Assembly (NCBI RefSeq): GCF_030209445.1
Contig: NZ_JARVSD010000008.1
Span: 248,001-312,000, forward strand
Direction of reading: 5' to 3'
Origin: Promicromonospora sp. MEB111
GTDB taxonomy: Bacteria; Actinomycetota; Actinomycetes; Actinomycetales; Cellulomonadaceae
DNA: 64,000 nucleotides
In this document: in pieces, positions 1 to 64,000 of the stretch
How positions within the stretch are numbered: position 1 is the first letter of the stretch
Layout: each line of letters begins with the position of its first letter
The notes under the pieces: model-generated
What the model saw: the letters and a program-made list of their open reading frames with translations, nothing else
Told to the model about the DNA's origin: nothing
Database searches by the model: none
Program-made: the position numbers and the translations under genes

Positions 1-1381
1 CCGGGAGCACCACGTGGTCGGCCACGCCGAGCTCGCGCGCCAGCCGCGCCAGCCCGGGTCGCGAGACGCCGTCGCCGACCAGCATGCCCGTCACGTCGTG
101 GCCCCGCGCGCGGAGCGTCGCGACCGTGCGGACCACGGTCTCCAGGCCCTCGTAGTCGACCAGGCTGCTCACGGTCCCGATGGCGGGACCGGCGGGCAGG
201 CCGAGGGCGGCGCGCGCCGCCTCCGGCGTGGGGTGGTGCGCGGTGAGCAGCGCGTCCGGCACGGCGTTCGGCACCACCGTGATGCGCCCGGCGGGCACGC
301 CCCGCGCCACGAGCGCGTCGCGCATCGTGCCGCTGAGCGTCACCACCGCGTCCGCGGCCAGCGCCAGCTCGGTCTCCTTCGCCTGCATCAGTGCCCGACG
401 GCGGGACGCCGCCGCCCGTGCCCGGCCCTCGGGTGTACCGTGCGCCGCCACCCAGGTCTCCTCCGGCAGCCCGCGGACCTCGTAGACCCACGGGATCCCG
501 GCGCGCCGTGCCGCCGCCCGGGCCAGCGACCCGACGGCCGACGGCGTGGTGGTGTGCAGCACGTCCGCCCCGACCTCGCGCGCGGCCGCGACCAGCAGGT
601 CCGTCTCCTGCGCGGCGCGGCGTGCGGCGTCGGACTCGGCGCGCGCCGGGACGAGCCGGCGGTAGGCGACGCCGTCGACGACGTCCGTCCCGCGCGCCGC
701 GAGCGAGCCGATGGTCAGCGGGTAGCCGGGCCGCGTCGTCGCCGACGCCGCGAGCCCGTGCGCGCGCTGCGCCACGAGGATCGCGTGCGAGCGCAGCGTG
801 TAGCCGCTCTGGGTGTGCGGCAGGGAGTTGGTCAGGTGGTGCAGCACGGTGACGGGACGGGACCCGCCGGGTGCGGCGGCGTCCGGCGTGGCGGTGCCGC
901 GCGCCGGCTCGGCGGCTCGGGGGTCCTCCGGCGGACCGGGGCGCAGCTCGGCCACCTGCGCGCGCAGCCCGGCGGGCGCGTCCGGCCCGATCGATTCGAC
1001 GTCACCCAGCAGCCAGGCCGCGCGGTAGCGCGCGGGGCCCGCCGCGGCGACGCCGTCGACCAGCTCGGGGCGGCCCACCGCCACCGCGACCTCCGCCGCG
1101 ACCCGGCGGCTCCGGCCCGTGGGGCGTGCCAGCAGCGCCTCCGCCTCGCCGGCGGCGCCCGTGGCGTCGCCCGCGAGCATGCTTCCGAGGGCGTGCCGCG
1201 CGGACGGCGCCGGCGCGAGGCGCAGGGCGCCCACCAGCGGGCGGCGCACCCGCTCGGGCGCGCGCCGGGCGGCCTGGACGGCGAGCCACAGCGGGTCCTC
1301 GACCACGGTGCGGGCCACGAAGGACGTGGTGAAGCGCAGGTTGCGCGCGAGCTCGCCCGCGCGCCGGAACGGTCGTGCCAT
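1..1381 (-). CDS. Glycosyltransferase family 4-like protein (3' end outside window)
   Basis: Partial gene; about 460 codons are visible and the frame is open to the window edge. Residues 1-165 are an Ala/Arg-rich region without a recognised fold. From about residue 170 a GT-B N-terminal domain begins, with VLHHLTNSLPHTQSGYT and TRPGYP, as in GT4 enzymes acting on surface glycans. The last visible residues (ELGVADHVVLP) belong to the nucleotide-sugar-binding C-terminal domain. The ATG at 1381 shares one base with the TGA of the upstream glycosyltransferase gene (TGATG), so the two are probably translationally coupled and work in the same glycan pathway. The acceptor and donor sugars cannot be read from the sequence. 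Confidence 0.85.
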   Translation of the reverse strand, partial: MARPFRRAGELARNLRFTTSFVARTVVEDPLWLAVQAARRAPERVRRPLVGALRLAPAPSARHALGSMLAGDATGAAGEAEALLARPTGRSRRVAAEVAVAVGRPELVDGVAAAGPARYRAAWLLGDVESIGPDAPAGLRAQVAELRPGPPEDPRAAEPARGTATPDAAAPGGSRPVTVLHHLTNSLPHTQSGYTLRSHAILVAQRAHGLAASATTRPGYPLTIGSLAARGTDVVDGVAYRRLVPARAESDAARRAAQETDLLVAAAREVGADVLHTTTPSAVGSLARAAARRAGIPWVYEVRGLPEETWVAAHGTPEGRARAAASRRRALMQAKETELALAADAVVTLSGTMRDALVARGVPAGRITVVPNAVPDALLTAHHPTPEAARAALGLPAGPAIGTVSSLVDYEGLETVVRTVATLRARGHDVTGMLVGDGVSRPGLARLARELGVADHVVLP

Positions 1382-2691
1382 CAGAACCGGGCCCCTCGTT
1401 CGGCAGGCTCGGGCCGCAGCGGGTGGGGGAGCAGCTCGTCGAGCAGCTCCGCGTACCGGTGGCCCAGCACCTCGTCGCTCGCGTGCTCGGCGACCCACGC
1501 GGCGGCGTCGGGGGAGGCGGCGGGCACCACGCCGTCGGCCAGCCAGCCGCACCACAGGTCGGCGAGGCCCTCGACGTCGCCGGGGCGCACGACGGCGCCC
1601 GCGCCGTTCGCCGAGACGAGGCTCGCCGCCTCGCCGGCGAGGCACGCCGACGCGACGACGCCCGACGCCATGACCTCGTACAGCTTGGACGGGACGGTCC
1701 ACTCGAACGGGGCCCAGTCCCGCAGGGAGACGACCGTGGTGTCGGCCCAGGCGTAGAGCTCGCGCACCTGGGTGGACGGCACGGACGGCTCCACGCGCAC
1801 GGGAGCGCCGAGCTCGGCGGCCAGCCGGCGCAGCGGCTCCAGCTCGTTGCCGTGCCCCACGATCCGCAGGTCCAGCGCGTACCCGCGCTCCTGGACCAGG
1901 GCGGCGGCGCGGACCGCGACGTCCAGACCCTGCGACCGGCCCACGGTGCCCGCGTACACGACCCGCAGGGGGCGGTCCCCGAGCGTGACGGGGGCGTGCT
2001 CCCGGACCGGCTCGAACGCCGTGCCGTTGCGCACCACCGCGACGTTCCGGACCCCGCGTGAGCGCAGCACCTCCGCGAACGCGGCGGTCGTGGTGACCAC
2101 GAGATCCGCCCGGGCCTGCAGCCGGGTGACGGTGCGGTGCACCACGCGCGCCGCGAGGTCGCGGAACACCCGGCGCAGGTCGCCCGAGCGGCCCCGGCGC
2201 AGCAGGATGCCGCTGGGCTCGATCAGGTCGGGCCAGGCGTCGCGCATCTCCACGACGAGGCGGGCCCGGTGCCACCGCGCGAGGGCCCAGCCGGCCACGA
2301 CGCTCGGGATGCCCGGGACGGTGGCGATCACCACGGCCGGCCGTCCCGCGGACGGGCGCACCCCGCGCAGCACCGAGCTGACGGCGGCCACGACCTGGTC
2401 CGCGACGCGCGAACCGAGCCCGTGGGAATGCTCGCGGAAATTCACCCGGATGATCTTCTCGCCATGGGTGCCGGTGGTTACCGAACCCGGCAGGAAAGCG
2501 GGTGAATAATGGGTGATCTTTCCCGAGGGGTAGTGCGGCGGGGGCGTCAGAACCGTCACCGGATAACCCGCCGGGACCAGGTGCCCTGCCAGGGCTCCCC
2601 AGCGTCTCTGCGGGGCTCCCGACTCGGGTGCGTAGTGGTGTGTGACGAGGAGAATCGCGCGGTTCTGCGGGCGTCTGGCGCGTGCGACCAC
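1381..2691 (-). CDS. WbuB-like glycosyltransferase, family 4
   Basis: Predicted 436 aa. The N-terminus (ILLVTHHYAPESGAPQRRW) and PPPHYPSG are typical of WbuB/WcaI-like GT4 enzymes, which transfer sugars to lipid-linked intermediates at the inner face of the membrane. The C-terminal GT-B half has VVYAGTVGRSQGLDVAVRAA and WTVPSKLYEVMASG, the donor-site region. I chose the GTG at 2691 because GAGAGGAGA lies six bases upstream; longer readings of the frame run into the divergent LCP gene. It is the first gene of a leftward pair and faces an LCP ligase across a 122-bp promoter region, which suggests cell-wall glycopolymer synthesis. Confidence 0.85.
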   Translation of the reverse strand: MVARARRPQNRAILLVTHHYAPESGAPQRRWGALAGHLVPAGYPVTVLTPPPHYPSGKITHYSPAFLPGSVTTGTHGEKIIRVNFREHSHGLGSRVADQVVAAVSSVLRGVRPSAGRPAVVIATVPGIPSVVAGWALARWHRARLVVEMRDAWPDLIEPSGILLRRGRSGDLRRVFRDLAARVVHRTVTRLQARADLVVTTTAAFAEVLRSRGVRNVAVVRNGTAFEPVREHAPVTLGDRPLRVVYAGTVGRSQGLDVAVRAAALVQERGYALDLRIVGHGNELEPLRRLAAELGAPVRVEPSVPSTQVRELYAWADTTVVSLRDWAPFEWTVPSKLYEVMASGVVASACLAGEAASLVSANGAGAVVRPGDVEGLADLWCGWLADGVVPAASPDAAAWVAEHASDEVLGHRYAELLDELLPHPLRPEPAERGARF

Positions 2692-2783
2692 GCGGACTCT
2701 CCTCTCTGTTCGGCGGCTGGCCGAGGCGTATCGGAATTCACCCGCAAGCGCTTTCTCCGGTTGCGGTGCACGCATAAGAGTAG

Positions 2784-2801
2784 TAGTCGAAATCGCGACT
2801 A
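2784..2801. promoter_or_regulatory. Palindrome in divergent GT/LCP promoter region
   Basis: TAGTCG (2784-2789) and CGACTA (2796-2801) form a perfect 6-bp inverted repeat around a 6-nt spacer, 12 bp before the LCP start codon. It is a candidate operator; no regulator is indicated. Confidence 0.25.
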
Positions 2802-2813
2802 AGATCACCGGCC

Positions 2814-3884
2814 ATGGCCGCACCCGATCGAATGAACGACTTTCTCTCCGCACCCAACCCCGTGGACGGGGGCCTGCGTCATGCGCGGCGCAGCCGGCGG
2901 GGCACGGGATTCGTGGCCGGAATCGTCGTCGGCGCACTGCTGCTGGTGGGTGGCGGCGCGACCGCCGCCTGGTTCGGCTACCGGGCCTCGCTCGACGACA
3001 ACGTGGAGCGGCTCGACGCGTTCGAGGGCATCGACCCCTCGACCCGGCCCAGCGCGGCCCCCGTGGAGGGCCCGACCGCCCCCGTGAACATCCTGGTGCT
3101 CGGTTCCGACAGCCGGATCTCCGCCGGTGACCCGTCGGCCTGGGAGGCCGGCGCCCAGCGCACGGACGCGATCATGCTCGTGCACCTGTCGGCCGACCGG
3201 CAGAGCGCCGCGGCCATCTCCATCCCGCGCGACTCCTGGGTGCCCATCCCCGGCCACGGCGAGGCCAAGATCAACGCCGCGTTCTCCTACGGCGGCCCGA
3301 GCCTCATGATCCAGACCGTCGAGGACCTCACCGGTGTGCGCATCGACCACTTCGCCGTGACCGACTTCGAGTCCTTCACCACGCTGACCGACTCCCTGGA
3401 CGGCGTGGAGATCACCGTGCCCGACGGCGCGGGCGGCTCGGTGCGCCAGGCCATGACCGGCGAGGAGGCGCTCGCCTTCGCCCGTGAGCGGCACGCGCTG
3501 GCGAACGGCGACTTCGGCCGCGTGCAGCGGCAGCAGGCCTGGATGCGGGCCATCGTGGCCAAGGCCAACAACAACCGGAGCGACCCGCTGAAGATGGCCT
3601 CGTTCCTCGGGGCCGTCACCAGCTCCGTGGCCGTGGACGAGGGGTTCACCTTCGACCGGATGCAGGAGCTGTTCCAGAGCGCCCAGGACATCTCGACGAA
3701 GGACATCACGTTCATGACCGCCCCCTACTCGGGCACGGGGCGCAGCGCGGACGGGCAGTCGATCGTGGTGCTCGACCGCGCGACGTTCGACCCGCTCATG
3801 CAGGCCGTTGCGGCGGACGAGCTGCCGGACTTCGTGGCCGCCAACGAGGCCAACATGGACGTGCTGCCCGCCGTGGTGAAGTAG
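2814..3884 (+). CDS. LCP (LytR-CpsA-Psr) family glycopolymer ligase
   Basis: 356 aa. A short basic cytoplasmic tail is followed by one membrane segment (about residues 33-55) and an extracytoplasmic LCP domain. Family landmarks are NILVLGSDSR, the phosphate-contacting ISIPRDS, FARERHAL and GRVQRQQAW. LCP enzymes move undecaprenyl-pyrophosphate-linked glycans onto peptidoglycan. The gene diverges from two glycosyltransferases that could build such a glycan. Unlike the two LCP genes near 37 kb, this protein has no cysteine and no long acidic or proline-rich tail. The start is uncertain: neither ATG 2814 nor ATG 2832 has a strong ribosome binding site. Confidence 0.92.
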   Translation: MAAPDRMNDFLSAPNPVDGGLRHARRSRRGTGFVAGIVVGALLLVGGGATAAWFGYRASLDDNVERLDAFEGIDPSTRPSAAPVEGPTAPVNILVLGSDSRISAGDPSAWEAGAQRTDAIMLVHLSADRQSAAAISIPRDSWVPIPGHGEAKINAAFSYGGPSLMIQTVEDLTGVRIDHFAVTDFESFTTLTDSLDGVEITVPDGAGGSVRQAMTGEEALAFARERHALANGDFGRVQRQQAWMRAIVAKANNNRSDPLKMASFLGAVTSSVAVDEGFTFDRMQELFQSAQDISTKDITFMTAPYSGTGRSADGQSIVVLDRATFDPLMQAVAADELPDFVAANEANMDVLPAVVK

Positions 3885-3898
3885 CCCCTACGGGCCCC

Positions 3899-5680
3899 TC
3901 AGAGGCCCAGGATCGAGCGGAGGTCCGCCTGCACCAGGGCGAGGCGCCGGCGCGCGGCCACGCGCGCCGTGGACAGCTCCTCGGCGGACGCCGCGGGGTC
4001 GATCGGCGCGACCACCTCGATGTAGCACTTGATCTTGGGCTCGGTACCGCTGGGGCGCACGATCACCCGGGTGTCGTCGACGGTGAGCAGCACCACGCCG
4101 TCCGTGGGCGGCAGGCCGTTCAGGCCCTCGGCGAGGTCCCGCACGGAGTTCACGGGCGAGCCCGCCAGCTCCGACGGCGGCGCGTTGCGCAGCCACGTCA
4201 TGGTCGTCTCGATCCGCGCGAGGTCCTCGAACCGCGCCGACACCTGACCCGTGACGTGCAGCCCGCATGCCCGCGCGACGTCGTCGAGCCGGTCCAGGAG
4301 CGTGCGGCCCTCGTGCGCGAGCCGGTTGGCCAGCTGGGCGACGGCGACCGCCGCGGACAGCCCGTCCTTGTCCCGCACGTGCACGGGGTCCACGCAGTAG
4401 CCCAGGGCCTCCTCGTACCCGAACACGAGGCCCGGGCTGCGCGAGATCCACTTGAACCCGGTGAGCGTCGTGGCGTGCTGCAGGCCGTGGTGGTTCGCGA
4501 TGGCGGCCAGCGCCCGCGACGACACGATCGAGCAGGCCAGGGTGCCGCCGGTACCGGCGCGCACGGCCCGTTCGGCCGCGTCCCAGCCCAGCAGCATACC
4601 CACCTCGTCGCCGTGCAGCATGCGCCAGCCCTGCGACCCGGCCGTCTCCGCGCCCTGGTACGTGCCGTACTGGGGGTCGAACACGGCGACGGCGCAGCGG
4701 TCGGCGTCGGGGTCGTTGGCGATGACGAGGTTCGCGTGGGCGTCCTGCGCCAGGGCCAGCGCCATGTCGATCGCGCCGGGCTCCTCCGGGTTGGGGAAGG
4801 CGACCGTGGGGAAGTCCGGGTCGGGCGCGACCTGCTCCTCCACCGGCACGACGTCGTCGAAGCCCGCCTCCGCGAGCACACGGGCGATCGCGACGCCGCC
4901 CACGCCGTGCAGCGAGGTGGTGACGATGCGGAGCCTGGTGCGCGGCTCGCCGTCGTGCAGCGTGGCCGCCGCCCGGTGGTACTCGTCGGTGATCTCCGGG
5001 CCGAGCACGGTCCAGCCGGACCCGGCGCGGGGCACGTCCTTGGCGGCGCCCACGTGGGCGATCTCGCCGGCGATCCGGGCGTCGTACGGCGGGACGATCT
5101 GGGCGCCCTGCCCGGGCCCGGCGACGACCCGTCCGCCCAGGTACACCTTGTAGCCGTTGTCGGCGGCGGGGTTGTGGCTCGCGGTGACCATGACGCCGGC
5201 GTCGGCCGCCAGGTGGCGCACCGCGAACGCGAGCACCGGGGTAGGCCCGGGCGCGGGCATGAGCAGCACCTCGGCCCCGGCCGCGACCAGCACGGCCGCG
5301 GTGTCCCGGGCGAAGTCGGCGGAGCGGTGGCGCGCGTCGTAGCCCACCACGACGCGCGGCGGCACGCCGGCAGCCTCCGCCCGGAGGAACGCGCCGAGCC
5401 CCGCCGCGGCGGCGATCACCACGGCGCGGTTCATGCGGTTGGGCCCGGCCGCCATCGCGCCGCGTAGGCCCGCCGTCCCGAACTGGAGCGGGCCGGAGAA
5501 CCGGTCGGCGAGCTCGGCGACGGCCAGGTGGCCCATGTTCTCGTCGCCGGTCCGGGCGACGAGGCTACGCAGCTCCTCGATGTCGGACGCGTCGACGTCG
5601 GCGGCCATCCAGGCCTCGGCGCGCGCGACGAGCTCGGGCGCCGAAGGGGTTCCGGTGGCGGTCGGCAGGTCGGTGGACAC
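3899..5680 (-). CDS. pmmB: Phospho-sugar mutase (phosphomannomutase/phosphoglucomutase family)
   Basis: 593 aa, normal for the long PGM2/PmmB-type alpha-D-phosphohexomutases. All four functional loops are present: the phosphoserine loop TASHNP (Ser about 168), the metal loop DPDADR (323-328), the sugar-binding GYEEALGY (421-428) and the phosphate-binding RPSGTEPK (542-549). It interconverts hexose 1- and 6-phosphates, or possibly pentose phosphates, for nucleotide-sugar supply. The GTG at 5680 lies five bases after the stop of the purine nucleoside phosphorylase gene, so the two are likely one operon. That pairing would fit phosphopentomutase activity on ribose-1-phosphate, but sequence alone does not settle the substrate. 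Confidence 0.9.
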   Translation of the reverse strand: MSTDLPTATGTPSAPELVARAEAWMAADVDASDIEELRSLVARTGDENMGHLAVAELADRFSGPLQFGTAGLRGAMAAGPNRMNRAVVIAAAAGLGAFLRAEAAGVPPRVVVGYDARHRSADFARDTAAVLVAAGAEVLLMPAPGPTPVLAFAVRHLAADAGVMVTASHNPAADNGYKVYLGGRVVAGPGQGAQIVPPYDARIAGEIAHVGAAKDVPRAGSGWTVLGPEITDEYHRAAATLHDGEPRTRLRIVTTSLHGVGGVAIARVLAEAGFDDVVPVEEQVAPDPDFPTVAFPNPEEPGAIDMALALAQDAHANLVIANDPDADRCAVAVFDPQYGTYQGAETAGSQGWRMLHGDEVGMLLGWDAAERAVRAGTGGTLACSIVSSRALAAIANHHGLQHATTLTGFKWISRSPGLVFGYEEALGYCVDPVHVRDKDGLSAAVAVAQLANRLAHEGRTLLDRLDDVARACGLHVTGQVSARFEDLARIETTMTWLRNAPPSELAGSPVNSVRDLAEGLNGLPPTDGVVLLTVDDTRVIVRPSGTEPKIKCYIEVVAPIDPAASAEELSTARVAARRRLALVQADLRSILGL

Positions 5681-5685
5681 GGGCG

Positions 5686-6525
5686 TCAGATCTGCTTGAT
5701 CACTCGCGCGAGCAGGTCGCTGATGCGCGGCCCTGCCTCCTTGCCCGCCTCCAGCACCTCCTCGTGGGAGAGCGGGTGGGGGCTGATCCCCGCGGCCAGG
5801 TTGGTGGCCAGGGAGATGCCGAGCACGTCCATCCGGCAGTGCCGGGCGGCGATGGCCTCCAGCGCCGTGGACATGCCGACCAGGTCGGCGCCCATCAGGG
5901 AGGCCATCTTCACCTCGGCCGGCGTCTCGTACTGCGGGCCGTGGAACTGCGCGTACACGCCCTCGGGCAGGTCCGGGTCGACCGTCCGCGCGACGTCGCG
6001 CAGGCGCGGTGTGTACACGTCCGTCATGTCGGCGAACTTGGCGCCCTCCAGCGGCGTCTGCCCCGTGAGGTTCAGGTGGTCCTTGATGAGGACCGGCTGG
6101 CCGGGACGCCAGCCGATGTGCACGCTGCCGCAGCCGTTGGTGAGGATGACCGTCTCGCAGCCGGCAGCAGCGGCGGTCCGGACGCCGTGCACCACGCGGC
6201 GGGGCCCGAGGCCCTCGTAGAGGTGCGTGCGCGAGCCGAGGACGAGCGCGTGCCGGACGGCGCCGTCGGGCCGCTCGACGCGGATCGAACGGGTGGTGGA
6301 CCGGTGGCCCTGGACCGCGGGGTGCACGAAGCCGGGGATCTCCGCGGTGGGGATCTCCGCGACGACGTCGCCGATCAGCTCGGCCGCACCGCCCCACCCG
6401 GACCCGAGCACGACGGCGATGTCGTGTCCCGGCACACCGGTCTTGGCGGCGATGTACTCAGCGGCGGCGGCAGCGACGTCGAACGGGTCGGTCGTCGGGT
6501 CGTCCAGATCTGGCTCCGTACTCAT
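5686..6525 (-). CDS. punA: Purine nucleoside phosphorylase, trimeric inosine/guanosine type
   Basis: 279 aa. It cleaves purine nucleosides with phosphate to the base and ribose-1-phosphate (cytosolic purine salvage). Visible motifs are the phosphate-binding GSGWGG, RTHLYEG with the His and Tyr of the family, the signature FHGPQYETPAE, and the base-pocket stretch MSTALEAIAAR followed by LATNLAAGI. The ATG at 6525 begins a two-gene operon with the phosphohexomutase directly downstream. The divergent lpdA gene starts 81 bp away, so both promoters lie in that gap. Confidence 0.92.
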   Translation of the reverse strand: MSTEPDLDDPTTDPFDVAAAAAEYIAAKTGVPGHDIAVVLGSGWGGAAELIGDVVAEIPTAEIPGFVHPAVQGHRSTTRSIRVERPDGAVRHALVLGSRTHLYEGLGPRRVVHGVRTAAAAGCETVILTNGCGSVHIGWRPGQPVLIKDHLNLTGQTPLEGAKFADMTDVYTPRLRDVARTVDPDLPEGVYAQFHGPQYETPAEVKMASLMGADLVGMSTALEAIAARHCRMDVLGISLATNLAAGISPHPLSHEEVLEAGKEAGPRISDLLARVIKQI

Positions 6526-6605
6526 GGTCCGAGGTTATCGCCACTTTCCCCCGGGCACGCGCCCACGAGCGCGGCGGATCCGGGGTACTTCCCGGCGATG
6601 CGAGA

Positions 6606-8162
6606 ATGGACCCCGTGACCCCCCTCGATCCCGCAGCAGTCCCGCACCGTGTCGTCGTCGTGGGAGGTGGCCCCGGTGGTTACGAGGCGGCGCTCGTGGC
6701 GCGCAGCCTGGGCGCGCAGGTCACGGTCGTGGAGCAGCAGGGGCTGGGCGGTGCGGCGGTCCTGACCGACGTGGTCCCCTCCAAGACGCTCATCGCGACC
6801 GCCGAGTGGATGACCATCGCCGACCGGGCCCCCGAGCTCGGCATCCGCATGCCCGACGACGTCGTGGACCCGCTGTCCGACGTCGACGTCTCGCTGGCCA
6901 CCGGCGGCATCCCCGTCGTCTCCGCCTACGCCGCCCCCGCGCTGAGCGGTGCGGGCGTGCAGGCGGCGGCGTCCGCGGCCGGGACAGCGGAGAAGCGCAA
7001 GCACTTCGTGGACCTGCAGGCCGTCAACAAGCGCGTGCTGGCGCTGGCGCGGGCGCAGAGTGCCGACATCCGCGGTCGCCTGGAGCGCGAGGGCATCCGG
7101 ATCGTCGCGGGCAAGGGGCGGCTGGACGGCCCGTCGCGCGTGGTCGCCGAGCTCGCGGACGGCGCGACCGAGGTGCTGGAGGCGGACTCCGTGCTCCTCG
7201 CGCTCGGCGCCACCCCGCGCACGCTGCCCACCGCGGTGCCGGACGGCGAGCGCATCCTCACGTGGACGCAGGTGTACAACCTGCGGGAGCTCCCCGAGCG
7301 GCTGATCGTGGTCGGCTCGGGCGTCACGGGCGCCGAGTTCGCGGGCGCGTACAACGCGCTGGGCTCGGACGTCGTGCTCGTCTCCAGCCGCGACCGCGTG
7401 CTGCCGGGCGAGGACGAGGACGCGGCCGAGCTGCTGGAGGGCGTGTTCCGCTCCCGCGGCATGACGGTGCTGTCCCGCTCGCGCGCGGCGTCCGCGGTGC
7501 GTACCGACGCCGGTGTCGAGGTGACGCTGTCCGACGGGCGCGTGGTGCACGGCTCGCACGTGCTCGTGGCGGTCGGCGGCGTGCCGGCGACGTCGGGCAT
7601 CGGGCTGGAGGAGGCGGGCGTGCGCCTGTCGGACTCGGGGCACGTGGTCGTCGACCGGGTCTCGCGCACCTCGGTGCGCGGCGTGTACGCCTCCGGCGAC
7701 TGCACCGGCGTGCTCCCGCTCGCCTCGGTGGCCGCCATGCAGGGCCGCATCGCGATGGCGCACGCCCTGGGCGACGCCGTCCAGCCGCTGGCGCTGCGCA
7801 CCGTGGCGTCCAACATCTTCACGGCGCCCGAGATCGCGACCGTCGGCTACAGCGAGGAGAAGCTGCGCGCGCAGAACTCCCGCTACATCACCACCACGCT
7901 GCCGCTCGCGCGCAACCCGCGCGCCAAGATGCTCGGCGTCAAGGACGGGTTCGTGAAGCTCTTCGCGCACCCCGAGGCCGGCGTGGTGCTCGGCGGCGTG
8001 GTCGTGGCCCCGCGGGCGTCCGAGCTGATCTTCCCGATCACGCTGGCGGTGCAGCACCGGCTCACCGTGGACAACGTGGCCTCCGCGTTCACGATCTACC
8101 CGTCGCTGTCGGGCTCGATCGCGGAGGGCGCGCGGGTGCTGGACGCCCGGGTCGGCAAGTAG
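6606..8162 (+). CDS. lpdA: LpdA-type NAD(P)H:quinone/dye flavoprotein lacking redox cysteines
   Basis: 518 aa pyridine-nucleotide-disulfide-oxidoreductase fold: FAD motif VVVGGGPGG (about 17-25), NAD(P) motif VVGSGVTGAEFA, second FAD site GVYASGDCTG and a C-terminal dimerisation domain. Where dihydrolipoamide dehydrogenases carry the CxxxxC redox pair, this protein reads GGAAVLTDVVPSK, with Ala51 and Val56 at the cysteine positions. The C-terminal His-Glu pair is also missing (IYPSLSGS). M. tuberculosis LpdA (Rv3303c) has the same losses and works as an NAD(P)H quinone/dye reductase, which I infer here too. ATG 6606 is used; GTG 6615 is a possible alternative start. Confidence 0.88.
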   Translation: MDPVTPLDPAAVPHRVVVVGGGPGGYEAALVARSLGAQVTVVEQQGLGGAAVLTDVVPSKTLIATAEWMTIADRAPELGIRMPDDVVDPLSDVDVSLATGGIPVVSAYAAPALSGAGVQAAASAAGTAEKRKHFVDLQAVNKRVLALARAQSADIRGRLEREGIRIVAGKGRLDGPSRVVAELADGATEVLEADSVLLALGATPRTLPTAVPDGERILTWTQVYNLRELPERLIVVGSGVTGAEFAGAYNALGSDVVLVSSRDRVLPGEDEDAAELLEGVFRSRGMTVLSRSRAASAVRTDAGVEVTLSDGRVVHGSHVLVAVGGVPATSGIGLEEAGVRLSDSGHVVVDRVSRTSVRGVYASGDCTGVLPLASVAAMQGRIAMAHALGDAVQPLALRTVASNIFTAPEIATVGYSEEKLRAQNSRYITTTLPLARNPRAKMLGVKDGFVKLFAHPEAGVVLGGVVVAPRASELIFPITLAVQHRLTVDNVASAFTIYPSLSGSIAEGARVLDARVGK

Positions 8163-8169
8163 GTCCCAG

Positions 8170-8185
8170 ACCCCTGACGAGGGGT
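8170..8185. terminator. Small hairpin between convergent genes
   Basis: ACCCCT-GACG-AGGGGT, 7 bp after the lpdA stop. ACCCCT occurs again at once (CCAGACCCCT is repeated). A short, weak candidate terminator without a T tract. Confidence 0.35.
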
Positions 8186-8195
8186 TCCAGACCCC

Positions 8196-8660
8196 TTATG
8201 AGACGGAGGCGTCCAGGACGATCTGGCCGCCCTCGACCTTCGCCCCCGTGACGGTGACGCCCGGGAACTTGGCCTCCAGCAGGCGCTCGACGTCGACGGC
8301 GATCCGCGCGTCCGGCTGCACGTCCACGACGCCCGGCGGCAGGCCCTGCTTGGCGACCTCCTGCTCGATCGGCGCCGCGGCCAGGCTGAGCAGCCGGTGC
8401 GCCGGGAGGCCCGCCGCGTTCACCTCGACCGTGAGCGTGGCGACCCCGCGCTCGAACGAGGCGAGCTTGACGTCGCCGCGCACGATCGGCGCGATCTTCA
8501 CGGCCAGCTTGAGCGGGCCGGGCAGCGTCTCGAGCCGGCGCAGGTCCGCGACCACACGAATCACGTCCCCGTCGCCGACGACGGAGCTGATGACGGGCGG
8601 GGCCTGCTTGGCGATCCTCGCCAGGCTGAGCACCTCTTCGGGAGCGATCCGGATATGCAC
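8196..8660 (-). CDS. Hypothetical protein, paralogue of 9219-9689
   Basis: 154 aa, no signal peptide or membrane segment. I do not recognise the family. It aligns along nearly its whole length with the 156-aa product of 9219-9689: both begin with an EE motif near residue 8, share VADLRRL/TADLRRL, NAAGLPAHRLLSLA/DAAGLPATKLLPLA, IEQEVAKQGLP/IEKMARKSGLP, and a C-terminal V-G-KVEGG-/FEGGKVVV- strand. Alternating hydrophobic beta strands suggest a beta-rich fold. The two paralogues flank a Nudix gene, all leftward, with 9-bp and 48-bp gaps, so the three may be cotranscribed. Function unknown. Confidence 0.75.
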   Translation of the reverse strand: MHIRIAPEEVLSLARIAKQAPPVISSVVGDGDVIRVVADLRRLETLPGPLKLAVKIAPIVRGDVKLASFERGVATLTVEVNAAGLPAHRLLSLAAAPIEQEVAKQGLPPGVVDVQPDARIAVDVERLLEAKFPGVTVTGAKVEGGQIVLDASVS

Positions 8661-8669
8661 GATTCGACC

Positions 8670-9170
8670 CTAACCCAGCATCGCGAGCAGGCGAGGCAGG
8701 GCATGGGCGAACGCGGGCAGCAGGTTCAGCCCGTCCAGCTCGTCGAGCCCGACCCAGCGCACCTCCAGGCTCTCGGGATCGGCGGCGCGCGGCTCGACGG
8801 TGTGGCCGGGCGCGACGTCGGCCACGACGGTCGTGTACGTCCAGGCCGGGTGCTCCAGCACGTGCGTACCGACCACGTGCACCGCGGCGGGCTCGATCGC
8901 GGCCTCCTCGGCGGCCTCGCGCAGGGCGCCGTCCTCGGGCTTCTCGCCCGGGGCGAGGGCGCCGCCAGGGATGCCCCAGGTGCCGCCCATGTGGGACCAC
9001 AGGGCGCGGTGCTGGAGCACCATGGCCGACGGCGCCCCCGCGACGTCCCGGCGGACGAGGAGCAGCCCCGCCGCGCCGAACAGACCCCAGTGCCGATGGT
9101 CCCCGCAGGTCACCCAGCCGTCGCCGTCGTGCCGGTGGAGGTCTGCGGGAGGCACTGTCGGGTTCGGCAC
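8670..9170 (-). CDS. Nudix hydrolase
   Basis: 166 aa. The Nudix box spans GGALAPGEKPEDGALREAAE and continues EAAI, matching Gx5Ex7REUxEExGU except that Ala replaces the late Gly. WGIPGG precedes it, as in many Nudix domains. The family hydrolyses nucleoside diphosphates linked to another moiety; the substrate is not predictable here. Thirty residues precede the domain, including an H-D-G-D-G-W-V-T-C-G-D-H cluster that might bind metal. It lies between two paralogous genes of unknown function in the same orientation, with a 9-bp gap to the downstream one. Confidence 0.88.
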   Translation of the reverse strand: MPNPTVPPADLHRHDGDGWVTCGDHRHWGLFGAAGLLLVRRDVAGAPSAMVLQHRALWSHMGGTWGIPGGALAPGEKPEDGALREAAEEAAIEPAAVHVVGTHVLEHPAWTYTTVVADVAPGHTVEPRAADPESLEVRWVGLDELDGLNLLPAFAHALPRLLAMLG

Positions 9171-9218
9171 GGCGTCAGTCTCTCAGGTCCGGACGCGGGC
9201 TGTCAGCGACCGGCGTGG

Positions 9219-9689
9219 TCAGTCCTCGGCGGGAACACCCTCGACGACGACCTTGCCGCCCTCGAACCGGAAGCCGGTGACCTCGGTGAACTGGCCGCGC
9301 ATCAGGGCGCGCAGGTCGACCGAGACCGTGCCGTCCTTGCGGAGCTGCACGGCGTTCTCCGGCAGGCCGCTCTTGCGGGCCATCTTCTCGATGGTGCCGG
9401 AGGCGAGGGGGAGCAGCTTGGTGGCGGGCAGGCCGGCGGCGTCCGCCTCGACCTGGAGCACCGCGATGTTCTGCCACACCGACGTGATCCGCGCCGACGC
9501 GTGCATGACCGGGACGGCCTTGGCCGCGATCTTGACGGGCAGCGGGGCATACGTCAGGCGGCGCAGGTCCGCGGTGACGGCGATGACGCCGTCCTCGCAG
9601 GTCAGCTCGCTGACGAACGACGGAAGGGACTTGCGGGGACGGACGAGGGCGATGGCCTCTTCGGGGCTGAGAACTACGACGCGTGTCAC
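9219..9689 (-). CDS. Hypothetical protein, paralogue of 8196-8660
   Basis: 156 aa. Same family as the gene on the other side of the Nudix gene, with the shared segments listed there. Begins MTRVVVLSPEEAIALVRPRK. No cysteine-rich, metal or nucleotide-binding signature stands out. The region upstream (9690-9814) holds the accA terminator and a TCACCCG direct repeat, so this gene probably begins a new leftward transcript of hypothetical-Nudix-hypothetical. Confidence 0.72.
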   Translation of the reverse strand: MTRVVVLSPEEAIALVRPRKSLPSFVSELTCEDGVIAVTADLRRLTYAPLPVKIAAKAVPVMHASARITSVWQNIAVLQVEADAAGLPATKLLPLASGTIEKMARKSGLPENAVQLRKDGTVSVDLRALMRGQFTEVTGFRFEGGKVVVEGVPAED

Positions 9690-9713
9690 GTCGCAGAACC
9701 TAGCCGATCACAC

Positions 9714-9750
9714 GAGGCCTGATGGGCGCGGGTGGCGCCTATCAGGCCTC
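9714..9750 (-). terminator. Terminator-like hairpin downstream of accA
   Basis: Two 16-nt arms (9714-9729 and 9735-9750) pair with one wobble around a 5-nt loop. The hairpin lies about 65 bp past the accA stop and before the next leftward gene. Confidence 0.6.
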
Positions 9751-9760
9751 ATGGGGCACT

Positions 9761-9793
9761 TTTCACCCGAGTTGATGCCGGAAATCACCCGAT
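9761..9793 (+). promoter_or_regulatory. PHO-box-like direct repeat (three 11-nt units)
   Basis: TTTCACCCGAG, TTGATGCCGGA and AATCACCCGAT follow each other at 11-nt period; the outer two share TCACCCGA. The layout matches the 11-nt repeat units known for Streptomyces PhoP, but no rightward gene starts nearby, so function is doubtful. Confidence 0.25.
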
Positions 9794-9814
9794 GAGTTCC
9801 GGTGACCGCCCAGC

Positions 9815-11620
9815 TCAGTCGACGATCTCGCAGAGCGGGGCGCCCGCCGTCACGCCCGCACCCGGCGTCGCCGAGAGGGAACGGACCGTCCCGGCGCGGT
9901 GGGCCAGGATCGGCTGCTCCATCTTCATGGCCTCCAGCACGACGACGAGGTCGCCCTCGGCCACCTGCGCGCCGTCCTCGACCGCGACCTTGACGATGGT
10001 GCCCTGCATGGGCGAGGCGAGCGTGTTGCCCGTCGAGCCGCTCGACGCCTTGGCCCCGCCGGCGCGCCGTGCGGGACGCCGGGCGGCGTTGGCGGTCCGG
10101 GCGCGGCCGGCGGCCACACCGAGGCCCGCGGGCAGCACGACCTCGAGGCGGCGTCCGCCCACCTCGACGACGACGCGCTCGGCCGTGACCTCCTCGACCT
10201 CGTCCTCGGGGGCCGGCGCGGGCGCCGGGGCGAGGGCCTTGAGCTCGTCGGCGAACTCCGTCTCGATCCAGCGGGTGTGCACGCGGAACGGCGAGCCGTC
10301 CGTCGGGACGAACGCCTCGGCGTCGAGCACTGCCTTGTGGAACGGGACCACCGTGGGGATGCCCTCGACCACGAGCTCGCGCAGGGCGCGGCGGGCGCGC
10401 TCGACCGCCTGGGTGCGCGTGGCGCCCGTGACGATGAGCTTGGCGATCATGGAGTCGAAGGCACCGGAGACCGTGTCGCCCGCGACGACACCCGTGTCGA
10501 CGCGCACGCCCGGGCCCGACGGCCACGTGATCGTGTTCAGGCGGCCCGGCGCAGGCAGGAAGCCCGCGGCCGGGTCCTCGCCGTTGATGCGGAACTCGAG
10601 GGAGTGCCCGCGGATCGCGGGGGAGTCGTAGCCGAGCGGCTCGCCCGCCGCGATGCGCAGCTGCTCGCGGACCAGGTCGATCCCCGTGACCTCCTCGGTC
10701 ACCGGGTGCTCGACCTGGAGGCGGGTGTTCACCTCGAGGAAGGAGATGGTGCCGTCGAGGCCCACCAGGAACTCGCAGGTGCCGGCACCCACGTACCCGG
10801 CCTCGCGCAGGATGGCCTCGGAGGCCATGTAGAGGGACTTCTCCTGCTCCGGCGTGAGGAACGGCGCGGGCGCCTCCTCGACCAGCTTCTGGTGGCGGCG
10901 CTGCAGGGAGCAGTCCCGCGTGGACACCACGACGACGTTGCCGTGGGTGTCCGCGAGGCACTGGGTCTCCACGTGACGCGGCTTGTCCAGGTAGCGCTCC
11001 ACGAAGCACTCGCCCCGGCCGAACGCCGCCGTCGCCTCGCGGACCGCCGAGTCGAAGAGCTCGTCGATCTCGTCGAAGGTGCGCGCGACCTTGAGGCCGC
11101 GGCCGCCGCCGCCGAACGCCGCCTTGATGGCGATGGGCAAGCCGTGCTCCTCGGCGAACGCGCGCACCTCGGCGCTGTCCTTGACCGGGTCGGGCGTGCC
11201 GGGCACCAGCGGGGCGCCCGCGCGCTGCGCGATGTGCCGCGCGCTCACCTTGTCGCCCAGCGCGTCGATGGCCGACGGCGGCGGGCCGATCCAGACGAGC
11301 CCGGCGTCGATGACGGCCTGGGCGAACGCCGCGTTCTCCGACAGGAAGCCGTAGCCCGGGTGCACGGCGTCGGCGCCAGACCGGCGGGCGACGTCGAGCA
11401 GCTTGGCGGGGTCGAGGTAGGTGTCCGCGGCGCGGGCGCCGCCGAGGGCGAACGCCTCGTCGGCGATGCGCACGTGCATGGCCTCGCGGTCCTGGTCGGC
11501 GTAGACGGCGACGGACGCCAGCCCCGCATCGGCGCATCCGCGGGCCACGCGGACGGCGATCTCACCACGGTTGGCGATGAGCACCTTCGAGATGGTTCGG
11601 GGCAGGCTGGAACTAGGCAC
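9815..11620 (-). CDS. accA: Acyl-CoA carboxylase alpha subunit (biotin carboxylase + biotin carrier)
   Basis: 601 aa. An N-terminal biotin carboxylase ([19 protein letters not shown]-grasp with [11 protein letters not shown] and [16 protein letters not shown]) is followed by a linker and a C-terminal biotinyl domain whose EAMKM lysine is biotinylated. This is the AccA3-like architecture of actinobacteria. It carboxylates biotin for a separate carboxyltransferase, most likely the accD/accE products encoded near 22-24 kb, making malonyl- or methylmalonyl-CoA. The biotin ligase that would modify it is at 24.6 kb. The start is GTG 11620 with a weak GGTGA upstream; no better start is in frame near the conserved N-terminus. 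Confidence 0.95.
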
Positions 11621-12079
11621 GGCTCACCGTAACCCGGGTATCCAGGACCTATGTACCGGCTCCGGGCACCCGGGAGAAAGTCTGGAGACCAGACCAACCC
11701 CGGAGCGGCGCGTTTGGAGGATCCACACATGGCGTCGGCACTGTGCAGTCCACTGAGCCGCCCGGCCTTGTGGGTATCAGGTAAACGGGGGCTCACTGCT
11801 GGTGCCGGGCGGCGGCCGGTTGGTGGCCGCCCACCGCGATGGCGTCGGCGTCGGCGGTGAACGTAGGTTCCGTCGACGCATGAGGGCTCACGCGCCGACG
11901 GAGCCTACGTTCGGTGCCCGGTGGTGCGTGGCGAGGGAAATTGTTAGCGGGTGCGGCAGGCACCCGGGACGGTGAGTACTGGCAACGAGCGCGACCACAG
12001 GGGGCGCCCGGGGCGGTTCGTCCACAGCGGTGCCGTCGCGAGCGAGGTCACGGGACCTCGCCGGGGTGGGATCGACGGC
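11621..12079. other. 459-bp divergent intergenic region
   Basis: Lies between the leftward accA and the rightward AbiEi-like gene. No convincing ORF. It holds the 21-bp inverted repeat listed separately and must contain both promoters; I cannot single out a -35/-10 pair. Confidence 0.5.
11859..11912. repeat. 21-bp imperfect inverted repeat
   Basis: Arms 11859-11879 and 11892-11912 (GAACGTAGGTTCCG... against ...GGAGCCTACGTTC) match at 19 of 21 positions around a 12-nt loop. It is strong enough for a hairpin, but lies between divergent genes, where neither transcript should end. Confidence 0.6.
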
Positions 12080-13078
12080 ATGAGACCCCGGAGGAGCCTC
12101 CCGCAGCCGCTGCTGTCGGTCGCCGCCGCGCAAGAGGGGCTGGTGAGCAAGGCGCAGTGCGCCGCGGCGGGGCTCGACAAGGACGCCGTGGCCCTGCTCG
12201 TCGCGCACGGCCGCTGGCGCCGGGTCGTGCGCTGCGTCTACGACACCTGCCCGACGCCGGTCGGGAAGCGTCGGGCAGACGGCCGTCACGACCACCTCCG
12301 GCGTCGTGCCGCCTGGACCGCGATGCTGGCCGTGGGGAACGGGATCGCAACCGGAGCCTGCGCGCTGGCGTTGCTCGGCGTCGACGGCCTCGTCCAGGAG
12401 GTGCTGCCCGAGGCCGCGCGATCAGGCGGCATGTACTCGGCGGTCGAGGGCGTGACGTTGCGGCGCTACCGGGACTTCGCCGACGAGGAGTACCGGGGGC
12501 GGCGGATCGCGTCGGTCGTACCGGCGCTGGCGCAGGCACTTCCGTACCTGTCGCGCGGCGAGGTGGTGGCGGTGCTCAGCGGCGCTCTGCGGGAGGGACG
12601 CATCGTCCAGGGCGGCCTCGACGACGTGCGCGCGATGCTGCGCGGGCGTCGAGGGGCTGGGCGGGTGCAGGGTCTGGTCGATCTGGCCGAGGCGCTCGAC
12701 GGCTCGGCCGCTGAGTCGTTCGCCCGCCTGTCCTTCGTCGACTCGGGAGTTCCCCCGGACGGCCAGCAGGTCATGTTCACGCGGGACGGCGTCTTCCTGG
12801 CGCGGGTCGACTTCGTGTGGCGCCTGCCGGACGACCGGTACGTCGTCGCCGAGATCGACAGGCGTGCGTTCCACTCCGGGGAGCTGATGCTCGCCGACGA
12901 CTCGCACCGGCAGAACCGACTGGTCGCGACCGGCAGGGTGATCGTCATCCGGTTCCCGGCGGCCAGGGCGCTGACCGGCGAAACGCCCACGGTCGGCACG
13001 GAGATGGCCGCCCGCCTGAGCACGCTGGGCTGGCGCCCCACGCCAGGGCCGTTGAACGTAGGGATCGTCGCTCTCTGA
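12080..13078 (+). CDS. AbiEi-type HTH plus DUF559-like nuclease-fold protein
   Basis: 332 aa from ATG 12080. Residues 5-50 (LLSVAAAQEGLVSKAQCAAA, then GLDKDAV and GRWRRVVRCVY) resemble the winged-helix domain of AbiEi antitoxins. The C-terminal third, with ARVDFVWRLPDDRYVVAEID, HSG and HRQNRLVATGRVIVIRF, resembles the DUF559/Vsr-like nuclease fold with its D and E-x-D acids. Such proteins are common as stand-alone genes in actinobacteria and are often annotated as type IV toxin-antitoxin proteins. No AbiEii nucleotidyltransferase toxin is adjacent, so a working TA pair is not supported. It is flanked by housekeeping genes accA and maf. Confidence 0.7.
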   Translation: MRPRRSLPQPLLSVAAAQEGLVSKAQCAAAGLDKDAVALLVAHGRWRRVVRCVYDTCPTPVGKRRADGRHDHLRRRAAWTAMLAVGNGIATGACALALLGVDGLVQEVLPEAARSGGMYSAVEGVTLRRYRDFADEEYRGRRIASVVPALAQALPYLSRGEVVAVLSGALREGRIVQGGLDDVRAMLRGRRGAGRVQGLVDLAEALDGSAAESFARLSFVDSGVPPDGQQVMFTRDGVFLARVDFVWRLPDDRYVVAEIDRRAFHSGELMLADDSHRQNRLVATGRVIVIRFPAARALTGETPTVGTEMAARLSTLGWRPTPGPLNVGIVAL

Positions 13079-13110
13079 GCGCTCATCAGCCGACAATCCA
13101 CTACGTTCTG

Positions 13111-13136
13111 CCGGCCGCCGGGCGCGCAGCGGCCGG
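13111..13136. terminator. GC-rich hairpin between convergent genes
   Basis: CCGGCCGC (13111-13118) pairs with GCGGCCGG (13129-13136). It lies between the converging AbiEi-like and maf genes and could serve both. Confidence 0.45.
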
Positions 13137-13147
13137 TCAGCGGGCCG

Positions 13148-13903
13148 TCACGCCTCGCGGAGGGCGCGCCACGGGATGTTCAGGTCGCCCAGGAGCTCGC
13201 GGAGGAGGGGGAGGCTGATGCCGACCACGCCGTGGTGGTCGCCCTCGATGCGCTCGACGTAGGGGCCGCCGAGGCCGTCGATGGTGAACGCGCCGGCCAC
13301 GTGCAGCGGCTCGTCGGTCGCCACGTAGGCGTCGATCTCGTCGTCGTCGATGTCGGCGAACCAGACCGTGGTCGAGCTGGTCGAGCCGAGGGTGCCGCCG
13401 GTGCCGCCCGCGGCGTCGTCGCGCAGGTCCACCACCCAATGTCCGGTGTGGAGCACACCCTTGCTGCCGCGCATGGCGCGCCAGCGCTCGCGTGCGGCGG
13501 CGGCGTCCGCCGGCTTGCCCACGATGGTGCCGTCGATCTCCAGCATGGAGTCGCAGCCGACGACGATCACGTCGGCGGGCGCCTCGGCCTCGGGAGAGCC
13601 GTCCCCGGCAGAAGGGCCGTCCCCGGCGGGAGAGCCGTCCCCGGCGGGGGAGCCGTCGGCAGGAGCCTCGGCGTCGGCCCAGGACTCCTCCAGCCGCGCC
13701 GCCACCTCCTCGGCCTTGGCCTGGGCCAGGACGAGCACGGCGTCGGCGGGGTCGAGCTCGCCGAACCGTTCCGTGGCGTCGGCGAGGACCTTGTCCTCGT
13801 CCACGCCGGACACGACGACTTCCGGCGTGACTCCGGCGGACTTCAGCGTCGCGAGTCGGGCGGGGGACTGGGAGGCGAGGACCAGGCGTGGCACGCGCGC
13901 CAC
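13148..13903 (-). CDS. maf: Maf-family nucleoside triphosphate pyrophosphatase
   Basis: 251 aa, about 50 longer than the usual Maf. The N-terminus LVLASQSPARLATL and the catalytic region VVGCDSMLEIDGTIVGKP, then TGHWVVDLR, identify the family, which hydrolyses non-canonical or modified NTPs (house-cleaning). The extra length is an insertion at about residues 72-110 built from repeats of GDGSPA, encoded by an 18-bp tandem repeat. It sits between the first alpha/beta element and the catalytic Asp strand, probably as a surface loop. In mycobacteria maf lies next to accD-accE; here about 8 kb of envelope genes separate them. Confidence 0.9.
   Translation of the reverse strand: MARVPRLVLASQSPARLATLKSAGVTPEVVVSGVDEDKVLADATERFGELDPADAVLVLAQAKAEEVAARLEESWADAEAPADGSPAGDGSPAGDGPSAGDGSPEAEAPADVIVVGCDSMLEIDGTIVGKPADAAAARERWRAMRGSKGVLHTGHWVVDLRDDAAGGTGGTLGSTSSTTVWFADIDDDEIDAYVATDEPLHVAGAFTIDGLGGPYVERIEGDHHGVVGISLPLLRELLGDLNIPWRALREA
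13592..13657. repeat. 18-bp tandem repeat inside maf
   Basis: Units of the form GAGCCGTCCCCGGCGGGA, differing by single bases, repeat about 3.5 times in frame. They encode the GDGSPA-type insertion of the Maf protein (residues about 83-104). Confidence 0.8.
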
Positions 13904-13966
13904 AGTAACGAGAATGCGGGCGGACGAAACAGCAAATACGAGATCTGCCGAAAGTGACCCCGGTCA

Positions 13967-14012
13967 CGTGTCAGACGTACAGGTCACCCGAGGGACCCGT
14001 ACGTCTGACACG
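13967..14012 (-). terminator. Terminator-like hairpin after the DUF885 gene
   Basis: 19-nt arms (13967-13985 and 13994-14012) pair with one mismatch (core GTACGTCTGACACG) around an 8-nt loop, 16 bp beyond the DUF885 stop. Confidence 0.6.
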
Positions 14013-14028
14013 GCGGGGGCGCGACGGC

Positions 14029-15726
14029 TCAGGCCAGCGCCTCGCGGAGGGTGTCCAGGCCCACGGAACCGAGGTTGAGCGCCCGGGCGTGGAACGCCTT
14101 GGCGTCGAACTCCTGACCGGCCGGCACGGCAGCCCGGGCGGCGTCACGCGTCTGCTCCCAGAGGCGCTGGCCCACCTTGTACGACGGCGCCTGCCCCGGC
14201 CAGCCGAGGTACCGGTTGAACTCGAAGCGGACGAACTGTTCGGGCATGTTCACGTTGGCCAGCAGGAACGGCCAGCCCTTCTCGGCGGTCCAGGTGCCGC
14301 CGCCCCACTGCTCCGGGGCGGGCAGGCCGAGGTGCACGCCGATGTCGAACACCACGCGGGCCGCGCGCAGGCGCTGCGCGTCGAGCATGCCGAGGCGGTC
14401 GCCCGGGTCGTCCATGTAGCCGAGGTCGGCCATGAGGCGCTCCGCGTACAGGGCCCAGCCCTCGCCGTGGCCGGAGACCCAGCAGGCGAGCCGGCGCCAG
14501 CTGTTCAGCGTCTCGCGCGCGAACACGGCCTGGCCGCACTGCAGGTGGTGGCCCGGGACGCCCTCGTGGTAGACGGTCGTCTTCTCCCGCCAGGTGTTGA
14601 ACTCCGTGACGCCGGCCGGCACGGCCCACCACATCCGGCCGGGCCGGGACCAGTCGTCGCTCGGCGGGGTGTAGTAGATGCCGCCCGACTGGGTCGGGGC
14701 GATCAGGCACTCCAGGTCGAGCACCGGCTCGGGGACGTCGAAGTGGGTGCCGTTCAGCGCGGTGATCGCGGCGTCGGACGTCTCCTGCATCCAGGCCTTG
14801 AGGGCATCGGTGCCGAGGAGCTTGCGCGCGGGGTCGGCGTCGAGCGCCGCCACCGCCTGCTCGACCGTGGCGCCGGGGCCGGCGATCTGTGCGGCGACCT
14901 GCTCCTGCTCGGCGACGATCGAGGCGAGCTCCTCCAGGCCCCACCGGTAGGTCTCGTCGAGGTCCACCTCGGCGCCCAGGAAGTACCGCGAGAACAAGGT
15001 GTAGCGGTCGCGGCCCACGGCGTCGGCCTCGGGGGCCCGCGGCGCGAGGTCGCGCTCCAGGAACTCCGCGAGCTTCCCGTAGGCCTCGCGCGCGGCCGTC
15101 GCGCCGTGCTCCAGCTCCTTGCGGACCAGGCTGCACGCGGCCGACTCGTCCAGCACCGCGTCGACGGCGGGGCCGCGCGTGAACGACGTGAAGAAGGAGT
15201 CGCTCCCGGCCAGCTCGCGCGCCTGGTCGACGCACTCGCGCACCTGGCGGATCGCGGCGACGTTCCCCTGCGCGGCCGCCGCGGTCAGCGACTCGATGTA
15301 TCCGTCGACGGCGTCCGGCAGGCCGTTGAGGCGGGACGCGATGTTCTCCCAGGCCTCGACCGAGTCGGTGGCCATGATGTCGAAGACGTCCCGCAGGCCC
15401 TGCACGGGGGACTCGATGTTGTTCAGGTTGCGCAGGCCCTCGCCGGCCTCGTGGAGCTCCAGGTCGAGCCCGATCCGCTCACGCATCGCGGAGAGCGTGA
15501 CGCGGTCGACGTCGTCGGCGGGCTGCGCGCCGTCGAGCCGCGCCAGGACGTCCCGCCCGGCCCGGGCCAGCTCGTCGTGCCCGGCGGGTGAAAGATCGCC
15601 GATCTCGTGGTCGTGTCCGGGCAGGCCCATGGCTGTGGCGGACAAAGGGGCGAGTTCAGTGAGACGCTTGACGTAGTCATCGGCGATGACGTCGATCTGC
15701 GTGGACGTGCGCACAGGGCTGGTCAT
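14029..15726 (-). CDS. DUF885 family metal-dependent hydrolase
   Basis: 565 aa from ATG 15726. The family hallmark TVYHEGVPGHHLQ, an HExxH-like zinc motif, and SGHGEGWALYAERLM are intact. DUF885 proteins are presumed metallopeptidases or carboxypeptidases, mostly cytosolic; there is no signal peptide. The downstream hairpin isolates it from maf. Its 5' end faces the rightward pyruvyltransferase/GT8 gene across about 145 bp. The same frame remains open for a further 2.8 kb upstream, antisense to that gene, but that part is low-complexity shadow reading; the family homology begins at MTSPVRTSTQIDVIADDYV. Confidence 0.88.
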   Translation of the reverse strand: MTSPVRTSTQIDVIADDYVKRLTELAPLSATAMGLPGHDHEIGDLSPAGHDELARAGRDVLARLDGAQPADDVDRVTLSAMRERIGLDLELHEAGEGLRNLNNIESPVQGLRDVFDIMATDSVEAWENIASRLNGLPDAVDGYIESLTAAAAQGNVAAIRQVRECVDQARELAGSDSFFTSFTRGPAVDAVLDESAACSLVRKELEHGATAAREAYGKLAEFLERDLAPRAPEADAVGRDRYTLFSRYFLGAEVDLDETYRWGLEELASIVAEQEQVAAQIAGPGATVEQAVAALDADPARKLLGTDALKAWMQETSDAAITALNGTHFDVPEPVLDLECLIAPTQSGGIYYTPPSDDWSRPGRMWWAVPAGVTEFNTWREKTTVYHEGVPGHHLQCGQAVFARETLNSWRRLACWVSGHGEGWALYAERLMADLGYMDDPGDRLGMLDAQRLRAARVVFDIGVHLGLPAPEQWGGGTWTAEKGWPFLLANVNMPEQFVRFEFNRYLGWPGQAPSYKVGQRLWEQTRDAARAAVPAGQEFDAKAFHARALNLGSVGLDTLREALA

Positions 15727-15870
15727 GTCGGCCGAGCCTACGTGCCTCGCCGGTGACAAACGAGAAGTTAACGTGCTATGTGGCGCTCGTGGGGCCTCTG
15801 GATCGGCCTGGACGGTACGATCGTCCCCGGCTTGAGCGCCCAGCTCGCCGACCCCGAGAAAGGTATATGG

Positions 15871-18615
15871 ATGAACGTTCGAGGCCGGAGCCTGCGCCGT
15901 CGCGCACTTCGCAAAATCGCCAGGACGGCTGATCGCTGGGCCGGCACCAGCGCGCCGCAACAGAAGAAGCCCGCCGAGGCAGCTGCGAAGGCACCGTCCT
16001 CGGGGCCGACGGCCAAGCCGACGGTCAACGAGAAGGCCGCCGCGCGCCTGCGTGGTTCGTACCGCCAGATGACCGAGGTCGTCCTCGGGCTCGAGCCCGG
16101 CAGCCTGCCCGAGGAGGAGGTGCGGGCGAAGCGCCAGTACGTCCACGCCGCCAAGCGCCTGGCCGCCGACGCCGAGCTCACGCGGAGCCTGCGGTCCGGC
16201 GTCCCCCTGACGGACGCCGTGGTCAAGCTCATCCGCGGCCGGTTCACGCGCAAGCTGAACGCCGAGGTGCTCGTGGGCGCCCGCGCGCTGTGCCACTCGC
16301 TGCACAGCCAGCCCGAGACCCGCGTCGCCGGCGCGCTCGGCGGCGCGCTGGTCGCCCGGCACGCCGGGACCTACGACCTCGCCTGGGACCTGTTCTCCGA
16401 GGTGCCGCGGGACGCCGTGGCCCGGAACGCGCCGGTCGAGTTCCTCCGCACGGCCGCCCAGGTGGGCCAGCTCGGCGTGGTGGACGAGGTCGTCAAGTGG
16501 ATCGACCAGGGCGTGGTGCAGGGCGCCAAGCCCCTCTACAACATGGCGTCCATCTTCTTCGCCGTGAAGGAGTACACGGCCGCGTCCCGCGCGATCGACG
16601 CGGCCCGCGAGGCCACCGACGCCGACGAGGCGCTGACCCGCCGCATCGAGCTGCTGGCCGACTTCACGGCGCGCGCGATCACGCCGCAGACCGCCACCGT
16701 CCCGCAGGGGCGCGTGTCGTTCGGCGTCATCGACTACAAGCAGCCGGACGAGGGCACGACGTCGTCCAACGTGGGCGACTACGTGCAGACCATCGCGAGC
16801 CTGGGCCACCTGGTCCGCCACGCGAACCTGCGCCTGCACGGCGACGACGAGCTCGTCGAGGTGGTCTCCGAGCTCCAGGGCCGGGTGCGCCCCGAGCTGC
16901 AGATCGACGGCCCCGGCGCCGACGTCCAGCTGATGACCCTCAACCGCGACTCGTCGAGCTACGACGCCGTCCCGGAGAACACGTGGGCCATCGCCTTCGG
17001 CTGGTACATGCAGGACATCTTCGGGCTGGCCTACGACTTCCCGTTCAACCCGAACGTGAACCCGCTGTTCATCTCGTTCCACGTGAACCGCCCGAACATG
17101 CTCACGCCCGAGGCGATCGAGTACCTCAAGGCGCACGGCCCGATCGGCTGCCGCGACTGGAACACGGTCTACCTGCTGCTCGCACGCGGCGTGCCGGCCT
17201 TCTTCTCGGGCTGCCTCACCACGACGATCAGCACGGTGTTCCCGGACGCCGCCACGCCGGTCCCGGTCGGCGGCCCCACCGCCTACGTGGACACCCCGGC
17301 GCCGACGGACGACGCCATCCAGATCACGCAGATGCACGAGGACGTCCGCTGGACGTCGATGGGCCCGAACGTCCGCGAGGCGCTGGGGCTCCTGGAGAGC
17401 TACCGCTCCGAGTTCGGCCAGGTCGTCACCTCGCGTCTGCACTGCTACCTGCCGTCGTGGTCGATCGGTGCGAACGTGCAGTTCACCCCGAAGAACCGCG
17501 CCGACGTGCGGTTCGCGGGCCTGCTCGACGCCGACGAGAACGACCTGAACGCGATGCGCGAGCGCATCCGTCGCCTGCTCGCGCCGGCGATGGCCCTCGT
17601 GCTCCAGGGTGCGTCGCGCGAGGACGTCTACGCCGAGTGGCGCAAGACCGTCGCGCCGGAGGTCGCCCTGGCCGAGGAGCGCTTCGCCGCCCCGACCACG
17701 AAGCTGACGGCGTCCTTCGACGTCGACGAGGCGTGCCGGACGGCGCGTGCGTCGCGCGTGCTGACGCCGGCCACCGCGCCGCGCACCGGTGAGGTCGTCA
17801 ACGTGGCGGTCGCGCTGGACGGCAACCTCAAGCAGGAGATGGAGATCGTCATCGGCGGTCTGGTCCAGCACTCGGACCGCCCGCTGCACGTGGTCGCCCT
17901 CACGCGCGACCACACCACGGAGGACCACGACCGGCTCGCCGGCCTGTTCCCCGAGGTCAGCTTCGAGTGGATCGCGTGCGACGACATCGACTACGGGCCG
18001 GTGCTCGGCATGCTCAAGCACATCACGGTCTCCACGATGGACCGCCTGCTGCTGCCGGAGCTGCTCCCGGACCTCGACCGCGTGGTCTACCACGACATCG
18101 ACGCGCTGACCGTCAAGGACATCGCGACGCTGCACGACGTCGACCTCGGCGGCTCCCCGCTCGCCGCCCGACCGTCCGTCGGGCACGGCGTGCGCAGCGG
18201 TCTCGGCAACATCCTGAAGCAGGGCCGCCGCCTGTCGGAGGAGCCCGTGGTCGCCAACGAGTTCTTCCGCGCGATGTACCAGCGGCACCCGAACGACTTC
18301 GACGGCTTCAACGCGGGCATCCTGCTCATGGACCTCGCGCAGATGCGGTCGGAGGGCTTCACCGCCGACTACGTGGCGTACGTGGAGACCTACGGTCTCA
18401 ACGACCAGGAGATCCTGAACTGCTACGCCGGCTCCCGGTACCGCAAGATCGAGCCGGCCTGGAACAACTGGCCCACGCAGGAGACGGTGACCGACCCGAG
18501 CATCGTCCACTGGGCGGGCTGGCTCAAGCCCTGGAACCAGGAGCTGTACGTCAAGTACCGCGAGCTCTGGGACAAGGGCAGCGCGTTCGTCGAGTCACGG
18601 CGCGCGGTCGTCTGA
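15871..18615 (+). CDS. Bifunctional polysaccharide pyruvyltransferase-like / GT8 glycosyltransferase
   Basis: 914 aa from ATG 15871, with AAAGG seven bases upstream. Three parts: a helical N-terminal region (about 1-275) with a basic and Ala/Lys-rich start; a polysaccharide pyruvyltransferase-like domain (about 280-600) with SSNVGDYVQTIAS, PIGCRDWNT and FFSGCLTTTIS; and a GT8 domain (about 643-914) with VNVAVALDG, the DxD motif in VVYHDIDAL, FNAGILLMDL and VHWAGWLKPW. It would both decorate and extend a surface glycan. No signal peptide or membrane span is seen, so it acts in the cytosol. It begins a rightward pair with the 692-aa protein gene three bases on. Confidence 0.85.
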   Translation: MNVRGRSLRRRALRKIARTADRWAGTSAPQQKKPAEAAAKAPSSGPTAKPTVNEKAAARLRGSYRQMTEVVLGLEPGSLPEEEVRAKRQYVHAAKRLAADAELTRSLRSGVPLTDAVVKLIRGRFTRKLNAEVLVGARALCHSLHSQPETRVAGALGGALVARHAGTYDLAWDLFSEVPRDAVARNAPVEFLRTAAQVGQLGVVDEVVKWIDQGVVQGAKPLYNMASIFFAVKEYTAASRAIDAAREATDADEALTRRIELLADFTARAITPQTATVPQGRVSFGVIDYKQPDEGTTSSNVGDYVQTIASLGHLVRHANLRLHGDDELVEVVSELQGRVRPELQIDGPGADVQLMTLNRDSSSYDAVPENTWAIAFGWYMQDIFGLAYDFPFNPNVNPLFISFHVNRPNMLTPEAIEYLKAHGPIGCRDWNTVYLLLARGVPAFFSGCLTTTISTVFPDAATPVPVGGPTAYVDTPAPTDDAIQITQMHEDVRWTSMGPNVREALGLLESYRSEFGQVVTSRLHCYLPSWSIGANVQFTPKNRADVRFAGLLDADENDLNAMRERIRRLLAPAMALVLQGASREDVYAEWRKTVAPEVALAEERFAAPTTKLTASFDVDEACRTARASRVLTPATAPRTGEVVNVAVALDGNLKQEMEIVIGGLVQHSDRPLHVVALTRDHTTEDHDRLAGLFPEVSFEWIACDDIDYGPVLGMLKHITVSTMDRLLLPELLPDLDRVVYHDIDALTVKDIATLHDVDLGGSPLAARPSVGHGVRSGLGNILKQGRRLSEEPVVANEFFRAMYQRHPNDFDGFNAGILLMDLAQMRSEGFTADYVAYVETYGLNDQEILNCYAGSRYRKIEPAWNNWPTQETVTDPSIVHWAGWLKPWNQELYVKYRELWDKGSAFVESRRAVV

Positions 18616-18618
18616 CCG

Positions 18619-20697
18619 ATGACCCAGGGCCCGGACGAGGCAACGCACCGCGAGGTGCGGGGCCCCGTCCGGGCCGATCGCGTTTCCGGAGGCGGCGTCG
18701 ACCTGCCGACGGCGAAGCGCCGGGCGCGCGATCTCGTGGCGGCGGGCGCGCCCGCGCACGAGGTGGACGACGCGTACGGCCAGGTGCTGCTGGCCGACCC
18801 GACGAGCGCGCAGGCCTGGGCCGAGTGGCGTGACGCACCCCGCGGCGACGGCGACGTGCCGCTCCCCGAACGGCTCTCCGCGCTCCAGGCGGGATCGGCA
18901 CGACCGCTCCCTGTCGTGCTGCTCGCCCTGCTCGGCGGGCCGGCGGCGGACGTGGCGCGGCAGGAGCACGCCGCGCACCTCGCGGCGTTCCTCGAGGCCG
19001 ACGACGCCGCCGCGTGCGCCCGCGTGTGGGCGGCCTACTCCGCCCTCCGTCCGCTGCCCGAGGCCGACGCCGCGCGGGTCGGCGCGCTGCAGCCCGCCGT
19101 GATCAAGCTGTACTTCGCCGCCACGGGGCCCCGGGTGCTGACGTTCGAGGAGGCAGCCGAGGTCGGCGAGCCGCTGTCCGCCGACGCGGTCGCGTGGTGG
19201 CAGGACGAGTTCCTCAGCCCCGACGTGCCGCGGGCGGACGACCGGGAGTTCGTCACGCCGGCGCAGCGGCGGATCCACGAGGCCGCGGACCCGTACCTGG
19301 GCCATCAGTCGCGGGCGGTCCGCGACCGGCGGCTGGTGCTGCGCGACCCGGTGACCGGCGCCGAGTGCGCGCCGTTCGACGCGGTGGTGACGGTCGGCAA
19401 GGCCGTCTACTCGTTCGGGGACGCCGAGCACACCATGCTCGTGAGCGTCCTGGCGGGCTTCAAGGCCGCCTACCTGTTCCTCCCCGCCCGAGGGCTCGTG
19501 CTGAACCTCGGCGCGTTCACAGGCGCGGTGCTCGCGCCGCGCAAGATCACCAACCTGTCGGCCGACCTGCTTCGCCGGGTCGTGTCCCGGCGCGACCAGT
19601 ACGCCCGCGCGGTCGCCACCCGGCCGGACCCTCGCGCGCGGCGCCGGGTGGTGCTCCAGATGACGGTCGCGGAGAACTTCGCGCACCACGTCTGGAACTT
19701 CTACCCCGGCGTCGAGCGGCTGATCGACCACGGGCTGGCCGGCAACGTGGCCGAGGTGCGCACGGCGGGGTCCGGGTTCTTCGGGGCGTTCGAGGAGCTG
19801 TTCCCGGAGTTCTCGACGGCGCGCGTCGTGGACGAGCCGCGCCGCCTGCTGCGCGACCCCTACCCCTTCTCCCACGAGCACCTGGTGCTCTCGGTCGGCG
19901 GGTACTTCATCCGGCGCTCGCTCGTGGACCGGATCCGGCGGCGGATGGTCCAGGCCGAGCCGGCGTCCGGGTACCCCCAGCCGCCGCCGGTCAGGGACGG
20001 GCCGGTGGTCTGGATCGGGCTGCGCGTGCGCAGCCGCGCGTGGGCGGACCAGGAGCGCGAGGCCGCCCGGTTCGTCGACGCGCTGCACCGGCGATACCCG
20101 CGGGCGCTGGTGCTCCTGGACGGCTACTCGTACCCGGTGGGTACCGACCTCGTCTCGGACCGGTGGCGGGCCAGCATCGAGGAGCTGCACGCGGTGGCCC
20201 GCGCGATCCGGGGCGACGTGCGGCGCCCGGACCAGGTGGTCGACCTGGTGGGCAGCACGCTGCGGGAGGCCGTGCTGTGGGCCGAGGCCACCGATGTGTA
20301 CGTCGCGCCGAACGGCACCAGCCAGCACAAGGTGGGCTGGTTCAGCGACGCCCCGGGCGTGGTCTACGCGCCGCCCAGCCTCGGCAAGGTGTCACCCGAC
20401 CTGCGGCCGGGCGCCCGCGAGGCGGAGGGGCGGCCGGTGCCGGTGACCCTGCTGGGCGAGCCGGTGGGTGAGGGCGAACGCCGTCGGCACGACGACCTCC
20501 GCCCCCACCTGGACAACCTCCGGATCGACCGCCGTCAGCTGCTGGCGACGGTGTGCGAGCTGCTCGACTCGCGGCTCGCGACCTGGCCGAGCAGGTCGCG
20601 CCAGGCGTCCCTGTACCGGCGCGGCGAGAAGCTCGTGGTGACGCGCTTCGCCTCCCGGCCGAGCCGGCGGGCGAGCCGGTCGTCCTGGAGCACCTGA
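18619..20697 (+). CDS. Unrecognised large protein of a surface-glycan cluster
   Basis: 692 aa; the ATG lies three bases after the stop of the pyruvyltransferase/GT8 gene, so the two are cotranscribed. I do not recognise the family. Residues 20-180 are Ala/Arg-rich. The middle has VVTVGKAVYSFGD, LVLNLGAFTGAV and MTVAENFAHHVWNFYPG. The C-terminal half (VVWIGLRVRSRAW, ALVLLDGYSYP, DVYVAPNGTSQHKVGWF) looks like a GT-B-type enzyme with a donor-site-like APNGTSQHK. Clear coding character ends near LRIDRRQLLATVCELLD (about 20575); the last 40 residues read antisense through the 3' end of the convergent GT4 gene, giving a 163-bp tail-to-tail overlap. Confidence 0.7.
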   Translation: MTQGPDEATHREVRGPVRADRVSGGGVDLPTAKRRARDLVAAGAPAHEVDDAYGQVLLADPTSAQAWAEWRDAPRGDGDVPLPERLSALQAGSARPLPVVLLALLGGPAADVARQEHAAHLAAFLEADDAAACARVWAAYSALRPLPEADAARVGALQPAVIKLYFAATGPRVLTFEEAAEVGEPLSADAVAWWQDEFLSPDVPRADDREFVTPAQRRIHEAADPYLGHQSRAVRDRRLVLRDPVTGAECAPFDAVVTVGKAVYSFGDAEHTMLVSVLAGFKAAYLFLPARGLVLNLGAFTGAVLAPRKITNLSADLLRRVVSRRDQYARAVATRPDPRARRRVVLQMTVAENFAHHVWNFYPGVERLIDHGLAGNVAEVRTAGSGFFGAFEELFPEFSTARVVDEPRRLLRDPYPFSHEHLVLSVGGYFIRRSLVDRIRRRMVQAEPASGYPQPPPVRDGPVVWIGLRVRSRAWADQEREAARFVDALHRRYPRALVLLDGYSYPVGTDLVSDRWRASIEELHAVARAIRGDVRRPDQVVDLVGSTLREAVLWAEATDVYVAPNGTSQHKVGWFSDAPGVVYAPPSLGKVSPDLRPGAREAEGRPVPVTLLGEPVGEGERRRHDDLRPHLDNLRIDRRQLLATVCELLDSRLATWPSRSRQASLYRRGEKLVVTRFASRPSRRASRSSWST

Positions 20698-22094
20698 ACC
20701 AGGCGGTCGGCCAGCGCCGGCACGTCGTCCCGGGCCACCAGGAACCCGTTCTCGCCGTCCCGGATCACCTCGGCCGGGCCGTAGTTGCAGTCGTACGCCA
20801 CGAAGGGCGTGCCCACCGACATGGCCTCGGTGAGCGTGAGCGGCAGCCCCTCGTGGAACGACGTCATGGCCGCGACCCGGGAGCCGGCGAAGGCGTGCAG
20901 CGCCTGCGACGTCGCGCCGTGGAAGCGCACGGTGGTGCCGAGGTCCAGGCCGAGCTCGGTGGTGAGCTTCTTGAGCGACTCCTCCTCCACGCCGTGCCCG
21001 TACACGTCGAGGTGTGCGCCCGGGACCCGCTCGTGCACCAGCACGAACGCCCGCAGCAGGTGGTCGAGCTGCTTCTGCGGCGCGAGCCGGCCCACGAACA
21101 CCACGGAGTCGCCGTCCCGCCGCACGCCGCGGACCCTGGGCTTGGGCGCGGCGTGCCGCAGCACGTGCAGCGGCAGCCCCGGGTACCGCTCCAGGAGGTC
21201 GGTGCGCTGCCGTTCGGTGAGGCAGACCATGGCGTCCACGTTGGTCGTGTCCGAGAAGAAGCCGTCCCAGTGCGGCTTGGTGGGCGCCGCGGCGTCGTAG
21301 GGCGCCGCGAGGTGCGAGTTGTGCAGCACCGACACGCCCCGCAGGTGCGGGTGGCGCATGAGGCGCAGGCTGCGCTGCCACACGTTCTCGCCGTCGGCGA
21401 AGACCACGAGGTGCCGCGCGGAGGCGAAGGTGGTGTCGAGCCAGCGGGCGATCGCGCCCGCGTAGTCCCCGACCTGCTCCTCGCGCAGGAGCAGCCGGGC
21501 CTCGCCGGTGCCGACGTGCCCGTCGACCTCGCCCTCCAGCCAGACGGCGCGTCCGTCGACCACGAGCTCGCGCCGGCGGCCGCCGCCCTTCGGGAGGTGG
21601 TCGATCGCGATGAGCTCGCCGTGCGCGAAGGCCCACAGCGACTCCCGCGAGCCGTCCTCGCGCAGCACGATGAGCTGGCGCGTGGTCTCGGTGTCCTGGT
21701 CGAGCAGCTCGATGGTGCGCAGCTTGTCGTCCACCAGCGTGCGCACCTGGAGCACGTCGCCCACGGTCCGGCGCCGGCGCTTCACGCCCGGCCCGTCGGC
21801 GATGCGCGGCACCGTGACCGGCTCGACCTCCTGGGCGCGCGCCCGGTCCACGGCGTCGGGCCCGTCGCGCCACAGGACGAGCAGACGCACGTCCGGGCGG
21901 AGGAGGCCGTGCTCACGGACCCAGTCGCCGTCGTCGTCGAGCAGGCCCGTCACCACGAGCGTGGTGCGGTACCCGAGGCCGGCGTAGAGGTTGGCGCGGG
22001 CCAGGACGGCGCGGGTACCACCCGCGATGCGCTGGCCGAGCGAACGGACGAACAGGACGACGTCGGTGTCCCCGGGGCGGGGAGCCCTGGTCAT
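20535..22094 (-). CDS. GT4 glycosyltransferase, TagE-like
   Basis: 519 aa from ATG 22094, which overlaps the accE stop by four bases (ATGA). The N-terminal domain (VLFVRSLGQRIAGGTRAVLARANL) is followed by a beta-rich insertion of about 100 residues with RLIVLRED-like strands, reminiscent of poly(glycerol-phosphate) glucosyltransferases. The C-terminal domain has VVFVGRLAPQKQLDHLLRAF, HEGLPLTLTEAMSVGTPFVA and YGPAEVIRDGENGFLV, the donor site with the EGLPLTLTE glutamates. It probably adds sugars to a wall polymer. Coupling to acyl-CoA carboxylase genes is unusual and may only reflect shared transcription. Confidence 0.88.
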   Translation of the reverse strand: MTRAPRPGDTDVVLFVRSLGQRIAGGTRAVLARANLYAGLGYRTTLVVTGLLDDDGDWVREHGLLRPDVRLLVLWRDGPDAVDRARAQEVEPVTVPRIADGPGVKRRRRTVGDVLQVRTLVDDKLRTIELLDQDTETTRQLIVLREDGSRESLWAFAHGELIAIDHLPKGGGRRRELVVDGRAVWLEGEVDGHVGTGEARLLLREEQVGDYAGAIARWLDTTFASARHLVVFADGENVWQRSLRLMRHPHLRGVSVLHNSHLAAPYDAAAPTKPHWDGFFSDTTNVDAMVCLTERQRTDLLERYPGLPLHVLRHAAPKPRVRGVRRDGDSVVFVGRLAPQKQLDHLLRAFVLVHERVPGAHLDVYGHGVEEESLKKLTTELGLDLGTTVRFHGATSQALHAFAGSRVAAMTSFHEGLPLTLTEAMSVGTPFVAYDCNYGPAEVIRDGENGFLVARDDVPALADRLVQVLQDDRLARRLGREAKRVTTSFSPRRYRDAWRDLLGQVASRESSSSHTVASS

Positions 22095-22330
22095 GAGCGC
22101 AGACTCCAGCGCCAGGCGTCGGCGTTGTGCCGCCCGGAGCGTCCGCCGAAGTTCTTGGCGGTCGCGGCACCGTTCCCGCGCAGCACCCGCGAGTGGTTGG
22201 TCCACTCGTCGAGCGGCGCGGCGTCGTCGGGTTCCGTGCCGGCCGCCGCGACCGCGGCGAGGCCGGCGACCAGGGCCGCGACCTCGACGTCGTCGGGCTG
22301 ACCGCGGACGACCCGGACCTCGGGGCTCAC
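22091..22330 (-). CDS. accE: Acyl-CoA carboxylase epsilon subunit
   Basis: 79 aa. It matches the small actinobacterial AccE pattern: an N-terminal VRVVRGQPDDVEVAALVAGL, a variable Ala-rich middle and a C-terminal W-R motif region (AWRWSLRS). AccE stabilises or activates the alpha-beta carboxylase complex. The GTG at 22330 overlaps the stop of the upstream hypothetical gene by four bases (GTGA), and its own stop overlaps the following GT4 start by four, so the chain hypothetical-accE-GT4 is tightly coupled. Confidence 0.88.
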   Translation of the reverse strand: MSPEVRVVRGQPDDVEVAALVAGLAAVAAAGTEPDDAAPLDEWTNHSRVLRGNGAATAKNFGGRSGRHNADAWRWSLRS

Positions 22331-22851
22331 TCGTCGTCCTCCTCGTAGAAGCCGAAGCCGGGGGCCTCGCCGCGCGAGGCGGCCCACTCGGCGATGTCGT
22401 AGCCGCCCTCGGTGAGCTGCGTCGCCACGGACTCGCCGGCGGCGTCGAGCAGGTCGATCACGCCGTCCAGCGAGGCGTCGCCGCCCCGCGCGCCCACGAC
22501 GAAGCCGAGGTAGAACGACTCGCCCTCCTCCGGCGCGTCGGACTCGAGGATCTCGTCCTCCTCGCCCTCGTGCTCCGGCTCCCACACGGACGAGGTCAGG
22601 TCGGGGTGCATGCCCAGCGCGCCGTGCAGCACGTCGAACAGGGCGGCGTTCAGGTGCCCCACCTTCGACTCGAGGGCCAGCACGCGCGGGTCCTCGTCGG
22701 CCTCGGCGGCGCCGAACTCGGCGCGTACGCCCACGGCGGTCCCCACGTAGTCGTGCAGCGCGGCCGCCAGGGCGTCGACGGCGCGGTGCATCGGCTCCGT
22801 GTCGACGCGGCCCATCGGCGCCGGGCCGTGGGTGGCGTCTTCGTGGCTCAT
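22327..22851 (-). CDS. Acidic hypothetical protein between accD and accE
   Basis: 174 aa, strongly acidic, with runs such as EPEHEGEEDEILESDAPEEG and the C-terminus YEEDDE. No signal peptide or membrane span. I recognise no domain. It starts at ATG 22851 behind an ideal GGAGGAGACCGC and overlaps accE by four bases at its end, so it is certainly translated with the carboxylase genes. It might be an accessory or assembly factor for the carboxylase; that is inference from position only. Confidence 0.8.
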   Translation of the reverse strand: MSHEDATHGPAPMGRVDTEPMHRAVDALAAALHDYVGTAVGVRAEFGAAEADEDPRVLALESKVGHLNAALFDVLHGALGMHPDLTSSVWEPEHEGEEDEILESDAPEEGESFYLGFVVGARGGDASLDGVIDLLDAAGESVATQLTEGGYDIAEWAASRGEAPGFGFYEEDDE

Positions 22852-22889
22852 GCGGTCTCCTCCAGGTTCTGGACCGGCTCGATACCCGC

Positions 22890-24488
22890 TCAGAGCGGGA
22901 TGTTGCCGTGCTTCTTCGGGGGAAGCGTAGATCGCTTGGTGCGCAGCGCGCGCAGGGCACGCACGACCTGCACCCGGGTCTCGGACGGGCGGATGACCGC
23001 GTCGACGTAGCCGCGCTCGGCGGCGTCCCACGGGTTGACGATGGCGTCCTCGTACTCGGCGGTCAGCCGGGCGCGTTCCGCCTCGACGTCCCCGCCGGCC
23101 TCCTGGACGGTGCGCAGCGCGCCGCGCTGCAGGATGTTCACCGCGCCGCTCGCGCCCATGACGGCGATCTGGGCGGTCGGCCACGCCAGGTTGACGTCGG
23201 CGCCGAGCTGCTTGGAGCCCATGACGATGTACGCGCCGCCGTAGGCCTTGCGCGTGATGATCGTGACCAGCGGCACCGTGGCCTCGGCGTACGCGTAGAT
23301 CAGCTTGGCGCCGCGGCGGATGATGCCCTGGTGCTCCTGCCCCACGCCGGGGAGGAAGCCCGGCACGTCCACGAACGTCAGCACCGGGATGTTGAACGCG
23401 TCGCACGTGCGCACGAACCGCGCGGCCTTCTCGGCGGCGTCGATGTCGAGCGTGCCCGCCATGGACTGCGGCTGGTTGGCGATGATGCCGACCGACTGGC
23501 CCTCCACGTGCCCGAACCCGACCAGCACGTTCGTGGCGAACATCGGCTGGACCTCCAGGAACGACTCCGGGTCCAGCACCGCCTCGATGGCGTCGCGCAT
23601 GTCGTACGGCTGGTTGTCGCTGTCCGGGATCAGCGTGTCGAGCGCCTCGTCCTCGGCCGTGACCTCCAGCACCGTCTCGTCCTCGGGCGGGAATGCCGGG
23701 GCGTCCGAGAGGTTGTTCTGCGGCAGGTAGCTCACCAGGTGGCGCACGTAGTCGAGCGCGTCGTCCTCGTCCTGCCCCATGTAGTGCGCCACGCCCGACT
23801 TCGAGTTGTGCGTGCGGGCGCCGCCCAGGGTCTCGAAGTCGACGTCCTCGCCCGTCACGGTGCGGATCACGTCCGGGCCGGTGATGAACATGTTGGACGT
23901 CTGGTCGGCCATGACGATGAAGTCGGTCAGGGCGGGGGAGTACACCGCGCCGCCCGCGCTCGGGCCGAGGATCAGGGAGATCTGCGGGATCACGCCCGAC
24001 GCCGCGACGTTGCGCCGGAACATCTCGGCGAACTGCGTCAGGGCCGCGACACCCTCCTGGATGCGCGCGCCGCCGCCGTCGCTGATGCCGATGAGCGGCA
24101 CGCCCGTGCGCAGCGCGAGGTCCTGCACCTTGGTGATCTTCTGGCCGTGCACCTCGCCGAGGCTCCCGCCGAACACCGTGAAGTCCTGGGAGAAGATGCA
24201 CACCTGGCGGCCGTCGATCGTGCCGTACCCGGTCACGACGCCGTCGCCCGCGATGCGCTTCTTGTCCAGGCCGAAGTTGCGGCTGCGGTGCTTGGCCAGC
24301 GCGTCCAGCTCGGTGAAGCTGCCCTCGTCGAGGAGCGCCTCGATGCGCTCGCGGGCGGTCTTCTTGCCCCGCTTGTGCTGCTTCTCCTGGGCCGTCACCT
24401 CCGGCTCGTCGATGGCGGCGGCCCGGCGTGCGTCGAGGTCGTCGAGCTTGGCGCGCGTGCCGGCGAGGGTCGTCGTGGAGTCGTTCAC
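22890..24488 (-). CDS. accD: Acyl-CoA carboxylase beta subunit (carboxyltransferase)
   Basis: 532 aa, the full-length AccD/PccB type. N-terminal carboxyltransferase half with [33 protein letters not shown] and [13 protein letters not shown]-terminal half with [32 protein letters not shown] and [11 protein letters not shown], the two oxyanion-hole regions. It transfers CO2 from carboxybiotin to acetyl- or propionyl-CoA. GTG 24488 is used; GGAGGT directly abuts it, which is too close to be optimal, so the exact start is uncertain. First gene of accD-hypothetical-accE-GT4; birA diverges 120 bp away. Confidence 0.95.
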
Positions 24489-24608
24489 ACCTCCGAGCGT
24501 AGTTGTCGGATGCCTCCCGCTCGATGCGGGAGCGTCCAGCGGGTCGCGCCGCCGACTTGTGGGTTTCCTCCAAGGGCACTCGCGCGGCGCAGGAGAGAGG
24601 ATGAGGAG

Positions 24609-25454
24609 GTGCACCCCTCCCTGTACCTCGACCGGCTCTCCGTCCCCGGGTTCGCCCGGGTCGAGGTGGTCGAGACCTCGCCCTCCACCAACGCCGAGCT
24701 CGTCGCCGCCGTCCGCGACGACCCGGCCGCCTGGCCCGCGCCGTCGGCCCTGATCGCCGAGCACCAGACCGCCGGCCGGGGGCGCGCCGGACGGTCCTGG
24801 GAGACGCCGCCGCGCGCCGGACTGACCGTCTCCGTGCTGCTCCGGCCCCGCGTCCCCGCGGGGAGCCTGGGCTGGCTCCCGCTGCTCGCGGGGCTCGCGG
24901 TGGTCCGCACGGTGTCCGACGGCGGGGTCACCGCCGCCGTGAAGTGGCCCAACGACGTTCTGCTGCCCGCCGTCGACACCGTGGCCGGGCTGGGCCTGTA
25001 CCGCAAGGTCGCCGGGATCCTCGCCGAGGTGGTGCCCGAGGGGCCGGACGCCGGAGGCGCCGCGGGCGCCGCCCCCGCGGTCGTGCTCGGGATCGGCCTC
25101 AACGTGTCGCAGTCCGCCGAGGAGCTCCCCGTGCCGACGGCGACGTCGCTGGCGCTCGCGGGCTATCCCCGGCCCGACCGCACCGACGTGCTGGTGCGGA
25201 TGCTCGGCGAGATGCACGCCGTCGTCCGGCGCTGGGAGGAGGCGGGCGGCGACGTCGTCGCGTCCGGCATCCTGGCGGAGTACACGGCCGTGTCCGCGAC
25301 GCTGGGCACCCGCGTACGCGCCGAGCTCGCCGGGGACTCCGGCGTGCTGGAGGGCGAGGCCGTGGGCCTCGACGGCACCGGCGCGCTGACGATCCGCACC
25401 GACACGGGCGAGGAGCGCACGGTGACCGCGGGCGACGTCTGGCACCTGCGGTAA
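24609..25454 (+). CDS. birA: Biotin-[acetyl-CoA-carboxylase] ligase, class I
   Basis: 281 aa, with the ligase core [13 protein letters not shown] (biotinyl-AMP loop), VKWPNDVLL and KVAGILAEV, and VVLGIGLNV, plus a C-terminal SH3-like domain ([14 protein letters not shown]). It has no N-terminal DNA-binding domain, so it is not a bifunctional repressor. It biotinylates the EAMKM lysine of the accA product and divergently flanks accD. The GTG at 24609 has GGAGAGAGG eight bases upstream. An insertion rich in Gly/Ala ([12 protein letters not shown]) lies between the lysine strand and the GIGLN strand. Confidence 0.93.
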
Positions 25455-25489
25455 CGCGGTCTCCCGCGCCGCGCGGCGGCCCCGGCCGG

Positions 25490-25522
25490 CCCGGGTGAAC
25501 TCGTGCGCGGCGTCGGGTGAAC
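25490..25522 (-). promoter_or_regulatory. PHO-box-like direct repeat on the minus strand
   Basis: Read on the minus strand: GTTCACCCGAC, GCCGCGCACGA, GTTCACCCGGG, with exact 11-nt periodicity (outer units 22 nt apart). The last unit fits the Streptomyces PhoP consensus GKTCAYYYRSG. It lies 36 bp after birA and 96 bp before the small membrane-protein gene, pointing away from that gene. Confidence 0.35.
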
Positions 25523-25617
25523 TCGACGGCAGCCCCTGCCGCGGGGCATCTGACCTGCGGTAATCTCCGCCACAAGCGACGACGGGCAGCACGGGCGGGT
25601 GACGGTCAGGAGACGCC

Positions 25618-25914
25618 ATGGAGGCAGGTCGAGCCACGGTCGGGGTGGCCAAGGGAATCGTGTGCGCCGCGGCGGTGGTCGCGGTCTATCTGATCAGCAC
25701 GGTCCGGCTGGACCGGGGCATCGTCCAGACGGAGGGGACCCCGACGGCGGGCCTCATCGCGGCCGGGATCTCGTGGCTGCTGGTGGTCTGGGTGCTGCTC
25801 TACCGGGACGACGGCGTCCCGGGCGTGCGGCTGGGCCTGTGGAACGTCGTGACCGTGGTCGGGATGCTCCTGGTGCTCATGGGGATCCCCCTCGTGCTGA
25901 CGCTCTGGAACTGA
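25618..25914 (+). CDS. Small membrane protein, unknown function
   Basis: 98 aa with three likely membrane segments (about residues 10-28, 44-62, 72-95), the last ending at the C-terminus ([19 protein letters not shown]). ATG 25618 is preceded by CAGGAGA with a 4-nt spacer, a strong initiation site. No conserved motif is recognised. The next gene, the adenylate cyclase, is in the same orientation 77 bp later. The PHO-box-like repeat about 100 bp upstream lies within promoter distance but in reverse orientation. Confidence 0.75.
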
Positions 25915-25991
25915 GGTCTCCGGAGCCCTGACCGGGGTGTGCCCCGCCGATGTATGCGGTTGCATGTGGTGTGCCCGCCTACAGTGGTGAC

Positions 25992-27074
25992 GTGCTCCAC
26001 AACTCCGAGACGTCCCCCACGAACCACGAGACCCCCGGCACCGACACCCCCGGCGCCGACACCGCGGCCCGGCTCGACGAGACGCTGCTGGGCGGCGCGC
26101 GCCGGTACACCCTGTCGCAGGTCGTGGAGCTCACCGGGCTCGACAAGCAGTTCGTGACCCGCTACTGGCGCTGGATCGGCCTGCCCGTCACGCATCCCAC
26201 CGAGACCTGGTTCACCGACGCCGACGTCGAGGCGCTCAAGGACGCGGCCGGACTGTTCGAGGCGGAGCAGATGGACGAGCGCGCCCAGATGACCTTCATC
26301 CGGTCCGTGGGCCACACGACCGAGCGGCTGGCGCTGTGGCAGGTCGAGGCGCTCGTCGAGCACCTCGCCCGGCGCTACGAGCTGGACGAGACGTCGGCCC
26401 GCCTGCTCGCGCTGGACCGGCTCCCGGAGATGTCGGAGGTGCTCAGCCGGCAGCTCGAGCACGCGTGGCGACGTCAGCTCGCCGCGCTCACGGGGCGCAC
26501 GGCCATCGAGTTCGCGGGCGCGCGGGGCGACGAGCGCAACGACACCCATCAGCTCCCGCTGCTGCGCGCGGTCGGGTTCGCCGACATCGTCTCGTTCACC
26601 AAGCGGACGGCGGGTCTCGGCTCGGAGGAGCTGGCGGAGTTCGTGCAGCGGTTCGAGGCCGGCGCGCGGGACGTCATCGTCAACGCGGGCGGCCGCGTGG
26701 TGAAGACCATCGGCGACGCCGTCCTGTTCGTGACCGACGACGTGGTCACCGGGGCGGAGGTGGCCCTCGGCCTGGCCGAGACCTCCGGGGCGCAGCTCGG
26801 CACCGCCGCGCCGGGCGACCCCGAGATCCCGGTGCGCGTCGGGTTCGTCTGGGGGCGGGTGCTGTCCCGGTTCGGCGACATCTTCGGCCCCACGGTCAAC
26901 CTCGCGTCGCGGCTCACGGAGCAGTCCGACCCCTCGACCGTGCTGGTCGACAAGGAGACCGCCGCGCTGCTCGCCACGAGCTCGCGCTACGCGCTCACCG
27001 CGCAGCCCGAGCGCGACGTCCCGGGCATCGGTCCGCTGGCGCCGGTGCGGCTGCAGCGCGCGTACCGGGGCTGA
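25992..27074 (+). CDS. Class III adenylate cyclase with Rv1264-like N-terminal domain
   Basis: 360 aa from GTG 25992. The N-terminal half (about 25-185) is helical with RRYTLSQVVELTGLD and RYWRWIGLP, like the autoinhibitory pH-sensing domain of M. tuberculosis Rv1264. The C-terminal cyclase domain has every catalytic residue: metal Asp in GFADIVSFT, Lys and Asp in VVKTIGDAVLF, the adenine-specifying Asp and the transition-state Asn and Arg in GDIFGPTVNLASRL. It is thus expected to make cAMP from ATP as a homodimer in the cytosol, perhaps responding to acid pH. An in-frame ATG at 25950 would extend it by 14 residues. Confidence 0.9.
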   Translation: MLHNSETSPTNHETPGTDTPGADTAARLDETLLGGARRYTLSQVVELTGLDKQFVTRYWRWIGLPVTHPTETWFTDADVEALKDAAGLFEAEQMDERAQMTFIRSVGHTTERLALWQVEALVEHLARRYELDETSARLLALDRLPEMSEVLSRQLEHAWRRQLAALTGRTAIEFAGARGDERNDTHQLPLLRAVGFADIVSFTKRTAGLGSEELAEFVQRFEAGARDVIVNAGGRVVKTIGDAVLFVTDDVVTGAEVALGLAETSGAQLGTAAPGDPEIPVRVGFVWGRVLSRFGDIFGPTVNLASRLTEQSDPSTVLVDKETAALLATSSRYALTAQPERDVPGIGPLAPVRLQRAYRG

Positions 27075-27088
27075 CACCGGGTCGGTTG

Positions 27089-27108
27089 CGCCGGGCGGCG
27101 CCCGGGCG
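27089..27108. terminator. Short hairpin between convergent genes
   Basis: CGCCGGGC-GGC-GCCCGGGCG, one bulge, between the cyclase stop and the converging crotonase stop. Confidence 0.35.
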
Positions 27109-27117
27109 TGGCCGTCG

Positions 27118-27915
27118 TCAGCCGGCCCGACCGCCCTTCATTCGCTGGAGCGCCCGCATCGCGCCGGGCAGCAGCCGGAGCTGCTCGCGGCGCTCGGCCG
27201 CGAACGTGCGCCGGTCGCCCGACGACCAGCGGCGGTCGAAGAGCCGCTTGGCCGCCGCCACGGCCTCGGGCCGCCGCTCCGCGATGCGGCCGGCGAGCGC
27301 GAACGCCTCGTCCAGGGGCGTGTCGGTGACGGTGCCCGCCAGGCCGAGCCGTCCGGCGTCGGCCCCCGAGAACTCCTCGGCCGTGAAGGTGAGGCGCTTC
27401 GCCGTCTCGATGCCCACGAGCTGCGTCAGCGCGCGGATCCCGGACATGTCGGGGATCAGGCCGCGCTCGACCTCCTTGACGGACCAGCGGGCGTCGGGCG
27501 TGGTCAGGCGCAGGTCGGCGGCCAGGGCGATCTGCACGCCCGCGCCGATGACGTGCCCGTGCACGGCTGCGATCACCGGGACCGGCAGACGGCGCCAGGC
27601 CCAGCAGGCCTCCTGGAACAGGTTGGTGCCCCGCGGCGTCGGCACGAAGGCACGGGCGACCGCCGCCGGGTTCCGCGCTGCCGAGCCGAGGTCGAGCCCC
27701 GCGCAGAACGAGCGGCCGTTGCCGGAGACGACGACCGCACGCAGCCCGGGTTCGCGCCCCAGGCGGCGTGCGGTGGCCCGGAGCTCGCCGAGCATGCCGA
27801 GCGACAGCGCGTTGAGCTTGTCGGGCCGGTCGAGCCGGACGTCGGCGATCCCGTCCGAGAGGGTGCACGAGACACCGCTCCCGGACGGGATGCCGGTCGT
27901 GCTGCTGGCGTTCAT
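27118..27915 (-). CDS. Enoyl-CoA hydratase/isomerase family protein (crotonase)
   Basis: 265 aa. Crotonase fold with both oxyanion-hole segments: VVVSGNGRSFCAGLDL and HGHVIGAGVQIALAADLR. The region WSVKEVERGLIPDMSG carries the glutamate usual at one of the two hydratase positions; the other is less clear, so it may be a hydratase or another crotonase activity. LDRPDKLNALS is the typical N-terminal motif. Predicted cytosolic, acyl-CoA metabolism. It stands alone in leftward orientation, 17 bp before the stop side of the lysyl-oxidase-like gene upstream. Confidence 0.88.
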   Translation of the reverse strand: MNASSTTGIPSGSGVSCTLSDGIADVRLDRPDKLNALSLGMLGELRATARRLGREPGLRAVVVSGNGRSFCAGLDLGSAARNPAAVARAFVPTPRGTNLFQEACWAWRRLPVPVIAAVHGHVIGAGVQIALAADLRLTTPDARWSVKEVERGLIPDMSGIRALTQLVGIETAKRLTFTAEEFSGADAGRLGLAGTVTDTPLDEAFALAGRIAERRPEAVAAAKRLFDRRWSSGDRRTFAAERREQLRLLPGAMRALQRMKGGRAG

Positions 27916-27932
27916 GGGCCGCAGCCTACGTT

Positions 27933-29621
27933 TTAGTTCACGACCTCCGTGTCGACGCCCTCGTACGGCGGCACCGTCACCGTGCGCTTGCCGGGCTTGC
28001 CGCCCAGGACGACGGTCCGGTAGCTGACGTTGTTGTCCGTCGTCAGCTCGTGCAGGGCGCCGTTCGGGTTCACGGTGATCTTGATCTGGTAGGTCCCGTT
28101 CTTGACGCCCGTCAGCTTGAACGCCTGCGTCTGGGTCTGGTTGTAGGTGTCGCCCCAGCCCACGGGCAGGACCTCACGCAGCCAGAGCGCGGACCGGTCG
28201 CCGCAGGTGCTGTCGAGGCCGGTCGCCTCCGGCCGCCAGGTCGCGCCGGGCACCGACAGGTCGACGGCGTTGGTGGGCGCGAGGCACCACGACTGCTTGC
28301 CGCTGGTGGTCACCAGGGTGCCGTCGGGCTTCACCAGCTCGTAGCTCGCGAAGTCCAGGAAGTGCCAGTGGTCGTGCTCGGGGGCGGCGTGGTACTTCAT
28401 CTTGCCGGTCCTGGTGCTGCCCACCTCCTTGCCGTCCCGGTAGAAGAACTGGTAGGCGTCCATGACCTCAGCGGAGCCCTTGCGGTAGCCCTCGACCACC
28501 AGGGGCGCCGGGCCGGCGTTCCACTCGTTCGCGTTGAAGGTCAGCCGGTCGGCGCCGGAGGACCGCTCGATCCCGATCTGCCACGCGGGCAGCGACAGGA
28601 GGTCCGGGAGCGTGTCCTCGGCGGGGGCCTTGTTCGACGGCTTCGACCCCGGCTGGCCGAGCGCGGGGTGGTCGCCGCCGTGCTCCTGGCTCCCGCCCTG
28701 CAGGGTGAAGAGGTTCGCGCGGTGCGAGGTCCCGGCCCCGTCGCCGTGGGACCCGTGGGCGCCGCTCGCCAGCGCCCGCACCTCGTCGGCGTGGGCGGAC
28801 GCCGCGTCGCCCTCCGCCAGCGTGCTGAAGCCCTCGACGGGCGCCCCGAGGAGCGCGTCCCCGACCTCGCCGCAGTCCACGACGGTGCACTCGTCGATCA
28901 CCTTGACGCGCTGCGACACGGAGCGGCTCCCGGCGGGCAGGCCCAGGAAGTCCGCGACGGGGTCGCTGATGGTCACGGTCATCCGGAGGTTCTTGCGCGT
29001 GGTCTTCAGCTCGAAGTACGTGTCCAGCTTGGTCGCCCAGCCCTGCTCGATCCCGGACACGGTGGACTTGGTGAACCAGTCCCCGCCGCAGAACATGGGG
29101 TAGATCGGCTCGGTGTTGCCGGTCGGCTCGACGCGCTGGCGCTCCGTGCCGCTGAGGCACAGGCTGCGGGACTTCTTGACCAGGACCTTGCCCGTCGAGT
29201 CCGTGACCTGGACCGTGAGCCCCTTCTTGAAGCCGTCCAGCCCGTCGACGATCGCGGCGGGGGCCTTCGTGGTGGTGCGCTCGTCGCCGCGGATCACGGT
29301 CTTGGTGAGCGTCGCCCGGGCGGAGGGCTTGGCCTTCTTGGCCCAGAACTCGTAGCCCTCGCCGTAGGCGGCCAGCCAGACGCCCGAGTCGAAGTACACC
29401 CAGCCGTCGTAGTTGTAGGCCTCGACGGTGCTCGCCGCCGGGGCGAAGCGCAGGCCGCGCTGCGCGGTGGGCGCGGCGTCCGCCGGTGCCGTCGCGATCG
29501 GCGCGGCGGAGGCGGTGGCGTTGGTCGCGCCGCCCTCGCCGAGCAGGCCGAGGGCCAGCACGACGGCGACGCCCATGGTGAGCAGGCGCGGCGACGGGCG
29601 GGACAAACGTGGTGCGGTCAT
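27933..29621 (-). CDS. Secreted lysyl-oxidase-like copper protein
   Basis: 562 aa. Signal peptide (hydrophobic LLTMGVAVVLALGLLG, Ala-rich cleavage region about 35-45). The C-terminal half has the prokaryotic lysyl oxidase landmarks: WNAGPAPLVVEGYRKG, YHAAPEHDHWHFLDFASYEL (copper-binding histidines near residue 415), SGKQSWCLAP, and GDTYNQTQTQAFKLTGVKNG. The family oxidises peptidyl lysines with copper and a tyrosine-derived quinone; in bacteria the substrate is unknown. The N-terminal 300 residues are unassigned, contain paired cysteines (ECTVVDCGE) and a Gly/His-rich linker around 295-310. ATG 29621 lies behind GGGGGAT. Confidence 0.82.
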   Translation of the reverse strand: MTAPRLSRPSPRLLTMGVAVVLALGLLGEGGATNATASAAPIATAPADAAPTAQRGLRFAPAASTVEAYNYDGWVYFDSGVWLAAYGEGYEFWAKKAKPSARATLTKTVIRGDERTTTKAPAAIVDGLDGFKKGLTVQVTDSTGKVLVKKSRSLCLSGTERQRVEPTGNTEPIYPMFCGGDWFTKSTVSGIEQGWATKLDTYFELKTTRKNLRMTVTISDPVADFLGLPAGSRSVSQRVKVIDECTVVDCGEVGDALLGAPVEGFSTLAEGDAASAHADEVRALASGAHGSHGDGAGTSHRANLFTLQGGSQEHGGDHPALGQPGSKPSNKAPAEDTLPDLLSLPAWQIGIERSSGADRLTFNANEWNAGPAPLVVEGYRKGSAEVMDAYQFFYRDGKEVGSTRTGKMKYHAAPEHDHWHFLDFASYELVKPDGTLVTTSGKQSWCLAPTNAVDLSVPGATWRPEATGLDSTCGDRSALWLREVLPVGWGDTYNQTQTQAFKLTGVKNGTYQIKITVNPNGALHELTTDNNVSYRTVVLGGKPGKRTVTVPPYEGVDTEVVN

Positions 29622-29641
29622 GGATCCCCCAGATCGGTGAG

Positions 29642-29655
29642 GACAGGAACCTGTC
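29642..29655. promoter_or_regulatory. Palindrome upstream of the lysyl-oxidase-like gene
   Basis: GACAGG-AA-CCTGTC, perfect, 20 bp upstream of the leftward start codon. Position suits an operator or promoter-proximal hairpin; the regulator is unknown. Confidence 0.3.
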
Positions 29656-29711
29656 ACCGCTAGGGACGCACGAGACGGCCGGTTCGTTGGCGGGCGCGCA
29701 GAATTCACCCG

Positions 29712-29936
29712 GTGAATGTTGTCCGGGCAGGCCAGACGGCGCGCAGCGCGCCCGGCCGGCGCCCGGCGAGCCGGTCCAGCGCCTCCGACGTCGCGGCGTC
29801 CGCGGGCAGGTCGGTCGCGTTCTCGCTCGGGCGGCTGATCGACGCCGCCGAGGTGGCCTCCGCCGTCGTCTGGCTCGGCTCCGGGGCGAACACCGCGGTG
29901 AACGGCCAGGTCATCGGGGTGACGGGTGGGGCATAG
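29712..29936 (+). pseudogene. Remnant of a short-chain dehydrogenase/reductase (C-terminal third)
   Basis: About 74 codons reading VNVVRAGQTARSA, then LGRLIDAAEVASAVVWLGS and ANTAVNGQVIGVTGGA to a stop. This is the C-terminal part of an SDR: the VRPG-like loop, the substrate-helix hinge, and the closing strand with the NGQVIGVTGG signature. The Rossmann NAD-binding region and the catalytic Ser-Tyr-Lys are absent. The 70 bp upstream carry no homologous coding and belong to the promoter side of the lysyl-oxidase-like gene. It is almost certainly a deletion scar rather than a gene; the start given is arbitrary. Confidence 0.75.
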
Positions 29937-29960
29937 ACCGGCGTGTGACACGATGCGAGC

Positions 29961-30632
29961 GTGCTGAAAGTCGTTCTCTTCGATCTCGACGACACACTCG
30001 TGGACCAGGAGGGCGCCTCTCGGACGGCGCTCCTGGGCTGGCTCCCCGAGCTGGGTCTGGACCACGACGACCCCGAAGAGCTGGTCAGGGCGTGGGGTGG
30101 CATAGCCGAGGAGGCCTACGGCCGGTACCAGCGGCGCGAGATCACGTTCCAGGAGCAGCGGCGCGTCCGCGTGCGCGAGTTCCTGGGGGCGGACGCCACC
30201 GACGACGAGGCCGACGAGCTGTTCTCCGGCTACCTGTCGCGCTACGAGCAGGCCTGGACGGCGTTCGACGACGCCGTCCCGGCGCTGCGCCGCGTGCGGG
30301 ACGCCGGCCTCGTCGTCGCACTGCTCACCAACGGCGACAGCGCCCACCAGCGACTCAAGCTCGACCGCACGGGGCTGGCCGCGCACCTCGACGTCGTCGT
30401 CGCCTCGGACGACCTGCCCGCGGGCAAGCCGGACCCGCGCGCCTACGCGGCGACGTGCGAGGTGCTCGGGGTGGCGCCGGCCGACGTGCTCATGGTGGGC
30501 AACGACGTCGAGAAGGACTACCAGGGGCCGCTCGACGCCGGGCTCGGCGCGGTGCTGCTGGACCGCGAGGACCGGTACCCGGAGATCGCGGACCGCATCC
30601 GGACCCTGGCCGAGGTGCTGCCGGCGGCGTAG
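29961..30632 (+). CDS. HAD-superfamily hydrolase (phosphatase, subfamily IA)
   Basis: 223 aa from GTG 29961. All HAD motifs are present: DLDDTLVD (nucleophile Asp8 and acid Asp10), LLTNGD (motif II), GKPDPRAY (motif III Lys) and MVGNDVEKDYQG (motif IV). The helical cap lies between residues 15 and 85. It dephosphorylates a small phosphometabolite; the substrate is not predictable. An SDR remnant lies just upstream and a 3'-truncated nuclease gene converges on its stop, so this intact gene sits between two rearrangement scars. Confidence 0.88.
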   Translation: MLKVVLFDLDDTLVDQEGASRTALLGWLPELGLDHDDPEELVRAWGGIAEEAYGRYQRREITFQEQRRVRVREFLGADATDDEADELFSGYLSRYEQAWTAFDDAVPALRRVRDAGLVVALLTNGDSAHQRLKLDRTGLAAHLDVVVASDDLPAGKPDPRAYAATCEVLGVAPADVLMVGNDVEKDYQGPLDAGLGAVLLDREDRYPEIADRIRTLAEVLPAA

Positions 30633-30662
30633 GCGCCCGTTGCTCAGACCGTTGACCGGGCC

Positions 30663-31530
30663 GACGCCGGCCGTCGACCATCGCGACGTAGGTGCCGATC
30701 TGGCCCATGTGAGCGGGCTGGAACTTGCCGACCTTGAGCTCGACGACGACGTAGCGCAGCTGGGTGACGTGGAAGAAGAGCAGGTCGACGAAGAACTCAT
30801 CGCCGCCAACCTCGATTCGGTGCTGACGGCCGACGAACGCCATGTCCCGACCGAGCTCCAGCAGCGTTTCCTGGATGCGGTCCATGAGCGCCCGCTCGCG
30901 GTCGCGTTCGGCGCGGTGCTCGTCGGGGTCGAGGTGCTCGAAGACGTACGTGTCCTTGACGGCTTGCTGGGCGAGGTCGGAGTCGGCGGCGTCGAGGGTC
31001 GCCGTGAAGTTCGACGGGGCGGATCCGAGACGCTTCCTGAGGTCCGTCTTGATCTCGAACTCGAGGCTGGCCCGGGACCAGCCGTGAGCTGCTGCCTTGG
31101 CGGCGTACCACTCCCGGTCGTCGCGCGTGTCGAGCTTGTCGAGGAGGAGCATCAGATGGCCCCACGGCATTTGTGCAGCAGCTTGCTGCACGAACTCGGC
31201 TTCGTCGGGCCAGGCGTCCGCAAGCTTGCGCATGTACTTCAGGCTTCGGGTCGACCAACCCCGCTGACCAGGAAACTCGCGCCGCATGTCCGCCGAGATC
31301 TGGTCCACGACCTTCGCGCCCCAGCCCGCGCCCTGCTGGCGGTCGAGGATGCCGCGGCCCACGGACCAGTACAGGCGCAGAACCTCGGTGTTGGCGGCGC
31401 GGACGGCGCGGAACTGGGTGGTGCGGACCCGTCGTTTCAGGTCCGCGATGAACTCTCCGTAGCCGTCGGGCGCAGAGAAGTTGCCGGTGTCGATAGTCAC
31501 GTGCACCAGCCTGTAGAGGAATTTCGACAT
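30663..31530 (-). pseudogene. 3'-truncated PDDEXK nuclease (DUF1016/YhcG) gene
   Basis: About 290 residues of a DUF1016 protein: the N-terminal domain (LYWSVGRGILDRQQ, WSTRSLKYMRKLADAW, MPWGHLMLLLDKL) and the PD-(D/E)xK core (FFVDLLFF, YVVVELKVGKFQPAHMGQIG). Family similarity stops at TYVAMVDGR near 30663; the frame then continues antisense through the 3' end of the HAD gene as low-complexity Pro/Arg-rich sequence. The family's C-terminal segment, about 45 residues, is missing, so the product is probably inactive. Intact members are linked to recombination and defence against foreign DNA. The start may instead be the GTG of VTIDTGNF, a few codons downstream of ATG 31530. Confidence 0.78.
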
Positions 31531-31604
31531 CTGCCAGTCCAGTTGCGTATATGCAACGAAACCACATCGAGGACTAGGCGTTTTGCGCGTGTTCGGCCCG
31601 TTTG

Positions 31605-32360
31605 TCAGACCCGGACCGGCTCCGGGTCCCTCGGTTCCGACTCCTCCTCGATCAGCGACGGTCCGTCGTTCTGCACCGAGCCGACGGCGTCGCCGACCGG
31701 CAGCGTGGTCAGCGGCGCGTTGTCGAGCTTCAGCAGGCTGGACGCGTCCCCGACCGCGGGGTCGAGCCACTGGTCCCAGGCGCTCGACGGCAGCACGAAC
31801 GGCATGCGGTCGTGGATCGGGGTCATGCTCTCGGACGCCGGCCGGGTGATCACCGTGGTCGACACCAGCCAGCGGTCGGGGTCGGTCTCGCTCGCCGCCG
31901 GGTTGCGCCAGAACTCGTACAGACCCGCGAAGGCCGCGACGTCCGCCTCGGCCGGGTGGATCCAGTAGGGCTGCTTCGGGACCTTCTTCGAGCCCGACGA
32001 GGGCAGCGCCAGCTTGCGCCACTCGTAGTAGCCGTCGGCCAGCACGATGCAGCGCCGCACCTTGAACGGCTTGGCGAACGCCGGCTTGTCCAGCAGCGAC
32101 TCGGAGCGTGCGTTGATCATGCGCGCGCCACCGCTCGGGTCCTTGGACCAGGACGGCACGAGCCCCCAGCGGGCGAGCCGCACGGAGCGCGTCACCTCCG
32201 TGGAGTCACGGGCCGCCCGCTCGACGACGATCCGCACCGGGTCCGTCGGCGCAACGTTCCAGGACGGCGGCAGCAGCCGGGCGTCCTCGGCGATCTCGGC
32301 GATCGCGAGCTCGTCGGCGAGATCCTGGGTCTGGGTGAAGGAGGCGAAGCGTCCGCACAT
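31605..32360 (-). CDS. HMCES/YedK-type SOS-response-associated peptidase
   Basis: 251 aa, starting MCGRFAS so that Cys2 becomes the N-terminal catalytic residue after Met removal. Other conserved residues: Asn in WNVAPTD, Glu in ADGYYEWR, His in PIHDRMPFVL. These proteins form a thiazolidine crosslink with abasic sites in single-stranded DNA and shield them. The ATG at 32360 is fixed by the need for Met-Cys; longer frame readings upstream are not coding. It diverges from the MFS exporter gene (140 bp). I found no good LexA box in that gap. Confidence 0.92.
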   Translation of the reverse strand: MCGRFASFTQTQDLADELAIAEIAEDARLLPPSWNVAPTDPVRIVVERAARDSTEVTRSVRLARWGLVPSWSKDPSGGARMINARSESLLDKPAFAKPFKVRRCIVLADGYYEWRKLALPSSGSKKVPKQPYWIHPAEADVAAFAGLYEFWRNPAASETDPDRWLVSTTVITRPASESMTPIHDRMPFVLPSSAWDQWLDPAVGDASSLLKLDNAPLTTLPVGDAVGSVQNDGPSLIEEESEPRDPEPVRV

Positions 32361-32476
32361 GGGACCAGCATGCCCCGAGCCACTGACACTCGCGGGGCGC
32401 GGCCGGCGCGCCGTCGTCCATGGTGGACTCCGGGCGAACACATGACCGGAGAGCGAGATCACGCTTCTCATCGTCG

Positions 32477-32489
32477 TATCGATTCGATA
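32477..32489. promoter_or_regulatory. Palindrome before the MFS exporter gene
   Basis: TATCGATTCGATA, near-perfect dyad, 11 bp upstream of the start codon; a candidate operator or -10 overlap. Confidence 0.3.
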
Positions 32490-32500
32490 GCATCGTGCCC

Positions 32501-33757
32501 ATGCCAACCTCCGCGCCGTCGGGCGTCTCCCCAGTCGTGCCCGCGCGCCGAGCGTCCTCCCGGTCCACCGTCAAGTGGGTCCTCATGCTCGGGGCCCTGT
32601 CGGCCCTGCCCGCCTTCACCGTCGACATGTACCTGCCCGCGCTGCCGCAGGTCGCCCTGGACCTGGGGTCCACGGAGGCGCTGGCCCAGCTCACGGTGTC
32701 CTGCATGCTGATCGGCGGTGGCGTGGGCCAGCTCGTCATCGGCCCGCTCTCCGACCGGTTCGGCCGGCGCACGCCGCTGCTCATCGGCCTCGCGCTGCAC
32801 GTCGTCATCTCGCTGCTGTGCGTCGTGGTCACGAGCATGCCGCTGCTGATCGTCCTCCGACTCGCGCAGGGCTTCTTCAACGCGGCCGCCGGCGTCGCCT
32901 CGGTCGCCGTGGTGCGCGACCGGTTCGTGGGCGCCGAGGCGGCCCGCATCCTCTCCCGTCTCATGCTGGTCATCGGCGTGGCGCCGATGTTCGCGCCCAC
33001 GCTCGGCACGTTCGTGCTGGCGCACGGCACCTGGCGCTGGGTGTTCGCGGTGCTCGCCGTGATGGGCGCCGTGCTCGCGCTCGTGGTGCTCCGCCTGATG
33101 CCGGAGACCCACCCGCCGGTCAAGCGGCTCACCGGTGGATTCCGCACGGTCGCGGGTGGCTACGGCCGCCTGCTGAAGGACAAGCACTTCCTGGCCCTCG
33201 CCGTGATCCCGGGCCTGGGCTTCGGTGTGCTCATGAGCTACGTGGTGGGCTCGCCCATCATCTTCCAGCAGGAGTTCGGGCTCAGCGAGGGGCAGTTCGC
33301 CCTGCTGTTCGCAATCAACGGTGTGGGGCTCGTCCTGTCCGCGCAGGTCAACGCGGCTCTGGTGCGCAAGGTCGCGCCGGTCCGGCTGCTCCGGTTCGGC
33401 GTGGTGGCGCAGGCGGTGCTGGTCGTCGTGCTCCTCGTGGTGGTCCTGACCGGCGCGGGCGGGCTGATCGGTCTGCTCGTGGCCCTGTGGTGCGTCCTCG
33501 CGTTCCAGGGCCTCGTCCCGGCGAACGCGTCCGCGATGGCGCTGTCGCGGCACGGCGAGATCGCCGGGACCGCGGCGGCGATGATCGGCGCGATCCAGTC
33601 CCTGGTCGCGGGCACGGTGAGCTCGCTCGGCGGGTTCCTCGGCGGGGACGCCACGGCCATGGCCCTGGTGATGCTCGCGGCGGTGACGCTCGCGATCCTC
33701 GTCCTGGCGACCGCCACCCCGGCGTTCCGGCGCGGCGGCTGGCACATGCCGGTCTGA
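32501..33757 (+). CDS. Bcr/CflA-family MFS drug-efflux transporter
   Basis: 418 aa, twelve predicted membrane segments. The N-terminus VDMYLPALPQVALDLG and LTVSCMLIGGGVGQLVIGPL, then motif A SDRFGRRTPLLIG, are typical of Bcr/CflA drug:H+ antiporters. Predicted export of small toxic compounds across the cytoplasmic membrane. ATG 32501; a cytoplasmic tail of about 25 residues precedes the first segment. The short palindrome before the start suggests local repression, but no regulator gene is adjacent. Confidence 0.9.
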   Translation: MPTSAPSGVSPVVPARRASSRSTVKWVLMLGALSALPAFTVDMYLPALPQVALDLGSTEALAQLTVSCMLIGGGVGQLVIGPLSDRFGRRTPLLIGLALHVVISLLCVVVTSMPLLIVLRLAQGFFNAAAGVASVAVVRDRFVGAEAARILSRLMLVIGVAPMFAPTLGTFVLAHGTWRWVFAVLAVMGAVLALVVLRLMPETHPPVKRLTGGFRTVAGGYGRLLKDKHFLALAVIPGLGFGVLMSYVVGSPIIFQQEFGLSEGQFALLFAINGVGLVLSAQVNAALVRKVAPVRLLRFGVVAQAVLVVVLLVVVLTGAGGLIGLLVALWCVLAFQGLVPANASAMALSRHGEIAGTAAAMIGAIQSLVAGTVSSLGGFLGGDATAMALVMLAAVTLAILVLATATPAFRRGGWHMPV

Positions 33758-33788
33758 GACCCGCCCGGGCGCTGAGACCCGCCCGAGA

Positions 33789-33821
33789 GTTCACCGGGAG
33801 GTAGCGCCGGATTCACCGGGA
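33789..33821 (+). promoter_or_regulatory. Candidate PHO box (PhoP-type 11-nt direct repeats)
   Basis: GTTCACCGGGA, GGTAGCGCCGG and ATTCACCGGGA in exact 11-nt register, ending 29 bp before the start of the phytase-like/GDPD gene. The TTCACC core and 11-nt period match PhoP direct-repeat units of Streptomyces; the middle unit is degenerate. The downstream gene's phosphodiesterase function agrees with phosphate-starvation control. Confidence 0.5.
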
Positions 33822-33850
33822 TTTCCGGTGCGCCCACTTGGCTCGCCCCC

Positions 33851-36100
33851 ATGAGCACACCCCTGCGTACCCGCGCCGCGCGTGTGGTGGCCGCCGCGGC
33901 GGCGACGTCGTTGCTGCTGCCGGCGGCCGCCGCCGTCGCCGCCGCGCCCCGGCCCGGCCCCGCGACCGAGCACCACGGCGGCACCCACCTCGCCGCGACC
34001 CTGGCGGGTCGCGCCACCCTGTCCGCCGACCACCTGGCCGAGGGGCCGCCGTCGGGCGCCGCGGCCAGCCCCGGCAACGGACGGCAGGGACCCTGGGACG
34101 GCCAGGTGATCCCCGGTTTCTCCGCGATGGTCGACAACCACGACGGCACGTTCTGGGCCCAGCCCGACAACGGCTTCGGCGCCAAGGGCAACTCCGCCGA
34201 CTTCCTGCTGCGCAACTACCTGGTGCGCCCGCAGTGGGACACGAACCGCCGCGGCTCGGGCGACGGCGAGATCGAGGTGCTCGACTTCATCGAGTACAAC
34301 GACCGCAACGACGTGCTCGACTTCGACATCGTCAACGAGGACACCACCGACCGGCTGCTCACGGGCGCCGACTTCGACATCGAGTCCCTGGTTCGCGCCG
34401 CCGACGGCACGCTGTGGGTGGGCGAGGAGTTCGGCCCGTTCCTGCTCCACTTCGACGCCGACGGCACCCTGCTGGAGGCCCCGTACGAGTTCCCGGACGG
34501 CAAGTCGCCCGGCAACCCGTACCTGGAGCCCGGCGAGACGCCCAACGTGGGCAGCAGCCGCGGCTTCGAGGCCATGGCGGGCATCGGCCGCTACCTCTAC
34601 CCGGTGGTCGAGGGCGCGCTGGCCAACGACGCCGACCCGCGCCGCCGCTGGATCTACCAGTTCGACACCCGCCGCGGCGAGTACACGGGCAAGCGCTGGG
34701 CCTACCAGACCGACCAGCCCGCCGACGTGATCGGCGACGCGTACGCGACCGGACGCGACACGATGCTGCTCATCGAGCGCGACGATTTCGAGGGCGACCA
34801 GGCGGTCACCAAGCGCGTCTACGAGATCGACCTGGGCACGAAGGACCGCGACGGGTTCGTGCGCAAGGAGCTCGTGGTCGACGCCCTGCGGATCGACAAC
34901 CCCCGCGGCATCGACGCGGGGGAGGGCTACGGCCTGGGCGAGACGTTCGCCCTGCCCGCGCAGTCCTTCGAGACCGTCCTGTTCGTGGACCGTGACACGC
35001 TGCTGATCGGCAACGACAACAACTACCCGGGCAACGACGCGCGGGTCACCGGCACCCCGGACGACACCGAGATGGCCCTGGTGGACCTGCGCAAGGAGCG
35101 CGTCACGGACGACGGCGTCACCGTCGTCGGGCACCGCGGCGCCTCCGGCTACCGGCCGGAGCACACCCTCGCCGCCTACGAGACCGCCATCAACCAGTGC
35201 GCCGACTACATCGAGCCCGACGTGGTCTCCACGAAGGACGGCGTGCTGGTCGCCCGGCACGAGAACGAGATCAGCGGCACCACCGACGTCGCCGCCCACG
35301 CCGAGTTCGCCGGCCGCCGCACCACCAAGACGATCGACGGCACCCGGATCACCGGCTGGTTCACCGAGGACTTCACGCTCGCCGAGCTGCGCACCCTGCG
35401 CGCCAAGGAGCGCCTGCCGCAGGTCCGGCCGCAGAACACCGCGTTCGACGGGCTGTACCTGATTCCGACGCTCGACGAGGTGCTCGACCTGGCCCGCAAC
35501 AGCCGCACGTGCGACGGCGCGCCCGTCGGCGTCTACCCGGAGACCAAGCACCCCACCTACTTCGACTCGGTGGGCCTGTCCCTGGAGGAGCCGCTGGTGG
35601 CCGAGCTGCGCCGCAACGGGTTCGACGACGAGGACGCGCCGGTGATCGTGCAGTCCTTCGAGGTCGGCAACCTGCAGGAGCTCGACGAGCTCACCGACGT
35701 GCCGCTCGGCCAGCTCGTCAGCAGCAGCGGCGCGCCCTACGACCTGGTGGCCGACGGCGACCCGCGCACCTACGCGGACCTCGTCACCCGGCAGGGGCTC
35801 CGCGAGATCGCGACGTACGCCGACGGGATCGGCGCCGAGAAGAACGTGCTGATCCCGCGCACGGCCGACGGCACGCTCGGCGCGCCGAGCAGCGTGATCC
35901 GCGACGCGCACCGCGCGGGTCTCGAGGTGCACACCTGGACCTTCCGCCGGGAGAACCAGTTCCTGCCGGCGGAGTTCCGCTCGTCGGCCGACCCGAACGG
36001 GATCGGCGACCTCGTCGGTGAGATCCGCGTCTTCCTGGACGCGGGACTGGACGGGTTCTTCTCGGACAACCCGGACCTCGGCGCCGCCGCGGTCAGGTGA
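33851..36100 (+). CDS. Secreted phytase-like/esterase-like domain fused to glycerophosphodiester phosphodiesterase
   Basis: 749 aa. An Ala-rich signal peptide (about 1-32) is followed by an esterase-like/phytase-like beta-propeller domain (about 60-415: GFSAMVDNHDGTFWAQPDNG, LWVGEEFGPFLLHFD, RGFEAMAGI, GDAYATGRDTMLLIERDD). A complete GDPD domain follows (about 427-749): VVGHRGASGYRPEHT with the catalytic His and Arg, the metal site YIEPDVV, and RHENEISGTTD. It should release phosphate or glycerophosphate from extracellular diesters. The PHO-box-like repeat just upstream suggests induction on phosphate limitation. The next gene, an LCP ligase, starts 53 bp later and may be separately transcribed. 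Confidence 0.88.
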   Translation: MSTPLRTRAARVVAAAAATSLLLPAAAAVAAAPRPGPATEHHGGTHLAATLAGRATLSADHLAEGPPSGAAASPGNGRQGPWDGQVIPGFSAMVDNHDGTFWAQPDNGFGAKGNSADFLLRNYLVRPQWDTNRRGSGDGEIEVLDFIEYNDRNDVLDFDIVNEDTTDRLLTGADFDIESLVRAADGTLWVGEEFGPFLLHFDADGTLLEAPYEFPDGKSPGNPYLEPGETPNVGSSRGFEAMAGIGRYLYPVVEGALANDADPRRRWIYQFDTRRGEYTGKRWAYQTDQPADVIGDAYATGRDTMLLIERDDFEGDQAVTKRVYEIDLGTKDRDGFVRKELVVDALRIDNPRGIDAGEGYGLGETFALPAQSFETVLFVDRDTLLIGNDNNYPGNDARVTGTPDDTEMALVDLRKERVTDDGVTVVGHRGASGYRPEHTLAAYETAINQCADYIEPDVVSTKDGVLVARHENEISGTTDVAAHAEFAGRRTTKTIDGTRITGWFTEDFTLAELRTLRAKERLPQVRPQNTAFDGLYLIPTLDEVLDLARNSRTCDGAPVGVYPETKHPTYFDSVGLSLEEPLVAELRRNGFDDEDAPVIVQSFEVGNLQELDELTDVPLGQLVSSSGAPYDLVADGDPRTYADLVTRQGLREIATYADGIGAEKNVLIPRTADGTLGAPSSVIRDAHRAGLEVHTWTFRRENQFLPAEFRSSADPNGIGDLVGEIRVFLDAGLDGFFSDNPDLGAAAVR

Positions 36101-36153
36101 TCTCCGGGTGACTTAACAGGCCTCGTGCCGGGGTACGTGCTTATGCTCCGTAT

Positions 36154-37380
36154 GTGCCCCGGCACCTCCGTCACCAGCGCAGTCATCGCGTCGCGCGCGC
36201 CGCGGCGCTCGTCGTCGTCGGCGCGCTCGCCCTCGTGGTCGCGGGCGGCGCGGCCGCCTATCTCGACTTCAAGCAGCAGATCGGCGTCAGCGACGTCTCG
36301 GGTCTCGTCAAGGGGCCGACGCCGTCCGTGGACCCCGACGACCCGTTCACCGGCCGCAGCCTGAACATCCTCGTGCTGGGGACCGACCTGCGCGGCGGCG
36401 AGAACACCGAGATCGCCGGTGCGGGCGACGGCGGCATGCGGTCGGACACCACCATGCTGGTGCACATCTCCGGCGACCGGTCCCGCATCGAGGTGGTTTC
36501 GATCCCGCGCGACTCGCTGGTCGACATCCCGTCGTGCAAGCTCCCCGACGGCACCGAGTCCGGCGCCACGTACGGCATGTTCAACAGCGCGTTCACGATC
36601 GGCGGCGGTGCGGCCGAGGACCTCACCCATGCCGCCGCCTGCACCATCTCGACCGTGCAGACCCTCACGGGCGTGCCCGTCACCAACCACATGGTGGTGA
36701 AGATGGACGGCGTGGTCGACGTCGTCGAGGCCCTCGGCGGGGTGCGCATGTGCCTGCCCGAGCCGCTCGTCCAGAATCCCGCGTACGGCCGGTTCGAGCT
36801 GCCCGCCGGCGAGCAGACCCTCGACGGCCGCCAGGCCATCGGGTTCCTCCGGGCACGGCACGGCACCGGCCTGGGCCTGGAACAGGGCAGCGACCTGACC
36901 CGCATCGACCGCCAGCAGGCGTTCGTCGACGCACTGGTGCGCCAGATCCTGGCCCAGAACATCGTGACCAACTCGCCGAAGCTGTACCGCACCATCGAGG
37001 CGGTGCTGCGCGCCATCTCGGCCGACCCCGGCCTGGCCGACCCGGCGGCGCTCGCGGGCCTGGCGTTCAGCATCCGCGACATCGACCCGGCTGAGATCGT
37101 GTTCACCGAGCTGCCGGTGGTGGCCGCGCCGACGGACCCCAACCGGGTGGTCTGGACCGAGGACGCCACGGCGATCTGGGAGCGCCTCGCGGCCGACGAC
37201 CCGCCGCCCGGCCACGAGAGCGCGGCGCCCGTGGCCGGCGGGTCGTCGGACAAGCCGTCGGACGGCGCCTCGGACGAGCCCACCGACGAGGCGACGGACG
37301 ACGGCGGTGCGACCACGCCGTCCGACACGCCCAGCCCGTCGCCCTCGCCCTCGCTGCTGCCGGGCGTCTGCGCGGACTGA
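36154..37380 (+). CDS. LCP-family glycopolymer ligase, cysteine-containing paralogue 1
   Basis: 408 aa from GTG 36154. Short basic tail, one membrane segment (about 17-36), LCP domain with NILVLGTDLRG, VVSIPRDSLVDIP and FLRARHGTG, then a Ser/Thr/Pro/Asp-rich tail (about 345-400) ending PSLLPGVCAD. Extracytoplasmic cysteines lie in IPSCKLPDG, AAACTIS, VRMCLPE and the terminal GVC. All four recur in the tandem downstream paralogue and are absent from the LCP protein at 2.8 kb. It would attach wall glycopolymers to peptidoglycan. No clear ribosome binding site is visible. Confidence 0.92.
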   Translation: MPRHLRHQRSHRVARAAALVVVGALALVVAGGAAAYLDFKQQIGVSDVSGLVKGPTPSVDPDDPFTGRSLNILVLGTDLRGGENTEIAGAGDGGMRSDTTMLVHISGDRSRIEVVSIPRDSLVDIPSCKLPDGTESGATYGMFNSAFTIGGGAAEDLTHAAACTISTVQTLTGVPVTNHMVVKMDGVVDVVEALGGVRMCLPEPLVQNPAYGRFELPAGEQTLDGRQAIGFLRARHGTGLGLEQGSDLTRIDRQQAFVDALVRQILAQNIVTNSPKLYRTIEAVLRAISADPGLADPAALAGLAFSIRDIDPAEIVFTELPVVAAPTDPNRVVWTEDATAIWERLAADDPPPGHESAAPVAGGSSDKPSDGASDEPTDEATDDGGATTPSDTPSPSPSPSLLPGVCAD

Positions 37381-37475
37381 ACCGCGGGCCGGATCCCTGG
37401 CGCGGCCTGGATGCTGCCTGGGAACGGCGCGACTTATTTACACGATTGTTGCACTGAGGCCCTAGTCTCCGATGC

Positions 37476-38864
37476 GTGGCGAGTGACTTCTGGACGGCAG
37501 TGCGACCTGTCGGCGAGATAATTCCCGGGGTTCCCCGACATGCGCGCACGGGTGAACGTCAGCCGCGCCACGTGCGCAGCTGGCGCAAGGCGCTCGTGTT
37601 CCGCAGCGTCACGATGGGCCTGGTCGGGGTGATGGCCTTCGGTTCCGCGGCGGCCGCGACGGCGTACCACAACGCGATCTCGCAGATCGAGGTCCAGGAC
37701 CTCGACGGCCTGGTGACCGAGGTGGTCGAGCCGAAGGACCCGTCCGACCCGTTCAAGGACCAGGCCGTCAACCTGCTCCTCATGGGCACGGACATCCGGG
37801 ACGGGACGAACGCCGACATCGGCGGCACGGTCTCCGGCATGCGCTCGGACACCACGATGCTGGTGCACATCTCGGCGGACCGGCAGTGGATGGAGGTCGT
37901 GTCGCTGCCCCGCGACACGTTCGTCGACATCCCGTCCTGCAAGCTCCCCGACGGCAGCCAGTCGCAGCCGTACCGGGACAAGTTCAACGCCTCGTTCACC
38001 GTCGGCAGCGGCGGCACGGACATGAAGTACGCCGCCGCGTGCACCATCAACACCGTCAACGCGATCACTGGCGTGACGGTGACCAACCACGCGGTGGTCA
38101 AGATGAACGGCGTGATCGACGTGGTCGACGCGATCGGCGGCGTCAAGATGTGCCTGCCCGAGGCGCTGCACGGCAACCCGAAGTCCGCCCGCATCGACCT
38201 GCCCGCGGGCGAGAACCTGCTCGACGGCAAGACGGCGATCCAGTTCCTGCGCGTGCGCAAGGGCACGGGCATGGGGCTCGAGATGGGCAGCGACCTGACG
38301 CGCATCGAGCGTCAGCAGGCGTTCATCAACGCGACGATGCGGCAGATCCTGTCCGCCGAGACGCTCGCGGACCCGACCAAGACGTTCCGCCTGATCAATG
38401 CCGCCCTCGGCTCGCTGAGCGCCGACCCGGCGATCGCCAACCCGGGCAGCGTGGCCGGTCTCGCGTGGTCGCTGCGCGAGATCGAGAAGCGCAACATCGT
38501 GATGACCAAGATCCCGGTCTACGACACCACCGAGGGCGGCGTCGGCGGGCTCGGCTGGGGGCCGGAGGCCGCGGAGATCTTCGCTCGCATCGCCGCCGAC
38601 CAGCCGCCGGAGGAGGTCGTGCTGGACACGCCGGAGCCGGCCGCCTCGGGCAGCCCCAGCGGCGAGGCCCAGGAGGGCGACACGGCCGGTGACGCCGGTG
38701 GCGAGGCCGAGGAGGGCGCGGACGCCGGTGGAGACGCCGAGGGTACGGAGGGTGGCGACGCCGAGACCGGTGACACCAGCGAGGCCGACGGCACCGCGTC
38801 CGAGCCGGCCACGCCGAAGCCGAGCCCGAGCCCCGAGGTACTGCTCGACGGCGTCTGCGCCTGA
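37476..38864 (+). CDS. LCP-family glycopolymer ligase, cysteine-containing paralogue 2
   Basis: 462 aa from GTG 37476. Longer cytoplasmic part (about 40 residues) than its upstream paralogue, one membrane segment (about 42-62), LCP domain with NLLLMGTDIRDG, VVSLPRDTFVDIP and FLRVRKGTGMG, and a long acidic Gly/Glu/Asp/Ala-rich tail (about 380-450) ending EVLLDGVCA. The cysteine pattern (IPSCKLPDG, AAACTIN, VKMCLPE, terminal VC) equals that of paralogue 1, pointing to conserved disulfides that might tie the tail to the domain. The 95-bp gap before it includes TTTACA at 37437 and TAGTCT at 37463, too far apart for a standard promoter. Confidence 0.92.
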   Translation: MASDFWTAVRPVGEIIPGVPRHARTGERQPRHVRSWRKALVFRSVTMGLVGVMAFGSAAAATAYHNAISQIEVQDLDGLVTEVVEPKDPSDPFKDQAVNLLLMGTDIRDGTNADIGGTVSGMRSDTTMLVHISADRQWMEVVSLPRDTFVDIPSCKLPDGSQSQPYRDKFNASFTVGSGGTDMKYAAACTINTVNAITGVTVTNHAVVKMNGVIDVVDAIGGVKMCLPEALHGNPKSARIDLPAGENLLDGKTAIQFLRVRKGTGMGLEMGSDLTRIERQQAFINATMRQILSAETLADPTKTFRLINAALGSLSADPAIANPGSVAGLAWSLREIEKRNIVMTKIPVYDTTEGGVGGLGWGPEAAEIFARIAADQPPEEVVLDTPEPAASGSPSGEAQEGDTAGDAGGEAEEGADAGGDAEGTEGGDAETGDTSEADGTASEPATPKPSPSPEVLLDGVCA

Positions 38865-38877
38865 CGGGTCGGCCGGA

Positions 38878-38911
38878 CGCTCGTCCTGGGCTCAGGCGCC
38901 CAGGACGAGCG
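38878..38911. terminator. Bidirectional terminator overlapping the lysE stop
   Basis: Perfect 14-bp arms (CGCTCGTCCTGGGC at 38878-38891 and its complement at 38898-38911) around a 6-nt loop. It follows the LCP gene by 13 bp, and its right arm is also the last codons of the converging LysE gene. Confidence 0.75.
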
Positions 38912-39497
38912 TGGCCGCGACGACCACCATGGTCAGCGCGACCACGCTGTCCAGCACGCGCCAGGCGCCGGGCTTCTCCAGCAGCGGCGCGAGGTAGCGG
39001 GCCCCGTAGCCCAGCGCGACGAACCACGCGGTGCTCGCCAGGCAGGCGCCGAACCCGAACCACCACCGGTCGTCGCCGTGCGTCGCCGCCAGGCCGCCCA
39101 CGAGCACCACGGTGTCGAGGTAGACGTGGGGGTTGAGCCAGGTCAGCGCGAGGGTGGTGGCGACGGCGGCGCCCACGGTCCGCGACGTCATGCTGTGCCG
39201 CCCCATGACGACCTGCTGGCCCTTCCAGGCGCGGCGGGCGGCCATGCCCCCGTAGACCAGCACGACGACGGCGCCCGCCCACCGCGCGATCTCGACCACC
39301 ATGGGCGCGCTCTGGATCAGGGTCCCGAGCCCGCCGACCCCGGCCGAGATGAGCACGAAGTCGCTGACGGCGCAGATGCCCGCGACGAGACCCACGTGCT
39401 CGCGCCGCAGGCCCTGGCGGAGGACGAAGATGTTCTGCGCACCGACGGCGACGATGAGGGAGAGGCCGAAGGCCATCCCGGCGAGCGCTGAGAGCAT
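38892..39497 (-). CDS. LysE/ArgO-family amino acid exporter 1
   Basis: 201 aa, about six membrane segments. Hallmarks of the LysE family: the N-terminus FGLSLIVAVGAQNIFVLRQGL and LTWLNPHVYLDTVVL in the middle. It exports basic amino acids (Lys/Arg) driven by proton or membrane potential. ATG 39497 is chosen because it aligns with the start of the paralogue at 40612. It lies downstream of, and in the same orientation as, the LysG-like regulator but has its own 97-bp upstream region with a motif (39528-39539) shared with the other exporter. Its final codons form one arm of a terminator. Confidence 0.9.
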   Translation of the reverse strand: MLSALAGMAFGLSLIVAVGAQNIFVLRQGLRREHVGLVAGICAVSDFVLISAGVGGLGTLIQSAPMVVEIARWAGAVVVLVYGGMAARRAWKGQQVVMGRHSMTSRTVGAAVATTLALTWLNPHVYLDTVVLVGGLAATHGDDRWWFGFGACLASTAWFVALGYGARYLAPLLEKPGAWRVLDSVVALTMVVVAATLVLGA

Positions 39498-39527
39498 GCC
39501 TGAACCGTAGGAAGTCGGACAGAGCAT

Positions 39528-39539
39528 GTCCGGTTCATG
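39528..39539 (-). promoter_or_regulatory. Shared lysE-promoter motif, copy 1
   Basis: On the minus strand CATGAACCGGAC, within GAATCATGAACCGGAC, ending 30 nt before the exporter 1 start. The same motif lies 31 nt before exporter 2. It overlaps GGACA-GAGCA-TGTCC, a dyad of LysR type. Likely site of the LysG-like regulator. Confidence 0.5.
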
Positions 39540-39594
39540 ATTCGGAAGTGCGGAAGGACTGGAAGGGGGCTAATGATGGGGGTACGTCCAGATT

Positions 39595-40521
39595 TCACGC
39601 CGGCAGGAGCTTGCGTGTCGCTTCTTTTCGCAGGGCTGCCGTGACCCGGTCCAGCACGGCCGAACGCAGCTTCCACTGCTGCAGGTGGAGCGGGATGTCC
39701 AGGACGTAGCCGGGCTCCAGCAGCGTGATGCCGCCGCCGGTACCGGTGTGCAGGCCGCCGATCGCCGGCTGCTCCAGGAGCATGCCCCAGCCCAGCCCGA
39801 GGCGGATGGTCTCCTCGTACTCGACGGTGCTCGGCACGTGGAACCGCGGCGGCCGCGCGTGCGGCGCGCGGGCGCGCAGGTAGACGTCCTGCAGGTCGTC
39901 GGTCCGGTCGAAGACGACGACGGGCGCGGCGGCGAGGGCCTCCGGCGTCGGGCCCTGGGGGAACCAGCGCTCCGCGAAGGTGCGCGTGCAGGCCGGGCGG
40001 TAGCGCATGATCCCGAGCGGGGTGCTGCGGCAGCCCTGCACCTGCGCGGTCTGCGAGGTGACCGCCGCCATGACCACGCCCTCGCGCAGCAGGTCGGCGG
40101 TGCGGCTGTCGTCGGCCCGGTGCAGGTCGAAGGTGATGCCCTCGACCTGGGCGAGGGCGGGCAGCACCCACGTGGCCAGGGAGTCGGCGCTGACCGCCAG
40201 CGGCACGGTGACCAGGCGGTCCGGCGCGCCGCTGTCGGCGTCGTCGGGCGGGTCGTCGGTACCGTGCGCGCCCAGCTCCGCGGCGACCTCCGCGCCGAGC
40301 AGCTCGGTCTGCCGGGCGAGGCGCAGCAGCGCCTGGCCCGACGGCGTGGCGACGACCGGCCGGGCGCGCCGCACGAGCACGCTGCCCGCCGCGTTCTCCA
40401 GCGCGCGGATGCGCTGGCTCACCGCCGAGGGCGTCACGTGCAGGGCGCGCGCCGCGGCGTCGAACGAGCCCTCGGCGACCACGGCGGCCAGCGCCTCGAG
40501 CTGGCGGGAGTCCCATCGCAT
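39595..40521 (-). CDS. lysG: LysG/ArgP-type LysR-family regulator
   Basis: 308 aa from ATG 40521 (an ATG six codons upstream is possible). N-terminal winged helix MRWDSRQLEALAAVVAEGSF with HVTPSAVSQRIRALE, then the substrate-binding domain (VTVPLAVSADSLATWVLPAL; VFDRTDD). LysG/ArgP proteins sense basic amino acids and activate LysE/ArgO exporters. It is encoded between two such exporters, one divergent (90 bp away) and one downstream in the same direction. The shared motif before both exporters supports one regulon. Confidence 0.88.
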   Translation of the reverse strand: MRWDSRQLEALAAVVAEGSFDAAARALHVTPSAVSQRIRALENAAGSVLVRRARPVVATPSGQALLRLARQTELLGAEVAAELGAHGTDDPPDDADSGAPDRLVTVPLAVSADSLATWVLPALAQVEGITFDLHRADDSRTADLLREGVVMAAVTSQTAQVQGCRSTPLGIMRYRPACTRTFAERWFPQGPTPEALAAAPVVVFDRTDDLQDVYLRARAPHARPPRFHVPSTVEYEETIRLGLGWGMLLEQPAIGGLHTGTGGGITLLEPGYVLDIPLHLQQWKLRSAVLDRVTAALRKEATRKLLPA

Positions 40522-40568
40522 GGAGCCAGTTTGGCGCATCTTCAGTTCTGCTTATGCGGGCTGAGAAA

Positions 40569-40580
40569 CATGAACTGGCC
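40569..40580 (+). promoter_or_regulatory. Shared lysE-promoter motif, copy 2
   Basis: CATGAACTGGCC, within GAAACATGAACTGGCC, ends 31 nt before the exporter 2 start. It differs from copy 1 at three of 16 positions (consensus GAAWCATGAACYGGMC). Confidence 0.5.
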
Positions 40581-40611
40581 TTCAGGTGGTTCCGCTGCCT
40601 AGCGTGGAGGC

Positions 40612-41229
40612 ATGCTCGCCCTGCTCGCCGGACTCGGATTCGGCCTCTCGCTCATCGTCGCCATCGGAGCCCAGAACGCCTTCGTGCTGCGTCAGGGGCT
40701 GCGCCGTGAGCACGTGGGCGTCGTGGCGGCGATCTGCGCGGCCTCCGACGTCGCGCTCTACGCGGCCGGCGCCGCCGGGTTCGGGCCGCTGGTCGAGCGC
40801 TGGCCCGACGCCGTGGTGGTGGTGCGCTGGCTGGGTGCCGCCGTCGTGCTCGGGTACGGGGCCATGGCGGCCTGGCGCGCGGTCAAGGGCGACACGACGC
40901 TCGCCGCCGCGGACGACGGCGCCCTCGGCGACGGTCCCGGCCGGCGCCTCAAGCCCGTCGTCCTCACGGCGCTGGCGCTCACCTGGCTCAACCCGCACGT
41001 GTACCTCGACACCGTGGTGCTGCAGGGTTCGGTCGCCGCGACCTACGGCGACACCCGCTGGTGGTTCACCGCGGGGGCGATGGTCTCCAGCGTCGCCTGG
41101 TTCGCCGCCCTCGGCTACGGCGCTCGGCTGCTCGCGCCCGTGCTGCGGCGCCCGAACGCGTGGCGCGTGCTCGACGGCGTGATCGCGCTGATCATGCTGG
41201 CCGTGGCGATCTCGCTGGTCACGGGCTAG
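40612..41229 (+). CDS. lysE: LysE/ArgO-family amino acid exporter 2
   Basis: 205 aa, about six membrane segments; closely related to exporter 1 (shared FGLSLIVAIGAQNAFVLRQG, LRREHVG, LALTWLNPHVYLDTVVL, LGYGAR, RVLD). The ATG has GTGGAGG at good spacing. Divergent from the LysG-like gene, the classic lysG-lysE arrangement of Corynebacterium. A hydrophilic loop (about 98-120, AADDGALGDGPGRRLK) is longer than in exporter 1. The stop TAG shares its bases with the stop of the converging aminotransferase (CTAG, 41226-41229). Confidence 0.92.
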   Translation: MLALLAGLGFGLSLIVAIGAQNAFVLRQGLRREHVGVVAAICAASDVALYAAGAAGFGPLVERWPDAVVVVRWLGAAVVLGYGAMAAWRAVKGDTTLAAADDGALGDGPGRRLKPVVLTALALTWLNPHVYLDTVVLQGSVAATYGDTRWWFTAGAMVSSVAWFAALGYGARLLAPVLRRPNAWRVLDGVIALIMLAVAISLVTG

Positions 41230-42512
41230 CTGAGGGGGATCCCCAGGCCCGCGAGGCGCGTCGCCGCCTCGCGCAGCACCTCCTCGCGCTTCACGAAGGT
41301 GAACCGCACATGGTTCGCCAGGGCCTGCGCCGTCGGGGAGCCCGCGCGGCAGAACGCCGACGCCGGGATCGCCACGACCCCCGCCAGCTCGGGCAGGCGG
41401 CGGCACAGCTCGACGCCGTCGCGCAGGCCGAGCCGCGCGAGCACGGCGGACGCGTCGGCCATCACGAAGTACGTGCCGGCCGGGCGCGTCACCATGAAGC
41501 CGGCGGCCTCCAGACCCGCGCACAGGAGGTCCCGGCGGCCGGCCAGCGAGGCGGCCAGCGCGCGCGGCGCGTCGTCGTCGGCCAGGGCCTGCGCGATGGC
41601 GGGCTGGAAGGGCGCACCCGAGGTGTACGTCAGGTACTGCTTGACCGTCCGCACCGCCGTGACCAGGTCGGCCGGCCCGTGTACCCAGCCCACCTTCCAG
41701 CCGGTGAACGAGAACGTCTTGCCCGACGACGAGATGGTCAGCGTCCGCTCGGCCATCCCCGGCAGCGTCGCGATCGGCACGTGCTCCGCGCCGAAGGTCA
41801 GGTGCTCGTAGACCTCGTCGGTCACCACGATCGCGCCGTGCTCCCGGGCGACCGCGGCGACGGCGGCCAGCTCGTCCCGCGTGAGCACCGTCCCGGTCGG
41901 GTTGTGCGGGGAGTTGAGCAGGATCATCCGCAGGCGGTCGGTGGCCGCCGCCCGCAGGGCGTCGACGTCGAGCCGGAAACCCTCCGGCCCCGGGACCAGC
42001 GGGACGGTCACGTGCGTGGCGCCCGACATGCCGATCGCCGCCGCGTGCGAGTCGTAGAACGGCTCGAGCGTCAGCACCTCGTCGCCCGGCCGGGTCAGGG
42101 CCAGGACGGAGGCCGTCAGTGCCTCGGTGGCACCCGTGGTGACCAGCACCTCGGTGTCGGGATCGACGTCCAGCCCGTAGTGCCGCTTCTGGTGCTCGGC
42201 GACGGCCTGACGCAGCTCCGGCACGCCGTCGCCGGGGGCGTACTGGTTGCGACCCGCCTCGATCGCCTTGATCGCCGCCTGCTTGACGTACTCGGGGCCG
42301 TCGACGTCGGGGAATCCCTGGCCGAGGTTGATCGCACCCGTGCGGACGGCCAGGGCCGACATCTCGGCGAAGATCGTGACGGCGACGCTGCCGTCGTCGG
42401 CCAGCAGCCCGGCGGCGCTCGCGGTGGCCTGCCAGCGGTCCGTGCCGCGGCCGGAGGAGTCGCTGCCGGAGTCGTGCTCGGAGTCGCTGCCGGATGAAGG
42501 ATGGGCGTTCAT
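41226..42512 (-). CDS. PLP-dependent aminotransferase, class I/II (DapC-like)
   Basis: 428 aa. Fold-type I aminotransferase with INLGQGFPDVDGPEYVK, ATEALTASVLAL, LNSPHNPTGTVLTRDEL, the Asp-Tyr of VTDEVYEHLTF, and the PLP lysine in ISSSGKTFSFTGWKVGW. GQGFP plus this layout resembles actinobacterial N-succinyldiaminopimelate aminotransferase DapC and kynurenine aminotransferases. DapC would place it in lysine/DAP synthesis, which suits its neighbours, the lysine-type exporters, but the substrate is inferred. The first 25 residues (Ser/Asp/Gly-rich) are an unconserved extension, so the true start may be further in. Confidence 0.87.
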   Translation of the reverse strand: MNAHPSSGSDSEHDSGSDSSGRGTDRWQATASAAGLLADDGSVAVTIFAEMSALAVRTGAINLGQGFPDVDGPEYVKQAAIKAIEAGRNQYAPGDGVPELRQAVAEHQKRHYGLDVDPDTEVLVTTGATEALTASVLALTRPGDEVLTLEPFYDSHAAAIGMSGATHVTVPLVPGPEGFRLDVDALRAAATDRLRMILLNSPHNPTGTVLTRDELAAVAAVAREHGAIVVTDEVYEHLTFGAEHVPIATLPGMAERTLTISSSGKTFSFTGWKVGWVHGPADLVTAVRTVKQYLTYTSGAPFQPAIAQALADDDAPRALAASLAGRRDLLCAGLEAAGFMVTRPAGTYFVMADASAVLARLGLRDGVELCRRLPELAGVVAIPASAFCRAGSPTAQALANHVRFTFVKREEVLREAATRLAGLGIPLS

Positions 42513-42590
42513 GGGCTAGACGATATCCACCGCCCGTCCACCGCGGGTTCATCTCCGGGCATCCCAGACAACCCGCTCTACCTGCACCTT

Positions 42591-42648
42591 TGTGGACAAC
42601 TCTGTGGATTAGGTGGATAACTCCGGCTTCTGGGGAAAGTTATCCACA
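42591..42648. other. Cluster of four DnaA-box-like 9-mers
   Basis: TGTGGACAA (42591-42599), TGTGGATTA (42603-42611), GGTGGATAA (42612-42620) and a perfect TTATCCACA in the opposite orientation (42640-42648) within 58 bp. Each of the first three differs by one base from TGTGGATAA. The cluster is 45 bp upstream of tadA and away from any dnaA/dnaN genes. Confidence 0.5.
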
Positions 42649-42692
42649 GGGTGGCCTGCGGAGATGAACGTTTGGATCTAGCGTTGCCGGTC

Positions 42693-44090
42693 ATGGGCGA
42701 TGAGGGGGCGCGGATCCTCGAGCACGAGGTACGCGAGCTGGTGCGGCGCAGGGGTCTGGACCCGATCGGTGATCGGGAGGGGCTGTCGAGCCTCGTCACG
42801 GACGCGGTGGGCGACTACGCGACACGGGCGAGCGTCGGCGTGGTGCCGCCGCTCGACGATCCCGACGCGGCGGCCCGCACGGTGACCGACGCCGTGGGTG
42901 GGTTCGGGCCGTTGCAGCCCTACCTCGACGACCCCGAGATCGAGGAGGTCTGGCTCAACGCCCCGACCCATGTCTACGTCGCGCGGCGCGGAGTGTCCGA
43001 GCTGACCAGCACGGTGCTGACCGACGAGCAGGTGCGCGACCTCGTGGAGCGGATGCTCAAGACGTCCGGGCGGCGTCTCGACCTGTCCAGCCCGTTCGTG
43101 GATGCCCGGCTGCCGGGCGGGGAGCGCCTGCACGTCGTCATCCCCGACATCACGCGCGCGGCCTGGGCCGTGAACATCCGCAAGCACGTGGTGCGGGCCC
43201 GTTCGCTGGCGGACATGGTGCGGCTCGGCTCGCTCACGGCCCAGGCCGCGACCTTCCTCGACGCCGCCGTGCGGGCCGGGCTGAACGTGCTCGTGTCGGG
43301 CCAGACCCAGTCGGGCAAGACCACGATGCTCAATGCGCTGGCGGGCTCGATCCCGGGCTCCGAGCGGGTCATCTCGGCCGAGGAGGTCTGGGAGCTGCGG
43401 CTCCCTGTCCGCGACCACGTGGCGCTGCAGACCCGCCCGGCCAACCTCGAGGGCACCGGCGAGGTGCCCCTGCGGCGCCTGGTCAAGGAGGCCCTGCGGA
43501 TGCGCCCGGACCGGCTGGTGATCGGCGAGGTCCGGGAGGCGGAGGCGTTCGACCTGCTGATCGCCCTCAACAGCGGGGTGCCCGGCATGTGCACGCTGCA
43601 CGCCAACACGGCGCGGGAGGCCGTCGCGAAGATGACCACGCTCCCGCTGCTCGCGGGCGAGAACGTGTCCGACCGGTTCGTGGTGCCCACCGTCGCCTCC
43701 GCCGTGGACCTCGTGGTGCACCTCGGCCTGACCCGGGCGGCCGACGGCGTGGTGCGCCGCCAGGTCCGCGAGATCGTCGCGGTGACCGGACGCGTCGAGG
43801 AGGGGCGCATCGAGACCGCCGGGATCTTCGACCGGGACGCCGACGGTGACCTGTGCCGCGGCGACGGCATGCCGCCCGGCGAGGACCGGTTCGAGCGCGC
43901 CGGGTTCGACGTCCGGGCGCTGCTCGCCGACCCCCGGGCGCTGGCGCCGGACGCGCCCCTGCCGGGGACACGCTCCGCGCGCGGTGCCGTCGCCGGTCCG
44001 TGGGTCGGCGTGGGAGGAGTGGGTGCGCGTGCGGCGGTGGGCGGTCGTGCGGGTGCCCGGGCCGGCGCGAGCCCCTGGGCGACCCGCTGA
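42693..44090 (+). CDS. tadA: Tad pilus assembly ATPase (CpaF family)
   Basis: 465 aa from ATG 42693. Type II/IV secretion ATPase: N-terminal FGPLQPYLDDPEIEEVWLN, SPFVDARLPGGERLHVV, Walker A GQTQSGKTTM, Asp box/Walker B region LRMRPDRLVIGEVREAEAF and His box GMCTLHANT. It powers Flp pilus extension at the cytoplasmic face. A Gly/Ala/Arg-rich C-terminal extension (about 430-465) is unusual. TGA and the tadB ATG share one base (TGATG). No TadZ/Ssd gene precedes it; the neighbour upstream is the opposite-facing aminotransferase. Four DnaA-box-like sequences lie in the promoter region. Confidence 0.92.
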   Translation: MGDEGARILEHEVRELVRRRGLDPIGDREGLSSLVTDAVGDYATRASVGVVPPLDDPDAAARTVTDAVGGFGPLQPYLDDPEIEEVWLNAPTHVYVARRGVSELTSTVLTDEQVRDLVERMLKTSGRRLDLSSPFVDARLPGGERLHVVIPDITRAAWAVNIRKHVVRARSLADMVRLGSLTAQAATFLDAAVRAGLNVLVSGQTQSGKTTMLNALAGSIPGSERVISAEEVWELRLPVRDHVALQTRPANLEGTGEVPLRRLVKEALRMRPDRLVIGEVREAEAFDLLIALNSGVPGMCTLHANTAREAVAKMTTLPLLAGENVSDRFVVPTVASAVDLVVHLGLTRAADGVVRRQVREIVAVTGRVEEGRIETAGIFDRDADGDLCRGDGMPPGEDRFERAGFDVRALLADPRALAPDAPLPGTRSARGAVAGPWVGVGGVGARAAVGGRAGARAGASPWATR

Positions 44091-44947
44091 TGGGCGTGGT
44101 GGTGGGCCTGCTCCTGGGTGCCGGGCTGTTCTGCGTCTGGTGGTCGTTCTGGGCCCCGACGCCACGCCCCGCGGGCCGCGTGACCTGGCAGATGCGCACC
44201 CGGGACCTGCTGACCCAGGCCGGGGCGCCCTCCGTGACCCCCGCGATGCTCGTGGGCTCGTGCGTGGCGCTCGGCGTCGTGACCCTGCTCGTGGCGCTCG
44301 CCCTGACCCGCTCGCCGGCGATCGCGGCCTGCTTCGCGCTGCTCGCCGCGCCCGGCCCGGTGGTGCTGGTCCGTGCGCGGGCGCGCCACCGCCGTCGGGC
44401 GCTGCGGGAGGTGTGGCCCGAGGTCGTGGACCACCTCGCCTCCGGCGTGCGCGCCGGGCTGTCGCTGCCCGAGGCCGTGGCCCAGCTCGCGCACCGTGGT
44501 CCGGTCGAGCTGCGCGAACCCTTCGGCCGCTTCGCCCAGGACTACCGGGCCGGCGGCCGGTTCGGCGACGCCCTGGACGCGCTCAAGGAGCGCCTCGCCG
44601 ACCCGGTGGCCGACCGCATCGTGGAGGCCCTGCGCCTCACCCGGGAGGTCGGCGGCCAGGACCTGGGCCGGCTGCTGCGGACCCTGAGCGGCTTTCTCCG
44701 CGAGGACGCCGCCACCCGGGGCGAGCTCGAGGCGCGGCAGAGCTGGACCGTCAACGGAGCGCGGGTGGCGGTCGCCGGGCCGTGGGTCGTCCTCGCCCTG
44801 CTCTCCACCCGGCCGGAGACGGCGCGTGCCTACGACTCGCCGGCGGGCGTCACGGTGCTCGTCACCGGTGGCCTCTGCGCCCTGGTCGCCTACCGGCTGA
44901 TGCTGCGGATCGGGCGCCTGCCCGCCGAGCGCCGGGTGCTCCGGTGA
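44090..44947 (+). CDS. tadB: Tad pilus inner-membrane platform protein TadB
   Basis: 285 aa. Type II secretion F domain (PEVVDHLASGVRAGLSLPEA, DPVADRIVEALRLTREVGGQ) between N-terminal membrane segments (about 3-20, 50-85) and two C-terminal ones (about 220-275). With TadC it forms the membrane platform of the pilus machine. Coupled to tadA (one-base overlap) and to tadC (GTGA, four-base overlap). Confidence 0.87.
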   Translation: MGVVVGLLLGAGLFCVWWSFWAPTPRPAGRVTWQMRTRDLLTQAGAPSVTPAMLVGSCVALGVVTLLVALALTRSPAIAACFALLAAPGPVVLVRARARHRRRALREVWPEVVDHLASGVRAGLSLPEAVAQLAHRGPVELREPFGRFAQDYRAGGRFGDALDALKERLADPVADRIVEALRLTREVGGQDLGRLLRTLSGFLREDAATRGELEARQSWTVNGARVAVAGPWVVLALLSTRPETARAYDSPAGVTVLVTGGLCALVAYRLMLRIGRLPAERRVLR

Positions 44948-45861
44948 CCGCCTGGGCGGCCGGGGCGCTCGTGGGGCTCGGCGTCGCGACGGGGGTGCTG
45001 GTCGTGCTGTCCCGCCTGCGGGCGCGGGCCGTCAGCCTCGACGAGCGGCTCGCCCCCTACCTGCGCCCGCGCGACGCGACCTCGACGCTCCTGCGCGAGG
45101 CCAGCCGCACCTCGGCGGTGGTCCGGCTCCTCGGCCTGCACGACATCGGCGCGCGCCTCGAGCGGTTCGGCGCACCCCGCGAGGAGATCCGCCGCCGGCT
45201 CGACCGCGCCGGGTCCGCGGAGACGGTCGACCACTTCCGGGCCCGCCAGGTGGTCTGGACGGTGGGCGGGCTCGCGGCGGGCCTCGGCCTCGCACTGGTG
45301 CTCGCGGCGACGCGCGGCGCGGCGGCCGTCCCGCTGGTGGTGCTCGTCGCCGTCGCGGGCGGGTGCGGCTACGTGGCGTGCGACCAGGCCCTCACGCTGC
45401 GGGTGCGGCGACGCGAGGAGCGGCTGCTCGCCGAGCTGCCGACCATCGCGGAGCTGCTCGCCCTCGCCGTGGCGGCGGGGGAGAGCCCGCCCGCCGCGCT
45501 CGAACGGGTGGCGTCGACGGCGCGGGGTGAGCTGGCGGGCGAGATCCGCCGCATGGTCGCCGAGGTCCGCGCGGGCGCACCCGTGACGGCCGCCCTCACC
45601 GCGCTCGCGGACCGCTCCGGGCTGCCACCCCTGTCCCGGTTCGCCGAGGGGGTGGTCGTCGCGCTGGAACGCGGCACCCCGCTCGCGGACGTGCTGCGCG
45701 CCCAGGCGCGCGACGTCCGAGAGGCGGGCCGCCGCTCCCTCCTGGAGGCGGGCGGCCGCAAGGAGATCCTGATGATGGTGCCGGTCGTGTTCCTCGTGCT
45801 GCCGGTCACCGTCGTCTTCGCTGTTTTCCCCAGCCTGGCCACCCTCCGGATCGGGCTCTGA
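44944..45861 (+). CDS. tadC: Tad pilus inner-membrane platform protein TadC
   Basis: 305 aa from GTG 44944. N-terminal membrane segment, cytoplasmic region with a helical linker, two membrane segments (about 100-145), F domain (LLAELPTIAELLALAVAAGE, FAEGVVVALERGTPLADVL) and a C-terminal segment (ILMMVPVVFLVLPVTVVFAV). Partner of TadB. The next gene, encoding a pilin-like protein, begins 41 bp downstream with its own ribosome binding site. Confidence 0.87.
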   Translation: MTAWAAGALVGLGVATGVLVVLSRLRARAVSLDERLAPYLRPRDATSTLLREASRTSAVVRLLGLHDIGARLERFGAPREEIRRRLDRAGSAETVDHFRARQVVWTVGGLAAGLGLALVLAATRGAAAVPLVVLVAVAGGCGYVACDQALTLRVRRREERLLAELPTIAELLALAVAAGESPPAALERVASTARGELAGEIRRMVAEVRAGAPVTAALTALADRSGLPPLSRFAEGVVVALERGTPLADVLRAQARDVREAGRRSLLEAGGRKEILMMVPVVFLVLPVTVVFAVFPSLATLRIGL

Positions 45862-45901
45862 CATGACTCCGCCAGGGAGTCTGCCGACGAAAGGAACCGC
45901 T

Positions 45902-46087
45902 GTGCGCGACGACCGAGGGACCAGGAACATGACCGAGACCGCCGAGGCCGAGCGGGGCGACGTGCCGGGCTGGGTGCTCGTCACCCTGATGACCGCAGGA
46001 CTGGTCGTGGCGCTCTGGGCCGTGGCGGGCCCGCTGCTCGAGGACGCGTTCCGCCAGGCGATCAGCAGCGTCACGGGCCAGGGGTGA
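45902..46087 (+). CDS. Flp-pilin-like small membrane protein
   Basis: 61 aa from GTG 45902 (AAAGGA six bases upstream). A charged N-terminus ends in AERG, followed by one hydrophobic segment VPGWVLVTLMTAGLVVALWAVAG and a short tail. Position between tadC and tadE, size and layout fit the major Flp pilin, cleaved after the Gly. However, the usual Glu-Tyr at +5/+6 is absent (DVPGW instead), so prepilin processing is uncertain. Its stop overlaps the tadE start (GTGA). Confidence 0.7.
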   Translation: MRDDRGTRNMTETAEAERGDVPGWVLVTLMTAGLVVALWAVAGPLLEDAFRQAISSVTGQG

Positions 46088-46464
46088 GCACGGGCCGGCG
46101 GGAGCACGGCTCCGCGGCGGTCGAGTTCCTGCTGGTGTCGGTGCTGGTCCTGGCCCTCCTGCTCGGGGTGGTCCAGGTGGCGCTCGCGGTCCACGTGCGT
46201 TCGCTCGCGATCGACGCGGCCGCCGAGGGCGCCCGCGTGGCGGCCCGCGCGGACCGGACCCCGGCCGACGGCGTCGCGCGCACGCGCGCACTCCTGGAGG
46301 GAGCCCTGACGGGCGACTACGCCCGCGACGTCACCGCTGGCAGCACGTCGCGCGACGGGATCGAGGTGACCGAGGTGACGGTGCGGACGCCGCTGCCCGT
46401 GGTCGGCCTGCTCGGTCCCGGCGGGACGCTCACGGTGCGCGGTCACGCGTTGGCGGAGCGATGA
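46084..46464 (+). CDS. tadE: TadE-family pseudopilin
   Basis: 126 aa. Short N-terminus, then GSAAVEFLLVSVLVLALLLGVVQVALAVH, the TadE membrane segment with its conserved Glu, and the typical following AAAEGARVAARA. The extracytoplasmic domain is about 75 residues. It is a minor pilin or assembly factor of the Tad system. Start and stop each overlap the neighbouring genes by four bases. Confidence 0.87.
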   Translation: MSTGRREHGSAAVEFLLVSVLVLALLLGVVQVALAVHVRSLAIDAAAEGARVAARADRTPADGVARTRALLEGALTGDYARDVTAGSTSRDGIEVTEVTVRTPLPVVGLLGPGGTLTVRGHALAER

Positions 46465-47069
46465 GCGGGTCGCAGCGGGGGCTGCGGGGGACTGGTTGCG
46501 CAGCGGGGGAGGTAACGCTGGGCGAGCAGTGCTCCCTCTCCGTTACGTCTCCCGGTGCGGTGGTGGTGCTCCGGGGCAGGAAGGCCGGGAGCCGGAGCAC
46601 CGAGGGCCCGAGCCGTGCGGACCCGAGCCGGGAGGACCGCGGCCGCGAGGTGGGCTCCGCGATGGTCGAGTTCCTCGGCGTCGCGCTGATCCTCCTGGTC
46701 CCGCTGGTCTACCTCGTGGTCACGCTCGGCCGCGTGCAGGCCGGCGCGTTCGCGGCCGAGGGTGCGGCGACGAGCGCGGTCCGCGCGATGGTCACGGCCG
46801 AGTCGGCCGCCGTCGGGACCACCCGGGCCGACGCCGCGGTGCGGCTCGCCCTGACGGACCAGGGCTTCGCCGGCGACGAGGGCGCGCTCACCCTGGAGTG
46901 CTCGCAGTCCCCGTGCCTGACGCCGGGTGGTGCCGTGGCCGCCGTCGTCCGCGTCGAGGTGCCCTTGCCCCTGCTGCCCGACGCCGTGCGCGGCTGGGTG
47001 CCGCTGTCCGTCCCGGTGGAGGCGGCGCGCACGGGGACGGTCGACGAGTACGCGGCGGTCCGGCCCTGA
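46461..47069 (+). CDS. TadE/TadF-like pseudopilin with long N-terminal extension
   Basis: 202 aa from ATG 46461. The TadE/F-type segment GSAMVEFLGVALILLVPLVYLV appears only at about residue 65, followed by AAEGAATSAVRAMV and a domain with one cysteine pair (LECSQSPCL). The first 64 residues (Gly/Arg/Ser-rich) are compositionally unlike pilins, and their DNA is GC-rich with little codon pattern. Initiation closer to the membrane segment, at GTG in REVGSAMVEF, is a serious alternative. Last gene of the co-oriented Tad group before the xylanase gene. Confidence 0.8.
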   Translation: MSGSQRGLRGTGCAAGEVTLGEQCSLSVTSPGAVVVLRGRKAGSRSTEGPSRADPSREDRGREVGSAMVEFLGVALILLVPLVYLVVTLGRVQAGAFAAEGAATSAVRAMVTAESAAVGTTRADAAVRLALTDQGFAGDEGALTLECSQSPCLTPGGAVAAVVRVEVPLPLLPDAVRGWVPLSVPVEAARTGTVDEYAAVRP

Positions 47070-47098
47070 GGAGTGCCCGGCAGGGGCTCGGGCACGAC

Positions 47099-47126
47099 GG
47101 TCCGCACCCTCCGTGGGGTGCGGACC
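47099..47126. terminator. Terminator between tadF-like and xylanase genes
   Basis: GGTCCGCACCC (47099-47109) pairs perfectly with 47116-47126 around a 6-nt loop, 30 bp after the tadF-like stop. It can end both converging transcripts. Confidence 0.7.
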
Positions 47127-47184
47127 GCCGTCGTCCTGCCCGGCCGAGCGGCCTCGCGGCCGGCGGCCGGGCCAGGTCAGCCCG

Positions 47185-49211
<2,027 letters not shown>

Positions 49212-49248
49212 ACCGATCGGCCGGCCTGGGCCGGGTTAGGTTGTGCCC

Positions 49249-49659
49249 ATGAGCGAGCAGCACGGCACGAGCGACCAGAGCGGTGACCAGCCAGGCGGCA
49301 CCCGCCTCGAGCCCGAGCAGGTCTTCGACCTCGCCCGCCAGGGTGCGGACGTGCTGCTCGACCTGGTGGACGCCGGCCTGCCGGTCGAGCTGGCCGACGA
49401 CGCCGGCAACACGCTCCTGATGCTCGCCGCCTATCACGGGCACGCCAGCCTCACGGCGGGCCTCGCGGAGCGCGGCGCGGACGTGAACCGGCTCAACGGC
49501 AACAACCAGGCTCCGCTCGCGGGCGCCGTCTTCAAGAACGAGGCCGACGTGATCCGGGTGCTGGTCGAGCACGGTGCGGACCCCGACGCGGGGACGCCCA
49601 GCGCCCGTGCGACCGCGCAGATGTTCGGCCGTGAGCTGCCCGAACCGGGAGCTCGCTGA
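49249..49659 (+). CDS. Ankyrin-repeat protein
   Basis: 136 aa, two to three ankyrin repeats: [35 protein letters not shown] is preceded by a degenerate one and followed by [28 protein letters not shown]. Cytosolic protein-protein interaction module; partner unknown. ATG 49249 is preferred over GTG 49243. It sits alone between the TadG-like gene and prfB, 37 bp and 68 bp from them. Confidence 0.88.
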
Positions 49660-49727
49660 GCCGGACGGGGGGCGGTGCGAGATTTTCCGGCGTCGGGCAC
49701 CGGGATGCGCGGGTAACCTTGAACATC

Positions 49728-50837
49728 GTGGCCACCAACGACTTTCCCGCTGAGATCAAGGCGCTCCGCACGACCCTCGAGTCCATCGAGGCCGTGAGCG
49801 ACCCCACCGCGCTCGAGGCGAAGATCGCCGAGCTGTCGGAGCAGGCGTCGGCGCCCAACCTGTGGGACGACCCGGAGGAGGGCCAGAAGGTCACCTCCGC
49901 GCTGTCGGCGGCCCAGGCCGAGCTGAGCCGCGTCGAGAAGCTCGGCGCGCGCATCGACGACGTCGAGACGCTCGTGGAGCTCGGCCAGGAGATGGACGAC
50001 GCCGACTCGCTCACCGAGGCCGAGGAGGAGGTCGCCAAGATCCGCAAGGACCTCGCGGCGCTCGAGGTCCGGACCCTGCTGAACGGTGAGTACGACTCCC
50101 GCGAGGCCGTCGTGACGATCCGCGCGGGGGCCGGCGGCGTGGACGCCGCCGACTTCGCCGAGATGCTGATGCGCATGTACCTGCGCTGGGCCGAGCGGCA
50201 CGGCTACCCCACCAAGGTGGGCGACACGTCCTACGCCGAGGAGGCGGGTCTCAAGTCCGCGACCTTCGAGGTCAACGTGCCCTACGCGTTCGGCAACCTG
50301 TCCGTCGAGGCCGGCACGCACCGGCTGGTGCGCATCTCGCCGTTCGACAACCAGGGCCGCCGGCAGACGTCGTTCGCCGCCGTCGAGGTGATCCCGCTCA
50401 TCGAGCAGACCGACCACATCGACATCCCGGACTCCGAGCTCAAGATCGACGTGTACCGCTCGTCGGGCCCGGGCGGTCAGTCCGTCAACACCACGGACTC
50501 CGCGGTCCGCATGACGCACATCCCCACCGGCGTCGTCGTCGCGATGCAGAACGAGAAGTCCCAGATCCAGAACCGCGCCGCCGCCTACCGCGTGCTCCAG
50601 TCGCGCCTGCTGCTGCTCCGCAAGGCGGAGGAGGCCGCGAAGAAGAAGGAGATGGCCGGCGACATCAAGGCCAGCTGGGGCGACCAGATGCGGTCCTACG
50701 TGCTGCAGCCGTACCAGATGGTCAAGGACCTGCGCACCGAGCACGAGTCGGGCAACCCGCAGGCCGTGTTCGACGGCGCCATCGACGACTTCATCGAGGC
50801 CGGCATCCGCTGGCGCCGCGGCGGCTCGGGGAGCTGA
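49728..50837 (+). CDS. prfB: Peptide chain release factor 2
   Basis: 369 aa from GTG 49728. The GGQ motif (residues 249-251, [17 protein letters not shown]) triggers peptide hydrolysis, and the SPF tripeptide (204-206, RISPFDNQG) marks RF2, reading UGA and UAA. The frame is continuous: the programmed +1 frameshift of the E. coli gene is absent. Normally this gene directly precedes ftsE in actinobacteria; here an opposite-facing alcohol dehydrogenase gene intervenes. A hairpin 9 bp after the stop ends transcription. Confidence 0.96.
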
Positions 50838-50846
50838 CGCCGGACG

Positions 50847-50871
50847 GCGGGCGGCCCGGACGGCCGCCCGC
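50847..50871. terminator. Bidirectional terminator between prfB and the dehydrogenase
   Basis: GCGGGCGGCC (50847-50856) pairs perfectly with GGCCGCCCGC (50862-50871) around a 5-nt loop, between converging stops. Confidence 0.65.
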
Positions 50872-50877
50872 GCCCGC

Positions 50878-51921
50878 TCAGGCGTGCGGCACGATGACGG
50901 CGCGGCCGGAGAGCTGACCCGACTCCAGCTTGCGGTACGCCTCGTCGAACCGGTCGAGGGTGTACCGCTCGACGTCGGGCACGATCTGCCCCGCCCGGTA
51001 CATCGCGACCACCTCGTAGAGCTCCTCGACGGTGCCCCAGTAGGTGTTGGTGAGCTCGGCCTCGTACGGGTTGGTGAAGAAGCTCCACTCGGTCACGCCG
51101 CCCGCGATGCCGACCACGGTGAGCCGTCCCTGCTGGGCCAGGCATGCCTGCGCCGTCCTGATCGTGGGCGCCGCCCCCACCAGGTCGAAGGCCGCGTCGA
51201 CGCCGCGTCCGCCCGTGAGCTCGCGGATCGCCGCCACCTGGTCCGGCCCGCCCGGCACGGTGACGGCGCCGTTGGCGGCGGCGCGGTCCATGGCGTCCTG
51301 CTTCATGTCGGTGGCGATCACGGTGGCGCCGGTCAGTGCCGTCAGGATCTGCACGGCCACCTGACCCAGCCCGCCCAGGCCCACGACCAGCGCGAACTTT
51401 CCGCCGCCCGCCAGCTTGGGCAGCGACAGCTTGATCGCGTGGTACGGGGTGAGGCCGGCGTCGGCCAGGGGAGCGGCCGCGACCGGGTCGGCGTCGCCCA
51501 GCGGCACGAGGTTCCGCGCGGGCGTCACCATGTACTCCGCCATGCCGCCGTCGCGGCCGATCCCCGTCGCCGCCCAGGGCATGGACGCCGCGTTCTCGCA
51601 GTAGGTGTCCTGCCCGCGTGAGCAGGCCTTGCAGTGCCCGCACCCGTTCGGGCCGTAGACGAGGTAGGCGTCGCCCTTCGAGAACCCGGTGACGCCCGGA
51701 CCCAGCTCCTCGATCCAGCCGGACGCCTCGTGGCCCAGCACGAACGGCGGCGCGAACGACCCCGGCTGCCCCTCCGCGAACTCCTTGTAGAGCGCCACGT
51801 CGGAGTGGCACGCCCCCGAGCCGGCGATCTTCAGCAGCACCTCGCCCGGGCCGGGACTGGGTCGCTCCACTTCCTTGAGGGTGGGGAAGGTCTGGAACTT
51901 CTCGAACACGACAGCACGCAT
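50878..51921 (-). CDS. Zinc-dependent alcohol dehydrogenase (MDR family)
   Basis: 347 aa. Catalytic zinc ligands in GSGACHSDVALYK and LGHEASGWI; structural zinc cysteines in GCGHCKACSRGQDTYC; NAD(P) motif VVGLGGLGQVAVQ. It oxidises an alcohol or reduces an aldehyde; substrate unknown. ATG 51921 has CAGGAG nine bases upstream. The protein is similar in type to NAD-dependent alcohol dehydrogenases of high-GC actinobacteria. It interrupts the usual prfB-ftsE order. Confidence 0.92.
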   Translation of the reverse strand: MRAVVFEKFQTFPTLKEVERPSPGPGEVLLKIAGSGACHSDVALYKEFAEGQPGSFAPPFVLGHEASGWIEELGPGVTGFSKGDAYLVYGPNGCGHCKACSRGQDTYCENAASMPWAATGIGRDGGMAEYMVTPARNLVPLGDADPVAAAPLADAGLTPYHAIKLSLPKLAGGGKFALVVGLGGLGQVAVQILTALTGATVIATDMKQDAMDRAAANGAVTVPGGPDQVAAIRELTGGRGVDAAFDLVGAAPTIRTAQACLAQQGRLTVVGIAGGVTEWSFFTNPYEAELTNTYWGTVEELYEVVAMYRAGQIVPDVERYTLDRFDEAYRKLESGQLSGRAVIVPHA

Positions 51922-52118
51922 CAGCTCACGCTCCTGTTGCCGGGGGCCGGTTCTTCCATGAGACCCCATCCGGCATGCTCCGGCACGAGGTACGGCAACG
52001 GCAAAATGCCGCTTGCGCACGTTTTGGGCAGGTATGGCGGACGACGCCGGCCAACGGGGTGAGCGCCGTCGGCGTGTCTGCCCGACACGCCACCCGATCT
52101 CCCACCTAGGGTCGGCTC

Positions 52119-52895
<777 letters not shown>

Positions 52896-52896
52896 G

Positions 52897-53808
52897 GTGC
52901 GCTTCCAGTTCGTGCTGGGCGAGGTCGTCAGCGGCCTGCGCCGGAACACCACCATGGTCGTGGCCGTGGTGCTCGTGACGTTCGTGTCCCTGACGTTCGT
53001 CGGCGCCGCGGCCCTGCTGCAGGCGCAGATCGGCAAGCTCAAGGACGACTGGTACGACCTCGTCGAGGTCTCCGTCTTCCTCTGCCCGGAGGGCTCCGTG
53101 TCGCCCACGTGCGCCACGGGCGAGGCCACCGACGACCAGATCGACGCCGTGCGCCAGGTCATCGACACCGAGCTGTCCTCCCAGGTCAGCAAGGTCTACT
53201 TCGAGTCCAAGCAGCAGGCGTTCGAGGCCTTCAGCGAGCGCTACCCCGACGGCTACCAGGGCACGCAGCTCACCGCCGACGACATGCAGGCGTCCCTGCG
53301 CCTCAAGCTGACCGACGCCGAGCAGTTCGCCGTCGTGAGCGACGTCCTGTCCGGGCGGGACGGCGTGGAGATCGTCGAGGACCAGCGCGCCGTCTTCGAG
53401 CCGCTGTTCCGCACGCTCAACGTCGCCACCCTGCTCGCGGCCGGGCTGGCCGGCGTCATGCTCCTGGCCGCGGTGCTGCTGATCACCACCACCATCCGGC
53501 TGAGTGCCGTCTCCCGGCGCAAGGAGACGGAGATCATGCGCCTGGTGGGCGCCTCCAACCTGTTCATCCAGCTGCCCTTCCTGCTGGAGGGGGCGCTGGC
53601 GGCCGTCCTCGGCTCCCTGCTCGCCGGCGGCGGGCTCTGGCTCGCCGTGCGGTTCATGGTCAGCGACTGGCTCGAACGGTCGGTCGACTGGGTCGCCTAC
53701 GTGTCGGAGGTCGACGTTTTCCGCGTCGCGCCGCTGCTCGTGGTCATGGCGGTCGCACTGGCCGCCCTCTCGTCCTTCTTCATGCTGAACCGGTACACGA
53801 GGATCTGA
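52897..53808 (+). CDS. ftsX: Cell-division membrane protein FtsX
   Basis: 303 aa from GTG 52897. N-terminal membrane segment (about 22-42), an extracytoplasmic domain (about 45-165) with one cysteine pair (VFLCPEG, PTCATG), then three segments in the C-terminal half with RRKETEIMRLVGASNLFIQLPFLLEG, the FtsX signature. It transmits ATP hydrolysis by FtsE to an extracellular wall hydrolase. The TGA shares one base with the ATG of the M23 peptidase gene (TGATG), so that peptidase is the probable partner. Confidence 0.95.
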   Translation: MRFQFVLGEVVSGLRRNTTMVVAVVLVTFVSLTFVGAAALLQAQIGKLKDDWYDLVEVSVFLCPEGSVSPTCATGEATDDQIDAVRQVIDTELSSQVSKVYFESKQQAFEAFSERYPDGYQGTQLTADDMQASLRLKLTDAEQFAVVSDVLSGRDGVEIVEDQRAVFEPLFRTLNVATLLAAGLAGVMLLAAVLLITTTIRLSAVSRRKETEIMRLVGASNLFIQLPFLLEGALAAVLGSLLAGGGLWLAVRFMVSDWLERSVDWVAYVSEVDVFRVAPLLVVMAVALAALSSFFMLNRYTRI

Positions 53809-55172
53809 TGTCGACTCCCCGAAACCCTCGCTCCAGGGTCCCCGGCCGCAGCACCCTGGCCGCGGCGCTCGCCGTCCTGCTCCTGCTGGGCGGCTCGTCC
53901 GCCGTCCAGGCCGACGACCTGGACGACCGCCGCGCCGCCGCGGAGCGCCAGCAGGCGGCCAAGGAGAAGGAGCGCGAGAGCCTGGAGGCCGAGCTGGAGC
54001 ACACGGACTCGCAGCTCGCGGACGCCGTGCTCGAGCTGGACCAGGTCGAGGGCCGGCTGCCGGTGGCGGAGGCAGAGCTCGCCGTGGCCGAGGCCGAGCT
54101 GCAGCGGGCGGAGCGGGAGGCCGCGATCCTGGCCCAGCGGCTGGCCGACGCCCAGCTCGAGGAGGCGCAGGTCACCCAGCTGCTCCAGGACGGTTCCGGG
54201 AAGGTTGACGCCGCCCGCGACGACATCGCGCAGATGGCCCGCGAGGAGTTCCGTGGTTCCGGCAGCGCCTCGACGCTCGGGCTGGTGACCGGCGCCCAGA
54301 GCACCGAGGAGTTCATCGACGGGTACTCCGTGTCGTCGTCCGCGGCCCGGATCCGGGCGCGCACGCTCGCCGAGCTGCAGGACGCCGAGGCGACCGCCCG
54401 CAACCTGCAGGCGCGGCTGACTGCCATCCGGGAGGTCGTCACCGAGCTCAAGCGCCTCGCGGACGAAAACGTGGAGTCCAAGGAGGCGGCCAAGCAGGCC
54501 GCGGTGGAGCGCAAGGCGGAGATCGAGCGCCTGATCGCCGAGCAGCAGCGGCTCAAGGCCCGCATCGAGCGGCGCAAGGACGCCGCGCTGGAGAGCATGC
54601 AGGCGAACGAGCAGGAGCTGAGCTCCATCGAGTCCGACCTGAAGTCGATCATCCGCAAGCAGCAGGCCCGGGACGAGCGCCTGGCCCAGCAGCGTCAGGA
54701 GGAGCAGGGCTCCTCGGGCGGTTCCTCCGGCGGTGGTGGTTCCTCGTCCGGTGGTGGTGGTGGCGGCACCATGACATTCCTCAGCTACCCGACGGCGAAC
54801 CCGTTCGTCACCTCGTCGTACGGCATGCGGTTCCACCCGGTGCTGAACTACTCCCGTCTGCACGCCGGCACCGACTTCCGGGCCTACTGCGGCACGCCGA
54901 TCCTGGCCGCCGCCGACGGCACGGTCCTCTACGCCCGCACTCTGGCGGGTCTGGGCAACCAGGTGCTGATCGACCACGGCTACACGTCGAGCGGTACCAG
55001 CGTGATGACGAGCTCGAACCACCTCACGTCCTTCGCCGTCTCGTCGGGGCAGCGCGTCTCGCGCGGGCAGCTGATCGGCTACTCGGGCACCACGGGTACG
55101 TCCACGGCCTGCCACCTGCACTTCGAGCTCTACATCAACGGTTCCACCGTGGACCCGATGACCTGGCTCTAA
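53808..55172 (+). CDS. Coiled-coil M23 peptidase, probable FtsEX-activated wall hydrolase
   Basis: 454 aa. Signal peptide (about 1-38, LAAALAVLLLLGG), long coiled coil (about 40-300, rich in Glu/Ala/Leu/Gln), a Gly/Ser-rich linker (about 303-322), and a LytM domain (about 325-454) with the zinc ligands in HAGTDFRA and HLHFELY. This is the EnvC/PcsB-like architecture: the coiled coil docks on FtsX and controls hydrolysis. All zinc ligands are present, so unlike EnvC it may itself cut peptidoglycan. Translationally coupled to ftsX; smpB follows after 90 bp. Confidence 0.92.
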   Translation: MSTPRNPRSRVPGRSTLAAALAVLLLLGGSSAVQADDLDDRRAAAERQQAAKEKERESLEAELEHTDSQLADAVLELDQVEGRLPVAEAELAVAEAELQRAEREAAILAQRLADAQLEEAQVTQLLQDGSGKVDAARDDIAQMAREEFRGSGSASTLGLVTGAQSTEEFIDGYSVSSSAARIRARTLAELQDAEATARNLQARLTAIREVVTELKRLADENVESKEAAKQAAVERKAEIERLIAEQQRLKARIERRKDAALESMQANEQELSSIESDLKSIIRKQQARDERLAQQRQEEQGSSGGSSGGGGSSSGGGGGGTMTFLSYPTANPFVTSSYGMRFHPVLNYSRLHAGTDFRAYCGTPILAAADGTVLYARTLAGLGNQVLIDHGYTSSGTSVMTSSNHLTSFAVSSGQRVSRGQLIGYSGTTGTSTACHLHFELYINGSTVDPMTWL

Positions 55173-55262
55173 AAGCCTGGTCCCCGCGGTCCGGGCGCGT
55201 AAACTGGGACGTCGCGCGGCCCGCAGCGGGTACCGCGCAGCCGCAGACCCCGGAGGGAGACC

Positions 55263-55745
55263 ATGGCCAAGAAGAACGTCGATGATCCGCGCAAGATCGT
55301 GGCGAACAACAAGAAGGCCCGTCATGACTACGTGATCGAGGACGTCTTCGAGGCCGGACTGGTGCTCTCGGGCACCGAGGTCAAGGCGCTCCGGATGGGT
55401 CGCGCGTCCCTGACGGACGGCTACGCCGCCATCGACCGCGGCGAGGCGTGGCTCGAGAACGTCCACATCCCCGCGTACTTCCAGGGCACGTGGAACAACC
55501 ACGCGCCGCGGCGGCGGCGCAAGCTGCTGCTGCACCGCGAGGAGATCGCGCGCCTGGAGTCGAAGTCCCGGGAGAAGGGGCACACCCTCATCCCGCTGTC
55601 GCTGTACTTCCTGGACGGCCGTGCCAAGGTCGAGATCGCGCTCGCACGAGGCAAGAAGGAGTACGACAAGCGCCAGACCCTGCGCGAGCAGCAGGACATG
55701 CGGGAGGCCCAGCGGGCGATCCGGCACAAGGAGATGCTCGGCTGA
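55263..55745 (+). CDS. smpB: SsrA-binding protein SmpB
   Basis: 160 aa. Typical Smp[79 protein letters not shown], and the basic C-terminal tail ([13 protein letters not shown]) that mimics mRNA in the ribosome. CGGAGGGAG six bases upstream fixes ATG 55263. It escorts tmRNA, whose gene starts 90 bp downstream, onto stalled ribosomes. Confidence 0.97.
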
Positions 55746-55834
55746 GGAAATAACGTTCCCGGCCAGGGTGTTGATCACCTAGACTGGGAGCACTTCACGG
55801 GCGAGAGCCCGGGGAGCTGGTTGACAACACCATA

Positions 55835-56200
55835 GGGGCTGATCGGTTTCGACGGTGGTCGTGCTTCGAGGAGAAGCGGGCCGAGGATGCAGGCTTATCT
55901 CGTAAACGATGCCTGTAAACCAATAGTTGCCGATAACTCGCGCAACGACTTCGCCCTCGCCGCCTGAGCGAGCCCGAAGTCCGTGGGCCCGGAGTCTGCT
56001 TTCGCTCCGGTAGTCCGCGTCATCTAGAAAGCCACTGCTCGTAGCTCTCGTCATCGGGGCTACGGGAACACTTAGATGACTGGGCCTGTCCGCGAACGTG
56101 TCTGCGCGAGCGCGGGGGCCGAGAAAATCCATAGCAGACTGCGCCCGGAGAAGTCCTCGTTAACCGATACCGGACCCGGGTTCGATTCCCGGCAGCTCCA
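55835..56200 (+). ncRNA. ssrA: Transfer-messenger RNA (tmRNA)
   Basis: The 5' end GGGGCTGATCGGTTTCGACG pairs with the 3' acceptor CAGCTCC (56193-56199); the T arm GGTTCGATTCC is just before it. The tag reading frame starts at 55929 (GCC GAT AAC ...) and encodes ADNSRNDFALAA, stop TGA at 55965-55967. This is a normal actinobacterial tag ending in ALAA. The 3' CCA is not encoded (genome reads ACG), so it must be added by the nucleotidyltransferase. One-piece, not permuted. Works with SmpB to rescue stalled ribosomes. Confidence 0.97.
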
Positions 56201-56219
56201 CGTGACAGCCATGTGGCAG

Positions 56220-56249
56220 AAGGCCTCGCCGGTGTTCCGGCGAGGCCTT
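56220..56249 (+). terminator. Terminator of ssrA
   Basis: Perfect 13-bp stem AAGGCCTCGCCGG with a TGTT loop, 20 bp after the tmRNA 3' end. A strong hairpin, also able to stop the converging lipoprotein gene. Confidence 0.85.
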
Positions 56250-56292
56250 CGTCGTGCCCGGGGTCTGGTGCCCGCCTCGCGGGCCGGGCCCC

Positions 56293-56952
56293 CTACTCGA
56301 CGTCGCGCAGTGCCGACAGCACCGCGACCGTCTCGGCGCCGTACGTGTCGTCGGCGTAGCGCTGGATGCTGCCGTCGTCGTAGACGACCGTCACCCGGAC
56401 GTAGCCGTTCTCGACCCAGCCGCTGAGGCCGCCGAGGTCGTCGAACACCTCGCTCTGCAGCTCGTCGGCGCCGGATCCTGCTCCGGCCGCCCCGGCGTTG
56501 TCCGGCGCGAGCCGGGGGTCGTCGTCGGACGCGGGCGGCTCGGCCGGGGCGGCGCCCGCCTCGGTGAGGTGGAAGGTCGCGCCGTCCCAGGTGCCCTCGA
56601 CCGTGTACTGGCCCCAGGTGGTGCTCTGTGCGGACTCCTCCGCCTCGACGGCGTCCCAGTCCCATCCGGCGATCTCGGGTCCGCCGCACTGGGGCGGGTA
56701 CGACTCGGCCACCCCGCCCAGGCAGAGCTCGGGCGGTCCGTCGCCCTCCTGGAGCACGGTCGCGACGGCGGTCACCGGGCCCGGCGCCGAGGGCGCGGGC
56801 GGCGCGGACACCGCAGTGTCGCCGGTCTGGTCACCGTCGGATGCGGGGTCGGCGGGGCTGGCGGGGTCGGCGGGGCCGGCGCACGCGCCGAGCAGCAGGA
56901 CGCCGGCCAGGCCGGTGCCGAGGGCGCGGAGTGGTGCTCGCAGCGGGCTCAT
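56293..56952 (-). CDS. Putative lipoprotein, unknown function
   Basis: 219 aa. Basic start and hydrophobic core (LGTGLAGVLLLGAC) with a lipobox; Cys24 is the likely lipidated residue. A Pro/Ala/Ser/Asp-rich spacer (about 27-60) tethers a domain with one cysteine pair (ELCLGG, PPQCGG), W-rich IAGWDWDAVEAEES, and a C-terminal strand pair (GYVRVTVVYDDGSIQRYADD). No known domain recognised. The gene converges on ssrA; its promoter side faces the 29-bp inverted repeat 42 bp upstream. Confidence 0.8.
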   Translation of the reverse strand: MSPLRAPLRALGTGLAGVLLLGACAGPADPASPADPASDGDQTGDTAVSAPPAPSAPGPVTAVATVLQEGDGPPELCLGGVAESYPPQCGGPEIAGWDWDAVEAEESAQSTTWGQYTVEGTWDGATFHLTEAGAAPAEPPASDDDPRLAPDNAGAAGAGSGADELQSEVFDDLGGLSGWVENGYVRVTVVYDDGSIQRYADDTYGAETVAVLSALRDVE

Positions 56953-56993
56953 ACCCGCTATGTGTCGGCGCTTGCGCGCCAGCCGCTGGTCGG

Positions 56994-57069
56994 AAGTGCG
57001 CCTCTACCCAGTCATCTGGCCCAGATCTACTGTGGTTTCCGGGCCAGATGACTGGGTAGAGGCGCACTT
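56994..57069. repeat. 29-bp perfect inverted repeat
   Basis: Arms 56994-57022 and 57041-57069 are exact reverse complements (outer ends AAGTGCGCCTCTACCC, inner ends ending TCTGGCCC) separated by 18 nt. The core AGATGACTGGG also occurs in the tmRNA gene at 56074. It lies between the divergent lipoprotein and DUF222/HNH genes. Confidence 0.9.
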
Positions 57070-57483
57070 TGCCGGGGCCGACGCCGACCGGGCACCAAGC
57101 ACCGGGCGCCACGCACCAGGCGCCGGCCAGGTGGTGCCGAACACGCCGGGATCGAAGCCGAGCAGGAGGCTGGCATCGAACACGCTCGCGTCGGTTGACA
57201 TGCCCTCGCCGGAACGGGCCGCAGCGGAGTTCGTTCCAGGCTCGCGCCAGCGGTTGGGCTTGCGCGAGCAGATGACGCGCCAGGATCGCCGCTCGCTGAC
57301 GGCCCGACTGCGTGCGAACTCGACCGACCTCGGCCCAGCTCGGGCGCCCGGGACGCTATCCGATCCGTGCTCGACGAGTGGTGTATCCACCGGGTCGCGA
57401 GCGAGGCAGCCGTCGGTTTCTGCCGATGGCAGACAGGGTCGGTTCGACGAGCAGTGCGAACATGTGTGTCATAGGTTGATGGC
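57070..57483. other. 414-bp region upstream of the HNH gene
   Basis: No convincing gene. It begins with the short direct repeats GGGCACCAAGCACCGGGCGCC and CACGCACCAGGCGCC. Near the end CGAACATGTGTGTC (57457-57470) is a degenerate LexA-box-like sequence, 14 bp before the HNH start. Confidence 0.4.
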
Positions 57484-59394
57484 ATGACGCGAACGGGTGA
57501 GGTGTTGACACGGACAGGCGACGAGCTGCCTGTCGGGTCGGTGCTGCCCGGCGGTGGAGTGCCGTCTGATGGTGCCGTGCGGGCCGGGATCGTAGATGCC
57601 GCGGTGGTTGATGCTGCGGGTGTGCGGGCGGTGCGTCAGATGGTGGCGGGCATGGTCTTGCCGGGTGCCGACGAGATGGTCAGGGTCGCGGGTGCGAACG
57701 TTGGCGTTGGTGTGAACGATGGCCCGGGTGGCGGGCCGCGGGTGCAGGCGGAGTGGGTGGACCTGCTCGGTGAGCTGGAAGCGTTGAAGAACGCGGTCAC
57801 GGCGACGCAGGCCCGGTTAGCCGTGATGTTGGATGAGGCCACGAAGTCCGAGGAAGCCGGGCAGGGCATCCGGGCCGAACGCAGGGGTCGTGGGGTCCCG
57901 AACCAGGTCGGTGCCGCCCTGCGGGTGAGCCCCCACGCCGGTGCCGGGTTCGTGAGCACGGCCCGGGTGTGGGTCACGCAGATGCCGCACACCTTCGCCG
58001 CGTTGCAGGCTGGGGTGCTGTCCCCGTGGCGGGCCACCCTCCTGGTCCGGGAGACCTCACACCTGACGGTGGAGCACCGTGCCCTGATCGACGAGGAGAT
58101 CTGCGGACCGCAGCACCTGGCGGACCTGGCCCGGATGGGCACGCGCCGCCTGGTCGCTCGGATCAAGGAACTGGCCGCCCAGTTGGATGTGCACGCGTGC
58201 GTCAAGCGCAACGCCACGGCCGTGTCGGAGCGGCGGGTGTCGGTGCGTCCCGCACCCGACCTGATGGTCTACCTGACCGCCCTGGTCCCGATGGCGCAGG
58301 GTGTGCAGGCCTACGCCCAGCTCAAGACCCACGCCGAGATGGTCAGGGCGGGCGGTGATGGGCGGGGTGCGGGGCAGATCATGGCCGACACCCTCATCGA
58401 ACGCGTCACCGCCCGTCAGCCTGGCCACACGAACGACGTACCGGTCACGATCAACCTCCTGGTCTCGGACGAGACCCTGCTGGCCGGTGGTAACGAGCCC
58501 GGTGTGGTGTTGGAGGGCGCCCCGGCGGGTGTGGGCACGGTCCCGGCGCCGGTCGCCCGGCATCTGGCGGCGCATGCGATCGAGACCGACACCGCGTGGC
58601 TCCGGTCGATCTATGTGAACCCGCACGGTCGCCTGGTGGCGACGACGTCGACGTCAAGGTTCCACCCCCAGGGCCTGGCCGCGCTCCTGCGTGCCCGGGA
58701 GCAGGGGATCTGCGCCACGACGTGGTGTGACGCCCCGATTCGGCACCTGGACCACGTCACCCCATTCATCGAGGGCGGACCAACGAGCCTCGATAACGGG
58801 CAGGGCTTGTGCGCCCGGTGCAACCACGCCAAGCAATCACCCGGTTGGTCGCAGAAGACCACCCAGGTCGACGGCCGGGATGCTGTGGAGACGATCACAC
58901 CCACGGGGCACACGTATGTCTCGGTCGCGCCCACACCACCGACACCGGTCACGACCGGCAATGCAACGCCGGCTCGTGGTGCGCTGGTTCGCACCACAGT
59001 CCGCGACGCGATCCCGGTCCCTGACACGACACCTGCTCAGGGCGCGGCACCGGTCCGCGGCACGACCGTGGTTAGTGCCGCCGCAATCCTGCCCGCTGAA
59101 GCAGCGGCGACCGGCCCCACCGGACCCGTCCGCGACCAGGCACCAGCCCCCGAGCGATCCACCACCCCAACCTGGACCCCCGCCGTCGGCATGACGGGAC
59201 CGAGCAACGGGCACACACCCCGCAGCCGCTACCAGATCGGCTGCCACACCAACCCCCGCAACGCCCCGATCCCTTACCGACCAGGCCCACCCGGCCGGCG
59301 CCGCCCGCCACCGCCTTCACGCCAAACAGCACCTCGGCGACCAGCGTCCTACGGAGGCCGCCAGGCCGACCTCGCCTGGACGCACCCTCGCTGA
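57484..59394 (+). CDS. DUF222 / HNH endonuclease family protein (13E12-like)
   Basis: 636 aa. N-terminal DUF222 domain (about 85-330: ELEALKNAVTATQARLAVML, LSPWRATLLVRETSHLTVEH, RRVSVRPAPDLMVYLTALVP), a linker, and an HNH domain (about 405-455) with CATTWCDAPIRHLDHVTPFI and LCARCNHAKQSPGW: two CxxC pairs and the H-DH-N-H catalytic set. The C-terminal 150 residues are Thr/Pro/Ala-rich and low complexity. This family is the 13E12 repeat family of mycobacteria, multi-copy and presumed mobile or defence-related; function is unproven. A 29-bp inverted repeat and a LexA-like sequence precede it. Confidence 0.88.
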   Translation: MTRTGEVLTRTGDELPVGSVLPGGGVPSDGAVRAGIVDAAVVDAAGVRAVRQMVAGMVLPGADEMVRVAGANVGVGVNDGPGGGPRVQAEWVDLLGELEALKNAVTATQARLAVMLDEATKSEEAGQGIRAERRGRGVPNQVGAALRVSPHAGAGFVSTARVWVTQMPHTFAALQAGVLSPWRATLLVRETSHLTVEHRALIDEEICGPQHLADLARMGTRRLVARIKELAAQLDVHACVKRNATAVSERRVSVRPAPDLMVYLTALVPMAQGVQAYAQLKTHAEMVRAGGDGRGAGQIMADTLIERVTARQPGHTNDVPVTINLLVSDETLLAGGNEPGVVLEGAPAGVGTVPAPVARHLAAHAIETDTAWLRSIYVNPHGRLVATTSTSRFHPQGLAALLRAREQGICATTWCDAPIRHLDHVTPFIEGGPTSLDNGQGLCARCNHAKQSPGWSQKTTQVDGRDAVETITPTGHTYVSVAPTPPTPVTTGNATPARGALVRTTVRDAIPVPDTTPAQGAAPVRGTTVVSAAAILPAEAAATGPTGPVRDQAPAPERSTTPTWTPAVGMTGPSNGHTPRSRYQIGCHTNPRNAPIPYRPGPPGRRRPPPPSRQTAPRRPASYGGRQADLAWTHPR

Positions 59395-59480
59395 GGCCGC
59401 CCGCTCGACGATCCCGCACCTCCGGGGCACACTGGCAGCGGCGCGGACACCGGGGTTCGCGGCGGAGAGCTGGAGGGCCC

Positions 59481-61361
<1,881 letters not shown>

Positions 61362-61390
61362 CCGTCCTCTGAACGGGACGCCGCGCTAGG

Positions 61391-63193
61391 GTGTCCGGCG
61401 TGCACCAGCCCGGAGATCCTGGCCTTGTTCCCCTGCCTGCGTCGACGCAGGTGCCGGGAGGTTCGGTGCCGCTCCGTGACGGCGCGCGGGTCCTGACCGA
61501 CCCGGCCCTGCGGCCCGCCGCGCGCAGGTGGCGCCGGGTCACCGAGGAGGCCTTCGGGATCGACCTCGTGCCGGTGACCGACGGGCCCGCCGACGTCGTC
61601 CTCGCTCTCGCGTCCGACCTGCCTGACGGGGGCTACCGGATCGAGGTGCGCGCGAACCCCGCGGCACCCGGGACGGTGCACGTCGAGGCCGCGGACCTCG
61701 CCGGTGCCCATGCCGCAACGCAGACCCTGCGCCAGCTCGCCGGCCCGGCCGCCTTCCGCCGGGCGCCCGCGGACTACCGGGGACCGTCCGGGGGTACCCC
61801 GGCACCCATGCTCCCGGTCGTGCGGATCGAGGACCACCCGCGGTTCGCCTGGCGCGGCGTGCTGCTCGACGTGGCCCGCCACTTCCTGCCCAAGCACGAC
61901 GTGCTGCGGTTCGTCGACCTCGCCGCCGCCCATCGGCTCAACGTGCTGCAGCTCCACCTCACGGACGACCAGGGCTGGCGCGTGCAGATCGACCGGTACC
62001 CGGAGCTGACGCGCACCGGGGCGTGGCGGCGCGAGTCCACCGTCGGCACCTGGCGCACGGGCTCCCGCGACGGACGTCCGCACGGCGGCTTCTACACGCA
62101 GGACGACCTGCGCGAGATCGTGGCCTACGCCCGCGACCGCGGGATCACCGTGGTGCCCGAGATCGACGTGCCCGGCCACGTCGAGGCCGCCGTCGCCGCC
62201 TATCCCGAGCTCGGCACGCGCAAGGACCGCAGCGGCGTGCGCACCACGTGGGGCATCAGCCAGGACGTGCTCGACCCGTCCGAGGGTTCGCTCGCGTTCT
62301 TCCGGCACGTGCTGGACGAGGTGCTGGACGTGTTCGACGCGCCCTGGATCGGCCTCGGCGGGGACGAGGTGCCGCCGACGCTCTGGCGCGAGTCGCCGCA
62401 GATCGTCGAGCGCGCCCGGGCGCTGGGCCTGTTCGGGCCGGACGGCGCCGTGGACGTCAGCCGGCTGCACGGCTGGTTCGTCGCCCGGCTGGCCGAGCAC
62501 GTGTCCGCCGCGGGCCGCCGTGCCGTCGTCTGGGACGAGGCCGTCTCGCCGATGCTCCCGCACGACGTGATCGTCACCTCCTGGCGCGGGTATGCCCAGG
62601 GCGCCGCCGCGCTCGCCGCGGGGCACGACGTCGTCATGGCGCCCGAGCAGGCCGTCTACCTGGACCACCGGGCCGGCGACCACCCGGCGGAACCCATCCC
62701 GGTCGGCTTCCTGCGCACGATCGAGGACGTCTACGCCTTCGACCCGCTCCCGGCGGAGCTGGTCGAGGCGCAGCCGGCCGGCGGCCGGACCGGGCGGCTG
62801 CTCGGCGCGCAGGCCCAGGTGTGGACCGAGCACCTCGACAGCGCGCGCCGCGTCGACTACGCGACCTACCCGCGGCTGGCCGCGTTCGCCGAGGTCGCCT
62901 GGTCGCCGCGCGGCGACCGGGAGCCGGGCTCGGCGGCGTCGAAGGAGTTCCTGGACCGGCTGGAGCGGAACCACCTGCCGCGCCTCGACGCGTACGGCGT
63001 CGAGTACCGGCCGCTCGCCGGGCCGCACCCCTGGCAGACCCGGCCCGGCGTCCAGGGCTACCCGCGGGACCTCGCGGCCGAGACCGCCGTCGGCGGCTGG
63101 GCCGGGCTCGGCGGCTGGCGGGAGGACGGCGGCGTCGAGAACCTGCCGGAGCGGAGCCCGGTGGACGACCCGGCCCCGGAGCGCGACACGTGA
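61391..63193 (+). CDS. GH20 beta-N-acetylhexosaminidase
   Basis: 600 aa. N-terminal GH20b-like domain (about 10-130), then the catalytic barrel: WRGVLLDVARHFLPKHDVLR, LNVLQLHLTDDQGWR, VVPEIDVPGHVEAA, the catalytic Asp-Glu in GLGGDEVPPTLW, and WDEAVS. It removes terminal GlcNAc/GalNAc from chitin-oligosaccharides, wall fragments or glycans by substrate-assisted catalysis. No signal peptide is visible, so it is likely intracellular. GTG 61391 is used; GTG 61400 is equally possible. The stop overlaps the next gene by four bases (GTGA), linking it to the deacylase for stepwise sugar or muropeptide salvage. Confidence 0.92.
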   Translation: MSGVHQPGDPGLVPLPASTQVPGGSVPLRDGARVLTDPALRPAARRWRRVTEEAFGIDLVPVTDGPADVVLALASDLPDGGYRIEVRANPAAPGTVHVEAADLAGAHAATQTLRQLAGPAAFRRAPADYRGPSGGTPAPMLPVVRIEDHPRFAWRGVLLDVARHFLPKHDVLRFVDLAAAHRLNVLQLHLTDDQGWRVQIDRYPELTRTGAWRRESTVGTWRTGSRDGRPHGGFYTQDDLREIVAYARDRGITVVPEIDVPGHVEAAVAAYPELGTRKDRSGVRTTWGISQDVLDPSEGSLAFFRHVLDEVLDVFDAPWIGLGGDEVPPTLWRESPQIVERARALGLFGPDGAVDVSRLHGWFVARLAEHVSAAGRRAVVWDEAVSPMLPHDVIVTSWRGYAQGAAALAAGHDVVMAPEQAVYLDHRAGDHPAEPIPVGFLRTIEDVYAFDPLPAELVEAQPAGGRTGRLLGAQAQVWTEHLDSARRVDYATYPRLAAFAEVAWSPRGDREPGSAASKEFLDRLERNHLPRLDAYGVEYRPLAGPHPWQTRPGVQGYPRDLAAETAVGGWAGLGGWREDGGVENLPERSPVDDPAPERDT

Positions 63194-64000
63194 CCGGCAC
63201 CGTCCAGGTCCGTGGGGCCCGCCTGCCCCAGCCCGACGGGACCCTGTCCGAACCCCTGGACCTGCACGTCGTGCGGGGCCGGATCGCGGCGATCGCCCGC
63301 GCGGGCGCGCGGGACCTCGCCGTGCCGGACGTCGCGGGGCCGGAGGCACCGACCCTCGACGCGCACGGTCGCGTCGCCCTGCCCGGGTTCGTGGACGCGC
63401 ACACGCACGCCGAGGCGGCCGTCTTCGAGCCGGACGTGCAGCTCGCCATGCTCCGCCAGGGCATCACGACGATCGTGACCGGCCAGGACGGCGTGTCCTT
63501 CGCGCCGTCCGACCCCGCCACCTACGCGTGGGCGAGCACGTACTTCGCCGCGATCGACGGCGACCACCCCGTGTTCGCGGGCGGGTCCGTGGGCGACCTC
63601 CTGACGACCTACCACCGCACGGTCCCGGTGAACGTCGCCTACCTCGCGCCCCACGGCACCATCCGGTACCGGGTGCTGGGGGCGGCGCAGCGACCGGCGT
63701 CGGACGACGAGATCGCGGCCATGACGGACCTGCTGGAGCAGGCCCTCGACGACGGCGCCTGCGGCCTGTCGACGGGCCTCGAGTACGTGCCCGCCGCCTA
63801 CGCCGACGAGCGCGAGCTGGTCGCTCTTGCGAAGGTGGTCGCCGCACGCGGGCTGCCGCACGTCAGCCACATGCGCGGCTACGAGGACAAGGGCGTCGCC
63901 GGGCTCGACGAGCTGCTGCGGATCGCCCGCGCGTCCGGCGTCGCCACCCACGTGTCGCACCTGCACGGTCCCGCCGGCGACCTGCTGGACCGCATCGGGG
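63190..64000 (+). CDS. N-acyl-D-amino-acid deacylase family amidohydrolase (3' end outside window)
   Basis: Partial, 270 codons visible, from GTG 63190. Amidohydrolase fold with the metal site GFVDAHTHAEA, and the D-aminoacylase features GITTIVTGQDGVSFAP, GACGLSTGLEYVPAAYADEREL and HVSHMRGYEDKG, then VATHVSHLHG. Such enzymes release D-amino acids from N-acyl-D-amino acids or act on D-Glu/D-lactyl wall fragments. Coupled to the upstream GH20 gene, it may salvage peptidoglycan-derived material; N-acetyl-D-amino acid specificity is inferred. The C-terminal metal residues lie beyond the window. Confidence 0.88.
   Translation, partial: MTGTVQVRGARLPQPDGTLSEPLDLHVVRGRIAAIARAGARDLAVPDVAGPEAPTLDAHGRVALPGFVDAHTHAEAAVFEPDVQLAMLRQGITTIVTGQDGVSFAPSDPATYAWASTYFAAIDGDHPVFAGGSVGDLLTTYHRTVPVNVAYLAPHGTIRYRVLGAAQRPASDDEIAAMTDLLEQALDDGACGLSTGLEYVPAAYADERELVALAKVVAARGLPHVSHMRGYEDKGVAGLDELLRIARASGVATHVSHLHGPAGDLLDRIG

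Follow-up and report, generated by a model that had tools for sequence, protein, structure and literature searches.

REP sequences are palindromes of 20–40 bp, one end of which carries an unpaired tag, GTAG or CGTC, as given in PMC3733652. Hairpins at gene ends are also described in mycobacteria, where terminators without a U-tail occur no further than about 50 bp from the stop codon, those called I-shaped being defined by their shape, according to PMC12288462. A further system, the DNA uptake sequences, consists of motifs of 9–11 nt present in about 1000 or more copies, single as well as paired, which can differ between related species, as stated in PMC1852404. The palindrome described here lies in a window of 64,000 nucleotides of Promicromonospora sp. 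MEB111, the whole stretch of DNA that was analysed, and its two exact-complement arms with an 18-nt spacer, reported by the first-pass annotation, were confirmed in the letters of the window. The features of the locus are the following:

56293–56952, minus strand: lipoprotein-like gene, divergent from the DUF222 gene, its start 42 bp off the palindrome
56994–57022, no strand assigned: left arm of the palindrome, 29 bp, perfect
57023–57040, no strand assigned: spacer/loop
57041–57069, no strand assigned: right arm of the palindrome, 29 bp, perfect
57484–59394, plus strand: DUF222 + HNH gene (13E12-like), 636 aa
56992–59282, plus strand: block shared with L040 (G000:C32), comprising the palindrome, a leader of 414 bp and the greater part of the DUF222/HNH gene

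The lipoprotein label comes from the N-terminus read by eye, and no Pfam family was found for that minus-strand gene. Among all perfect inverted repeats of the whole window with spacers of 2–38 nt, this palindrome is the longest, with 29 bp compared to 15 bp for the runner-up, and the RNA fold of 56985–57085 reaches -77 kcal/mol vs -38.3 ± 3.8 in shuffles (z -10.2). Two extra pairs are possible within the spacer, and most other copies allow up to four (GGAA/TTCC). In an Rfam scan around the palindrome, tmRNA alone attains its gathering score; miRNA models match the palindrome far below theirs.

The arm had been predicted to be multi-copy, which was borne out by at least 27 places in this genome, the copies having mostly been found through likeness to one dialect. 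The DNA search covered 59 genomes, this one (G000) and 58 relatives, and gave matches in ten of them, namely nine of the 13 genus genomes and G042, whose 28-bp match does not span the palindrome. Alignment A1, built from 71 copies of nine genus genomes (17 copies belong to this genome), has the consensus GTGCGCTTCTACCCAGTCATTGGGCCCGGAA - loop - TTCCGGGCCCAATGACTGGGTAGAAGCGCAC, a palindrome of about 76 bp with about 33 pairs. By pair counting over these 71 copies, 91.5% of 2341 cells are paired, dropping to 30–44% in slid control alignments; 19 of the 33 pairs carry changes on both sides, which are compensatory, and double-changed cells number 109 observed vs 40.1 ± 7.0 in shuffles. A covariance model yields at least 54 matches in this genome, corresponding to the at least 27 places read on both strands, a lower bound for which 150 of the 2976 first-look candidates were scored. 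The same model matches all 13 genus genomes, the weakest being G005 (two rows, best E 1.4e-8) and G008 (eight rows, best E 1.1e-6), and with tighter filters it finds 27 of 221 family genomes, including all 13 of the genus. In named genomes, the exact pattern is found in 25 stretches, 24 of them from three species of Promicromonospora and one from a Chitinophaga MAG; this last one, together with two pattern matches in viral_contigs, was discarded for having no second arm within 150 nt. The phage and plasmid collections gave no palindrome match at E 1e-5, and a literature search, with most subscription journals outside its scope, found nothing on Promicromonospora palindromes. As judged from these alignments and searches, the repeat belongs to a family of long palindromes dispersed in Promicromonospora genomes. 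G006 has 102 model matches vs 54 in this genome, and its loci L060, L066 and L068 are tandem clusters of 3–4 palindromes, about 185–280 bp apart, with duplicated flanks.

Comparison of the flanks shows that numerous copies occupy positions that are orthologous between species. The two arms vary together at such positions: three orthologous left arms read GCCATCTGG (L042), GCGATTGGG (L085) and GTCATTGCG (L089), each matched by its right arm, with one mismatch in L042. A test locus, consisting of a gene with a palindrome at each end, was viewed in the 13 genomes through inverted-repeat structure alone. Its middle gene is present in ten of the 13, and palindromes stand at both ends in nine of these ten, one end being doubled in G008. 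In the tenth, G006, the middle gene is inverted and palindromes are found at one junction only, as if the segment had been flipped via recombination between copies. The gene is missing in G001, G004 and G005, of which G001 retains one imperfect palindrome, and the inverted-repeat scan found none at the test locus of G004 and G005. The doubled palindromes of G008 (L246, G008:C14:133000-137000) have their own core, ATTGTGCCCGG in two of three copies, and the other junction of G006 (L245, G006:C2:995500-999500) bears a fragment resembling a palindrome end, AAAAGTGCG.

The copies compared at those spots were collected by a lax profile search, and the dialect test was applied to the eight genomes with ancestral order and a single palindrome at both positions, with strands set alike. 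Core identity was 0.913 for the two positions of one genome; across genomes it was 0.723 where the copies were orthologous and 0.718 where they were not, and four of 40,320 permutations reach the observed within-genome pairing value. With one genome per group, within-genome identities are 0.81–0.97 and orthologous means 0.60–0.68. The same-genome partner is best or tied, to two decimals, in seven of the eight genomes (ties in three of the eight), the exception being G011, where the copy of G007 beats the same-genome partner. As the two test positions lie about 1.3 kb apart, local recombination could inflate their similarity, which makes the genome-wide check matter. The G003 core ACCAAGCAGTTNNGCMTG has 15 matches on six G003 contigs and none in each of the 12 other genomes, and its reversed-pattern control has none in all 13. 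In a core census of 138 copies read, CCCAGTCAT is present in G000 (17/26), G006 (20/27), G010 (21/27), G009 (4/12), G011 (4/8) and G007 (2/4), and in none of the 34 copies of G001, G002, G003, G004, G008 and G012; CCCAGCGAT is found in G002 (7/10) and G012 (6/10), also in G000 (4/26) and G010 (6/27), and CCAAGC in G003 (5/6) and G001 (2/4). When every copy is counted, genomes have a mean internal core identity of 0.71–0.89, and the copies of G001, G007 and G009 are closer to those of some other genome than to their own. The outer arms of G002, G012 and G011 differ by locus, yet pair at 63–76%. By this comparison, core spelling goes by genome or by closely related lineage instead of by position, the copies appearing to evolve in concert. 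The dialects, as read in the census, are common to close lineages and not pure.

Outside the genus, the exact core GACCCCGTCAT stands in a palindrome at eight of the 12 loci read in the family genus g20. With the weak covariance-model scores (best E 2.6e-9), a common descent of the g20 and Promicromonospora palindromes is no more than likely. Matches in g7 and g23, having only CCCGGAAC-like letters in common, look like chance. A single distant match in genus g14 (L134, G025:C1, around 562677) has the 16-nt CGACCACGCCATTCTG directly repeated before the palindrome, which is possibly another dialect.

Regarding the position relative to genes, called with an in-frame hexamer model trained on the window, 25 copies of this genome lie in 23 gaps, 12 of them convergent, ten co-directional and one divergent, the two copies (of 27) that overlap called genes, L138 and L145, being left out of the gap counts. 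The comparison gaps of at least 90 bp at the same loci are 5 convergent, 20 co-directional and 17 divergent. Among relatives, where gene-overlapping copies were dropped and orthologous loci are not independent, copy-bearing gaps are 19 convergent, 30 co-directional and 2 divergent vs 4, 22 and 17 for the other gaps. In co-directional gaps the copy is closer to the upstream stop than to the downstream start in 10/10 cases here and 28/30 in relatives; its distance to the upstream stop is 1–205 bp in this genome (at most 50 bp in six of ten) and 1–78 bp in relatives (at most 50 bp in 23 of 30). The only divergent copy-bearing gap of this genome is that of the window itself, so that the window copy, upstream of both neighbour genes and not behind any stop codon, is atypical. 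The T content downstream of copies is low and variable, and thus they are not canonical intrinsic terminators. In transcribed orientation, the 53 co-directional copies have 67 G-U vs 56 A-C mismatches, with no RNA-strand bias.

The reading we regard as probable is that of a bidirectional, terminator-like family of 3'-end hairpins evolving in concert, with the window copy as an exception. Copies directly behind stop codons would form hairpins at gene 3' ends, and between convergent genes one symmetric hairpin could serve both. From position and structure, their putative job is most likely bidirectional, U-tract-poor (I-shaped) termination or 3'-end protection. What holds the copies in concert would be either recombination or gene conversion among them, or a factor that recognises stem and core and co-evolves with them. 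For palindromes, gene-conversion and template-switch ideas exist. Contrary to the mycobacterial terminators without a U-tail, one study, by its title, reportedly holds that a U-tract is required. A selected RNA hairpin should favour G-U, so the nearly equal G-U and A-C mismatches leave room for DNA-level selection or for arm-onto-arm copying. A more specific version would have a dedicated, fast-evolving trans-acting factor of Promicromonospora, perhaps wider in the family, reading stem and core, its drift rewriting the copies into lineage dialects without RAYT; this we consider on the unlikely side.

The first-pass annotation had offered a mobile element, a recognition site of the HNH protein or a regulatory hairpin, of which the regulatory hairpin fits best and the general tie to DUF222/HNH is weak. 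DUF222 gives 15 match rows in this genome, spread over about ten genes, nine of whose loci were examined (the window, L040 and L053–L059), a tenth at a contig end being left out. At E 0.001 the palindrome is present at two of the nine, the window and L040, both duplicates of each other, and no copy was found at the remaining seven (L053–L059); upstream of six of those seven there are weaker inverted repeats, the best with 93% over 14 nt. Its expected occurrence upstream of other DUF222/HNH genes is therefore not a rule. The window and L040 match in DNA at 56992–59068 (83%) and 59139–59282 (84%) and in protein residues 1–634, the homology starting 2 bp outside the palindrome. Loci L053, L054 and L058 have in common with the window DNA only the gene and the 66 bp directly upstream of its start, and L055, L056, L057 and L059 have no DNA match to the window DUF222 locus. 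A tblastn search of the window DUF222 protein against 81 loci, besides the window and L040, returned L053, L054 and L058, which had been fetched for DUF222, and a 46-residue match in L097; this search reaches close relatives only, as it missed the distant DUF222 genes in L055–L057 and L059.

The proposed comparison of ssrA loci did find a site lacking both repeat and HNH gene: at the orthologous ssrA-lipoprotein-acs site of G003, the lipoprotein gene adjoins acs, with neither DUF222 nor palindrome. Homology between window and G003 ends at about 56978 and resumes at about 59397, and at this empty site, the only one compared, about 105 bp of other sequence replaces palindrome and DUF222, and the comparison showed no precise insertion flanked by a target duplication. 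In G012 and G004, DUF222 stands at the orthologous site without the palindrome, the best inverted-repeat scores being 10 and 6, compared to 29 for the window gap and to a mean of 8.3 and a maximum of 11 in 20 shuffles; in other genomes the locus is rearranged. The palindrome, on this comparison, is no general part of DUF222 units, as seven of nine loci have no copy and G012 and G004 bear DUF222 without it, and the association as a general rule is largely refuted. That it is part of a DUF222/HNH (13E12-like) element, or its recognition site, we hold very improbable, the points in its favour being the homology with L040 that opens just beyond the palindrome and the absence of both from G003. By these two observations, the tie stands for this lineage, where the palindrome does form the boundary of a block that was duplicated. 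Most likely the window copy was carried here, or from here, with the duplicated palindrome-leader-DUF222 block, as the right flank and the DUF222 gene are in common with the second locus; such travel would explain why no stop codon precedes it. Across the genus, the stretch that follows ssrA (window 55835–61361; L190–L201) is variable: in the sequence fetched, six of 13 genomes have a DUF222 gene in or near it, in differing arrangements.

The presence of AGATGACTGGG, from the arm, in the tmRNA gene (ssrA) at 56074 was confirmed, while the connection drawn from it was not borne out, since it rests on one 11-mer resembling chance. It is exact in five places of the genome, the four besides ssrA being palindrome arms, and the AG that opens the match is unconserved across the family; the shared 11-mer was thus read as chance and the ssrA link rejected.

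Two further explanations concern the family as a whole. A REP/MITE-like miniature mobile element could be moved in trans by an unrecognised transposase preferring gene 3' ends, with new copies replacing old ones and so forming dialects. The dispersed copies, the tandem clusters of G006 and the likeness within a genome fit this, as does the 3'-end placement, reported for REPs in PMC3733652. On the other hand, a Y1_Tnp search at E 0.001 found nothing in all 13 genus genomes and was positive in five of 14 control genomes, by which mobilisation by RAYT was rejected; the test-locus gene keeps palindromes at both ends in nine of ten genomes, the tenth, G006, being rearranged; the one empty site compared (G003) has no target-duplicating precise insertion; an unpaired GTAG/CGTC end tag is not seen in the alignment, and the phage and plasmid collections are without a match at the threshold given above. 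Consequently, a mobile element seems unlikely. The palindrome could also be a double-stranded DNA site of a dimeric, sequence-specific protein, such as a chromosome organiser or global regulator, its specificity drifting by lineage, in line with the conserved core, the near-perfect symmetry, the mismatches without strand bias and the lineage dialects. However, freely variable positions and locus-specific outer arms still pair, and protein contacts alone need no pairing; in addition, the 3'-end bias and the scarcity in divergent gaps are unlike regulator sites, making a protein site quite unlikely. The 3'-end hairpin family remains the preferred reading.

Compared to known systems, the palindromes resemble REP/REPIN-RAYT in being many-copy, intergenic, mostly downstream of genes and alike within a genome. 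They differ from the 20–40 bp REPs in being mostly 60–77 bp or longer (one of 49), and in having GTAG within the base-paired stem in the main dialect, absent from several others, with no unpaired end tag; moreover, there is no Y1 transposase match in the 13 genomes and orthologous positions are kept across species. If confirmed, they would be dispersed 3'-end hairpins at ancestral positions, respelled in step by lineage without a REP-type transposase, and the question why dispersed short palindromes stay alike, whether through mobility, gene conversion or selection by a factor that reads them, could then be put to the test, as dialects, orthologous loci and outgroup loci are directly comparable. 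Like the uptake-sequence terminators of Neisseria and Pasteurellaceae, they consist of a conserved motif in inverted pairs and form hairpins where genes end, but they number tens of copies and the 10-nt core is not found outside palindromes: in the 434,767 bases fetched, which are not whole genomes, ACCCAGTCAT occurs 88 times inside palindromes and never outside. A DNA-uptake-like use was rejected on copy number. The likeness to REP13E12/DUF222-HNH lies in the DUF222-HNH gene adjoining the window copy, itself multi-copy in the genome, unlike whose units the palindrome is no general component. The I-shaped mycobacterial terminators share with them a strong GC-rich hairpin near the stop codon with no clear U-run, termination activity being putative here, and if confirmed the family would provide candidate bidirectional terminators for high-GC actinobacteria. 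Unlike those terminators, which are defined by shape, the Promicromonospora palindromes have a core sequence that the copies within one genome hold in common and that changes in them together.
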